Shown here: one piece after another, positions 1 to 64,000 of the stretch
Numbering within the stretch: the first letter of the stretch is position 1
Layout: each line of letters starts with the position of its first letter
Origin: Thalassococcus sp. S3
GTDB lineage: Bacteria; Pseudomonadota; Alphaproteobacteria; Rhodobacterales; Rhodobacteraceae
Length of the DNA stretch: 64,000 nt
Direction: 5' to 3'
Assembly (NCBI RefSeq): GCF_004216475.1
Contig: NZ_CP022303.1
Location: 496,001 to 560,000, forward strand
Program-made: the position numbers and the translations under genes
Notes under the pieces: generated by a model
What the model saw: only the letters and a program-made list of their open reading frames with translations
Database searches by the model: none
What the model was told of the DNA's origin: nothing

Positions 1-642
1 TTGAACGACACGGATCTCTGACAGGCCCGGGGCGCCGAGGCGATAGTTCAGGTTCGCCTCAACCCGGTAAAGCTGCTCGGGGATGGCTTCGCGAAAGACA
101 AACGGTCCCGTCGCGTTGATTGGAAAGGCGTCGCTGACCGGCCCCAGCACAGCGATGCCCGGTTCCGAAAGCGTCCAGGGAAAGGCGGCGTTGGGGGAAT
201 TGGTCTCAAAGACGACATTTCTGTCCCCGTCTGCGGTCATCCCCGCCAGATCCAGGAGTTTTGCAATACGCGCATTGTGTCCTGGGTGGCCTTCTTCGGA
301 AATGGGCGCAATCGCATCGATCACCGATTGGGCGGTGACAGGTGATCCGTCATGAAACTGCATGTCCTCGCGCAGCGTGACACGCCAGGTGGTCGGGTTG
401 GTTTGTTCGATACTCTCCGCCACGCGCGGGACCAGCTTCAGGTCGTAATCAATCCCCATCAGGGTTTCGGTCACGCCCGTTTGGTTGGACAGCCACCCGT
501 TGTAGCGGGCCCGAGGATCCGGAGCTTCATTGGCAGGGCCGCTCATCGTTGCGATTGTGAGGCTGCCTTGCTGAGCTGCAGCGGGCATCACCGTACCAAG
601 CCCGACAAGGGCGGCAAGGGCGAGCCGTGTCAAAATGGACAT
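1..642 (-). CDS. ABC transporter substrate-binding protein, family 5 (partial, C-terminus outside window)
   Basis: Reading leftwards from ATG at 642, the first 214 codons are open and run off the window edge. Residues 1-23 form a Sec signal peptide (MSILTR, hydrophobic core, AAA-QQ cleavage), so the product is periplasmic. The mature part has the SBP_bac_5 layout: an N-terminal ETLMGIDYDLKLVPRVAES segment followed by WRVTLREDMQFHDGSPVTA, the usual 'F.dG.p.ta.dv' signature of oligopeptide, dipeptide and nickel binding proteins. The ligand cannot be told from this fragment. Permease and ATPase genes would be expected further left, outside the window. The gap to the next gene upstream (655) is only 12 nt, so it is probably co-transcribed with the two small genes before it. 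Confidence 0.85.
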   Translation of the reverse strand, partial: MSILTRLALAALVGLGTVMPAAAQQGSLTIATMSGPANEAPDPRARYNGWLSNQTGVTETLMGIDYDLKLVPRVAESIEQTNPTTWRVTLREDMQFHDGSPVTAQSVIDAIAPISEEGHPGHNARIAKLLDLAGMTADGDRNVVFETNSPNAAFPWTLSEPGIAVLGPVSDAFPINATGPFVFREAIPEQLYRVEANLNYRLGAPGLSEIRVVQ

Positions 643-654
643 GGGTAACTTCCT

Positions 655-927
655 TTACGTTTGAACAATTGGGTCCCGCTCTACGGCCCACCGATCTCTT
701 TTGAGACTGCGGGCTTCCGCCTGTGAGAGCGTTGTGATCGCTTCTTCGGCGCTCATACCTTTTGCACGGGCACGCATCCAGATCTTCCTGGCAGATGCCG
801 GCGACCATGGCAGCGCGGCCTGCGACAGCCATTGCCGGATCGGCGCGGGCAGCGTGTCATATGTCTGCATGGATTGCCCCGGTCTGCGTCTGCGCCGCAG
901 ACTGGTCGCGCCGAGATTGCCGGTCAC
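655..927 (-). CDS. Small basic protein, DUF6525-like
   Basis: 90 codons from GTG at 927, which overlaps the stop of the DUF1826 gene by 4 nt (GTGA), implying translational coupling. The protein is rich in Arg and Trp, opens with GNLGATSLRRRRR and contains LPAPIRQWLSQAALPWSP. This resembles, from memory, the short DUF6525 proteins of Rhodobacteraceae; function unknown. No signal peptide or membrane segment is visible. It sits between a DUF1826 gene and a binding-protein gene. Confidence 0.6.
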   Translation of the reverse strand: MTGNLGATSLRRRRRPGQSMQTYDTLPAPIRQWLSQAALPWSPASARKIWMRARAKGMSAEEAITTLSQAEARSLKRDRWAVERDPIVQT

Positions 928-1559
928 GCCTCATACTCCGGGCTTTCGACCGGGTCGAGGACCAGAACAAAGCGCGTCATCCCGGTTCCCTCAATCGGCG
1001 GCGAACGATGCAACAGCCCGGACTTTGGCTCCTCCGGCCACAGCGTGCCACGAAGAAGGATCGGCGCCCCGGTCGGAACTGTGAAGACACGCCGCGGCTC
1101 TGTCCCGTCGGTCGACAAGCCATATTGCGTTCCGGGGCCGCGATACGTGCAAACAAGACGCGCGGTGAGCCTGTCGATGTGAAACTTGCGGCACGCGTCG
1201 TTGGTGACCGCCTGCAATCGCAACCGCAGATAGTCTACGCCCATCAGGTTCGAAAAGACGTCGGCGAGTGCCGCGATGTCATCGATAAGGTGGTCGCGTT
1301 CCGCCCCCAAAGGTGTTTCCGCGATGTTGCACAACTGTTCGACAGCGTCTTTGGTCTGATCGGGGCGCAGGATCACGCGAGCTTGCGGGAAGTGGCTGGG
1401 AGACAGGGTATCCAGCCAGGACTGCATGTCTGGTGGTGTTTGTTTGCGCCAGATTGCTGCAGCATATCCCGGCATGAGAAAATGCCTCAGCGCGTCGGCT
1501 CGGTCGGCAACGGCAACACCGACGGCAGCGTCAGCAACGGTGGCGCGCTGGAGGGTCAT
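924..1559 (-). CDS. DUF1826 domain protein
   Basis: 211 codons from ATG at 1559. The central stretch CRKFHIDRLTARLVCTYRGP followed by GTQYGL, and the late GLLHRSPP, match my recollection of the DUF1826 family, which covers nearly the whole protein. The conserved Cys, His and Asp in CRKFHID are candidate metal ligands. In other proteobacteria DUF1826 genes often lie beside zinc-responsive CobW-type GTPases (established context, not seen here), so a metal-homeostasis role is possible but unproven. It heads the minus-strand unit and is divergent from the Rrf2 regulator at 1776, which may control it. Confidence 0.65.
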   Translation of the reverse strand: MTLQRATVADAAVGVAVADRADALRHFLMPGYAAAIWRKQTPPDMQSWLDTLSPSHFPQARVILRPDQTKDAVEQLCNIAETPLGAERDHLIDDIAALADVFSNLMGVDYLRLRLQAVTNDACRKFHIDRLTARLVCTYRGPGTQYGLSTDGTEPRRVFTVPTGAPILLRGTLWPEEPKSGLLHRSPPIEGTGMTRFVLVLDPVESPEYEA

Positions 1560-1692
1560 GTGCCGACCACCCGCGTTTCATCATTTGAACGGATTTTGCG
1601 GCTCGAAAAAACTGGGCGAGAGAGGTAACGGGAGAGTGGCGTGACAGAAATGGGGTTGTCTTGCATGATTTGCACTCGGAAAATGAAGCGAT

Positions 1693-1717
1693 ACTAATGT
1701 CATGCAACTACATCAGT
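1693..1717. promoter_or_regulatory. Imperfect inverted repeat between DUF1826 and Rrf2 genes
   Basis: ACTAATGT, a 9-nt spacer, then ACATCAGT: 8-bp arms with one mismatch. It lies in the 216-nt divergent spacer, 58 nt before the regulator start. Position and dyad symmetry suit an operator for the adjacent Rrf2 protein or another regulator; binding is inferred. Confidence 0.4.
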
Positions 1718-1775
1718 TACTAGATTTACGCAACAATCTTTGTTACGTGATTTCAAAGAATAGCGGAGTGTCGCT

Positions 1776-2186
1776 TTGAAGCGGAATGGTCGCCTTTATC
1801 TTGCTCTGCATACCCTTGGTCATATGGCTGGTGAACCGGAACGCACACGGACATCTGCCGATATCGCCGCCCACGCAGGCACCAATCCGGTTGTCGTGCG
1901 CCGTGTCCTTGGCCGGTTGCGCAAGGCGGGATTACTGACATCGGAAAAAGGACATGCAGGGGGATGGCGCTTGGCTCGTCCTCCGCAAAGCATCACGCTT
2001 GCGGATGTCTACCTCGCTCTGGACGAGCGGCTTATCGCGGAAGGGGGAGAGATCAGCGCCCCCGCATGCTCGGTCGAGCACGCATTGCATCGCCGGGTGA
2101 CGGATGTGATGGAAGATATCGAGAGCAGCCTGATTGAACGCCTCGCCGCCACAACCATCGTCGAGGTTCGCAAAGTCGACGAATAA
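1776..2186 (+). CDS. Rrf2 family transcriptional regulator
   Basis: 136 codons from TTG at 1776, preceded by a CGGAG Shine-Dalgarno; MKRNGRLYLALHTLGHMA is the usual Rrf2 N-terminus, supporting this start. Residues 25-70 form the winged helix (ADIAAHAGTNPVVVRRVLGR, wing GHAGGWRLARP). The IscR/NsrR-type triple cysteine cluster motif is absent: only one Cys (PACSVEHAL) is seen, so it is closer to the YwnA-like, non-cluster branch. It probably controls the divergent DUF1826 unit and itself; the effector is unknown. Confidence 0.85.
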   Translation: MKRNGRLYLALHTLGHMAGEPERTRTSADIAAHAGTNPVVVRRVLGRLRKAGLLTSEKGHAGGWRLARPPQSITLADVYLALDERLIAEGGEISAPACSVEHALHRRVTDVMEDIESSLIERLAATTIVEVRKVDE

Positions 2187-2340
2187 GGATCACTTGCTCG
2201 CATTTCTCACCGGGAGTGCAAGGGTCGCCTTGCCAGGAAAGATATGGTGCTGGTCTGTCCATACCCTCTGGACTTTGCCATTCTTGTGCCCGTTTCTTGC
2301 ACTAGCGTGATGGAAAAGGTCAGGAGCCCGCGCGGTTTTC

Positions 2341-3144
2341 ATGAATATTCAACTCAAGATCCTGATCCGGTTTTCCTATCTCTCAACCGCCGGTTTCTCA
2401 TCGGCAAAGCGGGGGTTGGAGGCGGTGACGGGCATGCTTTACGATCCGGCGCGTCTTGAGCGTCGGTTTGCGTTGTTCGAAACCATCCTGTTGCCGTCGC
2501 TGGCGGCCCAGACCTCAACGGATATGCAGGTGGGTTTCCTGACGGGCGAGACACTTCCCAACGATGCGCGCCGCCGTCTGGAGATCCTTTTGGCACCGTA
2601 TCCCTGGGCGCAGATCATCGACTTGCCGATCATGGAGCAATACCCCGCGATCAAGGCGGCCTTTGCCGCGATGCCTACCGATCCGGACGCGACGCATGTC
2701 GCGACGATGCGCACCGACGACGATGATGCGATGCATGTCACCATTGTCGAGCGCACCCGCCAATTGGCGCATCAGATCGGCGCCATCCGATTGTCGGCAG
2801 AGCCCTTCGTCATCGGCTTCAATCGCGGTCTTTTCATGTACCTGGGCGAGAGACAGCCGCATTACAGCGAAGTCTCCGTCCGGGCACCCCTGGGGATCGG
2901 ATTGACAATGGTCGCCCCGGTCGATCATCCCGCCAACATCTATCGGCGCAACCATCGTGCCCTGCCGCAGTTCTTTGACTGCTATACCGAGGCACATTGC
3001 CCGATGTATGTGCGTACCGTGCATCAAGACAACGATTCCGGAGATCACCCGGACCCCGGCAAACCCATGCGGCCGCAGCGCCTCGATCCGCTTCTGCGGG
3101 ATGGGTTCGGGCTGGATCCCGACCGATTGGCACAGCTTGGATGA
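2341..3144 (+). CDS. Putative glycosyltransferase (rhamnosyltransferase-like family), copy 1
   Basis: 267 codons from ATG at 2341. The protein starts with a short beta strand (KILIRFSYLS), then LYDPARLERRFALFETILLPSL and a central ATMRTDDDDAMHVTIVERT. The acidic DDDD run followed by a helix is the nucleotide-sugar/metal site expected of the family annotated as putative rhamnosyl transferase (PF11316, from memory). A second, clearly related protein is encoded at 4008-4817. The stop overlaps the EamA transporter start by 4 nt (ATGA), so the two are coupled. Acceptor and sugar are unknown; no signal peptide, so it is probably cytoplasmic. Confidence 0.7.
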   Translation: MNIQLKILIRFSYLSTAGFSSAKRGLEAVTGMLYDPARLERRFALFETILLPSLAAQTSTDMQVGFLTGETLPNDARRRLEILLAPYPWAQIIDLPIMEQYPAIKAAFAAMPTDPDATHVATMRTDDDDAMHVTIVERTRQLAHQIGAIRLSAEPFVIGFNRGLFMYLGERQPHYSEVSVRAPLGIGLTMVAPVDHPANIYRRNHRALPQFFDCYTEAHCPMYVRTVHQDNDSGDHPDPGKPMRPQRLDPLLRDGFGLDPDRLAQLG

Positions 3145-4019
3145 GCAACATGACCGCCGCGAACACAAAGGGCGCGCTTTTGATGATCGGCAGCATGGCC
3201 GCCTTCACGGTCAGCGATACGTTCGTGAAGGCAACCGGTGGGCAGGTACCGCTTTTTCAGTTGATCACCTTGCGCACCATCCTGACAGCCGCCTTGCTTG
3301 GGGTCCTGGCCTGGCGGCTGGGCGCGCTGCGGTTCTCGGCAAACGGTGCGACCTGGGGTTTGATTGGTTTACGCTGCCTGGGCGAAATCGGTGCGGCCTA
3401 TTTCTTTCTGACAGCGCTGCTGAATATGCCGCTTGCCAATATCACCGCGATCCTTCAGGTCCTTCCGCTCGTCGTGACCCTTGGGGCCTTCCTCTTTTTC
3501 AAAGAGCCGATCGGCTGGCGCAGGCTCAGCGCGATCTTCGTGGGCTTTGGCGGCATGTTGTTGATCGTCCGGCCAGGTCCGGACGGCTTTAGTCTTTACG
3601 CGGGCTATGCCTTGGCTGCCGTCCTGTGTGTCACCCTGCGTGATCTTGCGACCCGGCGGATGCCCGACGACATACCATCGCTGGGCATCGCCTTTCTGAC
3701 ATCGGTCGCAGTTTTGATCGCCGCGGCCTTCGCCAGCCTGACCGAGGAGTGGCGCCCGGTTGCCCCGCACCTGGCAGCCCTCATCTTCGGATCCTCCCTT
3801 TTCATCATGTGCGGTTATCTTCTGAGCGTGCTGGTGATGCGCGTTGGCGAGGTCTCGTTCGTGGCGCCCTTCCGTTATACAAGTCTTCTTTGGGCGCTTG
3901 TCTTGGGCTGGTTCGTCTTTGGCGACTGGCCCGACACGGTTACGTTGATCGGCGCGGGCATACTTGTCGCAAGCGGCGTTTTTACCTTCTACCGGGAACG
4001 GCAGGTTTCAGGCGTCTGA
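3141..4019 (+). CDS. EamA/DMT-superfamily transporter
   Basis: 292 codons; ATG at 3141 overlaps the preceding stop. About ten hydrophobic segments in two EamA repeats (roughly residues 10-140 and 150-290). The repeat boundary has the usual signature 'F..EPI.wrr..a....GG..li.rPG', here FFKEPIGWRRLSAIFVGFGG. Such carriers export or import metabolites by exchange; the substrate cannot be read from the sequence. The first repeat begins LLMIGSMAAFTVSDTFVKAT, typical of S-adenosylmethionine- or riboflavin-type EamA carriers, but this is weak evidence. Its 3' end overlaps the convergent gene by 12 nt. Confidence 0.85.
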   Translation: MSNMTAANTKGALLMIGSMAAFTVSDTFVKATGGQVPLFQLITLRTILTAALLGVLAWRLGALRFSANGATWGLIGLRCLGEIGAAYFFLTALLNMPLANITAILQVLPLVVTLGAFLFFKEPIGWRRLSAIFVGFGGMLLIVRPGPDGFSLYAGYALAAVLCVTLRDLATRRMPDDIPSLGIAFLTSVAVLIAAAFASLTEEWRPVAPHLAALIFGSSLFIMCGYLLSVLVMRVGEVSFVAPFRYTSLLWALVLGWFVFGDWPDTVTLIGAGILVASGVFTFYRERQVSGV

Positions 4020-4817
4020 AAACACCCGCCGGACATGATCCGCGTCAATCGCAAAGCGGTTACGGAAGAGGTCTTCCCCTTCTTCGTTCAAACGTTCCAG
4101 CGGCACTTGCCGGACATTGCTGCCCTGCCTGCTGTCATTAAAATCGTTATGGCCGCGGACAAACATCGGGCTGTCGGTGATGGACACGGCAGGCATGAAC
4201 CGCGGGAGCTTGTTATGGGCAAAGTTCATGATGCTTTGCCGGACGCCCTGCTGCACGGCGACAGCAAGCGCCACGCCCCAGAACGGCGTGAAATTCTCCG
4301 CCGCGAGAATGCCGCGTGCATCCGGTTGCGCGACATACCCCCGGTTGAAGTCGAAGGCGACCAGACGGTTGCGGTGCAAGAGACCGTCGCAATCCTTGGC
4401 GACCGACTTGAGACGTTCGATAAAATCGACGGCGACCGCATCATCATCGTCGTGGCGGAACTGAAGGCATGGCTCCAGATTTGCGCCGCGCGCTTCATTC
4501 AGCACGCCTTGCATGACCTTTCGGTGAGGGCCCGGAGGGTGAGCTTCGACCTTTGCTTGGGGAAACGCGGCGACCAGATCCATCAACCGTTCGCGCCACA
4601 ATTGGGGAAGGCTCTCTCCGATCACGATCAAAAAGGTGAAATCCGGGTCGGTCTGGGCCTTTAATCCCGGTAACATCACGGTTTCGAAATGGCGAAACCG
4701 CTCCTCCATCCGTTCGGGCCGGTACAGATAGGCGATCCTGTCTTGCAGAGTTTCGTGCTCCACCTGAAAGCCGCCTTCTGCCGGGTAAGAAAACCGGCAG
4801 AGCCCGATCACCTTCAT
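4008..4817 (-). CDS. Putative glycosyltransferase (rhamnosyltransferase-like family), copy 2
   Basis: 269 codons from ATG at 4817 with AGGAAAG upstream. Same plan as the protein at 2341: KVIGLCRFSYPAEGGF, then LYRPERMEERFRHFETVMLP and FRHDDDDAVAVDFIERL, with the DDDD site at about residue 122. The two share the order of motifs and length but differ widely in sequence, indicating old paralogues rather than a recent duplication. It is convergent with the EamA gene, so it is transcribed separately from its paralogue. Role probably in surface glycan synthesis (inference). Confidence 0.7.
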   Translation of the reverse strand: MKVIGLCRFSYPAEGGFQVEHETLQDRIAYLYRPERMEERFRHFETVMLPGLKAQTDPDFTFLIVIGESLPQLWRERLMDLVAAFPQAKVEAHPPGPHRKVMQGVLNEARGANLEPCLQFRHDDDDAVAVDFIERLKSVAKDCDGLLHRNRLVAFDFNRGYVAQPDARGILAAENFTPFWGVALAVAVQQGVRQSIMNFAHNKLPRFMPAVSITDSPMFVRGHNDFNDSRQGSNVRQVPLERLNEEGEDLFRNRFAIDADHVRRVFSDA

Positions 4818-4899
4818 CTTTCCTGTCCCGCCGATTTTGCCTTGTTATCCAATGCAAACCTGCCATCCGAGACGTGTCCTTGGCAACCCGGCGGTGCTG

Positions 4900-4928
4900 T
4901 TGACAAGCTATCCGACTCCCCCTATACG
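4900..4928 (+). promoter_or_regulatory. Predicted promoter of the rpsL (str) transcription unit
   Basis: TTGACA at 4900-4905, a 17-nt spacer and TATACG at 4923-4928. A perfect -35 box with canonical spacing, 231 nt before rpsL and downstream of a divergent gene. The same TATACG -10 box with 17-nt spacing recurs upstream of rplO (24424-24452). Confidence 0.65.
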
Positions 4929-4934
4929 CCCGCT

Positions 4935-5159
4935 ATCTCGGCTCCGGGGGTCGCCCCATCCGCCGATCTCAGAGTGTAGTGGTCAAGATCCGGGCCCCTT
5001 TATCGCCCCGATCCTCTGATACCCAACCGCGTCGTTCACCTCGGAATGGGAACGATCGCGGGTTTTGCGCTTGTGGACGCACAGGGCGCGAGGAATTGAA
5101 ACCGCACGCAACACCGCGTGCAGAGACGCAAGTGTTGCTAAGACGGGGATAAAACCGGA
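4935..5159 (+). other. Long 5' leader of the str operon, with stem-loop
   Basis: The 342-nt gap 4818-5159 holds the promoter above and about 225 nt of untranslated leader, with no convincing open frame. A 7-bp inverted repeat (GCAACAC at 5108-5114, GTGTTGC at 5132-5138) lies 21 nt before the rpsL start. Leaders of ribosomal operons often carry binding sites for a product ribosomal protein; that role is only inferred here. Confidence 0.45.
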
Positions 5160-5531
5160 ATGCCAACGATCCAACAGCTGATCCGCAAGCCGCGGCAGCC
5201 CAAAGTGAAACGCTCCAAATCCATGCATCTGGAGCAGTGCCCGCAGAAGCGTGGCGTGTGTACGCGTGTCTATACCACGACACCGAAGAAACCGAACTCC
5301 GCCATGCGGAAGGTCGCAAAGGTGCGCCTGACCAACGGGTTCGAGGTCATCTCATACATCCCCGGCGAGAGCCACAACCTGCAGGAACACTCGGTTGTGT
5401 TGATCCGCGGCGGTCGTGTGAAAGACCTTCCCGGTGTGCGTTACCACATTCTTCGCGGTGTTCTGGATACACAGGGCGTCAAAGACCGTAAGCAACGCCG
5501 CTCGAAATACGGCGCCAAGCGCCCCAAATAA
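5160..5531 (+). CDS. rpsL: 30S ribosomal protein S12
   Basis: 123 codons, full length. S12 sits at the decoding centre of the small subunit and checks codon-anticodon fit. The conserved loops are present: [18 protein letters not shown] (Lys43 and Lys44) and [13 protein letters not shown]. The lysines whose replacement gives streptomycin resistance are unchanged, so the allele is of the sensitive type. First gene of the str unit, 12 nt before rpsG. Confidence 0.98.
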
Positions 5532-6014
<483 letters not shown>

Positions 6015-6035
6015 CCCTTTTCGAGGCTTAATCTC

Positions 6036-8153
6036 ATGGCACGCGACTACCCGCTCGACCGCTATCGCAACTTCGGCATCATGGCTCACATCGATGCCGG
6101 CAAAACCACCTGTTCGGAACGGATCCTGTATTACACAGGCAAGTCCCACAACATCGGTGAGGTGCACGACGGTGCGGCCACCATGGACTGGATGGAGCAG
6201 GAGCAGGAGCGGGGCATCACGATCACCTCGGCTGCCACCACGACCTTCTGGGAGCGGACCGAGGACGGCAAGACCGCCGACACCGAAAAGCACCGCCTGA
6301 ACATCATCGACACGCCCGGCCACGTGGACTTCACCATCGAAGTCGAACGTTCGCTGGCCGTGCTTGATGGCGCTGTCTGCGTGCTGGACGCCAATGCGGG
6401 TGTCGAGCCCCAGACCGAAACCGTCTGGCGTCAGGCCGATCGCTACAAGGTGCCGCGCATCGTGTTCGTCAACAAGATGGACAAGATCGGTGCCGACTTC
6501 TTTAACTGCGTGAACATGATCGAAGACCGCACTGGCGCGCGCGCCGTGCCTGTGGCCATTCCGATCGGCGCGGAGACCGAGCTGGAAGGCCTCGTCGACC
6601 TCGTGACCATGCAGGAATGGGTCTACAAGGGCGAAGATCTGGGTGCCACCTGGGAAAAGAACGACATCCGCGACTCGCTGAAAGAGATGTGCGAGGAGTG
6701 GCGCAACAAGATGATCGAAGCGGCCGTCGAACAAGACGACGACGCGATGGAAGCTTACCTGGAAGGGGACGAGCCCGACGTGGCGACCCTGCGCAAACTG
6801 CTGCGCAAGGGTACGCTCGCGCTTGACTTCGTTCCGGTTCTGGGCGGCTCGGCCTTCAAGAACAAAGGCGTCCAGCCCCTGCTGAACGCTGTGATCGACT
6901 ATCTGCCCAGCCCGCTGGACGTGGTCGATTACATGGGCTTCAAACCAGGCGACGAAAACGAAGAGCGTAACATAGCCCGCCGCGCGGACGACGATATGCC
7001 GTTTGCCGGTCTGGCGTTCAAAATCATGAACGACCCGTTCGTCGGCTCGCTGACCTTCACCCGCATCTACTCGGGCGTCCTGAACAAGGGCGGCTCGATG
7101 CTGAACTCGACCAAGGGCAAGAAAGAGCGCGTTGGTCGGATGATGATGATGCACTCGAACAACCGCGAGGAGATCGAGGAAGCGTTCGCGGGCGACATCA
7201 TCGCGCTGGCCGGTCTGAAAGACACCACAACCGGCGACACGCTCTGCGACGACAAGGATCCGGTGGTTCTCGAAACCATGACCTTCCCCGACCCGGTGAT
7301 CGAGATCGCGGTGGAGCCCAAGACCAAGAACGACCAGGAGAAGATGTCTCAGGGTCTGCAACGTCTGGCCGCCGAAGACCCGTCTTTCCGCGTCGAAACC
7401 GATCTGGAATCCGGTCAGACCATCATGAAAGGCATGGGCGAACTGCACCTCGACATCCTGGTGGATCGTCTCAAGCGCGAATTCAAGGTCGAAGCCAACA
7501 TCGGTGCGCCGCAGGTGGCCTATCGCGAAACCATCGGTCATGAGGTCGAGCATACCTACACCCACAAGAAACAATCGGGTGGTTCGGGTCAGTTCGCCGA
7601 GGTGAAGATGATCATCTCGCCGACAGAAGCGGGTGAAGGCTATTCCTTCGAGAGCCGTATCGTCGGTGGTGCCGTGCCCAAGGAATACATCCCGGGCGTC
7701 GAGAAGGGCATCCAGTCGGTGATGGATTCCGGTCCGCTGGCCGGCTTCCCCGTGATCGACTTCAAGGTCGCCTTGATCGACGGTAAATTCCACGACGTGG
7801 ACTCCAGCGTTCTGGCCTTTGAAATCGCGGCCCGGATGTGCATGCGCGAAGGCATGCGCAAGGCCGGTGCCAAGATGCTCGAACCGATCATGAAGGTCGA
7901 GGTGATCACGCCTGAAGATTATACCGGCGGGATTATCGGCGATCTGACGTCCCGGCGCGGTCAGGTGACCGGTCAGGAACCGCGCGGAAACGCGATCGCG
8001 ATTAATGCGTTCGTTCCGCTGGCCAACATGTTCGGCTACATCAATACGCTGCGCTCCATGTCCTCGGGCCGCGCGCAGTTCACGATGCAGTTCGATCACT
8101 ACGACCCGGTCCCGCAGAACATCTCTGACGAGATCCAGGCGAAATACGCATAA
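6036..8153 (+). CDS. fusA: Translation elongation factor G
   Basis: 705 codons, normal EF-G length. GTPase that drives ribosome translocation and, with RRF, recycling. G1 (AHIDAGKTT, about residue 16), switch I ([11 protein letters not shown]), G3 (DTPGHVDFT) and G4 (NKMDK) are intact, followed by domain IV ([13 protein letters not shown]) and the C-terminal domain with [17 protein letters not shown]. Follows rpsG by 21 nt. Unlike the common order it is not followed directly by tuf: a lipoprotein gene intervenes. Confidence 0.98.
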
Positions 8154-8188
8154 GCCTGACGACGTTCGACCAAGAAAGAAAAAGAAGA

Positions 8189-8719
8189 ATGAAGACAACG
8201 AAAAGAGCGTTCCTGTTTGGCGCAGCCGCTTTGGTTCTCGCTGGGTGCGCTGGGGTCTCTCCGACCGCGTCGGTCATTGATGCCCCCATCCGTGATACTC
8301 TGCGTGTTACGGATGCAAGCGTGGATGTCAGCGCCATGGGGCCGACAACCGCGGGCCGCCAGATCGCCACACCCAGCGTCAAAGCGGCGCTGGAACGGGA
8401 TCTGAACGCGACATTGGTCGGGCAAGGTCAGGGCACGCGCAACGTCCGTGCGGTCGTTGCGATGCAAAGCGTGAACATCATCACCGCCGGTCAGTCCATT
8501 CTGATCGGCGGGGAAAGCGTCATGAAGGGCACCCTGTCGCTGGTGGACGCGCGCACCGGTGCCGTCATTCTTGAGCCGACCGAGATCACATCGGGCGGCG
8601 GCGGTTGGGCTGCTGGCGGGCTTGTTGCTGTTGCGACGAGGGAAGATTCCGCAACCGAACTGAACCAGATGTCCCTGGAATTCGCGCGGCGTGCGCGGGT
8701 TCTCGTTTTTGGAAACTGA
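8189..8719 (+). CDS. Small lipoprotein of unknown function between fusA and tuf
   Basis: 176 codons from ATG at 8189, after a purine-rich ribosome-binding region. Residues 1-19 are a lipoprotein signal ending in the lipobox LAGC (Cys19), so the mature protein should be membrane-anchored. The rest (IRDTLRVTDASVDVSAMGP; ALERDLNATLVGQGQGTRNV; GGESVMKGTLSLVDARTGAV) reads as a small alpha/beta envelope domain; GGGGWAAGGL near the C-terminus is a glycine-rich turn. I do not recognise a named function. It is on the sense strand, 35 nt after fusA and 49 nt before tuf, so it is likely transcribed with translation-factor genes. Confidence 0.8.
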   Translation: MKTTKRAFLFGAAALVLAGCAGVSPTASVIDAPIRDTLRVTDASVDVSAMGPTTAGRQIATPSVKAALERDLNATLVGQGQGTRNVRAVVAMQSVNIITAGQSILIGGESVMKGTLSLVDARTGAVILEPTEITSGGGGWAAGGLVAVATREDSATELNQMSLEFARRARVLVFGN

Positions 8720-8728
8720 CACGGAATA

Positions 8729-8747
8729 GCCTGCCTGAGGGGCAGGC
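8729..8747 (+). other. Hairpin in front of tuf
   Basis: GCCTGCC (8729-8735), 5-nt loop, GGCAGGC (8741-8747). The 7-bp stem ends 8 nt before the AAGGAGG ribosome-binding site of tuf. No T-run follows, so it is more likely a processing or stability element than a terminator. Confidence 0.5.
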
Positions 8748-8768
8748 GGCATGAATAAGGAGGCCATT

Positions 8769-9944
<1,176 letters not shown>

Positions 9945-9982
9945 GACCGCAACGCGGTGTCAGCTCTGGCTGCCAGCGGCAC

Positions 9983-10082
9983 TCGGTCTGAAAGACCGAC
10001 GAGAGCACAGCGGCCACACCAAAATTACCTGGGCGCCTAACGCCCAGTCAAATCCACCTCAGGGCGGGAGCCTCTCCCGCCC
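9983..10082 (+). other. Three consecutive hairpins in the tuf-rpsJ spacer
   Basis: The 214-nt spacer carries TCGGTCT/AGACCGA (9983-9999, 3-nt loop), TGGGCG/CGCCCA (10030-10046) and a 9-bp GC-rich stem GGGCGGGAG/CTCCCGCCC (10062-10082, 3-nt loop). None is followed by a clear T-run, so partial termination, attenuation or mRNA processing between the str and S10 parts is possible. No promoter was recognised here. Confidence 0.5.
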
Positions 10083-10158
10083 TTCGGGTTCGACGAGGGC
10101 CGGCGGAATGAGCCTCCGGTCGTCCTATCAACTCCAAGAGCCTTGAAAGGCGACAACA

Positions 10159-10473
10159 ATGCAAAGCCAAAACATCCGTATTCGGCTGAAGGCGTTTGAC
10201 TACCGTGTGCTGGACGCCAGCACGCAGGAGATCGTCAACACCGCCAAGCGGACCGGCGCCAATGTGCGCGGGCCGATCCCACTGCCGAACAAGATCGAGA
10301 AGTTCACGGTTCTCCGTGGCCCTCACATCGACAAGAAATCCCGTGACCAGTTCGAGATCCGCACGCACAAGCGCCTGCTGGACATCGTCGATCCGACCCC
10401 CCAGACCGTGGACGCGCTGATGAAGCTCGACCTCGCCGCTGGCGTGGATGTCGAGATCAAGCTGCAATCTTAA
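10159..10473 (+). CDS. rpsJ: 30S ribosomal protein S10 (NusE)
   Basis: 104 codons. [19 protein letters not shown] is the standard N-terminus and [20 protein letters not shown] the conserved core. S10 belongs to the small-subunit head and also acts with NusB/NusG in transcription antitermination (family knowledge). First gene of the S10 segment, 18 nt before rplC, after a spacer of three hairpins. Confidence 0.98.
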
Positions 10474-10491
10474 TCCGGGGGGAACATCATC

Positions 10492-11361
10492 ATGTTGCGC
10501 TCTGGCGTTATTGCAAAGAAGGTCGGGATGACCCGGCTGTTTATGGAAGATGGCAAGCAGGTCCCGGTGACCGTTCTGCAGCTTGAAAAGCTGCAGGTCG
10601 TGGCCCAGCGGACCGCGGACAAGGACGGCTACACCGCCGTTCAGCTTGGTGCGGGCAGCGTCAAGGCCAAGCGGACGAGCCAGGCCATGCGCGGCCATTT
10701 CGCCGCCGCCAAGGTCGAGCCCAAGCGGAAGGTGGCGGAGTTCCGTGTGGACCCGGACAACCTGATCAATGTGGGCGAGGAAATCATCGCCGACCATTAC
10801 TTCGAAGGCCAGTTCGTGGACGTCACGGGCACCTCGATCGGTAAGGGTTTTGCCGGTGCCATGAAGCGGCACAATTTCGGCGGTCTGCGCGCCTCGCACG
10901 GCGTGTCGATCTCGCACCGCTCGCATGGTTCGACCGGTCAGTGTCAGGATCCCGGCAAGGTCTTCAAAGGTAAGAAGATGGCCGGTCACATGGGGGCTGC
11001 ACGGGTGACCACGCAGAACCTGCAGGTCGTCAAGACCGATACCGACCGTGGCCTGATCATGATCAAGGGGGCTGTGCCCGGCTCCAAAGGTGGCTGGGTG
11101 ACGGTCAAGGACGCGGTTAAGAAACCGTTCCCCGAGAACGCGATCCTGCCCGCCGCTCTGAAATCCGCAGCCGATGAAGCGGCGAAAGCGGCTGAAGAGG
11201 CCGCTGCTGCAGCCGCCGCCGAGGCCGAGGCCGAAGCACAGCGCCTGGCCGAAGAGCAGGCCGCTGCAGAAGCCGAAGCCCTGAAAGCGGCCGAAGCCGA
11301 AATCGCTGCCGACAAGGCCGATGAGGCCGGCGAGGCACCCGAGAAGAAGGAAGGCGAGTGA
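10492..11361 (+). CDS. rplC: 50S ribosomal protein L3 with long Ala/Glu-rich C-terminal tail
   Basis: 289 codons; a typical L3 is about 205-240. Residues 1-215 are the normal protein ([17 protein letters not shown]; the peptidyl-transferase-reaching loop [20 protein letters not shown] and [10 protein letters not shown]). From about residue 218 the sequence becomes a charged, alanine- and glutamate-rich helix-prone tail ending EAPEKKEGE, without stop codons or frameshift. The tail is likely solvent-exposed on the 50S surface. Start at ATG 10492 follows a GGGGGG-type ribosome-binding site. Confidence 0.97.
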
Positions 11362-11362
11362 T

Positions 11363-11980
11363 ATGAAACTCGATGTGATCAAACTCGACGGCGGCAAGGC
11401 CGGCGATATCGAGCTCGACGCCGATCTCTTCGGTCTCGAGCCCCGCGCCGACATCCTGCACCGCGTCGTCCGCTGGCAGCGCAACAACGCGCAGGCCGGC
11501 ACCCACAAGGTCAAGACCCGGTCGGAAACCTCGTATTCCACCAAGAAGATCTACCGCCAGAAGGGCACCGGCGGCGCACGCCACGGGGACCGCAACGCGC
11601 CGATCTTCCGCAAGGGTGGTATCTACAAGGGCCCGACGCCGCGTTCGCACGGCCACGACCTGCCCAAGAAGTTCCGCAAGCTGGGCCTGCGCCACGCGCT
11701 GTCGGCCAAGGCCAAAGCGGGCGAGTTGGTTGTGATTGACGCGGCCGAAGCTGAGGGCAAGACCGCCGCTCTGGCCAAGCAGGTCAAGAACCTGGGCTGG
11801 AAACGCGCGCTCGTCATCGACGGGGCCGAGGTCAACGAAGGGTTCCTGAAGGCATCCCGCAACATCGAAGGTCTGGATATCCTGCCGACGATGGGCGCAA
11901 ACGTTTATGACATCCTCAAGCGTGACACGCTGGTGCTCACCAAGGCGGGTGTCGAAGCACTGGAGGCTCGCTTGAAATGA
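11363..11980 (+). CDS. rplD: 50S ribosomal protein L4
   Basis: 205 codons from ATG 11363, one nucleotide after the rplC stop; an upstream in-frame start at 11321 inside rplC is rejected because [10 protein letters not shown] is the family start. The extended loop [20 protein letters not shown] reaches the exit tunnel. In E. coli L4 also represses the S10 operon by attenuation; no homologous leader was recognised here. Ends in a 4-nt overlap with rplW. Confidence 0.97.
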
Positions 11981-12273
11981 GTGCCAAGGCAGAACATTAC
12001 GACGTGATCCGCAAGCCGATCATCACCGAAAAGGCCACGATGGCGTCCGAGAACGGCGCGATTGTGTTCGAAGTGGCGATGGACAGCAACAAGCCCCAGA
12101 TCAAAGAGGCCGTCGAGGCGCTCTTTGGTGTGAAGGTCAAGGCGGTCAACACCACGATCACCAAGGGCAAGGCGAAACGCTTCCGCGGCCAGCTGGGCAA
12201 GCGGAAGGATGTCAAGAAAGCCTACGTGACGCTCGAAGAAGGCAACACGATCGACGTGACCACAGGTCTTTGA
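11977..12273 (+). CDS. rplW: 50S ribosomal protein L23
   Basis: 98 codons, start overlapping the rplD stop (ATGA). L23 sits at the tunnel exit and is the docking site for trigger factor, SRP and the translocon. [16 protein letters not shown] and [20 protein letters not shown] are diagnostic. Unusually, the next ribosomal gene (rplB) is not adjacent: two hairpins and a foreign-looking gene follow. Confidence 0.97.
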
Positions 12274-12279
12274 TTGGTC

Positions 12280-12298
12280 GGCGGGGTGAAACCCCGCC
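12280..12298 (+). repeat. REP-like palindrome after rplW
   Basis: GGCGGGGT, 3-nt loop GAA, ACCCCGCC: a perfect 8-bp stem 7 nt after the rplW stop, followed by CTACAG. Palindromes of this form, ending in CCGCCCTAC, are common between genes in Rhodobacteraceae (recollection), so it may be a dispersed REP-type element as well as an mRNA 3' end. Confidence 0.5.
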
Positions 12299-12309
12299 CT
12301 ACAGATTTG

Positions 12310-12343
12310 AACCCCGGCTGCGCGAGTGGCCGGGGTTTTGCTT
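12310..12343 (+). terminator. Rho-independent-like terminator after rplW
   Basis: AACCCCGG (12310-12317) and CCGGGGTT (12330-12337) form an 8-bp GC-rich stem followed by TTGCTTTT. This would end transcription inside the S10 operon, between rplW and rplB. Confidence 0.7.
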
Positions 12344-12502
12344 TTCAGGGAATAATCTGATGATAGCGCTTGTCATCTACACGGGCCAAGACACAAGCTG
12401 ACTATCACTCGGCCCTGGCATCAGGATAAGATCACGGCGGAATTGGAACGGCCTTCGCGAGAAGCATTTCAATCTAAGGTTGTATAGATAGGGTTTAACA
12501 AA

Positions 12503-13066
12503 GTGATCCGACTTCTTGTTTTAGTTGCTCTGGGCTTTCTGAGCGCCGCACCAGCCTCATCGCAGATCAGAAATCACGAGGCTCCTGGAAATCTAGAGCC
12601 GACCAAGAAGATAGAATGTGTCTCTGTCAATCATGTTGCAAATGACGTAACCCCTGCAGACTTGTTGCTGGCTGCGCGGTCATGTGTTCAAAAGCAAGAC
12701 TACGATAAGGCGCTTCGTCTTTTCTTGCTCATGCAGCTGCGCGCCTACTACGATACAACGCGTGTGGCGGATCGCACCGCACATCAAGCTCAGTTTGCAT
12801 TGTCGCTGATGTTCTCCGATGGGCTAACAACCCGAACGAGAGGCAGGTTTGAAAAGGCTTTCAAGAGGTTTGGCGATAGCGGTTCGCCTGCTCACATTGA
12901 GTTTTGCCGAAGCGTCACCAAGGGCGGTCCGCCAAGCTATTTCCCGAGCTATATGATACAACACGGTATGAAGGCATTCACTTCGCCAAGGTCTGATGGC
13001 TTGGTGCGGGGCCATAACCCTCGACTCGCCTGGCAGAAAACGCTCCGCAACTACATGAAGTGTTGA
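12503..13066 (+). CDS. Secreted protein of unknown function inserted between rplW and rplB
   Basis: 187 codons from GTG at 12503. Residues 1-21 look like a signal peptide (MIRLLVLVALGFLSAAPASSQ), so the product is probably periplasmic. The core, VTPADLLLAARSCVQKQDYD followed by KALRLFLLMQLRAYYDTTRVADRT and AHQAQFALSLMF-type segments, resembles, from memory, an unnamed family of small secreted proteobacterial proteins; no function is known. Four Cys remain in the mature part, allowing disulfides. Base composition is clearly lower in G+C than in the ribosomal genes on both sides and codons are less biased, suggesting acquisition. Hairpin terminators bracket it. Confidence 0.75.
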   Translation: MIRLLVLVALGFLSAAPASSQIRNHEAPGNLEPTKKIECVSVNHVANDVTPADLLLAARSCVQKQDYDKALRLFLLMQLRAYYDTTRVADRTAHQAQFALSLMFSDGLTTRTRGRFEKAFKRFGDSGSPAHIEFCRSVTKGGPPSYFPSYMIQHGMKAFTSPRSDGLVRGHNPRLAWQKTLRNYMKC

Positions 13067-13105
13067 CCGCAATCCGATGCTGGCCTACATGACCCCATCC
13101 GCAAC

Positions 13106-13130
13106 AGCCCCGGATTCGTCCGGGGCTTTG
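13106..13130 (+). terminator. Terminator-like hairpin after the inserted gene
   Basis: AGCCCCGGA (13106-13114), TTCG tetraloop, TCCGGGGCT (13119-13127), then TTG. A perfect 9-bp stem 39 nt after the stop; only a short T tract follows. A second perfect 6-bp palindrome (TTGTTC/GAACAA, 13134-13149) comes next. Confidence 0.65.
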
Positions 13131-13246
13131 CCGTTGTTCGCAAGAACAAACCGAACCGGGGACCTTCGGGGCCCTACACCTTGGCCCGTATGGGCCCAAA
13201 CAGAGCCGGGCCAACACCCGGCATTGCTAAACGGAAGACAGAAAGC

Positions 13247-14089
13247 ATGGCACTCAAGTCGTACAAGCCGACGACGCCGGGCCAGCGCGGGCTGGTGCTG
13301 ATCGACCGTTCGGAGCTTTGGAAAGGACGCCCCGTCAAGAGCCTCACAGAGGGTCTGACGAAATCGGGCGGCCGGAACAACACCGGACGGATTACCTCGC
13401 GACGTCGCGGGGGTGGCGCAAAACGCCTCTACCGGATCGTTGACTTCAAACGGAACAAATTCGACGTGGCGGCCACCGTCGAGCGGATCGAATACGACCC
13501 GAACCGGACCGCCTTCATCGCGCTCGTCAAATACGACGATGGCGAGCAAGCCTATATTCTCGCACCCCAGCGTCTGGCTGTGGGCGACAAGGTCGTCTCC
13601 AGCCAGAAGGCCGACATCAAGCCCGGCAATGCGATGCCGTTTTCGGGCATGCCCATCGGCACGATCGTCCACAATATCGAGATGAAGCCCGGCAAGGGCG
13701 GCCAGATCGCACGCGCCGCAGGCACCTATGCCCAGTTCGTCGGTCGTGACGGTGGCTATGCCCAGATCCGCCTGTCTTCGGGCGAGCTGCGGATGGTGCG
13801 TCAGGAATGCATGGCCACTGTCGGTGCCGTGTCCAACCCCGACAATTCCAACCAGAATTTCGGTAAAGCGGGCCGCATGCGCCACAAGGGCATCCGCCCG
13901 TCGGTGCGGGGTGTCGTCATGAACCCGGTCGACCACCCCCACGGCGGTGGTGAAGGCCGGACCTCGGGCGGTCGCCACCCGGTCACGCCATGGGGCAAGC
14001 CCACCAAAGGCGCCCGGACCCGGAACAAGAACAAAGCGTCCAGCAAGCTGATCATCCGCTCGCGGCACGCCAAGAAGAAGGGGCGTTAA
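13247..14089 (+). CDS. rplB: 50S ribosomal protein L2
   Basis: 280 codons from ATG 13247 ([16 protein letters not shown], the family start); in-frame codons up to 13181 are excluded. L2 helps join the subunits and supports peptidyl transfer. The catalytic-site region [20 protein letters not shown] with its conserved His and the C-terminal [18 protein letters not shown] are intact. It starts a second S10 segment behind the inserted gene; I could not identify its promoter with confidence. Confidence 0.97.
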
Positions 14090-14092
14090 GAT

Positions 14093-14371
14093 ATGTCTCG
14101 CTCTGTTTGGAAAGGCCCTTTTGTTGACGCCTACGTTCTCAAAAAGGCAGAAGCGGCGCGTGAAAGCGGCCGCAACGAAGTGATCAAGATCTGGTCGCGC
14201 CGCTCGACGATCCTGCCCCAGTTCGTGGGCCTGACCTTCGGCGTCTACAACGGTCACAAGCATATCCCCGTCAACGTCTCGGAAGACATGATCGGTCAGA
14301 AGTTCGGCGAATACAGCCCGACGCGCACCTATTATGGCCATGCCGCGGATAAAAAAGCGAAACGGAAGTAA
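14093..14371 (+). CDS. rpsS: 30S ribosomal protein S19
   Basis: 92 codons. [36 protein letters not shown] and [20 protein letters not shown] are diagnostic. S19 forms part of the small-subunit head and contacts the A-site tRNA via its tail. Separated from rplB by 3 nt and from rplV by 3 nt, so translated from one message. Confidence 0.97.
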
Positions 14372-14374
14372 GTC

Positions 14375-14755
14375 ATGGGCAAGGATAAAAACCCCCGCCG
14401 CGTGGCCGAAAACGAAGCGATGGCGAAGACCCGTATGCTTCGGACCAGCCCGCAGAAACTGAACCTGGTGGCCGCGATGATCCGGGGCAAGAAGGTGGAC
14501 AAGGCCCTCACGGACCTGACCTTCTCCAACAAGCGGATCGCGGCAGACGTGAAGAAATGCCTTCAGTCCGCCATCGCCAATGCCGAGAACAACCACAACC
14601 TCGATGTCGACGAACTCGTCGTGGCCGAGGCCTATGTGGGCAAGAACCTGACGATGAAGCGCGGCCGTCCGCGTGCCCGTGGCCGCTTTGGCCGCATCAT
14701 CAAGCCGTTCTCGGAACTCACCATCAAGGTGCGTCAAGTTGAGGAGCAAGCCTAA
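14375..14755 (+). CDS. rplV: 50S ribosomal protein L22
   Basis: 126 codons. [20 protein letters not shown] and the hairpin loop [17 protein letters not shown] that lines the exit tunnel are present, without the deletion in that loop associated with macrolide resistance in other bacteria. N-terminus [20 protein letters not shown] is extended by about 15 residues over the E. coli protein. TAATG overlap with rpsC (1 nt). Confidence 0.97.
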
Positions 14756-15462
14756 TGGGTCAGAAAGTCAATCCGATCGGCATGCGCCTCCAGGTCAACC
14801 GCACCTGGGACAGCCGCTGGTACGCCGACACCAAGGATTACGGTGATCTTCTGCTCGAAGACATCAAGATCCGCGATTTCATCAAGGAAGAGTGCAAGCA
14901 GGCCGGTGTGGCCCGCGTGATCATCGAACGCCCGCACAAGAAGTGCCGCGTGACGATCCACACGGCCCGCCCGGGTGTCATCATCGGCAAGAAAGGCGCG
15001 GACATCGAAGTGCTCCGCAAGAAGCTGGCCAAGATGACCGACAGCGAGCTGCACCTCAACATCGTCGAGGTGCGCAAGCCGGAACTGGACGCGGCTCTGG
15101 TCGGTGAAAGTATTGCGCAGCAGCTTGAACGCCGTGTGTCCTTCCGCCGCGCGATGAAGCGGGCCGTACAAAACGCCATGCGCATGGGCGCCCTGGGAAT
15201 CCGGGTGAACGTCGCGGGCCGTCTGGGCGGGGCCGAGATTGCACGGACCGAATGGTACCGCGAAGGCCGCGTGCCGCTGCACACCCTGCGGGCGGACATC
15301 GACTACGCACATGCCGAGGCGTCCACGCCTTACGGCATCATCGGGATCAAGGTCTGGATCTTCAAAGGCGAGATCATGGAGCACGACCCGCAGGCGCGTG
15401 ATCGCAAGGCACAGGAACTCCAGGACGGTCCGGCCCCCCGCGGCGCCGGTGGCCGCCGCTAA
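14755..15462 (+). CDS. rpsC: 30S ribosomal protein S3
   Basis: 235 codons. The N-terminal type II KH domain carries the GxxG loop ([18 protein letters not shown], about residues 78-95); the C-terminal domain has the conserved [20 protein letters not shown] and the helicase-associated basic face. S3 lines the mRNA entry channel. The C-terminus ends in RGAGGRR. Starts on the last base of rplV. Confidence 0.97.
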
Positions 15463-15474
15463 GGAGGAAAAGAG

Positions 15475-15888
15475 ATGCTTCAACCAAAGCGTACGAAATT
15501 CCGCAAGATGCACAAAGGGCGGATCAAGGGCGAGGCCAAGGGCGGCTCTGATCTGAACTTCGGCACTTACGGTCTGAAAGCGTTGCAGCCCGAGCGGGTC
15601 ACGGCACGCCAGATCGAAGCCGCGCGCCGGGCGATGACACGTCACATGAAACGTCAGGGCCGGGTCTGGATCCGGATCTTCCCCGACACGCCCGTGACGT
15701 CGAAACCGACCGAAGTGCGGATGGGTAAGGGTAAAGGCTCCGTCGATTATTGGGCGGCCAAGGTCAAACCCGGTCGCGTGATGTTCGAGATCGACGGTGT
15801 GGCCGAAGACATCGCCCGCGAGGCCCTGCGCCTGGCGGCGATGAAACTGCCGATCAAAACCCGCGTGGTGGTGCGCGAAGACTGGTAA
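15475..15888 (+). CDS. rplP: 50S ribosomal protein L16
   Basis: 137 codons. [19 protein letters not shown] and [20 protein letters not shown] are diagnostic. Arg82, in EVRMGKGKG, corresponds to E. coli Arg81, which the JmjC oxygenase YcfD/RoxA hydroxylates (established for E. coli). The gene immediately downstream encodes another type of 2OG-Fe(II) oxygenase, see findings. L16 supports tRNA in the A site and assembly of the peptidyl-transferase centre. AAGGAGG precedes the ATG. Confidence 0.97.
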
Positions 15889-15956
15889 ATCTTCGCGCGG
15901 TGCGGTGGAGCGGGTTTTCATCGAAAACCTGCGGGCCGCACACTGTCGAACACCAG

Positions 15957-15992
15957 GCCCCCGTCTCAAAGAGCCGGGGGCTTGTCATTTTT
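15957..15992 (+). terminator. Terminator after rplP
   Basis: GCCCCCG (15957-15963) and CGGGGGC (15975-15981) form a 7-bp GC stem, followed by TTGTCATTTTTC. This should end much of the rplB-rplP transcript before rpmC. Confidence 0.7.
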
Positions 15993-16180
15993 CATAGTAT
16001 TTGAATGTTGATGCGCAGAGATCTCGAGCCTCTTTCGCCGGGGCTTTTATCACCTGGCTCAAAGCGCCGCCCCTTTCCACCTTCCCGCCCGGAGCGGAGT
16101 GATCGGGTGTTGAAGGTGCTCAAACTGCTACCGGGTGACGGCCCGCCATTTCTCTTCGCGAAATTGCTACACCGCACTGT
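15993..16180. other. Non-coding part of the rplP-oxygenase gap
   Basis: The 323-nt gap 15889-16211 holds the terminator above, this stretch and a 27-nt palindrome. Short open frames here have no ribosome-binding site or recognisable product. I found no promoter with good spacing, although one is expected after the terminator. Confidence 0.4.
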
Positions 16181-16207
16181 CGTCATACTCCGGAACGGAG
16201 TATGACG
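16181..16207 (+). promoter_or_regulatory. Perfect 12-bp stem-loop covering the ribosome-binding site of the oxygenase gene
   Basis: CGTCATACTCCG (16181-16192), loop GAA, CGGAGTATGACG (16196-16207). The only Shine-Dalgarno-like GGAG (16197-16200) is inside the 3' arm, 11 nt before the ATG at 16212. As RNA the stem would hide the start region; as DNA it is a 27-bp perfect dyad that a regulator could bind. Confidence 0.65.
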
Positions 16208-16211
16208 CGGC

Positions 16212-16832
16212 ATGGCTCAGATATCCTCTCTCTTCGTCACCCGTCTCTATCGCGCGCAGCTCTCCGAACATGGGCCGGATATCGACGCGCGAGAGTTGGA
16301 AGCCTCCTGCTACACCATCGCCGAGGATGATGAGGCAGGCCAGGCCTGGTGCGAGGAGAATGGCTATCCCGGCTACACGTCCTATGCCTCGCTCACCGAT
16401 CTGAGTTGGCGCTTCCCGATCTTCGCTGATCTAACCAAGGTTCTCGACGCCCATGTCGCCGTCTTTGCGCGGGACCTCGCCTTCGATCTCGACGGCAAGG
16501 ACCTGACGCTTGAGGATCTCTGGATCAACATCCTGCCCGAGGGTGGCATGCACACCTCCCACATCCACCCGCATTCGGTGATCAGCGGAACGACTTACGT
16601 GGCGATGCCCAAGGGCGCGAGCGCGATCAAGTTCGAAGATCCGAGGTCCGCCATGATGATGGCCGCTCCCACCCGCACCAAGGACGCCCCCCGCGAGATG
16701 CGCAGCTTCATCTACGAAGCGCCCGAGGTGGGCGATGTCCTGCTTTGGGAAAGCTGGCTGCGCCACGAAGTGCCAATGAATATGGCCGAGGACGAACGGA
16801 TCAGCGTGAGTTTCAACTATGGCTGGAGCTGA
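16212..16832 (+). CDS. Putative 2OG-Fe(II) oxygenase, TIGR02466-like, between rplP and rpmC
   Basis: 206 codons. The second half has the signature of the family annotated TIGR02466 / 2OG-FeII_Oxy_5 (from memory): NILPEGGMHTSHIHPHSVIS (His117, His119, His121 as likely iron ligands), GTTYVAMPKGASAIKFEDPR, then LLWESWLRHEVPMN (distal His185) and ERISVSFNY (Arg196, expected to bind 2-oxoglutarate). The N-terminal half is less conserved. No signal peptide: cytosolic. Substrate unknown; its place directly downstream of the L16 gene and inside the ribosomal block makes a translation-linked target worth testing. It is preceded by a terminator and a strong hairpin and followed 153 nt later by rpmC. 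Confidence 0.75.
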   Translation: MAQISSLFVTRLYRAQLSEHGPDIDARELEASCYTIAEDDEAGQAWCEENGYPGYTSYASLTDLSWRFPIFADLTKVLDAHVAVFARDLAFDLDGKDLTLEDLWINILPEGGMHTSHIHPHSVISGTTYVAMPKGASAIKFEDPRSAMMMAAPTRTKDAPREMRSFIYEAPEVGDVLLWESWLRHEVPMNMAEDERISVSFNYGWS

Positions 16833-16985
16833 TCGAAACGCCATATGTTCTAAGTGACTGCGATGAGGCACAAAGGGGTTGCTTTCTCCGGGCGACAGAC
16901 GTAAACGACCCCCTCATCATGACCTCCACTGGAATCAGGGTGACGCCTTTGGCGGCCTACCAGTGATGTTGAAAGGAAAAAGGCG

Positions 16986-17192
16986 ATGAACGCCAACGAA
17001 CTGCGTGACAAGACGCCGGACCAGCTGCGCGAGGAGCTGGCCAATCTCAAGAAGGAAAGCTTCAACCTGCGCTTCCAGCAGGCCACCGGCCAGCTGGAAA
17101 ACACCGCGGCGATCCGCAACGCGCGGCGCAATGCGGCACGGGTGAAGACGATCCTCAACCAGAAAGCGGCCGATGCCGCCGGCGACGCGTAA
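16986..17192 (+). CDS. rpmC: 50S ribosomal protein L29
   Basis: 68 codons. [38 protein letters not shown] and [15 protein letters not shown] are diagnostic of this helical hairpin protein near the tunnel exit, a contact for SRP and trigger factor. GAAAGGAAAAAGG precedes the ATG. It opens the next run of ribosomal genes after the oxygenase. Confidence 0.96.
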
Positions 17193-17203
17193 GGAGAGAC
17201 CGG

Positions 17204-17434
17204 ATGCCCAAACGTATTCTGCAAGGCGTCGTGACCTCTGACGCAAATGCCCAGACCGTGACCGTGTCGGTGGAGCGTCGCTTCACGCACCCGGTTCTGA
17301 AAAAGACCATTCGTAAGTCCAAGAAATATCGGGCTCACGATGAGAAGAACGCTTTCAAGGTCGGCGACTCCGTTCGCATCATCGAATGCGCACCGAAGTC
17401 GAAAACGAAACGCTGGGAGGTGCTGGAAGCCTGA
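17204..17434 (+). CDS. rpsQ: 30S ribosomal protein S17
   Basis: 76 codons. [20 protein letters not shown] and [20 protein letters not shown] are diagnostic; an OB-fold primary binding protein for the 5' domain of 16S rRNA. Preceded by AAGGAGA and 11 nt after rpmC. A 156-nt spacer with several short inverted repeats (for example GGGGG/CCCCC near 17552-17570) separates it from rplN. Confidence 0.96.
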
Positions 17435-17590
17435 CCGGTCGCTCATCCAGCCCTTGCGGTCTGTCTTCGCGTCTGATGCGAGGACGCCCATAAGGGCGGA
17501 GGAGCAGCCCCGTCAGTCGGACATCACGTTCCGGTTTAGTCGAAACCCTGGGGGACAGCCGAAAGGCCCCCATAGGTCGGGAGAAACCAA

Positions 17591-17959
17591 ATGATCCAGA
17601 TGCAGACCAATCTGGATGTCGCTGACAATTCCGGTGCTCGCCGGGTGCAGTGCATCAAGGTTCTGGGTGGGTCCAAGCGGAAATACGCGTCGGTGGGTGA
17701 CATCATCGTCGTATCCGTGAAGGAAGCCATCCCGCGCGGTCGCGTGAAGAAAGGGGACGTCCGCAAGGCCGTCGTCGTGCGCACCGCCAAGGAAGTCCGC
17801 CGTGAGGACGGCACCGCGATCCGCTTTGATCGCAACGCTGCCGTCATCCTAAACAACAACAACGAGCCCGTCGGCACCCGTATCTTCGGGCCCGTCGTTC
17901 GTGAGTTGCGCGGCAAGAACTTCATGAAAATCATTTCGCTCGCTCCGGAGGTGCTCTGA
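17591..17959 (+). CDS. rplN: 50S ribosomal protein L14
   Basis: 122 codons, the invariant family length. [40 protein letters not shown] and [17 protein letters not shown] are diagnostic. L14 forms an inter-subunit bridge and is the site of the silencing factor RsfS (family knowledge). Its last base is the first of the rplX start codon. Confidence 0.97.
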
Positions 17960-18270
17960 TGGCCGCGAAACTCCGCAAGGGCGACAAGGTCGTCGTAGTG
18001 GCCGGCAAAGACAAGGGCAAGGAAGGCACCATTGCCTCCGTCGACCCGCAGGCCGGCAAAGCCGTTGTCGATGGCATCAACATGGCCATTCGCCACACTC
18101 GTCAATCCCAGAACAGTCAGGGCGGTCGCCTTCCCAGGGCGATGCCAATCCAGCTTTCCAATCTGGCGCTGCTCGACGCCAACGGCAAGGCCACCCGCGT
18201 CGGCTTCCGCACCGAAGACGGCAAGAAGGTCCGCTTCGCCAAGACAACGGGAGACGTGATCGATGCTTGA
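17959..18270 (+). CDS. rplX: 50S ribosomal protein L24
   Basis: 103 codons. KOW motif [20 protein letters not shown] at residues 5-24; [20 protein letters not shown] follows. L24 starts large-subunit assembly. Overlaps rplN by 1 nt and rplE by 8 nt, so the three are translationally coupled. Confidence 0.97.
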
Positions 18271-18826
18271 TGCAGCCACTTACACACCCCGTCTGAAGGC
18301 TCAGTACGCCGAAACCATCCGCGCCGCTCTCAAAGAAGAGTTTGGTTATAAGAACGAGATGATGATCCCCAAGCTGGACAAGATCGTTCTGAACATCGGA
18401 TGCGGCGCCGAGGCTGTGAAGGACAGCAAGAAGGCCAAATCGGCGGTTGAGGATCTGACCGCGATTGCCGGTCAGAAGGCCGTGACCACCAAGGCCAAGA
18501 AATCCATCGCGGGTTTCCGCGTCCGCGAAGACATGCCGCTGGGCGCCAAGGTGACCCTGCGCGGTGACCGGATGTACGAATTCCTCGATCGTCTGATCAC
18601 GATTGCCATGCCCCGCATCCGCGACTTCCGCGGTGTTTCGGGCAAAAGCTTCGATGGCCGCGGCAACTACGCCATGGGCATGAAAGAACATATCGTGTTC
18701 CCCGAGATCGACTTCGACAAGGTCGACGAGACTTGGGGTCTGGACATCATCATCGCCACCACGGCGAAAACCGACGCTGAAGCCAAGGCATTGTTGAAAG
18801 CGTTCAACATGCCTTTCAACAGCTGA
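18263..18826 (+). CDS. rplE: 50S ribosomal protein L5
   Basis: 187 codons from ATG 18263, inside the rplX end. [40 protein letters not shown] and [20 protein letters not shown] are diagnostic. L5 binds 5S rRNA and the P-site tRNA region. Standard neighbour of rpsN. Confidence 0.97.
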
Positions 18827-18844
18827 GCGCGGGGAGAGAGAAGT

Positions 18845-19150
18845 ATGGCGAAGAAATCCATGATCGCACGCGAGAAGAAGCGTCAGCGCCTGGTCGAGAA
18901 ATACGCGGCCAAACGTGCTGAGCTCAAAGAGATCGCGAATGATGAAAGCCGCCCGATGGAAGAGCGTTTCAAGGCGCGTCTTAAACTGGCGAAGCTGCCG
19001 CGCAACAGCTCGGCCACGCGCCTGCACAATCGGTGCCAACTGACCGGTCGTCCGCATGCTTACTACCGTAAGCTCAAGGTCAGCCGGATCGCGCTGCGGG
19101 AACTGGGCTCGAACGGCCAGATCCCCGGCATGGTGAAATCGAGCTGGTAA
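18845..19150 (+). CDS. rpsN: 30S ribosomal protein S14 (zinc-independent type)
   Basis: 101 codons, the long form without the CxxC zinc pairs of short S14. [20 protein letters not shown] and [20 protein letters not shown] are diagnostic. As a zinc-free paralogue it would not need a zinc-responsive substitute. 14 nt from rpsH. Confidence 0.97.
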
Positions 19151-19163
19151 GGGAGAATTTGAG

Positions 19164-19556
19164 ATGAATGATCCTATCGGCGATATGCTTACCCGGATCC
19201 GCAACGCTCAGCTGCGTGGCAAATCGACGGTTCTGACCCCCGGCTCCAAGCTGCGGGGATGGGTCCTGGATGTGCTGGCTGACGAAGGCTATATCCGTGG
19301 GTACGAAAAGATGACCGATGACCGGGGACACCCGGCTATCGAGATCAGCCTGAAATACTACGAAGGCGAACCCGTCATTCGCGAGCTCAAGCGGGTCTCC
19401 AAACCCGGCCGCCGCGTCTACATGGGCGTCAAGGACATCCCTTCGGTCCGTCAGGGCCTGGGCGTGTCGATTGTCTCCACGCCGAAAGGTGTGATGTCGG
19501 ATGCAAGCGCGCGCAGCCAGAATGTCGGCGGCGAAGTGCTCTGCACCGTATTCTAA
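19164..19556 (+). CDS. rpsH: 30S ribosomal protein S8
   Basis: 130 codons. [20 protein letters not shown] and the C-terminal [14 protein letters not shown]...GGEVLCTVF are diagnostic. S8 binds the central domain of 16S rRNA; in E. coli it represses the spc operon at a site in rplE. TAAGGAGG joins its stop to the ribosome-binding site of rplF. Confidence 0.97.
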
Positions 19557-19566
19557 GGAGGGTCCG

Positions 19567-20100
19567 ATGTCTCGTATTGGCAAACAACCGGTCGAGCTGC
19601 CCAGCGGCGTCACCGCCTCTGTGTCGGGCCAGACCATCGAAGTGAAAGGGCCCAAGGGCACCCGTAGCTTCACCGCCACGGATGACGTGACGCTCACTGT
19701 GGAAGACAATGTCGTCAAGATCGACCCGCGTGGGAAATCCAAGCGCGCGCGTCAGCAATGGGGCATGTCCCGCACCATGGTTGCCAATCTGGTGACCGGC
19801 GTGACGACCGGCTTCAAGAAAGAACTGGAGATCCAGGGTGTGGGTTACCGGGCGCAGATGCAGGGCAACACCCTGAAGCTGAACCTCGGCCTCAGCCACG
19901 ATGTGGATTACACCGCTCCGCACGGCGTGACCATCACGGCACCCAAACAGACCGAGATCGTCGTCGAAGGTATCGACGAACAGCTCGTCGGTCAGGTCGC
20001 CGCGAATATCCGCGAATGGCGCAAGCCCGAGCCCTACAAGGGCAAAGGCATCCGCTACAAGGGCGAGTTCATCTTCCGTAAGGAAGGCAAGAAGAAGTAA
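19567..20100 (+). CDS. rplF: 50S ribosomal protein L6
   Basis: 177 codons from ATG 19567 ([18 protein letters not shown]); an in-frame extension into rpsH is excluded. The C-terminal tRNA-channel motif [20 protein letters not shown] is intact. L6 lies near the factor-binding site. 11 nt before rplR. Confidence 0.97.
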
Positions 20101-20111
20101 GGACCAGACAG

Positions 20112-20471
20112 ATGGCAAACAGCAAACGGACATTGTTCCTCAAGCGCCGCCTGCGCGTCCGGAACAAACTTCGCAAGGTCAATGCAGGGCGGCCCCGGCT
20201 GTCCGTGCACCGCTCCAACAAGAATATCAGCGTCCAGTTGATCGACGATGTGAACGGCGTCACACTGGCGTCCGCCTCCTCGCTCGAAAAGGATCTGGGC
20301 GTTGTGGGCAAGAACAACATCGAAGCCGCGACCAAGGTGGGTTCTGCGATTGCAGAGCGCGCCAAGAAAGCTGGCGTCGAAGAGGCCTATTTCGACCGGG
20401 GCGGTTTTCTTTTCCATGGCAAGGTGAAGGCTCTGGCCGACGCTGCCCGGGAAGGTGGCCTGAAGATCTGA
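20112..20471 (+). CDS. rplR: 50S ribosomal protein L18
   Basis: 119 codons. [20 protein letters not shown] and the C-terminal [20 protein letters not shown] are diagnostic. L18 with L5 carries 5S rRNA into the large subunit. A 156-nt spacer with a hairpin follows, longer than usual before rpsE. Confidence 0.97.
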
Positions 20472-20483
20472 AGGTGGGATGAC

Positions 20484-20518
20484 CCCCGCCTCGCCTCATC
20501 AAAGGCCGGGCGGGGTTT
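20484..20518 (+). other. Hairpin with short T tract between rplR and rpsE
   Basis: CCCCGCC (20484-20490) and GGCGGGG (20509-20515) with an 18-nt loop, then TTT. Possible weak terminator or processing site; the loop is long, so confidence is limited. Confidence 0.35.
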
Positions 20519-20627
20519 CGACCCATCTGTCACGTGCAGGCGGCACGCTCCGCCTCGATGATCGGGGGGCTTCAGCCCACTGCGATTGACTCAAACTGGC
20601 GTAAGCCACCCAATAAAGGATGTTCTG

Positions 20628-21206
20628 ATGGCAGAACGTGAAAACCGCCGGGGCAACCGTCGCGACCGCGACGAAGCGCCGGAATTTGCAGATCGCCTTG
20701 TCGCGATCAACCGTGTGTCCAAAACCGTCAAAGGTGGTAAGCGCTTTGGCTTTGCCGCCCTCGTGGTGGTGGGCGACCAAAAAGGCCGTGTCGGCTTTGG
20801 CAAAGGCAAGGCCAAAGAGGTGCCAGAGGCGATCCGCAAGGCCACCGAACAGGCCAAGCGTCAGATGATCCGCGTGCAATTGCGCGAAGGCCGCACGTTG
20901 CACCACGATATGGAAGGTCGCCATGGCGCCGGCAAAGTCGTGATGCGCACCGCGCCGGAAGGAACCGGGATCATCGCCGGTGGTCCGATGCGGGCCGTGT
21001 TCGAGATGCTGGGCGTAAAGGACGTGGTCTCCAAGTCCATCGGCTCGCAGAACCCTTATAACATGATCCGCGCCACCATCGACGGTCTGAAAAAAGAGCA
21101 GTCGCCGCGTGCGGTTGCCCAGCGTCGCGGCAAGAAAGTTGCGGATATCCTGCCCAAGCGGGACGAGGCGCCGGCACAGGCCCCGGCCGAAACAGCAGAC
21201 GCGTAA
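20628..21206 (+). CDS. rpsE: 30S ribosomal protein S5
   Basis: 192 codons from ATG 20628 ([20 protein letters not shown]), with AAAGGA upstream; in-frame codons up to 20586 are excluded. The double-stranded RNA-binding core [20 protein letters not shown] and GRRHGAGKV-type loop ([20 protein letters not shown]) are present. S5 acts in translation fidelity. The C-terminus is slightly Ala/Pro rich. Confidence 0.97.
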
Positions 21207-21218
21207 GGAGGCGGCGAA

Positions 21219-21407
21219 ATGGCTAAAACCATCGTGGTAAAACAGATCGGCTCCCCGATCCGTCGCCCTGCCGATCAACGCGCAACGCTGATCGGGTTGG
21301 GCTTGAACAAGATGCACAAGACCCGGGAGCTGGAGGACACACCTTCGGTCCGCGGTATGATCCGCAAGATCCCGCATCTTGTCGAGATCGTGGAAGAGCG
21401 CGGGTAA
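21219..21407 (+). CDS. rpmD: 50S ribosomal protein L30
   Basis: 62 codons. [40 protein letters not shown] and [12 protein letters not shown] are diagnostic. AAGGAGGCG precedes the ATG. It is the last gene before a strong terminator, whereas rplO normally follows directly. Confidence 0.96.
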
Positions 21408-21440
21408 ATTCCCGGCATATTTTTCCGCACCTGTTAAAAA

Positions 21441-21476
21441 GAAAAGCCCCGGATTTATCCGGGGCTTTTCTTTCTT
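21441..21476. terminator. Bidirectional terminator after rpmD
   Basis: GAAAAGCCCCGGAT (21441-21454) and its exact complement ATCCGGGGCTTTTC (21457-21470), then TTTCTT. A 14-bp perfect palindrome with A-rich and T-rich flanks, able to stop transcription from both sides; the next gene is on the minus strand but ends 170 nt further on. Confidence 0.85.
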
Positions 21477-21640
21477 GGTGGATATCGTCTTTCTGAATTC
21501 AAGGGTGCCGGCATCGGCTTGGCCGGGAAATTCAGCGGCAACCGTTGCTCTGAGGCGCTTCTCACTCGCCGTTAAGGGCAAAATTTGACATGATCCGGCT
21601 TAGACAGACCCATGCAGACCCTCTGCTGAGCTAAGGGCAC

Positions 21641-22801
21641 TCAGATGGCAAAAACGGCTTGCGGCGCGGAGACACCTTTCAGATGCTCGGTCGCGATATA
21701 CCTGGCGGGCTGGCTCAGCGTGCGGGCCACCCTCTCGGTAAACACCAGCGGTTCACCGAATTTAGAGCAAAGATGTTCCAGTCGCGCCGCGATATTCACG
21801 GCCTGGCCCATGACCGTGAAGTCTATCCGCTTCGCTGATCCGACATTTCCATAAAGCACGTCGCCGTAATGTATCGCGATCCCGAACGTCGTCTCCAAGG
21901 GCTCGTGGCTTTCCCGCGCCTTGCGCAGGGCAGCATCTGCCGCGCGCAGAGCCCGGCTGCAGGCCGCCTCAGCCGCATCCGGGCTGGACGACGGAAAGAT
22001 CGCAAGCACGCCGTCCCCAAGCAGCTTCAGAATTTCTCCGCCCTCCGTTTCGACAGCCTCCGCCACGATGTCGAAGTAGCGATTGACCAGCGACACCATC
22101 GCATCTGGGGTCAGGTCGGCGCTGATTTTCGTCCAATCGCGCAGATCGCTGACAAAGATGGCCGCCTCCATCTTGTCGATCTGACCGCGTGTGATCTGGC
22201 CCGACAGCACCCTTTGACCGGTGCGGGGACCCAGATAGGCATCGGCAATGGCATGGGTGAGGTGCTGCAATCGAAAGATCTCGATGATCGGCGCCAGGGC
22301 CGAAGCGACCTTGCCCAGTTTTACCAGATCTCTATCCGAAAAACCGTCTGGAAGGTCCGTGGTCGCAATCATAATGCCGGATCCGCCATCGCTGTAGCGC
22401 AGAGGCAGTCCCAGATAGTCGGTAAATCCGGCGGATTTCAGTTCGTGCAGGACAACATGATCGGATGCAGCCAGCACGCCGTTCAGGCGTTTGCGAAATG
22501 GCAGTTGGGTCACCGCGATCATTTCCATCGGGCTTCCGATATAGGCGGGCCGGCTTTCCAGGCCATGCGGGGCCTCGGCATAGCCGGTAATGCCTTTGCC
22601 GCGCTCCCAAACGACACTCAGGGCTGAAACGAGGGGATGCACAGTCCGCAGGGCCAGCCGGAGCCGGGCCACCGGGGCGCCGGCTGACAAAAGCGCCGCG
22701 CCCAAGCCATCCAGGACCGAGGTGATATCCCCCAAAAGACGGCCTTCCTCCAGCAACCAGGAAATCGCGGTGCCGGAACGCCAGTCGGATCGGATCGTCA
22801 A
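21641..22801 (-). CDS. Class III adenylate cyclase (inserted between rpmD and rplO)
   Basis: 386 codons from TTG at 22801 with GGAGG 9 nt upstream. Residues 1-190 form a cytosolic sensor-like region (LLEEGRLLGDITSVLDGLGA...) without membrane segments; 195-386 are the catalytic domain. Metal-binding Asp in FVSDLRDWT and in KLLGDGVLAIF, the adenine-selecting Lys (KLLGDG) and Asp (RIDFTVMG), and the transition-state Asn and Arg (VNIAARLE) are all present, so ATP-to-cAMP activity is expected. It lies opposite to the ribosomal genes. Signal and targets are unknown. Confidence 0.88.
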   Translation of the reverse strand: MTIRSDWRSGTAISWLLEEGRLLGDITSVLDGLGAALLSAGAPVARLRLALRTVHPLVSALSVVWERGKGITGYAEAPHGLESRPAYIGSPMEMIAVTQLPFRKRLNGVLAASDHVVLHELKSAGFTDYLGLPLRYSDGGSGIMIATTDLPDGFSDRDLVKLGKVASALAPIIEIFRLQHLTHAIADAYLGPRTGQRVLSGQITRGQIDKMEAAIFVSDLRDWTKISADLTPDAMVSLVNRYFDIVAEAVETEGGEILKLLGDGVLAIFPSSSPDAAEAACSRALRAADAALRKARESHEPLETTFGIAIHYGDVLYGNVGSAKRIDFTVMGQAVNIAARLEHLCSKFGEPLVFTERVARTLSQPARYIATEHLKGVSAPQAVFAI

Positions 22802-22937
22802 GATGTGCGCCTCCGGGCAAGTTCGGATGGCACACAGATAAACCGATCATCGCGCGCGCAAAGTCCAAGGGCAGGGGTCACATGTCCCGCTGACAGGATG
22901 CGTGCATTTCCCTGCAAGCGTTCGTAAGGTCCGTGAC

Positions 22938-23591
22938 ATGGCTCAGATTGACTATATTTATTCGGCCCATTCCGCCTACGCTTATCTTGGGGCGTTGCGG
23001 CTTTACGAGATCTGCAAGGCGCATGACGTGGTGCTCAGGCACAAGCCAGTTCTCTTGTCGCCTGTTGTGGAGGCCGCCGGAGGTCTGCCGTTCGCGCAGC
23101 GCAGCCAGGCCCATGTTGATTACTTTTTTGGCCGCGAGATCGAGCGTTGGGCCGAATGGCGCGACCTTCCGGTGATTTCCTGTCGTCCAACGTTCCACGA
23201 CAATCCCCTTGAATTGCCAAATGGTGTGATCATAACCGCGCAGGAGGCGGGCCTGGACGCGGATGCGGTGTCCTTCGCGATCCTGCAGGCCCATTGGCGT
23301 GACGATGCGGATATCGCGGACCACCAGACCCTGCATGCGCTGATGGAGGGGCTAGGTTTGGATGCGGATGCTTTGCTTGAAGTGGCGCTGTCGCCGGATG
23401 TGCAGGAGATCCACCGCCGCAATACCGAAGAGGCGATGGAGGTTCCGGTCTTCGGATCTCCGACATATGTTCTGGATGACGATCCCTTTTACGGCCAGGA
23501 CAGGCTGGACATGCTGGAACGCGCGCTGAGCAAACCGTTCGCAGCCTCGAATTGGTCAAACCCGCCGGTGGATATCAAGGCCGGATCTTAG
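22938..23591 (+). CDS. DsbA-family 2-hydroxychromene-2-carboxylate isomerase-like protein
   Basis: 217 codons from ATG 22938 with AAGGT upstream; an upstream in-frame start at 22902 lacks a ribosome-binding site. IDYIYSAHSAYAYLGALRLY is the kappa-GST/HCCA-isomerase N-terminus, where Ser replaces the redox CxxC of DsbA, and VPVFGSPTYVLDDDPFYGQD is the conserved C-terminal glutathione-fold segment. The family acts on glutathione adducts in naphthalene breakdown or related detoxification; the true substrate here is unknown. Monocistronic between two minus-strand genes. Confidence 0.8.
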   Translation: MAQIDYIYSAHSAYAYLGALRLYEICKAHDVVLRHKPVLLSPVVEAAGGLPFAQRSQAHVDYFFGREIERWAEWRDLPVISCRPTFHDNPLELPNGVIITAQEAGLDADAVSFAILQAHWRDDADIADHQTLHALMEGLGLDADALLEVALSPDVQEIHRRNTEEAMEVPVFGSPTYVLDDDPFYGQDRLDMLERALSKPFAASNWSNPPVDIKAGS

Positions 23592-23597
23592 GATTAA

Positions 23598-24221
23598 CTA
23601 GATTGCGACATAGGCAGGCCGCGCCATCCGCGCGCGACCCAGCATCATGGCGGCAACAATCGCGCCATTCAGGACAAGCAGGTACATCGGATAGGCCATC
23701 AGTACGAGATCGACCTGTCCGACCGACAGAATAGCAAAACCGGCTGCAACGAAAGAGCAGAACCAGGTCACCATCGTTTCCGATCTGGGATCACGATAGG
23801 CTTTTCGGATCGTAACCAATCCGCCGAGAAGGGAAATCGTGATTGTGATGGCCAAAGCATAGGCCGCTGTGTCTGTCATCATCCACAGCAACAGACCGCA
23901 GGCCGCCGCGGCAAGAACATAGCGGTCTCCCCGTTTAAGGAAGGGGCCGGCGCCGTGGAGAACCGCAAGAAACAGGATCAGGATCGTACCGCCGACCTGA
24001 ATTGTCGCAAACCAGAGGGAGGTCGAGGCACCCTCAAAAATCTGCGAGCCCAATGCGATGCTGCCGAGAACCGACCAGATCAACCAGGATGCACGCTGCG
24101 GCTGCGTGCGACCCCGCAGTGTATCAGAGGCATAGGGAACAAAAGCGCAGAGGCTGAGGAGGGCGGACGTGATACCAAAAAGACGCAAAGCGTCTGCACT
24201 CTGAAAAAGGAAACTTAACAA
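23598..24221 (-). CDS. Polytopic membrane protein with two PQ-loop-like repeats
   Basis: 207 codons from TTG at 24221 (weak GAGAGAAG upstream). Six to seven hydrophobic helices. The first half has FVPYASDTLRGRTQPQRASW and the second LVTIRKAYRDPRSETMVTWF; in both a helix end with basic residues is followed by a Pro and then a Trp-containing helix, reminiscent of PQ-loop/SWEET carriers. This is pattern similarity only; I do not recognise the family and give no function. It ends 7 nt from the convergent isomerase gene. Confidence 0.6.
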   Translation of the reverse strand: MLSFLFQSADALRLFGITSALLSLCAFVPYASDTLRGRTQPQRASWLIWSVLGSIALGSQIFEGASTSLWFATIQVGGTILILFLAVLHGAGPFLKRGDRYVLAAAACGLLLWMMTDTAAYALAITITISLLGGLVTIRKAYRDPRSETMVTWFCSFVAAGFAILSVGQVDLVLMAYPMYLLVLNGAIVAAMMLGRARMARPAYVAI

Positions 24222-24423
24222 AATCTTCTCTCGAAACGCCGCAAAGGGCGCCGGTCCTAAAATACGTCTACGAAACTATGTGTCATGCTGAGCGCTTTAA
24301 CATGTTAAGTCATGCACCAAATGCCCGAAAACGTCAGTCCGGAATTCCATACCTGGAAACCAAGGGAAAGCACGACTGTCCGTTCTGCCGCGACGCGCGC
24401 TGATGATATTCGGCGCATCGTCC
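24222..24423. other. Intergenic stretch with palindrome before the rplO promoter
   Basis: Part of a 327-nt gap (24222-24548). It holds the perfect 12-bp palindrome TTAACATGTTAA at 24297-24308, flanked by direct repeats of GTCATGC at 24282 and 24309. No convincing gene is seen. Confidence 0.4.
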
Positions 24424-24452
24424 TTGATCGTCGGGAATGCTGGGTCTATACG
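24424..24452 (+). promoter_or_regulatory. Predicted promoter of the rplO-secY-adk-alpha unit
   Basis: TTGATC at 24424-24429, 17-nt spacer, TATACG at 24447-24452. The -10 box and spacing equal those of the predicted rpsL promoter. A fresh promoter is expected here because a strong terminator follows rpmD and opposite-strand genes intervene. Confidence 0.6.
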
Positions 24453-24548
24453 CCTCCGGTGGCCCTTTTGGGGCTGCAGAATCAAAATGAGAAAAGCCGT
24501 GGTTGGCCCAATCGCTTCGGGGGCCATATCCGGCAAAGGAGAAGCGAT

Positions 24549-25022
24549 ATGAAACTGCACGAACTCAGCGATAATCCTGGCGCAACGAAGAAACGCAAGC
24601 GCGTTGGCCGTGGTCCGGGATCTGGCATGGGCAAGACCGCCGGTCGTGGTATCAAAGGTCAGAAATCCCGGTCGGGTGTTGCGATCAACGGGTATGAAGG
24701 CGGCCAGATGCCGCTCTACCAGCGTCTGCCAAAGCGTGGCTTCAACAAGCCCAACCGCAAGGCTTTCGCGGTGATCAACCTGGGCCTGATCCAGAAATTC
24801 GTGGATGCGGGCAAGCTTGATGGCGGCCAGGCCATCACCGAAGACGCCCTGATCGAATCCGGTCTGGTGCGTCGCAAGCGCGACGGCATCCGCGTGCTTG
24901 CCAAAGGCGACGTGACGTCGGCGCTGAACATCGAAGTGACAGGTGCTTCGAAGTCTGCCGTTGCGGCAGTCGAAAAGGCAGGCGGTTCACTGAAAGTCAC
25001 GAACACGACGGCGGCAGCCTAA
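24549..25022 (+). CDS. rplO: 50S ribosomal protein L15
   Basis: 157 codons from ATG 24549 ([20 protein letters not shown]), with AAAGGAG upstream. The glycine-rich N-terminus [20 protein letters not shown] is diagnostic. L15 is a late-assembly large-subunit protein. It leads the second ribosomal transcription unit. Confidence 0.97.
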
Positions 25023-25074
25023 TTGCTTGTGAGCGGCGAGCCTGCCGCTTACATAGTGTCATGTTTTCCAAGGT

Positions 25075-25104
25075 GCCGCCCGACCGGAGAACGGTCCGGG
25101 CGGC
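25075..25104 (+). other. Stable hairpin between rplO and secY
   Basis: GCCGCCCG and CGGGCGGC (8 bp) extended by ACCG/CGGT with one bulged base and a 5-nt loop. No T-run follows. It could mark mRNA processing that lets secY levels differ from L15. Confidence 0.5.
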
Positions 25105-25130
25105 ACATGCGTTACAAGAGAGACCTCTGA

Positions 25131-26495
25131 ATGGTATCTGCAGCAGAACAAATGGCGGCGAACACCAGCTGGTCCGCGCTGGGCAAAGCCACCGACCTGC
25201 GCAACCGCATCCTGTTCACCATCGGCCTTCTGATCGTGTATCGGTTGGGCACGTTCATCCCGGTTCCCGGCATCGACGGCATTGCGCTCCAGCAATTCAT
25301 GGAGCAGGCCGGTGCGGGGATTGGCGGCATGGTGTCGATGTTTACCGGCGGCGCGCTGGGACGGATGGGCATCTTTGCGCTGGGCATCATGCCCTATATC
25401 TCGGCGTCCATTATCGTTCAGCTCTTGACCGCGATGGTGCCCAAGCTCGAACAACTCAAGAAAGAGGGCGAGCAGGGGCGCAAGAAGATCAACCAATATA
25501 CCCGCTACGGCACCGTCGCTCTGGCCACCGTTCAGGCTTACGGCCTTGCGGTCTCGCTCGAAGCCGGGGATCTGGCGACCGATCCGGGTATGTTCTTCCG
25601 CGTGTCAACGATGATCACCCTTGTCGGGGGCACCATGTTCCTGATGTGGCTGGGTGAACAGATCACCGCGCGTGGCGTCGGAAACGGTATCTCGCTGATC
25701 ATTTTCGTCGGCATCATCGCCGAAGTCCCCGCAGCCATGGCCCAGTTCTTCGCGTCGGGCCGGTCGGGCGCGATCAGCCCTGCGCTGATTGTCGGCATCA
25801 TCTTGATGGTGGTCGCAACGCTCACCTTCGTGGTCTTCATGGAGCGCGCTTTGCGCAAGATCCACATCCAGTATCCGCGCCGCCAAGTGGGGATGAAGGT
25901 TTACGACGGCGGCTCCAGCCACCTGCCGGTCAAGGTCAACCCGTCGGGCGTGATCCCCGCGATCTTCGCATCGTCCCTGCTTTTGTTGCCAGTGTCGGTG
26001 TCGACGTTCTCCGGAACCACGAATACCGGGCCGATCATGTCGACGCTTCTGGCCTATTTCGGGCCCGGTCAGCCGCTTTATCTGCTGTTCTTTACAGTGA
26101 TGATCGTCTTCTTCGCCTACTTCTATACCTTCAACGTGTCGTTCAAGACCGATGACGTGGCCGATAACCTGAAGAACCAGAACGGCTTTATTCCAGGTGT
26201 AAGGCCGGGCAAGAAGACCTCTGAATATCTTGAATACGTGGTCAACCGCGTGTTGGTCCTGGGCTCCGGCTACCTCGCTTTGGTCTGTCTGCTGCCCGAG
26301 ATCCTGAGGGCGCAGTTTGCCTTTCCCTTCTTCTTCGGCGGCACCTCGGTGCTGATCGTCGTGACCGTGACGATGGACACGATCCAGCAGGTGCAAAGCC
26401 ACCTTTTGGCCCATCAATACGAAGGGCTGATTGAAAAATCGCAGCTTCGCGGTAAAACGAAGCGCAAGGGCAAACGGAATCCGGTACGTCGATGA
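25131..26495 (+). CDS. secY: Protein translocase subunit SecY
   Basis: 454 codons, ten transmembrane helices. Forms the SecYEG channel for export and membrane insertion. [20 protein letters not shown] leads helix 1; [20 protein letters not shown] is the lateral-gate helix 2 region; the cytosolic loop ribosome/SecA contact [20 protein letters not shown] is intact. The stop overlaps the adk start by 4 nt (ATGA). Confidence 0.98.
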
Positions 26496-27085
26496 ACATC
26501 ATCCTGTTGGGACCGCCAGGCGCGGGCAAGGGCACCCAGGCCCGTCATCTGGTGGAAACCCGTGGGATGGTGCAGCTCAGCACCGGGGATATGTTGCGTG
26601 CGGCTAAGGAAAGCGGGACCGAAATGGGCAGGATCGTGGCGGATGTCATGGCGCGCGGTGCTCTTGTGACCGATGAGATCGTCATCGGCCTGATCCGCGA
26701 ACAGCTTGAGACAGTCAAAGCCAACGGCTTTATCTTCGACGGCTTCCCGCGCACCCTGGCACAGGCCGATGCTTTGAACGATCTGCTGGCTGAATGCGGC
26801 GAGACACTGGATGCCGTGATCGAACTTGAGGTCAATGACGACGTTCTCGTCACCCGCATCGTCGGTCGCGCCGAAGAGGCCCGCGCCGCAGGCCAGCCCG
26901 TGCGCGCCGATGACAATGAGGAAAGCCTCAAGATCCGGCTGATGGAATACTACAAGAAAACGTCCCCGCTGATCGGCTATTATCACGCGCGCGGCGATCT
27001 TGCCCGGGTCGATGGCCTGGCCGATATCCAGGCTGTGCAGGGCGCGATCGCGCGGGTTCTTGACCGCGAGCCGATTGTGGCTTGA
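26492..27085 (+). CDS. adk: Adenylate kinase, short-LID type
   Basis: 197 codons. Catalyses ATP + AMP to 2 ADP. P-loop GPPGAGKGT at residues 7-15, AMP-binding STGDMLRAA and DGFPRT, and a short LID ([20 protein letters not shown]) instead of the 30-residue zinc-like LID of longer enzymes. The secY-adk pairing is widespread. A 176-nt spacer with a GCGCAC/GTGCGC hairpin at 27140-27160 precedes rpsM. Confidence 0.97.
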
Positions 27086-27261
27086 CGCTTTCTTAAAAAG
27101 CCCATACGCACCACCATCTCGAAAGAGAATCATTTCTGTGCGCACGGGATTCGTGTGCGCGATCACCTCAACAAGATGCGGCCCTCTGGCGACACTGCCA
27201 CGGCTCGCGTTGTGAAAAAAGGGCCTGGGATTACGGGCTCGCAACGAAAGGAAAGTGACAC

Positions 27262-27630
27262 GTGGCACGTATTGCCGGCGTAAACATCCCGACTGCCAAA
27301 CGGGTTCCCATTGCGCTTACTTACATCACCGGCATCGGCAACACCTCGGCCAAAGCCATCTGCGACGCGGTCGGCATCGACCAGACCCGCCGGGTGAACG
27401 AGTTGAGCGATGCAGAAGTTCTGCAAATCCGCGAGCATATCGACGCCAATTACAGCGTCGAAGGCGACCTGCGCCGTGAAGTGCAGATGAACATCAAGCG
27501 TCTGATGGACCTGGGTTGCTACCGTGGCCTGCGTCATCGCCGCAACCTGCCGGTGCGCGGCCAGCGCACCCACACCAACGCACGCACCCGCAAAGGCCCC
27601 GCAAAGGCCATTGCCGGCAAAAAGAAATAA
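27262..27630 (+). CDS. rpsM: 30S ribosomal protein S13
   Basis: 122 codons from GTG at 27262, after [29 protein letters not shown] fixes the start. [20 protein letters not shown] and the basic tail [12 protein letters not shown] are diagnostic. S13 contacts the P-site tRNA and bridges to the large subunit. Leads the alpha segment; rpmJ, often found just before it in other bacteria, is absent here. Confidence 0.97.
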
Positions 27631-27642
27631 GGAGGCAGGCTC

Positions 27643-28032
27643 ATGGCTCGTGACAAGACCCGCGTCCGCCGCAAGGAGCGTAAGAACATCGCCGCAGGCG
27701 TGGCGCATGTGAACTCCTCATTCAACAACACCAAGATCCTGATCTCCGACGTACAGGGCAACGCCATTTCGTGGTCGTCCGCCGGCACGATGGGCTTTAA
27801 GGGCTCGCGGAAATCGACACCCTATGCAGCGCAGATGGCGGCAGAGGATGCCGGCAAGAAAGCGCAGGAACATGGTGTGAAAACACTCGAAGTCGAAGTG
27901 CAGGGACCCGGCTCAGGCCGCGAAAGCGCGCTGCGGGCTCTGGCCGCCGTCGGCTTCAACATCACGTCCATCCGTGATGTGACACCCATTGCCCATAACG
28001 GCTGCCGCCCCCCGAAGCGTCGCCGCGTCTGA
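27643..28032 (+). CDS. rpsK: 30S ribosomal protein S11
   Basis: 129 codons. [20 protein letters not shown] and [18 protein letters not shown] are diagnostic. S11 forms the platform near the mRNA exit. As in other alphaproteobacteria rpsD does not follow; rpoA comes next after 116 nt. Confidence 0.97.
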
Positions 28033-28148
28033 TTGGACATGATTTTCGCTGGGGCTGCGTGCATTTGCGCGGCCCCAGCACGCCGTTTTGAAACCTCGGG
28101 ACGTCTGACCCTTTGGACATGGGGGACAGACAGGAATGGAGGGACCGC

Positions 28149-29165
28149 ATGATCCACAAGAACTGGGCCGAGCTGATCAAACCCACACAGCTGGAGGTCA
28201 AGCCCGGAAACGATCCCGCGCGTCAGGCGACGGTTGTCGCTGAGCCGCTGGAGCGCGGCTTTGGTCTCACGCTTGGCAACGCGCTGCGCCGGATCCTGAT
28301 GTCGAGCCTGCAGGGCGGGGCCATCACGTCCGTGCAGATCGACAATGTGCTGCATGAATTCTCGTCCGTTGCCGGTGTCCGTGAAGACGTCACCGACATC
28401 ATCCTGAACCTCAAGGGCGTCAGCCTGCGGATGGAAGTCGAAGGCCCCAAGCGCCTGTCGATCAACGCCAAAGGCCCTGCGGTCGTGACCGCCGGCGACA
28501 TCTCGGAAAGCGCGGGCATCGAGATCCTGAACCGTGAACATGTGATCTGCCACCTCGACGATGGGGCCGATCTTTACATGGAACTGACGGTCAACACCGG
28601 CAAAGGCTATGTCTCGGCCGACAAGAACAAGCCCGAAGACGCGCCCATCGGCCTGATCCCGATCGATGCGATCTATTCGCCGGTCAAGAAGGTGTCCTAC
28701 GATGTGCAGCCGACCCGCGAGGGCCAGGTGCTCGACTATGACAAGCTGACCATGAAGGTGGAAACCGACGGCTCGCTCACGCCCGATGACGCGGTGGCCT
28801 TTGCCGCGCGCATCCTGCAGGATCAGCTGTCGATCTTCGTGAACTTCGACGAGCCGGAAAGCGCTTCGCGTCAGGACGATGATGACGGTCTTGAATTCAA
28901 CCCGCTCCTGCTCAAGAAAGTGGACGAGTTGGAATTGTCGGTCCGCTCCGCGAACTGCCTGAAGAACGACAACATCGTCTATATCGGCGACCTGATCCAG
29001 AAAACCGAAGCGGAGATGCTGCGCACCCCGAACTTCGGTCGGAAGTCGCTGAACGAGATCAAGGAAGTGCTGTCTGGCATGGGTCTGCACCTCGGCATGG
29101 ATGTCGAGGACTGGCCGCCCGACAACATCGAAGATCTGGCCAAGAAATTCGAAGACGCGTTCTAA
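28149..29165 (+). CDS. rpoA: RNA polymerase subunit alpha
   Basis: 338 codons from ATG 28149, preceded by GGAGGGA; the in-frame ATG at 28113 has no such site and [20 protein letters not shown] is the family start. N-terminal dimerisation domain with [20 protein letters not shown], linker around residue 235 ([20 protein letters not shown]), and C-terminal DNA/activator-binding domain with [20 protein letters not shown] and [16 protein letters not shown]. Complete. Confidence 0.98.
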
Positions 29166-29280
29166 GCGCGTCTTCTTCAATGCTCGCAACTGGCGGGGAA
29201 GACCGGGCGATGATGCCCCAAGGAGAGCCTCTGACACGCATCGGAGGCCAGACAAAGCATAAACCGAAAGGATACCGAAA

Positions 29281-29703
29281 ATGCGTCACGCACGTGGATA
29301 CCGCCGCCTGAACCGAACGCATGAGCACCGCAAGGCGCTCTTTGCGAACATGGCCGGCTCGCTCATCGAACATGAGCAAATCAAGACGACCCTGCCCAAG
29401 GCCAAGGAATTGCGCCCGATCATCGAAAAGATGATCACGCTGGCCAAACGGGGTGACATGCACGCCCGCCGCCAGGCCGCGGCGAAGCTGAAGGAAGACA
29501 AGGACGTCGCCAAGCTCTTCGACGTTCTGGGCCCGCGCTATAAGGACCGTCAGGGCGGATATGTCCGCGTCCTGAAAGCAGGGTTCCGCTATGGTGACAT
29601 GGCGCCGATGGCCATCATCGAATTCGTCGACCGCGACGTCGATGCCAAGGGTGCTGCGGATCGCGCACGCGTAGAGGCGGAAGAGGCTGCTGACGAAGGC
29701 TGA
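29281..29703 (+). CDS. rplQ: 50S ribosomal protein L17
   Basis: 140 codons. [40 protein letters not shown] and [20 protein letters not shown] (with a Q for the usual residue) are diagnostic. The C-terminus has an Ala/Glu-rich tail ([11 protein letters not shown]) recalling the longer one on L3. Last gene of the block, followed by a terminator. Confidence 0.97.
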
Positions 29704-29728
29704 CCCGTATCCGAACATTCGACGCAAG

Positions 29729-29763
29729 AACCCCTGCACCCACCGTGCGGGGGTTTTCGTTTT
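29729..29763 (+). terminator. Terminator at the end of the ribosomal block
   Basis: AACCCCTGCAC (29729-29739) and GTGCGGGGGTT (29745-29755) pair over 11 bp with one G-T, followed by TTCGTTTT. Textbook intrinsic terminator after rplQ. Confidence 0.85.
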
Positions 29764-29843
29764 GGGGACAGGTCGGCAATATCTCCGACCCCCGGACGGG
29801 CAGGGGTTGCGTGGTCCGGCAACGGTGCGCATATGCTGGCAGG

Positions 29844-31220
29844 ATGAAATACCTTGCCCTGATCCTGCTGCTCCTGCCCGGTCTTGCCCAGGCAGAGACG
29901 CGCGTTCCTCAAAGCCAGTCCGAGATCACATTGGGGTTCGCCCCTTTGGTGCGGGAGGCCGCACCCGCCGTCGTGAACATCTACGCGCGGATCGTTCGCC
30001 CGGGTCGCGCCAACCCATTCGACGGCGACCCTTTCTTTCGGGACTTTTTCCGGGGGTTCGGAGAAGCGCGGCCCAGAGTGCAGAACTCCCTTGGGTCTGG
30101 TGTGATCCTGTCCTCTGACGGGATCATCGTGTCGAACTATCATGTCGTGGGGATGGCGACAGAGATCCGTGTCGTCTTGAACGACCGGACAGAGTATTCG
30201 GCAAGGGTTCTTCTGGGCGATCAGGAAAGTGATCTGGCCATCCTGCAATTGGACGAAGCGGAGGATCTTCCTTTTCTGGAACTGCGGGATTCCGATCAGG
30301 TCGAGGTGGGCGAACTGGCGCTTGCCATCGGCAACCCGTTCGGTGTCGGCCAGACGGTCAGCAGTGGCATCGTGTCGGGGCTCGCGCGATCGGGCACGGC
30401 GACAGGCAATGCGCGCGGCTATTTCATCCAGACCGATGCGCCGATCAACCCCGGCAATTCCGGCGGCGCGCTGATTGACGTGGCTGGACGCCTGATCGGC
30501 ATCAATACGTCGATCCTGACACGCTCCGGCGGGTCGAACGGCATTGGGTTTGCAATCCCGTCCAAGCTGGTGGCCGAATTCGTCAGTCAGGCCCGCACTG
30601 GCAATGTGGAATTCGTGCGACCGTGGGCCGGCATGGTCGGACAGCCGGTGGATGCGGATCTTGCGGATTCGCTGGGCCTTGCCGTGCCCCGCGGGATCGT
30701 AGTCTCCGATCTGCACACGATCAGCCCATTCCTTGCGGCGGGCTTTGAAGTCGGCGACGTGATCACGCAAGTCGACAATCAGCCGGTGAATACTCCGTCC
30801 GAAATGGTGTTCCGCATGTCGGTCACCGGAATCGGGGGGACGGCGCGCATCACGCGGGTGCGTGGACAGCAGGTCGAGGACGTGGACGTGGCAATGATCG
30901 TCGCGCCGGATGAGCCGCCGAGCGACGAGACGATGTTGGCCGAAGACACCGTCCTGCCAGGTCTGACGGTGGCCCGCGCCAATCCAGCCGTGATTGCCAG
31001 ATACGGCCTTCCGCTCGCCCTTTCGGGTGTGATCGCGGTACAGTCCGGCCCATTCGGAAGCCGCGTTGGTATACAGGTCGGGGATGTCATCATCGGCATC
31101 AATGGCAACGCGGTGGAAGAGCCTCGCGATGTCGTCAGCGCGCTCACGCAACGGGTGCGCACCGTACAGATGGATATCCTGCGGCGTGGTCAGCGCGTGA
31201 CGCTTCGGTTTCGTATTTGA
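29844..31220 (+). CDS. DegP/HtrA-like periplasmic serine protease
   Basis: 458 codons from ATG 29844 with AGG upstream; earlier in-frame codons lie in the terminator region. Signal peptide 1-17 (ALILLLLPGLAQA). Trypsin-like domain with His100 (SNYHVV), Asp130 (ESDLAIL) and Ser206 (INPGNSGG), then two PDZ domains (about 255-345 and 375-458, the second with GVIAVQSGPFGSRVGIQVGD). Envelope protein quality control. The gene ends 3 nt before rarA. Confidence 0.93.
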   Translation: MKYLALILLLLPGLAQAETRVPQSQSEITLGFAPLVREAAPAVVNIYARIVRPGRANPFDGDPFFRDFFRGFGEARPRVQNSLGSGVILSSDGIIVSNYHVVGMATEIRVVLNDRTEYSARVLLGDQESDLAILQLDEAEDLPFLELRDSDQVEVGELALAIGNPFGVGQTVSSGIVSGLARSGTATGNARGYFIQTDAPINPGNSGGALIDVAGRLIGINTSILTRSGGSNGIGFAIPSKLVAEFVSQARTGNVEFVRPWAGMVGQPVDADLADSLGLAVPRGIVVSDLHTISPFLAAGFEVGDVITQVDNQPVNTPSEMVFRMSVTGIGGTARITRVRGQQVEDVDVAMIVAPDEPPSDETMLAEDTVLPGLTVARANPAVIARYGLPLALSGVIAVQSGPFGSRVGIQVGDVIIGINGNAVEEPRDVVSALTQRVRTVQMDILRRGQRVTLRFRI

Positions 31221-31223
31221 CCG

Positions 31224-32537
31224 ATGCCGGACCTCTTTGATCAGGTCGATCCACCCGCCGAAAGCGAGACGAAGCTGCGACCGCTTGCAGACCGACTGCG
31301 CCCCCAGAACCTGGCGGATGTGATCGGGCAGGAACAGGTGCTTGGTCCGGACGCGCCGTTGGGAACGATGCTGGCGGCAGGGCGGCTTGGATCCCTGGTG
31401 TTCTGGGGGCCGCCGGGTGTTGGCAAGACGACGATCGCGCGGCTGCTTGCGGATGAAACCGATCTGCACTTTGTTCAGATCAGCGCCATCTTTACGGGGG
31501 TCGCAGACCTCAAGAAGGTGTTCGAGGCCGCAAAGCTGCGCCGTGCCAACGGGCAGGGCACGCTTTTGTTCGTGGACGAAATTCACCGCTTCAACAAAGC
31601 GCAACAGGACGGGTTCCTGCCGCATATGGAGGATGGAACGATCCTTCTGGTGGGGGCCACGACGGAGAATCCGTCGTTTGAGTTGAATGCTGCCGTGCTC
31701 AGTCGGGCCCAGGTGCTTGTTCTTGAACGGCTGAGCCTGGCTGATCTTGAGCGATTGACCCAGAGGGCCGAAAAAGAGCTGGGCTCTGCCTTGCCGCTAA
31801 CGGCCCATGCCCGCGATGCGCTGCAGGAAATGGCTGACGGGGACGGACGCGCCCTGCTGAATTTGATTGAGCAAGTTGATGCCTGGAACCTGACCGACCC
31901 GATCGACAACGAAACGCTGACGCGGAGACTTATGCGCCGGGCCGCGCAATACGACAAATCCGGTGACGCGCATTACAACCTGATCTCCGCCTTGCACAAA
32001 TCAGTGCGCGGTTCTGATCCCGATGCGGCTCTCTATTGGCTGGCCCGGATGCTGGAGAGCGGGGAGGATCCACGCTATCTGGCGCGCCGGATCACGCGGA
32101 TGGCGGTGGAGGATATCGGCCTTGCCGATCCTCAGGCCCAAGCGCTTTGCCTGCAGGCCTGGGAAACCTACGAGCGTCTGGGTTCGCCCGAAGGCGAATT
32201 GGCGCTGGCGCAGGCCGTCGCCTATCTTGCGCTCGCTCCGAAATCGAACGCGATCTACGTGGCTTACAAAGAGGCAATGCGGCTGGCCAAGAAAACGGGC
32301 AGCAAGCCGCCGCCGAAACACATCCTGAATGCGCCGACCCAACTGATGAAGGATCAGGGATATGGCAAGGATTATGCCTATGATCACGATGCCGAAGACG
32401 GGTTTTCAGGACAGGACTATTTCCCCGACAAGGTGAAGCGCCCCGTTCTTTATGCCCCCGTCGAGCGCGGTTTCGAGCGCGAGCTGAAAAAGCGTCTGGA
32501 CTATTTCACAAAGCTGCGAACGCAGCGCCAACCTTGA
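31224..32537 (+). CDS. rarA: Replication-associated recombination protein RarA (MgsA)
   Basis: 437 codons. AAA+ ATPase of the clamp-loader-like family acting at stalled forks. RPQNLADVIGQEQVLGPDAP, Walker A GPPGVGKTT, Walker B LLFVDEIHRFNKAQQD, sensor GATTENPSFELN and the C-terminal tetramer domain (YLALAPKSNAIYVAYKEAM; KHILNAPTQLMKDQGYGKDY) are present. No signal or membrane segments. Followed 31 nt later by crcB. Confidence 0.95.
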   Translation: MPDLFDQVDPPAESETKLRPLADRLRPQNLADVIGQEQVLGPDAPLGTMLAAGRLGSLVFWGPPGVGKTTIARLLADETDLHFVQISAIFTGVADLKKVFEAAKLRRANGQGTLLFVDEIHRFNKAQQDGFLPHMEDGTILLVGATTENPSFELNAAVLSRAQVLVLERLSLADLERLTQRAEKELGSALPLTAHARDALQEMADGDGRALLNLIEQVDAWNLTDPIDNETLTRRLMRRAAQYDKSGDAHYNLISALHKSVRGSDPDAALYWLARMLESGEDPRYLARRITRMAVEDIGLADPQAQALCLQAWETYERLGSPEGELALAQAVAYLALAPKSNAIYVAYKEAMRLAKKTGSKPPPKHILNAPTQLMKDQGYGKDYAYDHDAEDGFSGQDYFPDKVKRPVLYAPVERGFERELKKRLDYFTKLRTQRQP

Positions 32538-32568
32538 CAAGTCAGGCCACCCGCGCAACAGACCGCCC

Positions 32569-32949
32569 ATGACGGGAACGGTATTTCTGGTTGCTTTGGG
32601 CGGCGCCTTGGGGGCGTCTTTGCGCTATCTGACGGGGGTTGGCATCATGCGGATGCTGGGCGCCGGTCCGTTCCCCGTGTCCATTTTGACCGTCAACGTG
32701 ATCGGCTCCGTCCTGATGGGGGTATTTGTCGTATTGGCGGCGCAGCGCGGGCTGACGTCTCTCAGCCCGTTTGTCATGACCGGGCTTTTGGGCGGGTTCA
32801 CAACCTTCTCCGCGTTCTCGCTTGAAACGATGACGCTGATAGAGCGTGGAAACTTCACCCTTGCCGCGCTTTATGTCGGTTTGTCGGTTCTCCTGTCGGT
32901 CGGCGGGCTGGCCATGGGGATGTGGCTGACACGCGGGGTGCTTGCATGA
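32569..32949 (+). CDS. crcB: Fluoride ion channel CrcB/Fluc
   Basis: 126 codons, four transmembrane helices. GGALGASLRYL, LTVNVIGSVLMG (conserved Asn) and the pore motif GGFTTFSAFSLET are intact. Dimeric channel that exports fluoride. No fluoride riboswitch can fit in the 31-nt gap upstream. ATGA overlap with rluC. Confidence 0.93.
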   Translation: MTGTVFLVALGGALGASLRYLTGVGIMRMLGAGPFPVSILTVNVIGSVLMGVFVVLAAQRGLTSLSPFVMTGLLGGFTTFSAFSLETMTLIERGNFTLAALYVGLSVLLSVGGLAMGMWLTRGVLA

Positions 32950-33989
32950 GCCGAGTTCAAACCATCACCGTTCAAAAAGGCGATGGCGATCAGCGCATCG
33001 ATCGCTGGCTGAGGCGAATGTTTCCCCATGTAAGCCAGGGGCGCATCGAAAAGATGTGCCGAAAGGGCGAACTGCGCGTCGATGGTGGCCGGGTCAAGGC
33101 CTCTACCCGGCTTGCCGAGGGGCAACAGGTCCGCGTACCGCCATTGCCCGACAGCGACCATATGCCCGCGCCGCCTCAAACACGGCTCTCCGACGCGGAT
33201 GCAGAGATGATCCGCTCGTGCGTGATCTATCGCGATGATCATGTGCTGGCATTGAACAAGCCCGCAGGCCTACCGGTTCAGGGAGGCAGCGGGCAGGTGC
33301 GTCATGTGGACGGTCTGGCCGACGCGTTGCGCTTCGGGGCCGAGGAGAAGCCGCGACTGGTTCATCGCCTGGACAAGGATACGTCCGGGGTCCTTTTGAT
33401 GGCCAGGACACGGCAGGTCGCCGCAGGTCTGACTGCTGCCTTCCGGCATCGCGAAACCCGCAAGATCTATTGGGCCGCCGTCGCCGGTGTCCCGCATCCG
33501 AAGAACGGCACGATAAAATACGGCCTCGTGAAGGCGCCGGGTCACGGCGCGCGGGGTGAAGGAGAGAAGATGCTGTGCCTTCACCCGCGCGATATCGAAG
33601 CCACGCCAGGCGCAAAACGGGCGACCACGAATTATACGGTTCTGACAGCCGCGGCCAAGCGGTGTGCCTGGATGGCGCTGATCCCCGTGACCGGGCGCAC
33701 GCATCAGCTTCGCGCGCATATGGCCGAGATCGGACACCCGATCATTGGCGATGGCAAATACGGCGGCTCGGGACAGGACAACCTGGGCGATGGCTGGGGC
33801 GCCCAGCTGGGCGGCGAGATGAGCAAGAAGCTGCATCTGCATGCGCGCGCGCTTGTTGTTGAGCATCCGGTTAGCAAGGCCCAGCTTCATCTGACAGCGC
33901 CGCTGCCTGAGCATATGGCGCGCACGTGGGAGACGTTTCAATGGCACGCTTCTGACGTCCCGGACGATCCCTTTGAGGATTTCGTATGA
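32946..33989 (+). CDS. rluC: 23S rRNA pseudouridine synthase, RluC/RluD type
   Basis: 347 codons from ATG 32946, overlapping the crcB stop. N-terminal S4 domain (about residues 15-65, GDQRIDRWLRRMFPHVSQGR) and RluA-type catalytic domain with the nucleophile Asp143 in LVHRLDKDTSG. The S4 domain and length favour RluC (positions 955, 2504, 2580 in E. coli) over RluA; the exact sites are inferred. ATGA overlap with the HAD gene. Confidence 0.88.
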   Translation: MSRVQTITVQKGDGDQRIDRWLRRMFPHVSQGRIEKMCRKGELRVDGGRVKASTRLAEGQQVRVPPLPDSDHMPAPPQTRLSDADAEMIRSCVIYRDDHVLALNKPAGLPVQGGSGQVRHVDGLADALRFGAEEKPRLVHRLDKDTSGVLLMARTRQVAAGLTAAFRHRETRKIYWAAVAGVPHPKNGTIKYGLVKAPGHGARGEGEKMLCLHPRDIEATPGAKRATTNYTVLTAAAKRCAWMALIPVTGRTHQLRAHMAEIGHPIIGDGKYGGSGQDNLGDGWGAQLGGEMSKKLHLHARALVVEHPVSKAQLHLTAPLPEHMARTWETFQWHASDVPDDPFEDFV

Positions 33990-34666
33990 CGCGGCCCCTG
34001 CGACTGATCATCTTTGACGTCGATGGCACGCTGATCGACAGTCAGGCGAGCATTATGGGGGCGATGCAAGCGGCATTTGCCTCGGAAGGCTTGCCGACCC
34101 CGGAGCGCGCGGAGGTTCTGTCAATCGTCGGGTTGTCGTTGGATCGTGCCTTCGCGCAGCTCGCAGCGGAGCAGACGGCCAAACGGCAGGCACGCTTGGT
34201 CCAGGCATATAAAGATGCGTTCGCGGCCCAGCGTCTGGATCTAGGTGCAAGTCAGGCCGCGCCGCTTTACCCCGGTACGCGGGATCTGCTGGATCAGCTG
34301 TCGCAGATCCCTGAAAACATTCTTGGGATCGCAACCGGCAAATCCAGACGGGGTTTGGACGCCCTGCTGGACGGGCATGACCTGAGGGGGCTTTTTAGTA
34401 CAACCCAGGTCGCCGATCATCACCCATCCAAGCCCCATCCCTCGATGATCGAGGCGGCGATGCGGGATGTGGGGGTGGATGTCTCCGACACCGTGATGAT
34501 CGGAGACACCAGTTTCGATATGGACATGGCCGCTTCTGCCGGGGTTGCGGGAATTGGAGTGACTTGGGGCTATCACCACCGCGATGCGCTTGGGGCGGCG
34601 CGATGTGTGGTGGAGGACCGTGCCGATATCCCCGGCGCTTTGCGGACGATCTGGAAGACACCTTAA
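33986..34666 (+). CDS. HAD-family phosphatase, phosphoglycolate phosphatase-like
   Basis: 226 codons. Motif I IIFDVDGTLIDS (Asp11 nucleophile, Asp13), motif II in LGIATGKSRRG, motif III Lys in HPSKPHPSM and motif IV MIGDTSFDMDMA are complete; a helical cap lies at residues 20-90. Substrate probably a small phosphate ester; phosphoglycolate is only the closest named type. Overlaps both neighbours (4 nt and 1 nt). Confidence 0.88.
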   Translation: MTRPLRLIIFDVDGTLIDSQASIMGAMQAAFASEGLPTPERAEVLSIVGLSLDRAFAQLAAEQTAKRQARLVQAYKDAFAAQRLDLGASQAAPLYPGTRDLLDQLSQIPENILGIATGKSRRGLDALLDGHDLRGLFSTTQVADHHPSKPHPSMIEAAMRDVGVDVSDTVMIGDTSFDMDMAASAGVAGIGVTWGYHHRDALGAARCVVEDRADIPGALRTIWKTP

Positions 34667-35370
34667 TGACAGACTGGAAACAGAAACGGTTCTGGAAGGC
34701 CGCTTCGGTGATTGCTGATGCGGATGCATTCACCGTGGAGCTTGACGGACGGCGCCTTCGGACGCCGGCGAAACAACACCTGATCCTGCCCACAAGTGCA
34801 ATGGCAGAGACTATTGCGGCGGAATGGGCTGCGCAGGAAGATGTGGTTGACCCCCTGACGATGCCTGTCACCAGATCGGCCAATGCCGCCATCGACAAGG
34901 TGACACCCCAGCGAACCGAAGTCGCGGATATGCTGGCGGAATACGGTGACGCGGATTTGCTGTGCTACCGCGCGGACGGACCGGAAGCCCTTGCCCAGCG
35001 GCAGGCAGACCTTTGGGACCCCGCGCTTGACTGGGCGGCGGACTATCTGGGCGTTCGTCTTTTGCCACGGGCGGGCCTGATGCACGAGGCACAGGCGCCC
35101 GAAGCGCTGAAGCGTCTGTCGGACCGGGTCCACGCGCTGGGACCCTTCCAGCTTGCGGCCTTTCACGATCTGGTCTCTCTGTCCGGCTCCCTGATCCTTG
35201 GCTTTGCTGTCGCCCGGAACTGGAAGACCGCCGATACGATCTGGCAGATCTCTCGCCTCGACGAGTTGTGGCAGGAAGAACAATGGGGGCGAGATGACGA
35301 GGCGCATGCGGCCTCTGAATTGAAGCGCGACGCTTTCCTTCATGCCAAGCGGTTCTACGACATGTGCTAA
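34666..35370 (+). CDS. ATP12-family F1-ATPase assembly chaperone
   Basis: 234 codons from ATG 34666, sharing one base with the HAD stop (TAATG). WKQKRFWKAASVIADADAFT with VELDGRRLRTPAKQHLILPT, then WAAQEDVVDPLTMPVTRSAN and YADADLLCYRA-type (YGDADLLCYRADGP) segments are the ATP12 signature. In mitochondria ATP12 guards the F1 alpha subunit; alphaproteobacterial homologues are thought to do the same. Atp synthase genes are not in the window. Confidence 0.9.
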   Translation: MTDWKQKRFWKAASVIADADAFTVELDGRRLRTPAKQHLILPTSAMAETIAAEWAAQEDVVDPLTMPVTRSANAAIDKVTPQRTEVADMLAEYGDADLLCYRADGPEALAQRQADLWDPALDWAADYLGVRLLPRAGLMHEAQAPEALKRLSDRVHALGPFQLAAFHDLVSLSGSLILGFAVARNWKTADTIWQISRLDELWQEEQWGRDDEAHAASELKRDAFLHAKRFYDMC

Positions 35371-35578
35371 TGCACACCGAATAAGCCACCTTGGCATTGA
35401 CTTTACGGCAGCCCCGGATCGTGAATTGTTTTGTGTGATCCGACCCTTGACGTTTCTTGATGAATCCGCCCAAACTCTAAGCACTGAGGGGGGAGTGAAC
35501 CCTTTATCGGTATTTGCGCCGGCCTAAATGCGCCGGGTGAACCGCCCCAATGTGGCGGAAAATCAGGAAGAGGTAAAA

Positions 35579-36595
35579 ATGAAAAAATCCGTATTTTTTG
35601 GCGCGCTCACGGTCGCCGGTCTGGCAGCTGGTGCTGCCGCGGCAGGCACGCTGGACGACGTCAAGGCGCGCGGCAAGCTGAATTGCGGCGTGGCCACCGG
35701 CCTGGTCGGCTTTGCCGCACCGGATGCCAACGGGGAGTGGGACGGTTTTGACGTAGCTGTGTGCCGTGCTGTTGCGGCCGCGGTTCTGAACGACGCGAAT
35801 GCTGTTGAATTCGTGCCGACAACACCCAAAACGCGCTTCACGGCGCTGGCTTCGGGCGAACTCGACATGCTGGCCCGGAACACGACCTGGACGTTCAGCC
35901 GCGACGTCGACCTGAAGTTCGAATTTGTGGGTATCAACTACTATGACGGCCAAGGCTTCATGGTGCCCAAGGATTTGGGCGTGTCTTCGGCAACAGAGCT
36001 GGACGGCGCGACCGTCTGCATCCAGACCGGCACCACGACCGAGCTGAACCTGGCGGACTTCTTCCGCACCAACAACATCAGCTACGAGCCGGTTCCGATC
36101 GAAACCAACGCAGAAGCCCAGCAGCAGTATCTGGCGGGCGCCTGTGACGTCTACACCACCGACGCGTCCGGCCTTGCGGCCACGCGTGCAACGTTCGAAG
36201 ATCCTTCGGCACACGTTCTGCTGCCCGAGATCATCTCGAAAGAGCCTCTGGGTCCGCTTGTCCGCCACGGCGACAATGACTGGGGCGACGTTGTCCGCTG
36301 GACGCTGAATGCGCTGATCTCCGGCGAAGAGCTGGGCATCACCTCCACCAACGTGGCCGAGCTGTCGTCGGGCACCAACAACCCGGAAATCAACCGTCTG
36401 CTGGGCACCGAAGGCACCCTGGGCGAGATGCTGGGTCTGGACGCCGAATGGGCCAAGCGCGCGATCATGGCGGGCGGCAATTATGGTGAAATCTTTGCCA
36501 AAAACATCGGTGAAGAGACCCCGATCGGTCTTGCGCGTGGTCTGAACGCGCAGTGGACCGACGGCGGGCTGCTCTACTCGCCACCGTTCCGGTAA
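35579..36595 (+). CDS. bztA: Amino-acid ABC transporter, periplasmic binding protein (BztA)
   Basis: 338 codons from ATG 35579 after AGGAAGAGG; an in-frame ATG at 35528 has no such site. Signal peptide 1-22 (GLAAGAAAAG). The domain binds glutamate, glutamine, aspartate or asparagine in the Rhodobacter BztA family: ARGKLNCGVATGLVGFAAPD, EWDGFDVAVCRAVAAAV, LARNTTWTFSRDVDLKFEFV, and ISKEPLGPLVRHGDNDWGDV near the hinge. The 208-nt upstream region must hold the promoter; I see only poorly spaced candidates (TTGACG at 35447). Confidence 0.93.
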   Translation: MKKSVFFGALTVAGLAAGAAAAGTLDDVKARGKLNCGVATGLVGFAAPDANGEWDGFDVAVCRAVAAAVLNDANAVEFVPTTPKTRFTALASGELDMLARNTTWTFSRDVDLKFEFVGINYYDGQGFMVPKDLGVSSATELDGATVCIQTGTTTELNLADFFRTNNISYEPVPIETNAEAQQQYLAGACDVYTTDASGLAATRATFEDPSAHVLLPEIISKEPLGPLVRHGDNDWGDVVRWTLNALISGEELGITSTNVAELSSGTNNPEINRLLGTEGTLGEMLGLDAEWAKRAIMAGGNYGEIFAKNIGEETPIGLARGLNAQWTDGGLLYSPPFR

Positions 36596-36607
36596 GATAC
36601 GAAAAGA

Positions 36608-36637
36608 GAGGGGCGCGGGTATCAACCTGCGCCCCTC
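36608..36637 (+). other. Stable hairpin after bztA
   Basis: GAGGGGCGC/GCGCCCCTC plus a G-T pair and GGT/ACC around a 4-nt loop: 13 pairs, 12 nt after the stop. Hairpins in this place protect the binding-protein message and give it more copies than the permease genes (known for other ABC operons). Confidence 0.7.
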
Positions 36638-36718
36638 GTCCATTTGCGGAACCACAACCTGGACCAAAGCGACAAACGCCGGAAAAACCGACGGCCAGGC
36701 AAACGGGGAACATCCTGA

Positions 36719-37930
36719 ATGACAACACTTACCGACCCTCCGCAGGAGTCGTTTCGGCTGTCTATGCTGATAAACGACACGCGATACAGGTCCTACACGT
36801 TCCAGTTTATCGCACTTATTCTGCTGATCGCGGCCATCGCCTATCTGGGCAACAATCTGGTGAGCAATCTGGCCGCTGCCGGCCTGAACTTCAGTTATGA
36901 ATTCCTTGGACAACCGGCCGGCTATGACATCAACCAGCGGTTGGTGGAATATACCAGCCGATCGAGCCACATGCAGGCCACCATCGTCGGTGTGCTCAAC
37001 ACGCTTCTTGTCGCGTTCCTTGGCTGTTTGACCGCAACGATCCTGGGTGTCTTTGCCGGTGTTTTGCGCCTTTCGAACAACTGGCTGATCGCCAAACTGA
37101 TGTCCGCCTATGTCGAAGCGTTCCGGAATGTGCCCGTTCTGATCTGGATCCTGATCATCAACACGGTGGTCAACATCCTGCCTCAGCCCCGCGCATATCG
37201 CGGTGAGACACCGGATGCCGAGATGTTTCTTGGCATGATTGCGTTCACCAATCGCGGCGTCTACCTGCCTGCGCCGACATGGGGTCCGGGCTCTTTGATG
37301 GTGGTGGCCACATTCCTTTTGTCCATCGGCGCGATCATTTTCTTCCGCCGCTGGGCCACCAAACAGCTCTATGACCAGGGTCGCGAGATCAATAAGCTCT
37401 GGCCGACGCTGGGCCTGTTCTTCATCCCCACGCTGCTTGTCTACTTTGTCATGGGCAGCCCCATTGGTGTCGAATATCCCGAGCTGCGCGGCTTTAACTT
37501 TCAGGGCGGCCTCCAGGTCCAGCGTCCCCTGATCGCGCTGTGGCTTGCGCTCTCGATCTATACAGGCGCCTTCATCGCCGAGAACGTGCGCGCCGGTATC
37601 CAGGCGATCAGCAAAGGCCAGACCGAGGCGGCCGCCTCGCTGGGTCTGCGACCGGGTCGGATCATGAACCTCGTGATCCTGCCGCAAGCGCTGCGCGTGA
37701 TCATTCCGCCGCTTATCTCGCAATACCTGAACATCACCAAGAACAGCTCCCTCGCCATCGCGGTGGGCTATGCCGACATCACGGCAACGCTGGGCGGCAT
37801 CACCTTGAACCAGACCGGCCGCGCCATCGAATCGGTGCTGTTGCTGATGCTCTTCTACCTCATCATCTCACTGACGATTTCGGCCGTGTTGAACATCTAC
37901 AACAACGCCGTCGCGCTGAAGGAGAGGTAG
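36719..37930 (+). CDS. bztB: Amino-acid ABC transporter permease (BztB)
   Basis: 403 codons, long form with extra N-terminal helices as in Rhodobacter BztB. About eight membrane segments; TM 1 at residues 25-48. The ATPase-contact EAA loop reads EAAASLGLRPGRIMNLVILP near residue 305, then QALRVIIPPLISQYLNITKN. A large insert (about residues 140-230) lies between the helices. 4 nt before bztC. Confidence 0.93.
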   Translation: MTTLTDPPQESFRLSMLINDTRYRSYTFQFIALILLIAAIAYLGNNLVSNLAAAGLNFSYEFLGQPAGYDINQRLVEYTSRSSHMQATIVGVLNTLLVAFLGCLTATILGVFAGVLRLSNNWLIAKLMSAYVEAFRNVPVLIWILIINTVVNILPQPRAYRGETPDAEMFLGMIAFTNRGVYLPAPTWGPGSLMVVATFLLSIGAIIFFRRWATKQLYDQGREINKLWPTLGLFFIPTLLVYFVMGSPIGVEYPELRGFNFQGGLQVQRPLIALWLALSIYTGAFIAENVRAGIQAISKGQTEAAASLGLRPGRIMNLVILPQALRVIIPPLISQYLNITKNSSLAIAVGYADITATLGGITLNQTGRAIESVLLLMLFYLIISLTISAVLNIYNNAVALKER

Positions 37931-37934
37931 GCAG

Positions 37935-39236
37935 ATGTCAGACACACATGCTCAAACCGTCTCTTTCGTGCGCGAGACACAATTGCCGCCAGCCCCGCCG
38001 CCAACGGCTCAAACGGGGGTGGTCAAATGGATGCGAGAGAACCTCTTTAACGGCATCTGGGGCACACTCCTGACGCTGATCTCGCTCTATGCGATCTATT
38101 CGATCCTGGCCGGAGTGATGCCCTGGCTTTTGAACGGTGTTTGGAACACCTCCAATATCCGGGAATGCCGTGAAGTGCTGGAAGGCGCCACCGGCGGTTG
38201 CTTCTCTGTTCTGAGCGAGCGTTGGAACCAGCTTCTCTTTGGCATCGCTTATCCGCGCGCGGAATACTGGCGTCCAACGCTGGCCTTCATCCTGCTTTTC
38301 GTTGCGGCGGCGCCAGTTCTGTTTCCGAACCTTTTGCCCCGGAAGCTCCTGATCTTCACGGGCCTCTATCCGTTCGTTGCCTTCTGGCTGATCTGGGGCG
38401 GAACGATCCTGAGCCCGATCGTTGCTTTGGCGGGTTTTGTCGTCGGCTATATCGTCTTTCAGCGGTTCGTGGCGCAAAGCTTCGCAGCGGGGTTTTTCGG
38501 CGCGATTGCCGCAGCGGTGGTGACCTGGTGGCTTGGCGGTATCATTGCGGGCCTTCTGGCGCCCGATCAGCCATGGCTGAGCCGCGTGGCCAGCCGGGAC
38601 ATGGGGGGCTTCATGCTCAACATGATCCTGGGCACCGTCTGTGTTTCACTATCGCTGCCCATCGGGATCGTGCTGGCCCTGGGCCGGCAGTCGAAGATGC
38701 CGATCATCAAATGGATCTGCGTGATCTTCATCGAGTTCATCCGGGGCGTTCCGCTCATCACGCTGCTCTTCGTGGCAAACGTGGTGCTCGCCTACTTCCT
38801 TCCGCCCGGCACGAATTTCGACCTGATCCTGCGGGTGATCATCATGATCACGATGTTCGCTGCGGCCTATATCGCCGAGGTGATCCGGGGCGGCCTTGCT
38901 GCTTTGCCGCGTGGCCAGTACGAGGCTGCGGATTCGCTTGGGCTCGACTATGCTCAGGCAATGCGGCTGATCATCCTGCCGCAGGCGCTCAAGATCTCCA
39001 TCCCCGGGATCGTGAACGTGGCTGTGGGCCTCTTCAAGGATACGACCCTGGTCTCCATCATCTCGATGTTCGACCTCGTGGGCATGATCCGTGGCCCGAT
39101 CCTTGCCTCGACCGACTGGAACGGCGTCTACTGGGAGCTTTGGGCCTTTGCCGCGCTGCTCTTCTTTGTCGTCTGCTACGGCATCTCGCAATATTCGCAG
39201 TGGCTGGAACGTCAGCTTGCGACCGACCACCGATAG
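37935..39236 (+). CDS. bztC: Amino-acid ABC transporter permease (BztC)
   Basis: 433 codons, eight or more membrane helices. The EAA loop is EAADSLGLDYAQAMRLIILP, followed by QALKISIPGIVNVAVGLFKD. It pairs with BztB to form the heterodimeric channel. Cytosolic N-terminus of about 50 residues (PPAPPPTAQTGVVKWMRENL). The ATPase gene begins 12 nt later. Confidence 0.93.
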   Translation: MSDTHAQTVSFVRETQLPPAPPPTAQTGVVKWMRENLFNGIWGTLLTLISLYAIYSILAGVMPWLLNGVWNTSNIRECREVLEGATGGCFSVLSERWNQLLFGIAYPRAEYWRPTLAFILLFVAAAPVLFPNLLPRKLLIFTGLYPFVAFWLIWGGTILSPIVALAGFVVGYIVFQRFVAQSFAAGFFGAIAAAVVTWWLGGIIAGLLAPDQPWLSRVASRDMGGFMLNMILGTVCVSLSLPIGIVLALGRQSKMPIIKWICVIFIEFIRGVPLITLLFVANVVLAYFLPPGTNFDLILRVIIMITMFAAAYIAEVIRGGLAALPRGQYEAADSLGLDYAQAMRLIILPQALKISIPGIVNVAVGLFKDTTLVSIISMFDLVGMIRGPILASTDWNGVYWELWAFAALLFFVVCYGISQYSQWLERQLATDHR

Positions 39237-39248
39237 GAGTGGCTTGAT

Positions 39249-40034
39249 ATGAATGAAGTTCTACCGGAAACCCACAATGTGGAAATGAAGGTCTCGGACG
39301 AGATCGCGATCTCGATCGAGAAGATGAACAAATGGTACGGGACATTCCATGTCCTGCGCGACATCGACCTCACCGTCTATCGTGGGGAACGGATCGTGAT
39401 TGCGGGGCCTTCGGGCTCCGGCAAATCCACTTTGATCCGCTGCATCAACGCGTTGGAAGAGCATCAGGCCGGCAAGATCACAGTCGATGGAACGATCCTG
39501 TCCTCGGATCTAAAAAACATCGATAAAATCCGGTCCGAGGTGGGCATGTGCTTTCAGCACTTCAACCTCTTCCCGCATTTGACGATCCTTGAAAACTGCA
39601 CGCTGGCGCCGATCTGGGTGCGCAAGACGCCCAAGAAAGAGGCCGAAGCGACCGCGATGCATTTCCTCGAAAAGGTGAAGATCCCCGATCAGGCCGACAA
39701 GTATCCCGGTCAGTTGTCCGGCGGTCAGCAGCAGCGGGTGGCCATTGCTCGCTCGCTTTGCATGCGGCCGCGCATCATGCTCTTTGACGAACCAACCTCG
39801 GCGCTCGACCCGGAGATGATCAAGGAAGTGCTCGACACCATGGTGGAGCTGGCCGAGGAAGGCATGACCATGCTCTGCGTGACGCACGAGATGGGCTTTG
39901 CCCGCCAGGTCGCGAACCGGGTGATCTTTATGGATGAAGGTCAGATCGTGGAGCAGAATGAGCCCGAAGAGTTCTTCAACAACCCCAAATCGCCCCGGAC
40001 GCAGCTGTTTCTCAGCCAGATCTTGGGTCACTGA
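39249..40034 (+). CDS. bztD: Amino-acid ABC transporter ATPase (BztD)
   Basis: 261 codons. Walker [11 protein letters not shown]-loop [13 protein letters not shown], signature [20 protein letters not shown], Walker [15 protein letters not shown] and switch His in VTHEMGFAR are intact. Energises uptake through BztBC. Closes the operon ahead of a strong terminator. Confidence 0.95.
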
Positions 40035-40055
40035 CCGGTCCGACATATGTCGATC

Positions 40056-40084
40056 AAGGGCGCGCTTTCGGCGCGCCCTTTTTA
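40056..40084. terminator. Terminator between bztD and sixA
   Basis: AAGGGCGCGC, 5-nt loop TTTCG, GCGCGCCCTT, then TTTA. A 10-bp perfect stem, A-rich on the other side, so it can serve both converging genes. Confidence 0.9.
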
Positions 40085-40579
40085 CATATCCGGAAGCTCC
40101 CTTGGAACGACGAATGATCGGACACGTCCGGTGCCGGGCTGAATGTCGCTCCAGCTTTCAATGTCGAATTCCATGACAGTCGTTGCGCCGGTCGGGTAAT
40201 CCAGAAAACGCTCGTGATCGGGCCATGCGCTGACCAAGGCGTTTGCAAAGCCCGCGATACCCGGATTGTGCCCGACCATCAGAACGGCCTCTCCATCCGC
40301 TGTCTTGAGCATGCGCAGCATCTGCTCCGGGCTTGCGTGATAAAGCTCTTCCAGCAGCCGTGGCATCAACCCGATTTCCAGCCGCATGCAGGTTTCCTCT
40401 GTTCGTTGTGCGCGGGAGCAGAGGACCTCGCCCGGCTGGATCCCTTGGGTGCGCATCCAGCGGCCCAGAGCGCTGGCAGATTTGCGACCCCGCTTGTTCA
40501 GCGGACGGTCACGGTCGGGAAGGTCGGCATCCTTCCAGCTTGATTTCGCGTGCCGCATGAGGATCAGGGTCTTGGTCAT
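40082..40579 (-). CDS. sixA: SixA-like histidine phosphatase
   Basis: 165 codons from ATG 40579; in-frame codons further upstream overlap the ferredoxin gene and are excluded. RHG phosphatase core with LMRHAKSSW (His10 nucleophile), RAQRTEET and VGHNPGIAGFA (second catalytic His). SixA removes phosphate from phosphohistidine, for example in the nitrogen phosphotransferase system (E. coli). The start overlaps the preceding stop by 4 nt. Confidence 0.88.
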   Translation of the reverse strand: MTKTLILMRHAKSSWKDADLPDRDRPLNKRGRKSASALGRWMRTQGIQPGEVLCSRAQRTEETCMRLEIGLMPRLLEELYHASPEQMLRMLKTADGEAVLMVGHNPGIAGFANALVSAWPDHERFLDYPTGATTVMEFDIESWSDIQPGTGRVRSFVVPRELPDM

Positions 40580-41217
40580 CTTGGATGAAATGCCTTCATA
40601 TGAAATGCGGATTGCTCGGGGTTGCGACCGAAGCGGATGGAGACGGGGCAGACACGACGCGCTTTGCAGCCCTGTGTCAAGCAGTCTTGGCCGTCGGGTG
40701 TGTCCAAATAGGCATGACAGGCCGCAACATCGTAGCCGCCGTCGCCTTTCAAAGCACCGACCGGACAGGCGCTGCGGCACGGTATGTCCTTGCAGCTTTT
40801 ACAGGGCGATATGCCGGGCGGGGGCGGGGTGGCTTTTTGCCCATCGAAGATCAATGCGCCCCTCAGCGAGATCATCAGCCCCGCGTGGCTGTGGATCAGC
40901 ATTCCAACCGGGCTTGGCCACGCGTGCCCGGTTGCTTCGGCCCAACGCAGAAAAGGCGCATACGGTGGGCCCCCGAATGGGAAGGCAATCTCCGACGCCC
41001 CGGTTTGCTTCATCAGGTCCTGCATGACGCGCATTGACCACCTATCGAGGGGATCGGGATCAGGGTCGTTGTATTCCGGGCTGGCCGAGAAGATCGGCCA
41101 GAAGTCCGCCCCCGTACCCAGGAGTACGATCCTGCGATCCTGTCCTTTCGCATTCTCCTGAAGGGCGCCCATCGTTATCAGCCCGCGCGTGGCTGCCAGG
41201 GCATCGAGCGCCTTCAT
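40576..41217 (-). CDS. Ferredoxin-domain protein, C-terminal half QueG-like
   Basis: 213 codons from ATG 41217. Residues 1-125 form an alpha/beta domain of unclear function with GASEIAFPFGGPPYAPFLRW and SPVGMLIHSHAGLMISLRGA; 130-190 bind Fe-S clusters: CKSCKDIPCRSACP, then CHAYLDTPDGQDCLTQGCKA and RRVCP, eight or nine cysteines, enough for two 4Fe-4S clusters. The arrangement recalls the ferredoxin part of epoxyqueuosine reductase QueG, but the protein is much shorter than QueG (about 350) and lacks its C-terminal repeats. Coupled to sixA and to the desaturase-like gene by 4-nt overlaps on both sides. Confidence 0.7.
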   Translation of the reverse strand: MKALDALAATRGLITMGALQENAKGQDRRIVLLGTGADFWPIFSASPEYNDPDPDPLDRWSMRVMQDLMKQTGASEIAFPFGGPPYAPFLRWAEATGHAWPSPVGMLIHSHAGLMISLRGALIFDGQKATPPPPGISPCKSCKDIPCRSACPVGALKGDGGYDVAACHAYLDTPDGQDCLTQGCKARRVCPVSIRFGRNPEQSAFHMKAFHPR

Positions 41218-42008
41218 CGGCGCGCGAAGGGGAGCCAGAGGCTCCAGCCCAGCCGGGCGGGGCGGTCGTCCTGCCAGTTCAGGCCCACCTCCATCCCGTC
41301 ATGTCCCTTGGAGGGCTGCGCAATGTAGGTGCCGAACATCCTGTCCCAGATCGACAGGGCGAAGCCGTAATTGCTGTCATGCTCTGACCGGTGAACAGAG
41401 TGGTGGACACGGTGCATATCGGGCGTGACCAGCACCAGCCGCACGGCACGGTCCAACCAAAGGGGGAGCCGGATGTTGGCATGGTTGAACATCGCCGTGC
41501 CGTTGAGCAGGATCTCAAACACGATCACGGCCAGTGCTGCGGGTCCCAGCAGATAGACCAGCCCGATTTTCAGGATCATAGACAGCGCAATCTCGACCGG
41601 GTGAAACCGGACGGCGGTCGTCACATCCATGTCCCTGTCTGCGTGATGCACCCTGTGCAGCCGCCAGAGCAGCGGCACTTTGTGCGTGATCAAATGCTGC
41701 GCCCAGATCGCGAAATCAAGGATCAGGATGGCGGCTATGAATTCCAACCACACCGGCAGCGCGGTTTGGTTAAACAGCCCCCAACCGTTCCGTTCGGCAT
41801 CAATAGCCGCGCCAACCGCGAGGAGTGGCAAGCCAAATGCCAGCGCCCGCAAAAGGAGGGTGTTCAAGATCGTGATCGACATGTTGGTGCGCCACCGGCG
41901 CGCTCGTGTCTGCTGTCTGACGCGGCGGGGTGCAAGGCTTTCGGTTAGCGCAAAGAGGGCAAAGAGACCGAGGAAAAAGCCCAGCCGGATGATCGTTTCA
42001 TGTTCCAT
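41214..42008 (-). CDS. Sterol desaturase / fatty acid hydroxylase family protein
   Basis: 264 codons from ATG 42008 (MEHETIIRLG). Four or five membrane helices and the di-iron histidine boxes HLITHK, HRVHHAD and HRVHHSVHRSEHD. Such integral membrane enzymes hydroxylate or desaturate lipids with O2. Substrate unknown. It shares an operon (4-nt overlap) with a ferredoxin-like gene that could donate electrons (inference). Confidence 0.88.
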   Translation of the reverse strand: MEHETIIRLGFFLGLFALFALTESLAPRRVRQQTRARRWRTNMSITILNTLLLRALAFGLPLLAVGAAIDAERNGWGLFNQTALPVWLEFIAAILILDFAIWAQHLITHKVPLLWRLHRVHHADRDMDVTTAVRFHPVEIALSMILKIGLVYLLGPAALAVIVFEILLNGTAMFNHANIRLPLWLDRAVRLVLVTPDMHRVHHSVHRSEHDSNYGFALSIWDRMFGTYIAQPSKGHDGMEVGLNWQDDRPARLGWSLWLPFARR

Positions 42009-42065
42009 GTTGGGCACATTAGGCGGGAAGGGCGAGTTCGCAAGTCCCCGCCGCACACGTCCGCG

Positions 42066-42935
42066 TTAGGGCCGGATCAGGGAACCGGCCCCATGTTCCG
42101 TGAAAAGCTCAAGCAAAACGGCATTGGGCGCACGCCCGTCCAGGATCGCAGCTGCCCGTACGCCCCCTTCGATGGCCGTCAATGCGGTTTCGGTTTTGGG
42201 GATCATGCCGCCCGCGATGACACCTGCCTGCGTAAGGCTTCGAATGTCGTCTGCGGTCAGTTCCGTTAGAACCGCGCCATCTGCGTTCTTGACACCCGCC
42301 ACATCCGTTAGCAGCAAAAGCCGGTCCGCTTTCAGCGCCGTTGCGATGGCGCCCGCCGCGGTGTCGCCATTGATGTTGAACGTCTCTCCGTGACGCCCGC
42401 CGCCCAGGGGGGCAATCACCGGGATCATGTCGCGTTCGAACAGTGTTTCCAGCACCGCCGTGTCCATTTCGGCGGGCGTGCCGACAAAGCCCAGATCGGG
42501 ATGGGTCTGATCGCATGTGATCAGGTTGGCGTCCTTGCCCGAAAGCCCCACGGCGCGGCCGCCCTGTCGGTTCAGGGCCTGCACGATGCGTTTGTTCACG
42601 ACACCCGAAAGCACCATCTCGACCACTTCGACGGTGGCAGCATCCGTGACCCGCTTGCCATTCACGAAATCCGACCGGATCGCGAGCTTCTCCAGCATCG
42701 CGTTGATCATAGGCCCGCCGCCATGCACGATCACCGGGTTCACGCCCACTTGCCGCAAGAGCACGATGTCGCGGGCAAAGCTTTCCATCGCGTCGTCGCT
42801 GCCCATGGCATGGCCGCCGAGTTTTACCACCACGGTCGCACCATCGTAGCGCTGAAGATAAGGCAGCGCGCGGGAAAGGGTGTCGGCGGTCGCAATCCAG
42901 TCGCGGTTCATCTCTTGTGTCTTCATCTCTGTCAT
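42066..42935 (-). CDS. argB: Acetylglutamate kinase
   Basis: 289 codons from ATG 42935 ([16 protein letters not shown] 42926 and 42911 are alternatives). Second step of arginine synthesis. [24 protein letters not shown] and [20 protein letters not shown] are the substrate- and ATP-binding motifs. An N-terminal helix of about 25 residues before the kinase core suggests the arginine-inhibited hexameric type. 9 nt after engB. Confidence 0.96.
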
Positions 42936-42944
42936 CTTGCGCGG

Positions 42945-43601
42945 CTATCCGTCCAACCCTGCAATGATCGCGCGCAGGGTTGCAATGCCGTCCCCCTTCT
43001 CGCTTGAGGTCAACACGATCTCGGGGAAAGCCGCAGGATGGGTTGCGAGCCGCTCGCGCACCTGGCCCAGCATCGCGTCCTTGCCTTTGCCCTTCACCTT
43101 GTCGGCCTTCGTCAGCACGCATTGGAACGTTACCGCCGCGCTGTCCAGCAGGCTCATGATCTCTTCATCGACCGGCTTGATCCCGTGGCGGGCGTCGATC
43201 AGAACAAAGGCGCGGCGCAGGGTCTGCCGCCCGGCCAGGTACTGCTTGAGCAACTTTTGCCACTTCTCGATCACCGGCAGCGGCGCATTCGCATAGCCAT
43301 AGCCCGGCAGGTCAACGAGGTAGAGGTCGGACCCTTGGGTGAAGTAATTGATCTCCTGCGTTCGGCCTGGTGTGTTTGACGCGCGCGCCAGACCCTTTGT
43401 ACCGGTCAATGCGTTGATCAATGTGGATTTACCGACGTTGGAGCGACCGGCAAAGCAAACCTCGACTCGATCTGCCGGGGGCAGGCCCGACATGGCCACC
43501 ACGCCTTTTACAAAGTCAGACTGTCCGGCAAAAAGCTTGCGCCCCCGCTCGCGCAGAGCGTCGTCAGGCTCATCGGCCAGTGGAAAGGGCAGGGTGGTCA
43601 C
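42945..43601 (-). CDS. engB: Ribosome-biogenesis GTPase EngB (YihA)
   Basis: 218 codons from GTG 43601, overlapping the MOSC stop by 4 nt. G1 FAGRSNVGKST, G2 NTPGRTQEIN, G3 VDLPGYGYA and G4 LTKADK are intact. Needed for large-subunit assembly. Part of the yidC-MOSC-engB-argB unit. Confidence 0.95.
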   Translation of the reverse strand: MTTLPFPLADEPDDALRERGRKLFAGQSDFVKGVVAMSGLPPADRVEVCFAGRSNVGKSTLINALTGTKGLARASNTPGRTQEINYFTQGSDLYLVDLPGYGYANAPLPVIEKWQKLLKQYLAGRQTLRRAFVLIDARHGIKPVDEEIMSLLDSAAVTFQCVLTKADKVKGKGKDAMLGQVRERLATHPAAFPEIVLTSSEKGDGIATLRAIIAGLDG

Positions 43602-44335
43602 AGCGGTCTCGCCGCGTCGCCGACCGCGACTTCTCCGGCTTCGGCCACCTTGAAGTAGACGCCGAAATTTCGGGTGTCCCAGCCCCGCTCCAACTCCGCC
43701 AACATGGTCACGTCGCGCTGCCCCGTGAGCGGGTTGGCATCGGGCGCCCGGCAGCGTTCTATGGGATCAACGGGTGTCAGCCGGACATTCCCGATGCGCA
43801 GATCACGGCGGAGCAGATCAATCTCCTCCCAGGGGGCGAGCCCGTCGAGCCACAGGTTGATCCGAAACCGGCGCATATCGATCTCGGAGCCTACCTTCTG
43901 GCTCAGCGCGCGGAGGGAAGAGAGGTTGCCAATCGACACCGAGGCAAAAGGAACATCCGTCATACCCTGCTCCGGTGCCTTCACCAGGCGCGCAGGGACT
44001 GGACGGTCTGCTGGCCATAGATCTCCGATCCAATGCGCGAGCGTCTCCCCATCCGTGGCGGGCGTCAAAGCAAGAGGATCGCGATCAGGATGCGTAAGCG
44101 TCAGGCTCTCCGGCGCGGAATAGGCGCTGATCGCCGCGAGGCGCGGCCCACTGGCGACTTGCAGAAAATTGCGGCGCGGCTGCCAGTCGTCGCTATCCTC
44201 CGCCGCGGCATTCAGGAACGCCCAGGCGCGGTCGCCTTCCACAGCACCTTGCGGGGTCAGGCCGACCGATTGGCATGCCTCTGACCCGATCCCCTTGATC
44301 GGATGGCGCCAGATATGGGCCAGCGTTGCCGTCAC
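43598..44335 (-). CDS. MOSC domain protein
   Basis: 245 codons from GTG 44335, which overlaps the yidC stop (GTGA); longer in-frame starts lie inside yidC and are rejected. N-terminal beta-barrel (IWRHPIKGIGSEACQSVGLT, DRAWAF) and MOSC domain with RRFRINLWLDGLAPWEE and the conserved Cys in IERCRAPDANPLTG. Related proteins handle molybdenum cofactor sulfur or act as mARC/YcbX-type reductases; activity unknown here. Confidence 0.88.
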   Translation of the reverse strand: MTATLAHIWRHPIKGIGSEACQSVGLTPQGAVEGDRAWAFLNAAAEDSDDWQPRRNFLQVASGPRLAAISAYSAPESLTLTHPDRDPLALTPATDGETLAHWIGDLWPADRPVPARLVKAPEQGMTDVPFASVSIGNLSSLRALSQKVGSEIDMRRFRINLWLDGLAPWEEIDLLRRDLRIGNVRLTPVDPIERCRAPDANPLTGQRDVTMLAELERGWDTRNFGVYFKVAEAGEVAVGDAARPL

Positions 44336-46152
44336 TTTTCGTCCGGTTTCGACTTTTTCGCGAAGCTTTGCCTGATATTGCCAAAGACGTCTGGTGTGTA
44401 GCCCTGGCTGCGCATGATCGCGTATTGCTGGATGAAGGTGATCGTGTTGTTGGCGATCCAGTAGATCACCAGACCGCTGGCAAACCCGCCCAGCATGAAC
44501 ATGAAAACCCATGGCAGCCAGGCAAAGACCATCTGTTGCGTCGGGTCGGTTGGTGCCGGGTTCAGTTTTTGCTGCAGCCACATCGAGATGCCCAGCAGAA
44601 GCGGCAGGATACCGATGAAGATCAGCGCCATCAGGCTGTTGGGATCCGGTGCCTCATTCGGCAATAGGCCGAAGAGGTTGATGATCGATGTCGGATCGGG
44701 GGCCGAAAGGTCACGGAAGGGCCCCAGCCACTCCGCGTGGCGCAGTTCGATCGTGACAAAGATCACCTTGTAGAGCGAAAAGAAGATCGGGATCTGTAGC
44801 AGGATCGGCAAACAGCCCGCGGCTGGGTTTACCTTTTCCTTCTTGTAAAGCTCCATCATCCCCTGTTGCAGCTTTTGGCGATCATCGCCCGCGCGCTCTT
44901 TCAGGGCCTCCATCTGCGGCTGAAGCTCCTTCATCTTCGCCATCGAGACGTAGGATTTGTAGGCGAGCGGGAAAAGCACGGCCTTGATGATCAGCGTGAG
45001 CCCGATGATGGCCCAGCCCATGTTGCCAATCAGAACGTTGAGTTCGTGAAGCAGCCAGAAGATCGGCTTGGTCAGAAAGAAGAACCAGCCCCAATCGATG
45101 CTGTCGATGAACCGCTCGACGCCGCTGCGCTGATAGGTCTGAATGGCTTCCCATTCTTTGGCACCGGCGAAAAGCTGGGTCGTCACCTCAGTGCTTTGGC
45201 CTGCGGCAACGGTCTGCGTTGGCAGAACGGCTTCGGTCTGAAAGATGTCGCGACGCTCGTCATACTTTGCCACCGATTTGAAAGCGCTGCCCGGCTGAGG
45301 GATCAGTGTCGACATCCAGTAGTGATCGGTGAACCCGATCCAGCCGTTTTGCGACACCTGTGTGACTTCCGCGCGGGCGCCCTCGCTCGGCACGATTTCG
45401 AAATCCGGCATGTCGTCATAATCGATTTCTGACAATTCGCCATCGGCCATGGCGACCACGCCTTCGTGCAGGATGAAGAAGTTCTTCAGGTCGTCGGGTT
45501 CACCATGACGGGCAAGCACACCATAGGGGGCCAGGCTGACGGCCCCGCTGCTGTCATTCGACACACTTTGGGTGACCGTGAACATATAGTCCGCGTCCAC
45601 TTCAAGCGTCCGGCGGAACGTCAGGCCCGACGGGCTGTCCCAGCGCAGGGTGACGGAGTTTTCCGATGTCAGCGTTTCGCCGTTTTCGATCTGCCATTCG
45701 GTGTTCGCGCCGGGGACGTCGTCAAGGCCAAGCCCGGATCCGGGCGCCCAGCCGTAAAGAGCGTAATAGGCTGATGGTGTTCCGACCGGCGACAACATAG
45801 TGACGATCTCGGCACCGTCTTCCAGCGAGACACGGTAGTCTTTCAAGGACAGATCATCTATCCGTCCGCCGATCAACGAGATGGAACCGGTCAGGCGTGG
45901 CGTGTCGATATCGATCCGCGGGGCGGTTTCAAGCGCGGTTTCGCGGGCTTCGGCGACATTTGCCGGCCCTGTCGGTGCCACTGCGGTTCCAGGGGCCGTG
46001 GCGACGCCATCTGCCGTTTCGGTCGTGGCCGGGGCAGGGGCCGTTTGTGTGGCAGGGTCCGGCTCGGGCGGGGGGAATAGAATGAACCACACCAGGATCA
46101 CAAGAAAGCTGAGTGCTGTTGCCAGGATGAGATTCTTGTTCTGATCGTCCAT
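44332..46152 (-). CDS. yidC: Membrane protein insertase YidC
   Basis: 606 codons from ATG 46152 (MDDQNKNLILATALSFLVIL), with GAGGTGG 10 nt upstream; GTG 46161 is too close to that site. One N-terminal helix, a Pro/Ala-rich linker, a periplasmic beta domain (about 60-350) and five C-terminal helices with the insertase core (AYKSYVSMAKMKELQPQMEA; conserved Arg usually in helix 2 region). Heads the unit with MOSC, engB and argB. Confidence 0.96.
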   Translation of the reverse strand: MDDQNKNLILATALSFLVILVWFILFPPPEPDPATQTAPAPATTETADGVATAPGTAVAPTGPANVAEARETALETAPRIDIDTPRLTGSISLIGGRIDDLSLKDYRVSLEDGAEIVTMLSPVGTPSAYYALYGWAPGSGLGLDDVPGANTEWQIENGETLTSENSVTLRWDSPSGLTFRRTLEVDADYMFTVTQSVSNDSSGAVSLAPYGVLARHGEPDDLKNFFILHEGVVAMADGELSEIDYDDMPDFEIVPSEGARAEVTQVSQNGWIGFTDHYWMSTLIPQPGSAFKSVAKYDERRDIFQTEAVLPTQTVAAGQSTEVTTQLFAGAKEWEAIQTYQRSGVERFIDSIDWGWFFFLTKPIFWLLHELNVLIGNMGWAIIGLTLIIKAVLFPLAYKSYVSMAKMKELQPQMEALKERAGDDRQKLQQGMMELYKKEKVNPAAGCLPILLQIPIFFSLYKVIFVTIELRHAEWLGPFRDLSAPDPTSIINLFGLLPNEAPDPNSLMALIFIGILPLLLGISMWLQQKLNPAPTDPTQQMVFAWLPWVFMFMLGGFASGLVIYWIANNTITFIQQYAIMRSQGYTPDVFGNIRQSFAKKSKPDEK

Positions 46153-46267
46153 CGGGGACACACCACCTCGTGCTTTGGAAGACAGGGTGGTTCAACAGAG
46201 TGCGGCCCTAAAGGTCAAGCGGAATCGGGCTCAATTCATTGACAGCTACTATAGTTTTACGCGCGGA

Positions 46268-47803
46268 TCAGCCGGTTTCACGGCCGATCTGCGGCGGCTC
46301 GTGGAGCTTGGCCAGATGTGCGGTGATCCAGTCCAGTGTCTGATCGAATGGCATTGGCCGTGCAATGCCGAACCCCTGCACGTGATCGCAGCCCAATTGG
46401 GCCAGAAGCGCATGCTCGCCCACGGTCTCCACCCCTTCGGCAAGCGTCTCAAGGCCGAGCCGTTCGGCCATCGTCAGCAATGCGCCGACCAAACGCTGCT
46501 GTTCGGGGTCCCGATCGGCTTTCATGACAAAGGAGCGGTCAATCTTGATGCGGCTGACCGGGAAACGTCGGATTGACGCGATCGAGGCGTGGCCCGTCCC
46601 GTAATCGTCCAAATCAATGCCACAGCCGATTTCTCCAAGTGCCTGAATGTTGCGAACGACGACATCACTTGGCGCATCGGTGACAACCGTTTCAAGGATC
46701 TCAACACTTAGCCGGGCGGCGTATATATCGAACCGGTCAAGCTCCCATTGGATTTTCTCTACCAGTCGCGGGTTCTGCAGATCGGCGGGCGCGAAATTGA
46801 CGCCCACCTTGGGAACGTCGCATCCGGCACTGTCCCATGCTTTCAACGCGGTCAGCGCGTGATAGAGCATGACCTCCCCCAGCCGTTCCAGCAGATTGGC
46901 CTCCTCCAGTGCAGGAAGAAAGAGGTCGGGCCCGATCATGCCGCGTTCGGGATGCACCCAGCGAGCGAGTGCTTCGAACCCGGTCACCTTCCCTGTATCC
47001 GTGGATATCTGCGGTTGGTACCAGGCATGTATCTGGCCATTTTCTAAAGCCGCGGCTGCTTCCTCGCGCAAGTCGTTCTTCGTTTGGTTGCGGCGGTGCA
47101 GATCGGCTGAGAATGCCCTTATTGAGGACGGTCCGTTCTGCTGCGCCTCCGTCAATGCGCTTTGCGCGGCCTCAAGCCAGGCCGAGCCGGTCTCGCTGGG
47201 CGCGCGAGACCTCATGCAAAAACCGATCGAGCCGCTCATATAGATGGCGAGGCCGCCGACAGAGATCGGTTCCTCAATGGCGGCCTGCAATCGGCCAGCC
47301 ATCTGCAGGCAAAGCTCAAGATCCAGCTGGCGGACCGGAATGAGGCATATCGCAAAGCGGCTGTCCCCCATGCGCGCGACACTATCACTGGCGCGCAGGG
47401 TAGAGATCAGGCGATCGCCTGTCCGCTGCATAACCTCATCGGCGGCCTGTTGCCCGTGCCGATCGACCAATTGCTTGTAGTCGTCCAGCTCAAGCATGAA
47501 ACACGCCGATTTCAGACCGGACACTTCGGTGTCTTCGTGGATCTGGGCCACAAGCTTTTCGAAGCCGTCCCGCAGCATAAGACCGGTGACCGAATCTCGT
47601 GGAATAGAAGGGGCGCCTTGTTGCCGGCTGAAGAGACCTGCGAAACCGAAAAGAAGAGGGACACTGAGCGCCATGAGAAGCAGGGCACCCTCTCCTCCCA
47701 ACCAATACGCGCCGAGTGTCAGCGCCGGCAGAAAGGCCAGAATCGGCGGTCCGCTTAATACACGGGCCAAACGATGTCTTAAATCCGCCAGCGCCTGCTT
47801 CAT
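46268..47803 (-). CDS. EAL phosphodiesterase with degenerate GGDEF domain
   Basis: 511 codons. Two N-terminal hydrophobic helices (residues 18-58) without a large sensor domain, a GGDEF fold (70-235) in which the signature is RMGDSRF rather than GGDEF, so no cyclase activity is expected, and a complete EAL domain: GFEALARW, ETVVTD, DLDDYGTGHASI, KIDRSFV, AEGVET and QGFGIARPM. The protein should hydrolyse cyclic di-GMP; the degenerate domain may bind GTP and regulate it. Possible targets such as motility genes are not in view. Confidence 0.88.
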   Translation of the reverse strand: MKQALADLRHRLARVLSGPPILAFLPALTLGAYWLGGEGALLLMALSVPLLFGFAGLFSRQQGAPSIPRDSVTGLMLRDGFEKLVAQIHEDTEVSGLKSACFMLELDDYKQLVDRHGQQAADEVMQRTGDRLISTLRASDSVARMGDSRFAICLIPVRQLDLELCLQMAGRLQAAIEEPISVGGLAIYMSGSIGFCMRSRAPSETGSAWLEAAQSALTEAQQNGPSSIRAFSADLHRRNQTKNDLREEAAAALENGQIHAWYQPQISTDTGKVTGFEALARWVHPERGMIGPDLFLPALEEANLLERLGEVMLYHALTALKAWDSAGCDVPKVGVNFAPADLQNPRLVEKIQWELDRFDIYAARLSVEILETVVTDAPSDVVVRNIQALGEIGCGIDLDDYGTGHASIASIRRFPVSRIKIDRSFVMKADRDPEQQRLVGALLTMAERLGLETLAEGVETVGEHALLAQLGCDHVQGFGIARPMPFDQTLDWITAHLAKLHEPPQIGRETG

Positions 47804-47869
47804 GACAGGACCTTTCCCAAGCCGTTTTCGGTTTGCCCGGGACGCTAAAGGTGGAGCCTGATTGCGGCG

Positions 47870-48739
47870 TTAACGCAGCTTGGGAATCTCGTCCGAGTTT
47901 TCCTCAAACTTTACAGACCCAAGAGCCAGTCCGGCAAAATCAAAGAGCTTCGGGTCCAGCAGGTGAGACGGCCGGGCATTCATCAATGCGCGAAACATAA
48001 CCTGGCGGCGCCCCGGCGCGTTGGCCTCCCAGCCATCGAGGATTTGTTTGACCTGCTGGCGCTGCAACCCGTCCTGCGACCCGCAGAGGTCGCAGGGGAT
48101 GATGGGATAGTTCATGGCGCGGGCAAATCTGTCGCAATCCTCCTCGGCGACGTGGGCGAGGGGGCGGTAGAGGAACAGATCCCCTTCCTCATTCACAAGC
48201 TTCGGCGGCATCGTGGCGAGGCGACCGCCATGAAAGAGGTTCATAAAGAACGTCTCGAGAATGTCGTCGCGGTGATGTCCCAGGACGACGGCTGAACATC
48301 CTTCCTCCCGCGCGATCCGGTAGAGATGGCCGCGCCGGAGTCTTGAGCAAAGCGCGCAGAAGGTCCGTCCTTGCGGGACTTTGTCCACGACAACAGAATA
48401 CGTATCCTGATATTCGATCCGGTGCGGTACGCCGCGCTCTTTCAGGAACGCTGGCAAAACGGTTGCGGGAAAGCCGGGCTGTCCCTGATCCAGGTTGCAG
48501 GCCAGGATGTCGACCGGCAAAAGCCCACGCCATTGCAGCTCGTGCAGGACGGCCAGCAGCGTATAGCTGTCTTTGCCCCCCGACAGGCATACCAGCCAAC
48601 GGGCGTCGCGTTCGATCATGCCGTATTGTTCGATCGCCTCGCGTGTTTGTCGCACGATCCGCTTCCGCAACTTGCGAAATTCGGTTGTGCGGGGCGCACC
48701 GGCGAAAAGCGGATGAATATCGGTATCGTCGTCCAGCAT
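47870..48739 (-). CDS. ttcA: tRNA 2-thiocytidine(32) synthase TtcA
   Basis: 289 codons from ATG 48739 preceded by AGGAGAGG; a longer frame upstream is excluded. PP-loop [12 protein letters not shown], CxxC pairs [12 protein letters not shown] and [14 protein letters not shown] that hold an Fe-S cluster, and [14 protein letters not shown] are diagnostic. Thiolates C32 of certain tRNAs. Divergent from the DUF3833 gene. Confidence 0.95.
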
Positions 48740-48834
48740 GGGCCTCTCCTGACTGGCTTCTGCGCATACCCGATCCTGCGTGCAAACCAAAGGGCCTGCC
48801 TGCACGTATCACCATCAAAACCGAAGGAAAGCAT

Positions 48835-49362
48835 ATGAGGATCTGGTTCGCGCTGGTCATAACGCTCGGGCTTGCCGCTTGCACCGGCAAGCCGTCGCTC
48901 GACGATGAGGTTTTGTCGACCCGGCAATTGAACCTTGAGGAGTTCTTTGACGGGCGCAGCGTGGCTTATGGCCAGTTCCAGGATATCTTTGGCACGGTAC
49001 GACGCAGGTTCGAGGTTGAGATCGAAGGGACCTGGGACGGCAGAACGCTCCGTCTGGTGGAAGACTTTGCTTACGAGGACGGCACAACGGAACAACGCGT
49101 TTGGACGCTGGAGAAGACGGGCGAAGAGACATGGCGCGGCACTGCACCGGGTGTCATCGGCGTGGCCACCGGAGAGGAAAGGGGTGACACGTTCAACTGG
49201 GTCTATGAAATCGACCTGCCTGTCCCCGACGGCACCTTGCGCGTGACCTTCGACGACTGGATGTGGCTTTTATCAGAGGATCGTCTGCTGAACCGCGCTT
49301 ATATGAAACGGTTTGGTGTCGATATAGGCGAGGTCATCATCATTTTCGAAAAGGTTAGGTAA
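48835..49362 (+). CDS. DUF3833 lipoprotein
   Basis: 175 codons from ATG 48835 with GAAGGAAAG upstream. Lipobox LGLAAC (Cys16), so an outer- or inner-membrane lipoprotein. The family pattern is clear: FFDGRSVAYGQFQDIFGTVR, FAYEDGTTEQRVWTLEKT, FDDWMWLLSEDRLLNRAYM, GEVIIIFEK. Function unknown. The promoter must lie in the short divergent gap to ttcA (95 nt). Confidence 0.85.
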   Translation: MRIWFALVITLGLAACTGKPSLDDEVLSTRQLNLEEFFDGRSVAYGQFQDIFGTVRRRFEVEIEGTWDGRTLRLVEDFAYEDGTTEQRVWTLEKTGEETWRGTAPGVIGVATGEERGDTFNWVYEIDLPVPDGTLRVTFDDWMWLLSEDRLLNRAYMKRFGVDIGEVIIIFEKVR

Positions 49363-49430
49363 GGGAAACCTGACTATACCGGAGCGGTACATCCTTTCAC
49401 AGTCAAGCCATTGGTGTGGAAGGATTTGTC

Positions 49431-50402
49431 ATGGATTATGTTTTTACGGTGCGTCGTGTCAGCAAAGGTGCCTTCAAGGATGAACCGGGCAGCACGTATT
49501 TTCTCAAGGTGCCCGAGGATGCCGACGACATCTCTCCGGATCAAAAGGTCGGCGCGGCGGGCGCCGGTATGCCGGACAAATGGGCAAAGGAGGTTCTTGC
49601 AGCGGCCCGTTCGGGAGAGAACCCAAGAACGGTACAGCCCAAGGGCGATATTCTGATCTACGTGCACGGCTTCAACACGCCGACGACGACCATGCTGAAA
49701 CGGCACCGGCTTATTCGTGCGGGGCTGGAGCGGGAAGGCTTCGAAGGGGTGGTCGTGAGCTTTGACTGGCCGTCAGCATCTTCGGCACTGAATTATCTTG
49801 AGGACCGCTCGGACGCGAAACAGACGGCGCGCCTGCTGGTGGATGCGGGTATTTCAGCCTTTGCGGCCCGTCAGACCCCTGATTGCGAGATCAACCTGCA
49901 TATCCTGGCCCATTCGATGGGCGCATACGTGGTGCGCGAGGCGTTCGATGACGCCGATGACCGGCCCGCAGTGGCAAGCACCAGCTGGTCAGTCAGCCAG
50001 ATCCTGTTCGTGTCGGGCGATGTCTCGGCGTCTTCCATGAGCGACGGAAATCCGAAGTCCAGTTCGCTTTACCGGCATTGCGTGCGGCTGACCAACTATT
50101 CCAACCCTTTTGACGCGGCCTTGTCGCTGTCGAATATCAAGCGCGTCGGTGTGTCACCGCGCGTGGGGCGGATCGGCCTACCCGTCAACCGCCCCGACAA
50201 GGCGGTCAATGTGGATACCGGCGCTTATTACGAGCGCAACGAAGATCGCTTTCGCGATATCCCCAATGCGAGCCACACCTGGTATTTCTTCGACCAGAAC
50301 TTCTATACCGACGTCTTTCAGACCCTGCGGGGCGATGTAGACCGCAACCGCATCTCTACGCGGGCGGGCACGCGAAGTGAGCTGGAACTGCACGTCGCTT
50401 AA
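49431..50402 (+). CDS. Alpha/beta hydrolase, DUF900 type
   Basis: 323 codons from ATG 49431 with GGAAGGA upstream; GTG 49416 is the alternative. [16 protein letters not shown] (oxyanion hole), [20 protein letters not shown] and the nucleophile elbow [14 protein letters not shown] identify a DUF900 hydrolase. A late His ([13 protein letters not shown]) is the probable third catalytic residue. No signal peptide. Substrate unknown. Its last 4 nt overlap the convergent yidD. Confidence 0.85.
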
Positions 50403-50632
50403 CGATCCTCGCGCTCGGGCACCGGATCGTAGCCGGACCCGCCCCATGGATGACAGCGTGCGATCCGGCGCAGCGTGAGCCATCCGCCGCGGAGACCGCC
50501 ATGCTTTTGCAGGGCGTCCAGCGCGTAGGCGCTGCAGGTGGGCTGATACCGGCAGTTGAAGCCCACCCACGGGCTAAAGATCAACTGGTAGCCTCGGACA
50601 GGCAGTGACAGAAGAAAGGCCAGAGGCGTCAT
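50399..50632 (-). CDS. yidD: Membrane protein insertion efficiency factor YidD
   Basis: 77 codons, starting inside the rnpA stop (4-nt overlap). [20 protein letters not shown] and [20 protein letters not shown] are diagnostic; the cysteines are conserved. Small membrane-associated helper of YidC, whose own gene is 4.2 kb away here instead of next door. Confidence 0.93.
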
Positions 50633-51042
50633 GCCTGTGTCCCGTGCAGCTTGCGCAGCGCCTGAAGAAGATCGTTCCGCAGATCAGCGAAGTCACGCGT
50701 AGCTGTGACGTCCGCCCGCCCGATCAAGACATAGTCGCGACCGGGATGACCGTGTTTGGGCAGCACAAGCCTGGCGATTTCCCTAAGCCTGCGTTTGGCG
50801 CGATTGCGGGCCACAGCGTTGCCCACCTTCTTGGAACAGGTAAAGCCCACGCGGATCGCATCGCCATCTGACCGCTGTCGCATCTGCAGGATAAAGCCCG
50901 GCATGGCCACCCGGCGTGCGCGGGAGGCTTTGATGAAGTCCGCGCGTTTGCGCAGAACCTCCAAACGCACAGGCACCGCCGGGGGCGTGTCCTCACCAAC
51001 CTTGCGGTTCGTGTGGGCGGCCTCCGGCGGTGCCTGTTGCAT
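50629..51042 (-). CDS. rnpA: Ribonuclease P protein component
   Basis: 137 codons from ATG 51042. [20 protein letters not shown], the basic RNR helix [18 protein letters not shown] and [20 protein letters not shown] are diagnostic. The first 22 residues ([18 protein letters not shown]) are an extra N-terminus. With the RNase P RNA, encoded elsewhere, it trims tRNA 5' ends. Downstream of rpmH by 15 nt. Confidence 0.94.
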
Positions 51043-51057
51043 CGCTTTGGCTGTCGC

Positions 51058-51192
51058 TTACGCGCTCAGCGACTTGCGGCCACGGGCGCGGCGGGCATTC
51101 AGGATCTTGCGGCCGGCCTTGGTGGCCATACGCGCGCGAAAACCATGGCGCCGCTTGCGCACGAGGTTCGAGGGTTGAAAGGTGCGTTTCAT
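51058..51192 (-). CDS. rpmH: 50S ribosomal protein L34
   Basis: 44 codons from ATG 51192. [20 protein letters not shown] then [20 protein letters not shown] is the invariant L34 sequence. The conserved rpmH-rnpA-yidD order follows. The upstream stretch 51193-51490 carries no other gene I can support; it must hold the promoters of this unit and of the divergent TVP38 gene. Confidence 0.97.
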
Positions 51193-51490
51193 CGCTCCGT
51201 CTCCACATCTGGGCCGGGCCGGCGCGGATTCGCCCCCGGTTTGCAATCTGAAGCCCGTCCTTTAGAGGCCCGATTTACCTAAGTCAAACGCTTGGCGACA
51301 GTTTTGGGCGCCTTTTGCAACAAATCCGCCCCTGTGGCGCCCGCAAATGTTTCATTTTCGTCTTCAGGGAACAAAAACCTCACGTAAGGCGTCACCCCCT
51401 ATCAACGGGCTGTGAACGCCCTACCGTCTATGCTGCCCGGCGCGCATGTTATGGCCAACACCGGAACGCATTCACCACGGGACAGCACAA

Positions 51491-52234
51491 ATGGCACATC
51501 AAACCGACACCGCCGAGACACCGCCGAAACGCGGCTGGACCCGACATATTCCGCTGGCCGTGATCGTCTCCGTGGCAGCGGTGGGGGCGTTCACGCTGCG
51601 CGACTACCTCAGCTTCGATACGCTTCGGGACAACCGCGAGGCGTTGCTGGCCTTTCGCGATGCCAACTACCTGGGCCTCGCCGCGATCTTCATCGGCATA
51701 TATGTCGCCATCGTGGCCTTTTCTCTTCCCGGCGCGGCCGTGGCCTCGGTGACCGGCGGCTTCCTTTTTGGCCTTGCTGCGGGAACTGCATTCAATGTCA
51801 CCGCCGCAACCATCGGTGCATCGGCCATCTTCCTCGCCGCGCGCTGGGGGCTGGGGGCCACTCTGACAGCCAAGCTCGAAGCCTCCGAGGGGACGATCAA
51901 GAAACTCAAGGACGGCCTGCGGGAGAATGAGATCAGCGTGCTCTTCCTGCTGCGCCTCGTGCCCGCCGTGCCCTTCTTCGTGGCCAACCTGCTGCCCGCA
52001 CTGGTTGGGGTGAAGTTCGTCAACTTCCTCTGGACTACCGCCTTTGGCATCGTGCCCGGTGCCATCGTCTTCACCTGGATTGGCGTGGGCCTCGGCGAGG
52101 TCTTCGACCGGGGCGAAAGCCCGGACCTGTCCCTTCTGTGGGAACCGCAGGTCATTGGCCCCATCCTCGGCCTCTGCGTCCTCGCTGCCCTTCCCATCGT
52201 GATCAAAGCCATCCGCGGCAAGAAAGAGATCTGA
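51491..52234 (+). CDS. TVP38/TMEM64 (DedA-like) membrane protein
   Basis: 247 codons from ATG 51491 (MAHQTDTAETPP); ATG-like codons upstream to 51446 lack a ribosome-binding site. Five or six helices with the SNARE-associated/VTT core: AFSLPGAAVASVTGGFLFGL, AARWGLG and LFLLRLVPAVPFFVANLLPA, GIVPGAIVFTWIGVGLG. DedA-related proteins act as lipid scramblases or proton-linked carriers; here undefined. 4 nt before the flavoprotein gene, a pairing seen in many bacteria, sometimes as a fusion. Confidence 0.88.
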   Translation: MAHQTDTAETPPKRGWTRHIPLAVIVSVAAVGAFTLRDYLSFDTLRDNREALLAFRDANYLGLAAIFIGIYVAIVAFSLPGAAVASVTGGFLFGLAAGTAFNVTAATIGASAIFLAARWGLGATLTAKLEASEGTIKKLKDGLRENEISVLFLLRLVPAVPFFVANLLPALVGVKFVNFLWTTAFGIVPGAIVFTWIGVGLGEVFDRGESPDLSLLWEPQVIGPILGLCVLAALPIVIKAIRGKKEI

Positions 52235-52238
52235 TCCC

Positions 52239-53657
52239 ATGAACCGTATCAAGACTGACATCCTGGTCATCGGCGCCGGGTCTGGCGGGCTGTCCGTCGC
52301 CGCCGGAGCTTCTCAAATGGGCGCGGACGTCGTGCTCCTTGAAGGCCACAAGATGGGCGGTGACTGCCTGAATTACGGCTGTGTGCCTTCCAAGGCGCTA
52401 ATCGCCAGCGGCAAGGCCGCCTATGGACAGGCCCATTCCAATCAGTACGGGGTCGCCGACACCAGCCCCCAGATCGACTATGCCGCCGCCAAGGGCCATG
52501 TGGCCGACGTCATTGCGCAGATCGCGCCGGTCGACAGTCAGGAACGCTTCGAAGGCTTTGGCGTGAACGTGATCCGGGAATTCGGCCATTTCATCTCGCC
52601 GACCGAAGTGCAGGCAGGCGATACCGTGATCACCGCACGCCGGATCGTGATCGCCACCGGTTCTTCCCCGCTGGTTCCGCCGATCCCTGGGCTGGACACC
52701 GTGCCTTACGAGACGAACGAGACGCTGTTCGAGTTGCGCGAGAAGCCCGAACACCTGCTGATCATCGGCGGTGGACCCATCGGGATGGAGATGGCGCAGG
52801 CCCATATCCGTCTGGGATCAAAAGTCACAGTTATCGAAGGCGACAAGGCGCTGGGCAAGGATGATCCGGAGCTGGCGGATATCGTGCTGGAAAACCTCAA
52901 GGCCGAAGGGGTCGAGATCGCCGAGGATGCGCTCGCCGCCGAGATCCGCGGGCAGGCGGGGGCCATTGAGGTGGAAACCAAGGATGGCCGCATCTTCAAG
53001 GGCTCTCACTTGCTGATGGCGGTGGGGCGTAAGTCGAACACCGACAAGTTGAACCTCGAAGCGGCCGGCATCAAGACGAAGCGCACAGGGATCAAGGTCG
53101 ATGACAGCCTGCGCACCACCAACAAGAAGGTCTACGCTATCGGCGATGTTGCCGGTGGTCTGCAATTCACCCATGTTGCGGGATATCATGCGGGGGTAAT
53201 CATCCGCTCGATGCTTTTCGGGTTACCCTCGAAAGCCAAGACCAGCCATATCCCCTGGGCCACCTACACCGATCCGGAACTGGCCCAGGTCGGCCTGACC
53301 GAGGCTCAGGCCAAGAAAGCACATGGCACCAACCTTGAGGTCGTTCGGTTTCACTACAACCATAACGACCGTGCGATTGCCGAACGCAAGACCAAGGGAT
53401 TTATCAAGGTGATGGTTGTCAAGGGCCGTCCGGTCGGCGCCTCAATTGTCGGATATCAAGCCGGAGAGTTGATCAACCTCTGGGCGCTCGCCTTGGCCAA
53501 CAAGATGAAGATGAGCCAGATCGCCGCCATGGTTGCGCCCTATCCCACGATCGGGGAAATCAACAAACGTGCCGCCGGGGCCTATTTCAGCCCGCGTTTG
53601 TTTGATAATCCCACCGTCAAACGTGTGGTTGGGCTCGTCCAGAAATGGCTTCCCTGA
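52239..53657 (+). CDS. MerA-like FAD pyridine nucleotide-disulfide oxidoreductase
   Basis: 472 codons. FAD site VIGAGSGGLSVAAGA, redox pair GGDCLNYGCVPSK (Cys43, Cys48), NAD(P) site IIGGGPIGMEMA and second FAD motif YAIGDVAGG are present. The C-terminal segment reads APYPTIGEI: the His of the lipoamide dehydrogenase His-Glu pair is replaced by Tyr, and there is no C-terminal CC pair or N-terminal metal domain as in mercuric reductase. It is therefore neither; the substrate is unknown, perhaps a quinone or thiol compound. Confidence 0.85.
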   Translation: MNRIKTDILVIGAGSGGLSVAAGASQMGADVVLLEGHKMGGDCLNYGCVPSKALIASGKAAYGQAHSNQYGVADTSPQIDYAAAKGHVADVIAQIAPVDSQERFEGFGVNVIREFGHFISPTEVQAGDTVITARRIVIATGSSPLVPPIPGLDTVPYETNETLFELREKPEHLLIIGGGPIGMEMAQAHIRLGSKVTVIEGDKALGKDDPELADIVLENLKAEGVEIAEDALAAEIRGQAGAIEVETKDGRIFKGSHLLMAVGRKSNTDKLNLEAAGIKTKRTGIKVDDSLRTTNKKVYAIGDVAGGLQFTHVAGYHAGVIIRSMLFGLPSKAKTSHIPWATYTDPELAQVGLTEAQAKKAHGTNLEVVRFHYNHNDRAIAERKTKGFIKVMVVKGRPVGASIVGYQAGELINLWALALANKMKMSQIAAMVAPYPTIGEINKRAAGAYFSPRLFDNPTVKRVVGLVQKWLP

Positions 53658-53672
53658 CCGGGAAGGGGCGAC

Positions 53673-55061
53673 ATGCTGAACTCACTTTCAGGCCGGTTTC
53701 TCATCCTGACCACGGTCTTTGTGATGTTGGCCGAGGTGCTGATCTTCGTTCCCTCCATTGCGCGTTTTCGCGAGGATTACCTGCTCGACCGCCTGGAACG
53801 CGCCCAGATCGCGTCGCTCGCCCTTTTGGCGGACGACATGCTCACCTCCGACCTCGAAGCCGAGCTTCTGGAGAATGCCGAGGTTTTCAACGTCGTCCTG
53901 CGCAGGGACGAGGTGCGCCAGCTCGTTCTGTCTTCTCCCATGCCGCAACCCATCCAGGCCACGTTCGATCTGCGTGATCCGGGCGCTTTGGTGCTGATCC
54001 GCGATGCGCTGAATCGGCTTGCCCGACCCGAAAGCGAAGTGATCCGCGTGATCGGTTCGCCGGTGCGAGAGGCGGGTTTGCTGATCGAGGTCACGATGGA
54101 CACGGCCGAGATGCGCCAGGCCATGATCGACTTCGGCATTCGCATCCTGATCCTGTCGGCGGTGATCTCGATCTTCACGGCCGTGCTGCTCTTTCTCGCC
54201 GTGCGCGCGTTTCTTGTCAGGCCGATCAAAGGTGTTGTGGGCTATATGCAGCGCTACGCCGCCGCGCCCGAGGATGCCCGGCGTATCATCCAGCCACGGG
54301 CCGGGGTGAAGGAATTGCGCGAGGCCGAAGAGGCACTTCAGCAATTGCAGACCGAACTGACCCAGGCCCTGCGCCAGAAGGAACGGCTGGCCCAATTGGG
54401 CGGGGCCGTGGCCAAGGTCAGCCATGATTTGCGCAACATCCTGACCTCCGCTCAGCTTTTTACCGACCGGATCGAGACGAGCGAGGACCCCCTCGTACGC
54501 CGTCTGGCGCCGAAACTGGTGAACTCGATCACGCGCGCCGTGTCGCTTTGCGAAAGCACGCTTGCGTTTGGCCGGGCGGAGGAGCCCGCCCCGACCCTTG
54601 CGCGGTTCCAGCTGATTGACGTCGTCTCCGACGTGATCGATAGCGAACGTCTTGCCGTTGATGCACACGATATCAGTTTTTCCGAAGACATCCCAGCCAT
54701 GTTGACCCTGCGGGCTGATCCGGAACAGCTCTTCCGCGTCGTTTCCAACCTGGTGCGCAACGCGCGCCAGGCCATTGTCGCCGCCGGCAAGCCAGGAGAG
54801 ATCAACGTCAGCGCGCGGGAGGGGGATGAGGCTTGGACGATCGAGATCTCCGACACGGGCCCCGGACTTCCACCCAAGGCACAGGAACACCTTTTCACAC
54901 CGTTTCAGGGCGGTGCGCGCAAAGGCGGTTCCGGGCTCGGTCTGGCCATCGCGGCGGAGTTGATCCGCGGCCACGGCGGGACGCTCGCGCTGTCCTACAC
55001 CGGACCGGAGGGAACGTCTTTCGCCATCACCCTGCCCAAAGGCGACGGCGCAGCGCTGTGA
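53673..55061 (+). CDS. Orphan sensor histidine kinase
   Basis: 462 codons. TM 1 at 8-29, periplasmic domain about 30-154, TM 2 at 155-178, HAMP linker, coiled coil (EELREAEEALQQLQTELTQA region, 212-238) and DHp with His251 (AKVSHDLRNILTSAQLF). ATPase motifs NLVRNARQAI, SDTGPGLP, HLFTPFQGG and GGSGLGLAIA are complete. No response regulator is next to it. It follows the flavoprotein by 15 nt, so the three genes 51491-55061 look like one operon. Confidence 0.92.
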   Translation: MLNSLSGRFLILTTVFVMLAEVLIFVPSIARFREDYLLDRLERAQIASLALLADDMLTSDLEAELLENAEVFNVVLRRDEVRQLVLSSPMPQPIQATFDLRDPGALVLIRDALNRLARPESEVIRVIGSPVREAGLLIEVTMDTAEMRQAMIDFGIRILILSAVISIFTAVLLFLAVRAFLVRPIKGVVGYMQRYAAAPEDARRIIQPRAGVKELREAEEALQQLQTELTQALRQKERLAQLGGAVAKVSHDLRNILTSAQLFTDRIETSEDPLVRRLAPKLVNSITRAVSLCESTLAFGRAEEPAPTLARFQLIDVVSDVIDSERLAVDAHDISFSEDIPAMLTLRADPEQLFRVVSNLVRNARQAIVAAGKPGEINVSAREGDEAWTIEISDTGPGLPPKAQEHLFTPFQGGARKGGSGLGLAIAAELIRGHGGTLALSYTGPEGTSFAITLPKGDGAAL

Positions 55062-55104
55062 TAATGACGCAGACCCGGGATTTGCGTTTTGCTGCGAAAT
55101 CCGC

Positions 55105-55132
55105 TTGCATTACCTGCGCCCCAAGTCTAAGT
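55105..55132 (+). promoter_or_regulatory. Possible tRNA-Arg promoter
   Basis: TTGCAT (55105-55110), 16-nt spacer, CTAAGT (55127-55132), ending 11 nt before the tRNA. Position is right for a tRNA promoter; the -10 match is modest. Confidence 0.4.
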
Positions 55133-55143
55133 GAGGCCCTCGT

Positions 55144-55220
55144 GGACCGATAGCTCAGCTGGATAGAGTACTTGACTACGAATCAAGGGGTCGGGGGTTC
55201 GAATCCTCCTCGGTCCGCCA
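55144..55220 (+). tRNA. tRNA-Arg (anticodon ACG)
   Basis: Acceptor stem GGACCGA/TCGGTCC with encoded CCA; D arm GCTCAGCTGGATAGAGT; anticodon stem CTTGA/TCAAG with loop CTACGAA, anticodon ACG (inosine at position 34, reads CGU/CGC/CGA); T stem GGGGG/CCTCC with loop TTCGAAT. Full cloverleaf of 77 nt. Confidence 0.97.
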
Positions 55221-55621
55221 CGCATTCTTGTTGAACGTCAGATGAAATTGGCTTTTACGTCAAGAACTGACACAATCACCGCGCACCGGATGCCTGTGGC
55301 GCGGTCGCAGACGTCCGGTTCGCACCTCGCGCATCTAGTGGTTCATACAACTGAGATATGTCGCGCTGCTAGGGTCTTCTGGCGCTTAAGGGGCGGTCTG
55401 TCGGCGTAAACGGCCGTTAGCTGCCATTGAACATGCAAGTCCAATGCTGCGGCCGCAGCCCGCATTCTGGACATTCGCTGCGACCGCGAAATCCGGCCAG
55501 TAACCAAGGATCAATTCGCGGACTTTTTGCTGCCGTTCGGTTTTTGTCGTTGAACGCTCGCTTTGCACGCTTCACGACTGGAGCGCGACGTGCCAATGGC
55601 CTATTATCGCCATGGAGATTC
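55221..55621. other. 401-nt spacer after tRNA-Arg, rich in palindromes
   Basis: No gene can be supported; a 60-codon minus-strand frame (55386-55568) looks random. It contains AACGGCCGTT (55409-55418, perfect) and a nested dyad at 55439-55472: GTCCA..TGGAC outside, ATGC..GCAT inside, with perfect CTGCGGCCGCAG at 55447-55458. It may hold remnants of integrated DNA beside the tRNA; no integrase is seen. Confidence 0.5.
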
Positions 55622-56095
55622 TCATGTCAGCTTAACTTTGCTGTGCAGCACACCATCAGCATCGCCGTAGAGCCAGTCGCCGGGTATTATCTCGACACCG
55701 CCGATATGGATTGGACATTCAGTTTTTCCCCAACCTTCTTTTGCACTTTTGACGGGGCTGGTGGCCAACGCGAACACAAGCGTGTCCATGTCTGCAATCT
55801 CCACACTATCGCGGATCGCAGCATTGAGTACGATCCCGGCCCAACCATTGTCGATGGCGAGTTGCGCGAGCATGTCGCCCAATAGCGCGATCCGAGTGGA
55901 GCCGCCGCCATCAACGACTAGAATGCGGCCTTCCCCGGGTGTCTCCAGCTGAGCTCGGACGATCGTGTTGTCTTCAAAGCACTTCACGGTTTGAACCGGT
56001 CCGGCAAAATGGGTTTTCGTTCCGAACTGACGAAGAGGTAGGTGGATCAGTGAGAGCTTTTCAGCGTGATTATCAATCAAGTCAGCGGTTTTCAT
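55622..56095 (-). CDS. RraA-like protein (HMG/CHA aldolase or decarboxylase family)
   Basis: 157 codons from ATG 56095. VVDGGGSTRIALLGDMLAQL, DNGWAGIVLNAAIRDS (the Arg-Asp pair that binds metal and substrate in HMG aldolases) and WGKTECPIHIGGVEIIPGDW match the RraA fold. Members are either RNase E inhibitors or divalent-metal aldolases and oxaloacetate decarboxylases. At the end of a sugar-acid operon (6 nt after otnC) an enzymatic role is more likely than RNase control. Confidence 0.8.
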   Translation of the reverse strand: MKTADLIDNHAEKLSLIHLPLRQFGTKTHFAGPVQTVKCFEDNTIVRAQLETPGEGRILVVDGGGSTRIALLGDMLAQLAIDNGWAGIVLNAAIRDSVEIADMDTLVFALATSPVKSAKEGWGKTECPIHIGGVEIIPGDWLYGDADGVLHSKVKLT

Positions 56096-56101
56096 GGGTC
56101 C

Positions 56102-56743
56102 TCACATCTTGGCAAAGCTGCGTTGCAGGTCGGCGACGGCTTCATCACTCAGCAATCGGGCTCTCATGCCTTGCGTGATCATCAGCAATTTCGCAGTTTC
56201 TTCCAGCTCCTCAGCGGCGCAGACCGCCGAGAACAAGTCCTTGCCACTGACGACCGGCCCGTGATTGGCGAGCAGCACGGCGGTATAGTCGCCATTCAGT
56301 TCAGCAATCATCTCACCCGCCCTCGGATCGCCAGGCTTGACATAAGGCACAAGTTTCACGGTGCCCACGCGCATGACGACATAGGGCGTCAAAGGTGGAA
56401 TGCAGTTGTCGGGATCAGTGTCCTCGAGACAAGACAATGCTGTGGCCCATGTGGAATGGAGATGCACCACTGCGCCACAGTGTGGCCGGGATTCATAGAA
56501 CGCACGATGCAGAAAGGACTCCTTGGTCGGCTTGTCGCCGCCAATGTGATTTCCCTGAGCATCCAGCTTGGAAATTCTTTCAGGGTCGATCGACCCAAGC
56601 GTTGAATTCGTCGGCGTCATCAGGATGTCATCACCAACCTTTGCCGAGACATTGCCCGCGGTACCAACGCTTAAGCCGCGCCGAAACAGCGAAGCACAGA
56701 GTTCCGCCATTTGTAGGCGCAATTCTCGTTCATTCAAAGTCAC
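56102..56743 (-). CDS. otnC: Class II aldolase, 3-oxo-tetronate 4-phosphate decarboxylase (OtnC-like)
   Basis: 213 codons from GTG 56743, overlapping the otnK stop by 4 nt. Zinc ligands His94 and His96 in VVHLHSTWAT, His161 in LLANHGPVVSG and acidic Glu75 (PTKESFLHR) are present; GTAGNVSAKVGDDILMTPTN binds phosphate in the family. Beside a DUF1537 kinase such proteins release CO2 from 3-oxo-tetronate 4-phosphate to give dihydroxyacetone phosphate (established for OtnC). Specificity is inferred from context. Confidence 0.85.
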   Translation of the reverse strand: MTLNERELRLQMAELCASLFRRGLSVGTAGNVSAKVGDDILMTPTNSTLGSIDPERISKLDAQGNHIGGDKPTKESFLHRAFYESRPHCGAVVHLHSTWATALSCLEDTDPDNCIPPLTPYVVMRVGTVKLVPYVKPGDPRAGEMIAELNGDYTAVLLANHGPVVSGKDLFSAVCAAEELEETAKLLMITQGMRARLLSDEAVADLQRSFAKM

Positions 56744-58026
56744 GACGAACCCTCCATAATTTGGAGTGCCTTAGCGAAGAAATCTTCGGCTCCAAAGTTG
56801 CCTGATTTCAACGCAAGTGCGACCGGCTCATCGGTGCCGATAGTGAGCATGGGAACACCGGGATCAATTTCAGGTCCAAGTGTCATGGCAGACACGTCGA
56901 GCTGGTCCGTAATTGCCTTCGCAACGGCCCCTGACGTCTCGCCGCCAGCGACAACAATCCTGCGAAATCCATTCTCTACCAGCTGCTGCGCAGTTGTCGC
57001 GAAAAGCGCATCCAGCTTCGCTGATACCGCCTCACGGCCGTATTTTGATTGAAGGTCTTTCACTTCCTCCGGCGTACCGGATGAATAGACAAGAGGGGCC
57101 AGTCCTCTTTTGGCTTTGATAAACGCCAGCAGATTCGCGGCCGTCACCGTGTCGGACATGACGCCGGGTACATCGATCGCGAGGGTCGGATGCTTCTTGG
57201 CGTGTAGAGCGACTTGCCCCAGGGTCGCACCGGAGCATGACCCAGCGAGTATCGCTTCCGGTCCTGAACAAGCTGCAAATTGGACCCCGTCGCCTTCGGC
57301 CTTCCCAGCCCGAATGAAGTTGCGCGGCAAACCCAAGGCAATACCAGAACCTCCCGTGATAAACGGCTGGTCGGCCACTGTCTCCCCCAGAACGAGCAGA
57401 TCGTCATCCGTGACCGCATCCGCCACAATGAACCGATTTCCATTCATCATCTCAGCAGACAGGATGTTCTTTGTCTCGTGTACGCCAGCAAGGACCGATT
57501 TCAATGCAAGATGCCCGACTCTGCTCGTCGTTTGATGACCCAACCAGCGGCGCAGATCTGGGTCGGTCATCGGCGTGAGAGGATGATGCTGCATCCCAGA
57601 TTCACTCAGCAGTTTGTCGAAAACGAACAAATGTCCTTGGTAGACGGTGCGGCCGGTGGTCGGGAAGGCGGGGCACACCAGGACGCCATTCGCATTGAGG
57701 GCGTCTGCCAATGCGTCTGCGACCGGACCGATGTTGCCTTCCGGCGTCGAGTCAAAGGTTGAGCAGTATTTAAAGATGATCTGCTCGCAGCCTTGTTGTC
57801 GCAACCAAGCGAGCGCCTGCAAGCTTTCTTTGATTGCATCCTGCACTGCGGCCGAGCGGCTCTTGAGGGAGATCACTCCGGCCTCTAATGTCGGGTCCGC
57901 TGGGACGTTGGGGATTCCGGCAAACTGCGCTGTCCGCAGGCCGCCCTCTGGGGGAACACCTTTTGCAAGGGTGTTGGCGATGTCACTGGCGCCCGTGAAG
58001 TCATCCGCAATAACACCGATCAGCAT
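56740..58026 (-). CDS. otnK: 3-oxo-tetronate kinase OtnK (DUF1537)
   Basis: 428 codons from ATG 58026; longer in-frame starts fall inside the next gene. N-terminal substrate domain: MLIGVIADDFTGASDIANTL, FKYCSTFDSTPEGNIGPVAD, CPAFPTTGRTVYQGHLFVF. C-terminal nucleotide domain: GSCSGATLGQVALH, VYSSGTPEEV, RIVVAGGETSGAVAKAI. Phosphorylates 3-oxo four-carbon acids at C4 (family knowledge). Overlaps the racemase-like gene by 7 nt and otnC by 4 nt. Confidence 0.92.
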   Translation of the reverse strand: MLIGVIADDFTGASDIANTLAKGVPPEGGLRTAQFAGIPNVPADPTLEAGVISLKSRSAAVQDAIKESLQALAWLRQQGCEQIIFKYCSTFDSTPEGNIGPVADALADALNANGVLVCPAFPTTGRTVYQGHLFVFDKLLSESGMQHHPLTPMTDPDLRRWLGHQTTSRVGHLALKSVLAGVHETKNILSAEMMNGNRFIVADAVTDDDLLVLGETVADQPFITGGSGIALGLPRNFIRAGKAEGDGVQFAACSGPEAILAGSCSGATLGQVALHAKKHPTLAIDVPGVMSDTVTAANLLAFIKAKRGLAPLVYSSGTPEEVKDLQSKYGREAVSAKLDALFATTAQQLVENGFRRIVVAGGETSGAVAKAITDQLDVSAMTLGPEIDPGVPMLTIGTDEPVALALKSGNFGAEDFFAKALQIMEGSS

Positions 58027-58706
58027 GATACAGGACCTTTCGCATTCTTCTCTATCCGCCGACGCATTTCGTGAATGGCAGCCTCGGGACTGGTGAGGAT
58101 TGGAATTCTTGTCGCAGTCCGCACCTGGTCCGCCGCCCCCGCCATTGAGAACTGTCCAAGCATGATCACATCGGCATCCGTGACTTGGGACGCGCATTTT
58201 GCGATGAGTTGATCGTGCTTCAAATCATCTCCGTCACGTTTGGCGTCAAGCGCACCTTCGCAGAAATGGGATGTGATCTGTGCCTTGCTGCCGCGTGCTG
58301 CCGCTGACGCACGAAACTCATCCTCCATTCCGGCTGCTGCGGGTCCGAACGTCGTGATCATTGCAACGCGGTCTCCATGTGCGAAGGCAGCGTCGAACAT
58401 GGCCTCATTGGGTTTCATGACAGGAATCGGGCTGCCATCTGCGGCGTCTTCAATGGCTTCGCCAAAGGCGGAGCAGGTGAAGAGCACGCCCTGCGATCCG
58501 GCGCACTCTGCGTATTTCGCCAGACCTACTATACGGTCCCAGAGTGCAAGCGTGAGGTCATCCGACTTCTGCCGATCAATTGATAGACCTTCTTCAAGGA
58601 TCGTCATGGTCTCAGCCTCGGGCCAGAGTCGCGCGGCTGCAGTTTCGATGGGATCAACGGCGACACGCGTTGCATGTATGAGGGCGATGCGAGGACGCTC
58701 AATCAT
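58020..58706 (-). CDS. Asp/Glu racemase superfamily protein with a single catalytic-site Cys
   Basis: 228 codons from ATG 58706. RIALIHATRVAVDPIETAAA, GVLFTCSAFGEAIEDAADGS (Cys78), PVMKPNEAMFDAAF and ADVIMLGQFSMAGAADQV place it in the Asp/Glu/hydantoin racemase fold. The second catalytic Cys expected in the C-terminal half is replaced (LGQFSM), so a two-base racemase mechanism is unlikely; arylmalonate-decarboxylase-like or isomerase chemistry is possible. Similar proteins are sometimes mislabelled arylsulfatase. It overlaps otnK by 7 nt, tying it to the tetronate pathway. Confidence 0.75.
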   Translation of the reverse strand: MIERPRIALIHATRVAVDPIETAAARLWPEAETMTILEEGLSIDRQKSDDLTLALWDRIVGLAKYAECAGSQGVLFTCSAFGEAIEDAADGSPIPVMKPNEAMFDAAFAHGDRVAMITTFGPAAAGMEDEFRASAAARGSKAQITSHFCEGALDAKRDGDDLKHDQLIAKCASQVTDADVIMLGQFSMAGAADQVRTATRIPILTSPEAAIHEMRRRIEKNAKGPVSC

Positions 58707-58729
58707 GTGCCAACCTCTGAAAGAAAGAA

Positions 58730-58757
58730 GGTGACACCGACCGGAGACGGCGTCACC
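58730..58757 (-). other. Hairpin between dehydrogenase and racemase-like genes
   Basis: GGTGAC/GTCACC plus CCG/CGG inner pairs in the 80-nt gap, the only gap in the operon larger than 6 nt. It may stabilise or process the message after the first gene. Confidence 0.45.
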
Positions 58758-58786
58758 GAAAGCGCGGAGGGAGGGTCCGCGGGAAA

Positions 58787-59872
58787 TCAGGCCGCTATTG
58801 CTTCACGGGCAACAGCATCTGCCACAAAGCGCCCAAAAGCGTCTGTATTAATCGTGCCGCCAAGATCTCTTGTGCGCTTCGCCGGATCGTCAATGACAGC
58901 ATCAACAGCAGCCGCGATCGCATTGCCTGCATCCATCAACTTTTGAACACCACGCTGCTCTCCGAGCCACGTCAGCATCATCGCAGCAGAGAGAATGAGC
59001 GACGTGGGGTTGGCCACGTTTTTGCCCGCGATGTCGGGGGCGGAACCGTGTTGCGCTTGAGCACAGCACAGACCGGTTTCGGCATTGGCATTGATCGAGC
59101 CAGCAAGCCCAAGCGACCCTGAAAGTTCGGATGCGAGATCGGAGAGGATATCACCATAGAAATTGGTTGCGACCACAACGTCGTACTTTTCCGGCTGACG
59201 CACAAGCAGCGCCGCGAATGCGTCGACGATGAGTTCTTCCGTCTCGACCTCCGGAAAATCCTTCGCCACCTTGCGGAAGCACTCGAGGAACAGCCCATCG
59301 GTCATCAGAAACGAGTTGGCCTTGTGGATCGCCGCGACCTTTCGGTCGCGCTGCATGGCCAGCTTGAACGCCTCGCGGCAGATACGCATCGAGCCGTGCC
59401 GCGTAATTTTGCGCACTGATAGTGCCATGTCCGGATCAGGCATCATCTCACCGACCCCTTTGTGCATGTTGCGATCCGGGTAAAAGCCCTCTGTCGCTTC
59501 GCGCATGATGACGAGATCCATGCCCGCCGCCTTGTTGGGTAAAAAGTCACGCGAACGGGCAGGACGGACATTTGCGTAAAGATCGAGCCCTATCCGGAAA
59601 CCTGCCGAGACGTTACGACCGCCTTCTGCGACAGAGGGGTAGTCCATATGCGATTGGGTGCCCAGGATAACGCCATCGAACTCAGCCCGCGCCCGATCCA
59701 GAACCTCTTCACGCAAGGTGATGCCGTGCCTTTTAAGGCTGTCGAAGCCGGATTCTTCCTCGTGAAACGTCAGCCCTAGATCAAATCGATCGTTGGTCGC
59801 CTGCATAACTTGCAGTGTTGCGGCCATGATCTCCGGACCAATCCCATCGCAGGGCAGCGTCATGATTTTCAT
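58787..59872 (-). CDS. Isocitrate/isopropylmalate dehydrogenase family enzyme (tartrate/tetronate dehydrogenase candidate)
   Basis: 361 codons from ATG 59872, 5 nt after a GGAGGAG site. Beta-decarboxylating NAD(P) dehydrogenase: LPCDGIGPEIM, VRPARSRDF, MREATEGFYPDRN, AIHKANSFLMTDGLF (catalytic Lys), VVVATNFYGDILSDLASELS (metal Asp) and AQHGSAPDIAGKNVANPTSL. REATEGFY differs from leucine-pathway LeuB (RELTGGIYFG), so another 2-hydroxy-acid is oxidised. First gene of the sugar-acid operon; it may provide the 3-oxo acid for OtnK (inference). Confidence 0.82.
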   Translation of the reverse strand: MKIMTLPCDGIGPEIMAATLQVMQATNDRFDLGLTFHEEESGFDSLKRHGITLREEVLDRARAEFDGVILGTQSHMDYPSVAEGGRNVSAGFRIGLDLYANVRPARSRDFLPNKAAGMDLVIMREATEGFYPDRNMHKGVGEMMPDPDMALSVRKITRHGSMRICREAFKLAMQRDRKVAAIHKANSFLMTDGLFLECFRKVAKDFPEVETEELIVDAFAALLVRQPEKYDVVVATNFYGDILSDLASELSGSLGLAGSINANAETGLCCAQAQHGSAPDIAGKNVANPTSLILSAAMMLTWLGEQRGVQKLMDAGNAIAAAVDAVIDDPAKRTRDLGGTINTDAFGRFVADAVAREAIAA

Positions 59873-60166
59873 TTTTTGTACTCCTCCCGACCTGCTGGTC
59901 GCCTAGCTAACGCGTTTAGATTGGTCTTTTAAATATCAATATGCAATTTGCAATCCGAAAAAGCAATCACGCTCTACGCCTGATGAATGAGCGTTTGGCT
60001 CTGAATGGCCTGAATTGCGTATATATTCGAGTTCCTTTTTGCCTGTACAGGTTGTCGGTCAGGAAGTGGGGTACCCTTAGTCTGCATTTTTAGTTGACAA
60101 GATGCAATTCTTGTTCGTATTGCACTGAAAGTGATAAAAATGCAAAATGATCCAAGGGAGGAAACC
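59873..60166. promoter_or_regulatory. Divergent control region between the catabolic and transport operons
   Basis: 294 nt, visibly A+T-richer than its surroundings. It holds TGCAATTTGCA (59942-59952, perfect dyad), CCTGTACAGG (60042-60051, perfect) and the tctC promoter with its operator. TGCAA/TTGCA half-sites recur at 60103, 60120 and again near the GntR gene (63329-63339, 63389), suggesting one regulator. Confidence 0.5.
60094..60123 (+). promoter_or_regulatory. tctCBA promoter with embedded operator
   Basis: TTGACA at 60094-60099, 18-nt spacer, TATTGC at 60118-60123. The dyad ACAAGA-TGCAAT-TCTTGT (60097-60114) fills the space between the two boxes, an ideal repressor position. Confidence 0.55.
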
Positions 60167-61132
60167 ATGATCATGCGTCGAACCTTTACTCTGCTCGCAG
60201 CGGCGACTGTCGCTGCCGCACTGGCTGTGCCAGCAGCTGCCGAGGATTATCCATCCGAGCGATTGACCTACACGATTGCTTTCGGTCCGGGCGGTGGTAA
60301 TGACCGCATGTCGCGCACGGTCGTGGATGTGCTGCGGCAGTATGATCTTTACGGAAACGACATCGTGGTCGAGAACCGCGAAGGCGGCAGTGGCGCGGTT
60401 GGTTTCAGCTATGTCAGCCGGAAAGCGGGCGACCCGTATCGCCTGACCTCAACCAGCGGTAACTTCATCGGCACCCCACTCGTTGCCGACACGGATTGGA
60501 CCTATGCTGACTTTACACCCATTGGATTGTTGGCAAGCGACGCCATGCTGCTTGTCGTGCGCTCGGATTCGGATTTTAGCGATGTTGATACCTTTGTGGA
60601 CGCCGCCAATGCGGGCCGCGTGACAATTGCAGGCAGCGGGTCCGCTGGCCCCGAGCGCGTCACTGCAGCGCTCTTCGCGAAAGCAGCCGGGATCGAATTC
60701 GAGTATGTTCCAATCGGCTCGGGCGGTGAACTTGTGACCGCACTGACCTCTGGCAGTGTCGATGCGGTTGTTGCCAACCCGTCTGAAGTGGCCGGTCAGT
60801 TGGAAGCAGGCACACTGACGGCGTTGGCCTTCTCCGATTCCGCACGCAGCACGAACAATCCCGACGTGCCGACCTTCAAAGAGCTCGGCTACGACTTCAG
60901 CTTCTCCTTGCCGCGCGGCGTCGTGATGCCCAATGATCTCGACCCAGCCGTTCAGGAGTGGTGGATCGCAACCCTGAAGAAGGTCGTCGAAACCTCGGAA
61001 TGGCAGGAGTATCTGGTTAAGAACGGCATGTCCGGCAACCCGATCTGGGGTGACGAGTTCGCAAGCTATCTCGAAGAGACCAGCGAACAGTACCGGGCCA
61101 CGCTCGTTGAGATCGGCGCGATAACAGACTAG
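60167..61132 (+). CDS. tctC: Tripartite tricarboxylate transporter binding protein (TctC family)
   Basis: 321 codons from ATG 60167 with AGGGAGGA upstream; GTG 60131 and ATG 60140 precede that site and are rejected. Signal peptide to about residue 25 (ALAVPAAAE). Mature: YPSERLTYTIAFGPGGGNDR, IVVENREGGSGAVGFSYVSR, IAGSGSAGPERVTAALFA, DVPTFKELGYDFSFSLPRGV, the Bug/TctC pattern. Ligand may be a four-carbon sugar acid by context. Confidence 0.92.
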   Translation: MIMRRTFTLLAAATVAAALAVPAAAEDYPSERLTYTIAFGPGGGNDRMSRTVVDVLRQYDLYGNDIVVENREGGSGAVGFSYVSRKAGDPYRLTSTSGNFIGTPLVADTDWTYADFTPIGLLASDAMLLVVRSDSDFSDVDTFVDAANAGRVTIAGSGSAGPERVTAALFAKAAGIEFEYVPIGSGGELVTALTSGSVDAVVANPSEVAGQLEAGTLTALAFSDSARSTNNPDVPTFKELGYDFSFSLPRGVVMPNDLDPAVQEWWIATLKKVVETSEWQEYLVKNGMSGNPIWGDEFASYLEETSEQYRATLVEIGAITD

Positions 61133-61226
61133 CCGCAACGCGTTTCAGTGGGTGCAGGGAGACTGCGCCCACTGACAACCGAGAATTCAAATCTGCCTGA
61201 AACGATAAATCGGAAAGGGAGGTCCG

Positions 61227-61754
61227 ATGAAACAGTGGTTTGCAGCTGGTCTGCTTGTTTTGGCCGTTGGATACACGGCCTATGGTCTTAGCACACTGAC
61301 ATTACTGACATCCTCCGGGCGTCCGGCTGCCGGGTTCTTCCCGCTCGTTATCGGCGTGCTCTTGATCCTATCCTGCGCGGTCAACCTCTGGGGGGATCTG
61401 CGTGAATGGATAGAAGCAAAACAAACCGGCATCGTTGCAGTCCACCAAGCCGATCCAGAGGCGGAAGCCAAAGCCGATGCGCTCGGCGTGGACGCTCACG
61501 CGATCGATGGCGGCCCAGAATTCGGTCGGGATGTCCTGATCGCGTTTCTCTACATCTGTGGCTTCGTCGGGCTTCTGAACCTGTTGGGAGCGTTGCTCGC
61601 AATGATGGTCTTCATGTTTATCTTCCTGTTCACGTTCAATCGCCCGCACGTTGTCAGCAACCTGATCTACAGCGTCGCCTTGCCCGGCTTCCTTTACGGT
61701 CTCTTCAAAATCCTTCTGAACGCCTCGCTGCCTGTCGGCCCGCTCGGCTTTTAA
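61227..61754 (+). CDS. tctB: TTT transporter small membrane subunit (TctB)
   Basis: 175 codons with GGGAGG upstream. Four helices: LLVLAVGYTAYGLSTLTLL, AGFFPLVIGVLLILSC, FLYICGFVGLLNLLGALLAM and a C-terminal pair; a 45-residue charged loop lies in the middle. GRPAAGFFP is the TctB hallmark. 23 nt before tctA. Confidence 0.9.
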   Translation: MKQWFAAGLLVLAVGYTAYGLSTLTLLTSSGRPAAGFFPLVIGVLLILSCAVNLWGDLREWIEAKQTGIVAVHQADPEAEAKADALGVDAHAIDGGPEFGRDVLIAFLYICGFVGLLNLLGALLAMMVFMFIFLFTFNRPHVVSNLIYSVALPGFLYGLFKILLNASLPVGPLGF

Positions 61755-61777
61755 TCGTCCCCGAAAGGAAACGTCGG

Positions 61778-63316
61778 ATGCTCGCCGATATCGCTTCAAA
61801 TCTTGCCCTTGGCCTCAGCGTTGCTGCGTCGCCCGAAGGGTTTCTGTTTCTTGTCATTGGCGCGTTCCTTGGCATGATCGTCGGCCTGTTCCCAGGGTTT
61901 GGCCCGGCTGCCGGGATCGCTGTCCTGATCCCGATGACCTTTGGCCTCCAACCCACCATCGCGATCATCATGCTCGCCGGCATCTACTACGGCTCGATGT
62001 ATGGTGGGACGATCACGTCCATCCTGATCAACACGCCCGGCGAGTCTGCAACAGTCGCTTCGACAATCGATGGCTATCCCTTGGCCCAAAAGGGCAGAGC
62101 CGGTCCCGCACTTGTGATGCAGGCCATCTCATCGTTTTTTGGCGGCACCATCGGTGTGATCCTGATCACCGCACTTGCACCCTCACTCGCAAACTTCGCG
62201 GCGTCCTTCGGACCTTCCGAATACTTCCTGATCATCGCTGTGGGTCTGCTAATGCTCACCACGATGATGGGGAACAACAAATTTAAGGGGTTCATCTCTG
62301 CGCTGATTGGGTTTGCCATCGGAACAGTGGGGGTAGATGTTATGAGTGGCCAACAGCGCTACACGTTCGGCTCGCCTGAATTGATCGGCGGGGTCTACTT
62401 TGTTGCGGTTGCCATCGGTCTCTTTGGCATCGGTGAGTTGCTGCACTGCATCTTCAACGGCCAGCATCGCCAGCCCGCCAAACGTTTGCGGATCAGCTTC
62501 CGTGACAAGGAGTTCTGGCCCTCGCGCAAGGACTATCATGAGTCCCGCTGGACCTTCTGGCGCGGCTCCGCCATTGGCTTCATCGCCGGTGTCCTACCCG
62601 GCTCGGGAGCGACTCTCGGCTCGATCATTGGCTATTCCGTCGAGAAGAAAGTTGCGAATGATCCGGAGAAGTTCGGCAAAGGCGAGATGCGGGGTCTCGT
62701 GGCTCCTGAGGCTGCAAATAATGCCGCCTCCGCCGGTGCAATGGTTCCGCTTCTCTCCCTTGGAATCCCCGGATCGGGTGCAACCGCCGTCCTTTTGGGT
62801 GCGTTCCTCATGTGGGGTCTGCAGCCAGGCCCGCTGCTGATCGTCAACGACCCCGAATTCGTCTGGGGCCTCATCGCCAGCATGTATCTTGGCAATATGA
62901 TCCTGATCGCGATGAGCATCTTTGCCATCCCGCTTTTCGTGAAGTTTCTCGACATCCAATATGTGAATGTGGTGCCCGTGATCGTGCTCCTCTGTGTCAT
63001 TGGTGCGTTCGCCATCAATGCCAGTATCTTTGAGACTTGGATCCTCGTCCTCAGCGGATTGGTCGGCTTTGCCATGAAGTCCTACGGCTATTCCCCGGCC
63101 GCAACCGTGCTGGCGCTTGTCCTGGGCTCGATGGCGGAAGAAACCTTCCTGCAGACCTACATTATCTCGCAAGGTACCATGAACCTCTTCTGGGAGCGTC
63201 CGGTCTCTCTCGGGCTGTCGATCATCCTTTTGACGATCATCGTGGTGCCAATCCTGTTGTCCCTGCGCAGCCGAACAAAAGGTCGCCAAATAGACGCAAA
63301 CGGAGAGGCGTCTTAG
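61778..63316 (+). CDS. tctA: TTT transporter large membrane subunit (TctA)
   Basis: 512 codons from ATG 61778 with GAAAGGAA upstream. About twelve helices. IVGLFPGFGPAAGIAVLIPM and, in the second half, GVLPGSGATLGSIIGYSVEK are the paired family motifs; YYGSMYGGTITSILINTPGE and ANNAASAGAMVPLLSLGIPG are diagnostic. Sodium- or proton-driven uptake with TctC and TctB. Confidence 0.94.
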   Translation: MLADIASNLALGLSVAASPEGFLFLVIGAFLGMIVGLFPGFGPAAGIAVLIPMTFGLQPTIAIIMLAGIYYGSMYGGTITSILINTPGESATVASTIDGYPLAQKGRAGPALVMQAISSFFGGTIGVILITALAPSLANFAASFGPSEYFLIIAVGLLMLTTMMGNNKFKGFISALIGFAIGTVGVDVMSGQQRYTFGSPELIGGVYFVAVAIGLFGIGELLHCIFNGQHRQPAKRLRISFRDKEFWPSRKDYHESRWTFWRGSAIGFIAGVLPGSGATLGSIIGYSVEKKVANDPEKFGKGEMRGLVAPEAANNAASAGAMVPLLSLGIPGSGATAVLLGAFLMWGLQPGPLLIVNDPEFVWGLIASMYLGNMILIAMSIFAIPLFVKFLDIQYVNVVPVIVLLCVIGAFAINASIFETWILVLSGLVGFAMKSYGYSPAATVLALVLGSMAEETFLQTYIISQGTMNLFWERPVSLGLSIILLTIIVVPILLSLRSRTKGRQIDANGEAS

Positions 63317-63328
63317 GTCAGAACAGAC

Positions 63329-63393
63329 GCAATTTTGCACCTTAATGGCTGAAAAAGCCGATTATTGCTTATGCTTTTGGTCTAAAAGTGCAA
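63329..63393. promoter_or_regulatory. TGCAA elements before the GntR gene
   Basis: GCAATTTTGC (63329-63338, dyad) and TGCAA at 63389-63393, in the 145-nt gap between tctA and the regulator. They match the half-sites in the divergent region at 59942-60124, consistent with autoregulation. Confidence 0.35.
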
Positions 63394-63461
63394 TCTGGGT
63401 GAGGTGAAAAACCAGCAGCACAGCCCGGGTACCATGGAACTCTGAAGGACAAACCTCACGC

Positions 63462-64000
63462 ATGCGGACTAGCGACCTTCCCCAACGCATATCGCGGCGC
63501 CTCCTGCAAGATATCGCGGCAGGTAGCATCGAAGCCGGTCAGCACCTTGGCGCACAACAGCTGGCAGATCAATACGGTGTCTCCCGGACCCCTATTCGCG
63601 AAGCCATGAATATCCTTGAGGCCAAAGGCTTTCTCGTTCGACAGGAGAACCGGGGCTACTTCGTCGCCGACACTGATCCGGAAACCTTGACCGAAGTTCT
63701 GGACCAGCAGCCGGAGTCGCTCAACGATGCGTACCACCGGCTTGCAGAAGACTGGCTGACCGGACGCTTGCCAGAGGAAGTGACTGAGCAGTTTCTGCGT
63801 CAGCACTATAGTTGGTCAAAGGCCTGGACTAACGACATTCTGGTGCGCGCCGCCCGGGAAGGATGGATCGAGCGCAAAGAGGGTTATGGATGGCGCTTTT
63901 TGCCCGTCGCTAATACACCGGAAGCCTTCGATGAGATTTACCGGTTTCGCATGGCCATTGAACCCGCTGCGATGCTGGAGCCATCCTTTGAGTTGGATCG
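63462..64000 (+). CDS. GntR-family regulator with tandem winged-helix regions (partial)
   Basis: Open from ATG 63462 to the window edge (179 codons). Residues 5-70 are a GntR winged helix: RISRRLLQDIAAGSIEAGQH, LADQYGVSRTPIREAMNILE, and wing RQENRGYFVAD. Residues 88-152 read as a second, degenerate winged helix (RLAEDWLTGRLPEEVTEQFL, ILVRAAREGWIERKEGYGWR), then EAFDEIYRFRMAIEPAAMLE starts an FCD effector domain. It probably senses a sugar acid and controls the flanking transport and catabolic operons. The ribosome-binding site is weak (GAAGGAC, 15 nt upstream). Confidence 0.82.
   Translation, partial: MRTSDLPQRISRRLLQDIAAGSIEAGQHLGAQQLADQYGVSRTPIREAMNILEAKGFLVRQENRGYFVADTDPETLTEVLDQQPESLNDAYHRLAEDWLTGRLPEEVTEQFLRQHYSWSKAWTNDILVRAAREGWIERKEGYGWRFLPVANTPEAFDEIYRFRMAIEPAAMLEPSFELD

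Follow-up and report, generated by a model that had tools for sequence, protein, structure and literature searches.

The D-threonate pathway consists of DtnK and PdxA2; DtnK is a DUF1537 kinase, and PdxA2 is a beta-decarboxylating dehydrogenase from the broad fold class that includes PdxA and Iso_dh. The DUF1537 pathway for L-threonate and D-erythronate comprises a 2-dehydrogenase (LtnD or DenD), OtnI, OtnK and OtnC, and a three-step L-threonate bypass is composed of LtnD, 2-OtnK and 2-OtnC (Guo et al. 2024, as described in an excerpt of PMC12540250).

The locus analysed here lies in a 64-kb stretch of the genome of Thalassococcus sp. S3 (hereafter the window) and resembles the L-threonate/D-erythronate pathway in its OtnK and OtnC, both of which pass their equivalog cut-offs. 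However, an Iso_dh-type dehydrogenase (DH) and a racemase-fold protein (RAC) are present instead of a 2-dehydrogenase and OtnI, and import would proceed through TctCBA. The operon is without OtnI, as is the bypass, but the bypass keeps LtnD, and in the Arabidopsis fusion protein related to it the OtnC-like part is an F_bP_aldolase (both according to the excerpt of PMC12540250), whereas the OtnC of the window belongs to Aldolase_II. The D-threonate pathway likewise combines a DUF1537 kinase and a dehydrogenase of this fold class, but the dehydrogenase of the locus belongs to the PF00180 family and a separate OtnC is present; a D-threonate route was rejected because the kinase scores 114.1 bits against the DtnK family NF047819, below its cut-off of 450. 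A literature search found no paper describing the DH-RAC-OtnK-OtnC set, in line with the original prediction of an undescribed branch.

Organization of the locus and its genome context

On the minus strand, DH, RAC, OtnK, OtnC and RraA form, in this order of transcription, a tight operon divergent from the plus-strand genes tctC, tctB, tctA and the GntR gene (Table 1). The RAC/OtnK and OtnK/OtnC pairs overlap by a few bases, while 6 nt separate OtnC from RraA and 80 nt separate DH from RAC. All of the named operon and tct genes gave Pfam matches above cut-off, including the TctC, TctB and TctA domains of a tripartite tricarboxylate transporter, and each lies on the strand predicted for it. The open frame of OtnK reaches 58197 and the gene start was taken at 58026; the GntR gene encodes 304 aa at its full length in the genome. 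Promoter and terminator scans returned matches that were no commoner than chance.

Table 1 Features of the locus, with positions in the window.
Feature	Product	Positions	Strand	Match
DH	Isocitrate/isopropylmalate-type NAD dehydrogenase, 361 aa	58787..59872	-	PF00180, 267 bits
RAC	Asp/Glu/hydantoin racemase-fold protein, 228 aa	58020..58706	-	PF01177, 53 bits
OtnK	3-oxo-tetronate kinase (DUF1537)	56740..58026	-	PF07005 + PF17042; NF043035, 531.7 bits (cut-off 350)
OtnC	Aldolase_II, 3-oxo-tetronate 4-phosphate type	56102..56743	-	NF043034, 303.2 bits (cut-off 250)
RraA	RraA-like protein, D-x20-R-D motif	55622..56095	-	NF006875, 195.8 bits (cut-off 136)
TctC	Solute-binding protein	60131..61132	+	PF03401, 111 bits
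TctB	TctB	61227..61754	+	PF07331, 57.8 bits
TctA	TctA; open frame runs upstream to 61406	61778..63316	+	PF01970, 508 bits
GntR	GntR-family regulator; continues past window end	63462..64000	+	PF00392, 79.6 bits

Homologues of ltnD or otnI just outside the window had been named in advance as evidence against an unusual front end, and tblastn with one query each for LtnD, DenD, an OtnI-like protein and aconitase gave no match in the whole window or in the 12 kb past its right end. The claimed absence of LtnD and OtnI holds for the locus but not for the genome. An LtnD gene over cut-off is located ~70 kb away beside an ABC-transporter operon (C1:629871-630764), and another contig, C4, carries a cluster like that of the L-threonate/D-erythronate pathway, with a DenD gene over cut-off, TRAP genes, OtnK, OtnC and an OtnI-like gene that is the sole OtnI match in the genome (240 bits, below the cut-off of 325). 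Because neither OtnK nor OtnI adjoins the LtnD gene, the OtnK-OtnC pair of the window might also serve this distant enzyme.

Recurrence of the gene set in relatives

Searching with DH alone, we fetched 80 loci, the best 80 of 295 confirmed stretches, which come mostly from Rhodobacterales and Pseudomonas and hence are not independent; several end at contig ends. Genes were labelled by self-chosen phmmer/tblastn score thresholds with few queries per family, and SDR, LacI, LysR, SSADH and TRAP genes by eye. The queries for LtnD, DenD, DctM, GAPDH, PK, TIM, Acn, CitMHS, AbrB, PrpF and TcuA were checked against NCBIfam, and the LigI-like and Pgl-like queries score below their NCBIfam cut-offs. Among these best 80 of 295 loci, RAC was found in 71, a GntR relative in 67, OtnK in 62, OtnC in 51 and RraA in 39-40; all 62 loci with OtnK also have RAC, and 11 of the 62 have no recognisable OtnC. 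LtnD, DenD and OtnI were above threshold in none of the same 80 (one weaker OtnI match, in L056), so that the set recurs without ltnD and otnI.

The remaining 18 of the best 80 of 295 loci show no OtnK in the stretch examined, and nine of these carry RAC (L047, L054, L057, L058, L059, L060, L072, L074 and L079; the L057 stretch ends 660 bases past DH). An OtnK over cut-off is present elsewhere in 13 of 16 genomes of OtnK-less DH loci that were tested, in some cases within OtnI-type clusters. Distant DH homologues (47-61%; 15 loci, L093-L107) are accompanied by no OtnK or OtnC and by one RAC. Among same-family homologues, eight at 50-57% are not near OtnK, and one at 87% (G311) is near OtnK; the contig of G311 equals that of L040 in length and is probably identical with it. 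The arrangement of Iso_dh and RAC before OtnK-OtnC recurs across alpha-, beta- and gammaproteobacteria, and its recurrence in most of the best 80 of 295 loci, together with the homologue controls, rules out a chance neighbourhood.

Further genes accompany the set in sister operons. An aconitase-family gene occurs in 31 of the best 80 of 295 loci, CitMHS in 8, and a LigI-like hydrolase and a Pgl-like protein in 13 each. The locus aconitase is additional to another AcnA in 9/9 genomes tested; that of the Pseudomonas locus L071 passes the aconitate hydratase cut-off (989 bits against 945), and that of L025 falls below it (872). No aconitase gene belongs to the operon of the window, whose genome encodes one full-length AcnA-like protein. 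Marine gammaproteobacterial DH homologues have PrpF-like neighbours, in one case also TcuA, and no RAC. In some sister loci Iso_dh is joined by a LigI-like amidohydrolase, a beta-propeller protein or both. By description only, this recalls the L-ascorbate pathway of Ralstonia eutropha, said to be that of Stack et al. 2020 (JACS), in which a WD40-like protein reportedly acts together with a lactonase of the amidohydrolase type and an oxidative decarboxylase of the PdxA type; the window operon, in contrast, is without such partners and ends in OtnK-OtnC.

The OtnKs linked to DH fall in several OtnK lineages, with five label changes, five of them forced by well-supported branches, on a tree whose bootstrap had not settled. 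This tree has 97 rows (all 66 non-DH1, 15 hand-picked distant DH1, 15 taken at random from 47 other DH1, and the window), and the C4 OtnK appears twice, as L003 and L171. Rows L091, L142 and L143 carry the label 'none', and a window-type DH occurs at another site or slightly beyond the covered range in their locus or genomes; relabelling these three would, by inspection, give four changes. The clade of the window's OtnK adjoins one made up mostly of OtnI/LtnD-linked OtnKs. This proximity and the several lineages suggest that the OtnK substrate is probably unchanged where DH is the partner. Downstream of OtnK-OtnC, locus L070 carries GAPDH, PK and TIM genes, a tail that fits DHAP as the product.

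Among 49 other OtnK loci, seven have a different Iso_dh, DH2, as the direct neighbour of OtnK (L146-L194 searched; 30 with ~1.5 kb of flank and 19 hand-picked higher-scoring matches), and no RAC, OtnI or LtnD was found in the stretch examined at these seven. Since DH2 directly precedes OtnK without these partners, Iso_dh enzymes can probably feed OtnK.

Features of DH, RAC and RraA

DH reaches no NCBIfam equivalog cut-off, scoring 222.9 bits against tartrate dehydrogenase (TIGR02089, cut-off 470.4), 215 against 3-isopropylmalate dehydrogenase (TIGR00169, cut-off 353.2) and 259.3 against isocitrate dehydrogenase (NF006529, cut-off 510). A housekeeping LeuB or isocitrate dehydrogenase role was rejected on these scores and because two further Iso_dh genes (37-39% identity) are present in the genome. 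Among proteins of solved structure, isocitrate and homoisocitrate dehydrogenases are its nearest relatives. Alignments of 54 and 27 rows, made up of the best 80 of 295 loci and an incomplete second copy of the DH of the window, have R93, R103, R124, Y131, K184, D217, D241 and D245 invariant, and DH thus holds the Iso_dh superfamily set of Arg triad, Tyr, Lys and Asp metal ligands. Our reading of these residues follows the roles of Tyr160 and Lys230 in isocitrate dehydrogenase; the conserved residues presumably retain their catalytic roles, including that of Tyr in decarboxylation, for which a literature search yielded no usable source. Tyr131 is kept in 38/38 DH rows of the window type and replaced by Phe in 7/7 DH2 rows (the DH tree covers 10 of 53 DH1_A loci and the window). 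More distant DH homologues keep the Tyr too, so it does not by itself mark the DH subfamily. On this residue pattern, DH is probably a beta-decarboxylating NAD dehydrogenase.

In RAC, Cys78 and Ser187 are invariant across an alignment of 48 sequences. The two-Cys pair of Asp/Glu-type racemases is not found: Cys78 is present and the second catalytic position, assigned from alignment and spacing rather than coordinates, is Ser187. The description of RAC as a single-Cys protein is therefore apt for the catalytic pair but not for the whole protein, which has other cysteines. Its predicted structure (pLDDT 92.5) matches racemases, arylmalonate decarboxylase and maleate isomerase, and since all of these score, the fold does not decide its function. 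A RAC profile matches a hydantoin racemase among PDB sequences; single-sequence matches to WD40 repeats look spurious. RAC shares the fold of the arylmalonate decarboxylase/Asp-Glu racemase superfamily, with Cys first and Ser second as against Gly74/Cys188 in native arylmalonate decarboxylase (taken from the Gly74Cys-Cys188Ser title of 3ixl, positions not matched on coordinates).

The D-x20-R-D motif of RraA occurs in all 37 RraA-type proteins above 100 bits from related loci. Following the biochemistry of the RraA/HMG-aldolase group, a beta-keto acid decarboxylase or accessory role is possible.

Candidate routes to 3-oxo-tetronate

DH and RAC probably constitute an alternative front end that delivers 3-oxo-tetronate in place of LtnD/DenD and OtnI; the substrate and all of the reactions assigned to DH, RAC and RraA are inferred. 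Tct transporters carry many acids. One TctABC of Ruegeria pomeroyi carries citrate (according to an excerpt of PMC10130141). The aconitase, the CitMHS/TctABC transporters and the lactonase-like genes of relatives suggest a hydroxy-di- or tricarboxylate substrate.

The reading that we favour, with a little less than even confidence, is a catabolic operon in which NAD-dependent oxidative decarboxylation of a hydroxy-polycarboxylate by DH is followed by RAC and then OtnK and OtnC. TctCBA would import an acid, a C5 or larger hydroxy-dicarboxylate, which DH would oxidise with NAD+; the retained residues predict that it also removes a carboxyl group. RAC would adjust the product to 3-oxo-tetronate by a 2-oxo/3-oxo shift, C2 epimerisation or a further decarboxylation, RraA may act as an accessory beta-keto acid decarboxylase, and OtnK and OtnC would convert 3-oxo-tetronate via its 4-phosphate to DHAP and CO2. 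On paper, the C5 candidates that could give 3-oxo-tetronate are an aldopentarate, 2-carboxytetronate and 2-hydroxymethyl-tartrate, the last via 2-oxo-tetronate, and none of them accounts for the aconitase of sister operons. Trans-aconitate, hydroxycitrate, itatartarate and tartrate do not reach 3-oxo-tetronate by such chemistry. The aconitase-bearing operons are unexplained, because no path to 3-oxo-tetronate could be derived from standard aconitase and isocitrate dehydrogenase chemistry. A wider scheme, which we consider somewhat doubtful, is a TCA-like route for sugar polycarboxylates, perhaps often lactones, with an extra aconitase in some operons, an isocitrate-type DH, a RAC with a single catalytic Cys, and OtnK-OtnC leading to DHAP; the window would be the version without its own aconitase, and DH2 a separate, non-decarboxylating front end to the same intermediate.

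The original prediction had DH acting as a tetronate 3-dehydrogenase that yields 3-oxo-tetronate in one step without decarboxylation, with RAC and RraA correcting stereochemistry or by-products. Its replacement of LtnD/DenD and OtnI by Iso_dh and RAC is borne out repeatedly, but oxidation at C3 without CO2 loss is less sure, given the retained Tyr, Arg triad and Lys and the polycarboxylate-type neighbours, and we now regard it as unlikely. OtnK and OtnC of the 3-oxo-tetronate type and the seven DH2 loci agree with one-step chemistry, which DH2 may fit better than the window DH, having exchanged Tyr for Phe and having no RAC. The window enzyme, however, keeps this Tyr, RAC accompanies every DH-OtnK pair among the best 80 of 295 loci (62/62) although a one-step route does not need it, and the aconitase, CitMHS and lactonase-like genes suit polycarboxylates.

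Less probable still is that DH, RAC and, where present, aconitase pass a citrate-, isocitrate- or aconitate-like acid into the TCA cycle, with RAC as a cis-trans isomerase or racemase, while OtnK-OtnC serve another part of the nutrient and share only the regulator. The solved relatives of DH, the nine OtnK-less loci with RAC among the best 80 of 295, the L071 aconitase, the PrpF-like and TcuA neighbours in marine gammaproteobacteria, the membership of maleate isomerase in the RAC fold and the Ruegeria pomeroyi citrate transporter (excerpt of PMC10130141) would all agree with it. Yet OtnK is present in 62 of those 80 loci, in several lineages, most tested genomes of OtnK-less DH loci have an OtnK elsewhere (13/16), and the L070 tail fits DHAP. 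A replacement of OtnI by RAC as 2-oxo-tetronate isomerase, with DH as a tetronate 2-dehydrogenase in place of LtnD, appears the least probable of these and would be surprising. RAC is always present and OtnI absent where DH and OtnK occur together, and a single catalytic Cys would suit a one-base proton shift, but residues for a second carboxylate are retained in DH, and no such keto-isomerase is known to us among proteins of the RAC fold.

The locus thus offers a candidate nutrient pathway in which a known two-enzyme ending is joined to a different starting enzyme pair, and it is directly testable. Clusters with OtnK and OtnC tend to be interpreted as threonate or erythronate pathways. If Iso_dh front ends feed OtnK, this interpretation would fail for a conserved set of Proteobacteria from sea and soil, growth substrates of a new class would have to be named, and two subfamilies, the Iso_dh and the single-Cys racemase-fold proteins, would become open to direct assay. 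How decarboxylation is switched on or off in the superfamily could be tested sharply by means of the Tyr/Phe difference between DH and DH2.

Gene order and conservation of the operon

The right end of the window carries a minus-strand operon in the order DH (an NAD dehydrogenase of the Iso_dh family), RAC (a protein of Asp/Glu racemase fold), OtnK (3-oxo-tetronate kinase), OtnC (leading to DHAP) and RraA, divergent from tctC-tctB-tctA and a following GntR gene, so that the gene set of the original prediction was borne out. RAC and OtnK share a few bases, as do OtnK and OtnC; the OtnC-RraA gap is 6 nt and the DH-RAC gap is 80 nt. The latter contains a hairpin; hairpin/T-rich sites across the region showed no excess over shuffles.

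Coordinates of individual features
Feature	Location	Description
DH-RAC gap hairpin	window 58757-58730 (-)	10-bp hairpin with T-rich tail
Standard-route cluster, contig C4	L003:6024-13783	LacI, DenD, TRAP genes, OtnK, OtnC, OtnI-like gene
L-threonate dehydrogenase (LtnD)	L201:7866-8765	~70 kb from window
OtnK duplication, locus L169	G196:C38:7440-10015	tandem pair of OtnK genes
RAC and aconitase-family gene	L079:1571-5083	adjacent, ~4 bases between

A single scan with the DH protein as the only query yielded 80 loci (the best 80 of 295; 65-93% identity) that span alpha-, beta- and gammaproteobacteria. Among these best 80 of 295, RAC is present in 71, OtnK in 62, OtnC in 51 and RraA in 39 (40 by tblastn); L083, from Pseudomonas putida NBRC 14671, is one that has the set. 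RAC accompanies OtnK in all 62 OtnK-bearing loci and occurs without it in nine, and none of the 80 has OtnI, DenD or LtnD above threshold, L056 having a weaker OtnI-like match. Control loci of 15 distant DH homologues (47-61% identity) contained neither OtnK nor OtnC, and RAC in one. A close DH is rare among the sampled genomes of the window's family, occurring in two of 198 including the window's own, and OtnK is found in 78; the other close DH (87%) adjoins OtnK and apparently lies on the same contig as L040. Eight DH homologues at 50-57% in these 198 genomes are not beside OtnK: for five, OtnK is on another contig, and for three none was found at E <= 1e-50. Near-identical DHs are common (86-92% identity among the 120 homologues listed), and RAC is less conserved (60-96% among 120 listed). 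In L031 and L039 RAC is split over two separate open frames, possibly by a frameshift or sequencing error. Comparative genomics thus gives good support to an Iso_dh enzyme and RAC standing before OtnK in place of the standard front end, LtnD and OtnI. Our literature search, largely without subscription papers, found no published description of the DH-RAC-OtnK-OtnC set.

OtnK is missing from 18 of the 80 loci, including L057, whose stretch stops 660 bases past DH. A genome-wide OtnK search for 16 of the 18 gave a match in 14, over cut-off in 13; since some of these OtnKs lie in LtnD/OtnI clusters and others with OtnC only, their presence counts for little. DH homologues in L066-L069, L104 and L105 adjoin PrpF/oxalomesaconate-tautomerase-like genes, with no RAC and mostly with TctA; L068, L104 and L105 additionally contain kin of the TcuA-type tricarballylate dehydrogenase.

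OtnK lineages and parts of the standard route elsewhere in the genome

DH-linked OtnKs occupy several separate places in a tree of 97 rows whose bootstrap had not settled: a Rhodobacterales/Mesorhizobium/Granulosicoccaceae group (17), a Pseudomonas/Arenicella group (10), three rows from Burkholderiales, and Halomonas on its own. The tree involves five label changes, all five forced by well-supported branches; three rows labelled 'none' among the Burkholderiales rows represent a locus or genomes holding DH, and relabelling them leaves four changes by inspection. This scatter indicates that the DH-RAC pair has become linked with different OtnKs on more than one occasion, and the simplest reading is that the OtnK substrate would be unchanged and made by DH-RAC. 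Under midpoint rooting, the window's OtnK group neighbours an 11-row group with eight OtnI/LtnD-linked rows (seven different genes), which includes the OtnK of C4, another contig of the same genome. In L070, genes for GAPDH, pyruvate kinase and TIM come after OtnK-OtnC, and some Pseudomonas loci have pyruvate kinase near OtnK-OtnC, in keeping with DHAP as the product.

The predicted absence of LtnD and OtnI holds for the locus, with no match to LtnD, DenD or OtnI across the whole window and the next 12 kb, but not for the genome. The 46-kb C4 encodes a D-erythronate dehydrogenase (score 365, cut-off 325) and an OtnI-like protein under its cut-off (240 against 325); further sugar-acid genes were seen by eye, and C4 may be a catabolic plasmid. 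The L-threonate dehydrogenase outside the window (score 422, cut-off 350) has a LacI gene and an ABC-transporter operon next to it, and neither OtnK nor OtnI. The genome therefore also holds parts of the standard route, and the window's OtnK-OtnC could possibly serve the distant LtnD as well.

Predicted chemistry of DH, RAC and RraA

The window DH reaches none of the curated dehydrogenase cut-offs; among solved structures it is closest to isocitrate and homoisocitrate dehydrogenases. R93, R103, R124, K184, D217, D241 and D245, which we take to bind the malate core and metal, are invariant in the DH alignment rows (54 + 27, including one partial copy of the window's own), as is Tyr131. The window DH carries the NAD-type Asp (D280), as do 33/38 rows. 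The side-chain-reading loop is polar (R86 N87 V88 S89) and, judging by the alignment, more like that of isocitrate dehydrogenase than of isopropylmalate dehydrogenase.

The original prediction had DH oxidising C3 of a tetronate directly in one step, which is possible but not favoured for the window enzyme. Tyr131, the counterpart of the Tyr presumed to aid decarboxylation in isocitrate and isopropylmalate dehydrogenases (a role for which the literature search returned no source), is also kept in 15/15 distant DH homologues. A better candidate for non-decarboxylating C3 oxidation is DH2, a different Iso_dh lineage that forms a separate clade in the DH tree and has Phe at the Tyr131 position in 7/7 rows. 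DH2 lies directly upstream of OtnK in seven of 49 OtnK loci (L146-L194) fetched regardless of DH, namely L158, L170, L177-L180 and L182, and is a possible second front end to OtnK. RAC, OtnI and LtnD were not found in the stretches covered for these seven loci, 4.2 kb (L158, L170) or 9.7-13.2 kb (the rest); L177 has a DenD-like gene, and OtnC is uncalled in L177 and L180 and weak in L170.

Modelled with AlphaFold (pLDDT 92.5), RAC shows an Asp/Glu racemase fold, with matches to racemases as well as to arylmalonate decarboxylase and maleate isomerase. Cys78 is invariant and Ser187 occupies the second catalytic position; a single Cys would suit one-base isomerisation or decarboxylation/reprotonation over two-base racemisation. 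The window RraA exceeds its cut-off (196 against 136), and all 37 RraA-type proteins passing 100 bits in the DH loci contain D-x20-R-D, which we assume to be the signature of HMG-aldolase/oxaloacetate decarboxylase kin. As RraA directly follows OtnK in L013, L024 and L040, where OtnC is missing, it might replace OtnC there as a decarboxylase.

Substrate hints from sister operons

Loci such as L014, L020, L023 and L061 run in one direction as TctCBA-DH-RAC-OtnK-OtnC-RraA followed by an aconitase-family gene, which is present in 31/80 DH loci. At least one further AcnA was found in 9/9 genomes tested that carry the locus aconitase, which is thus an extra copy; against the aconitate hydratase cut-off, the L071 protein passes and the L025 protein fails. 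The aconitase-family gene occurs in 1/22 loci whose TctA resembles the window's (>700 bits) and in 20/33 with the other TctA type, three of the 13 without it being incomplete stretches. One tctABC of Ruegeria pomeroyi carries citrate, according to PMC10130141. The gene adjacency in L079 would tie RAC to the aconitase step. CitMHS transporters occur in eight of the 80 DH loci, and LigI-like amidohydrolases and Pgl-like beta-propellers in 13 each, the latter two labels resting on scores under any family cut-off. Together with the DH pocket, the aconitase, CitMHS, LigI-like and Pgl-like neighbours suggest that the pathway acts on a hydroxy-di- or tricarboxylate, perhaps sometimes imported as a lactone.
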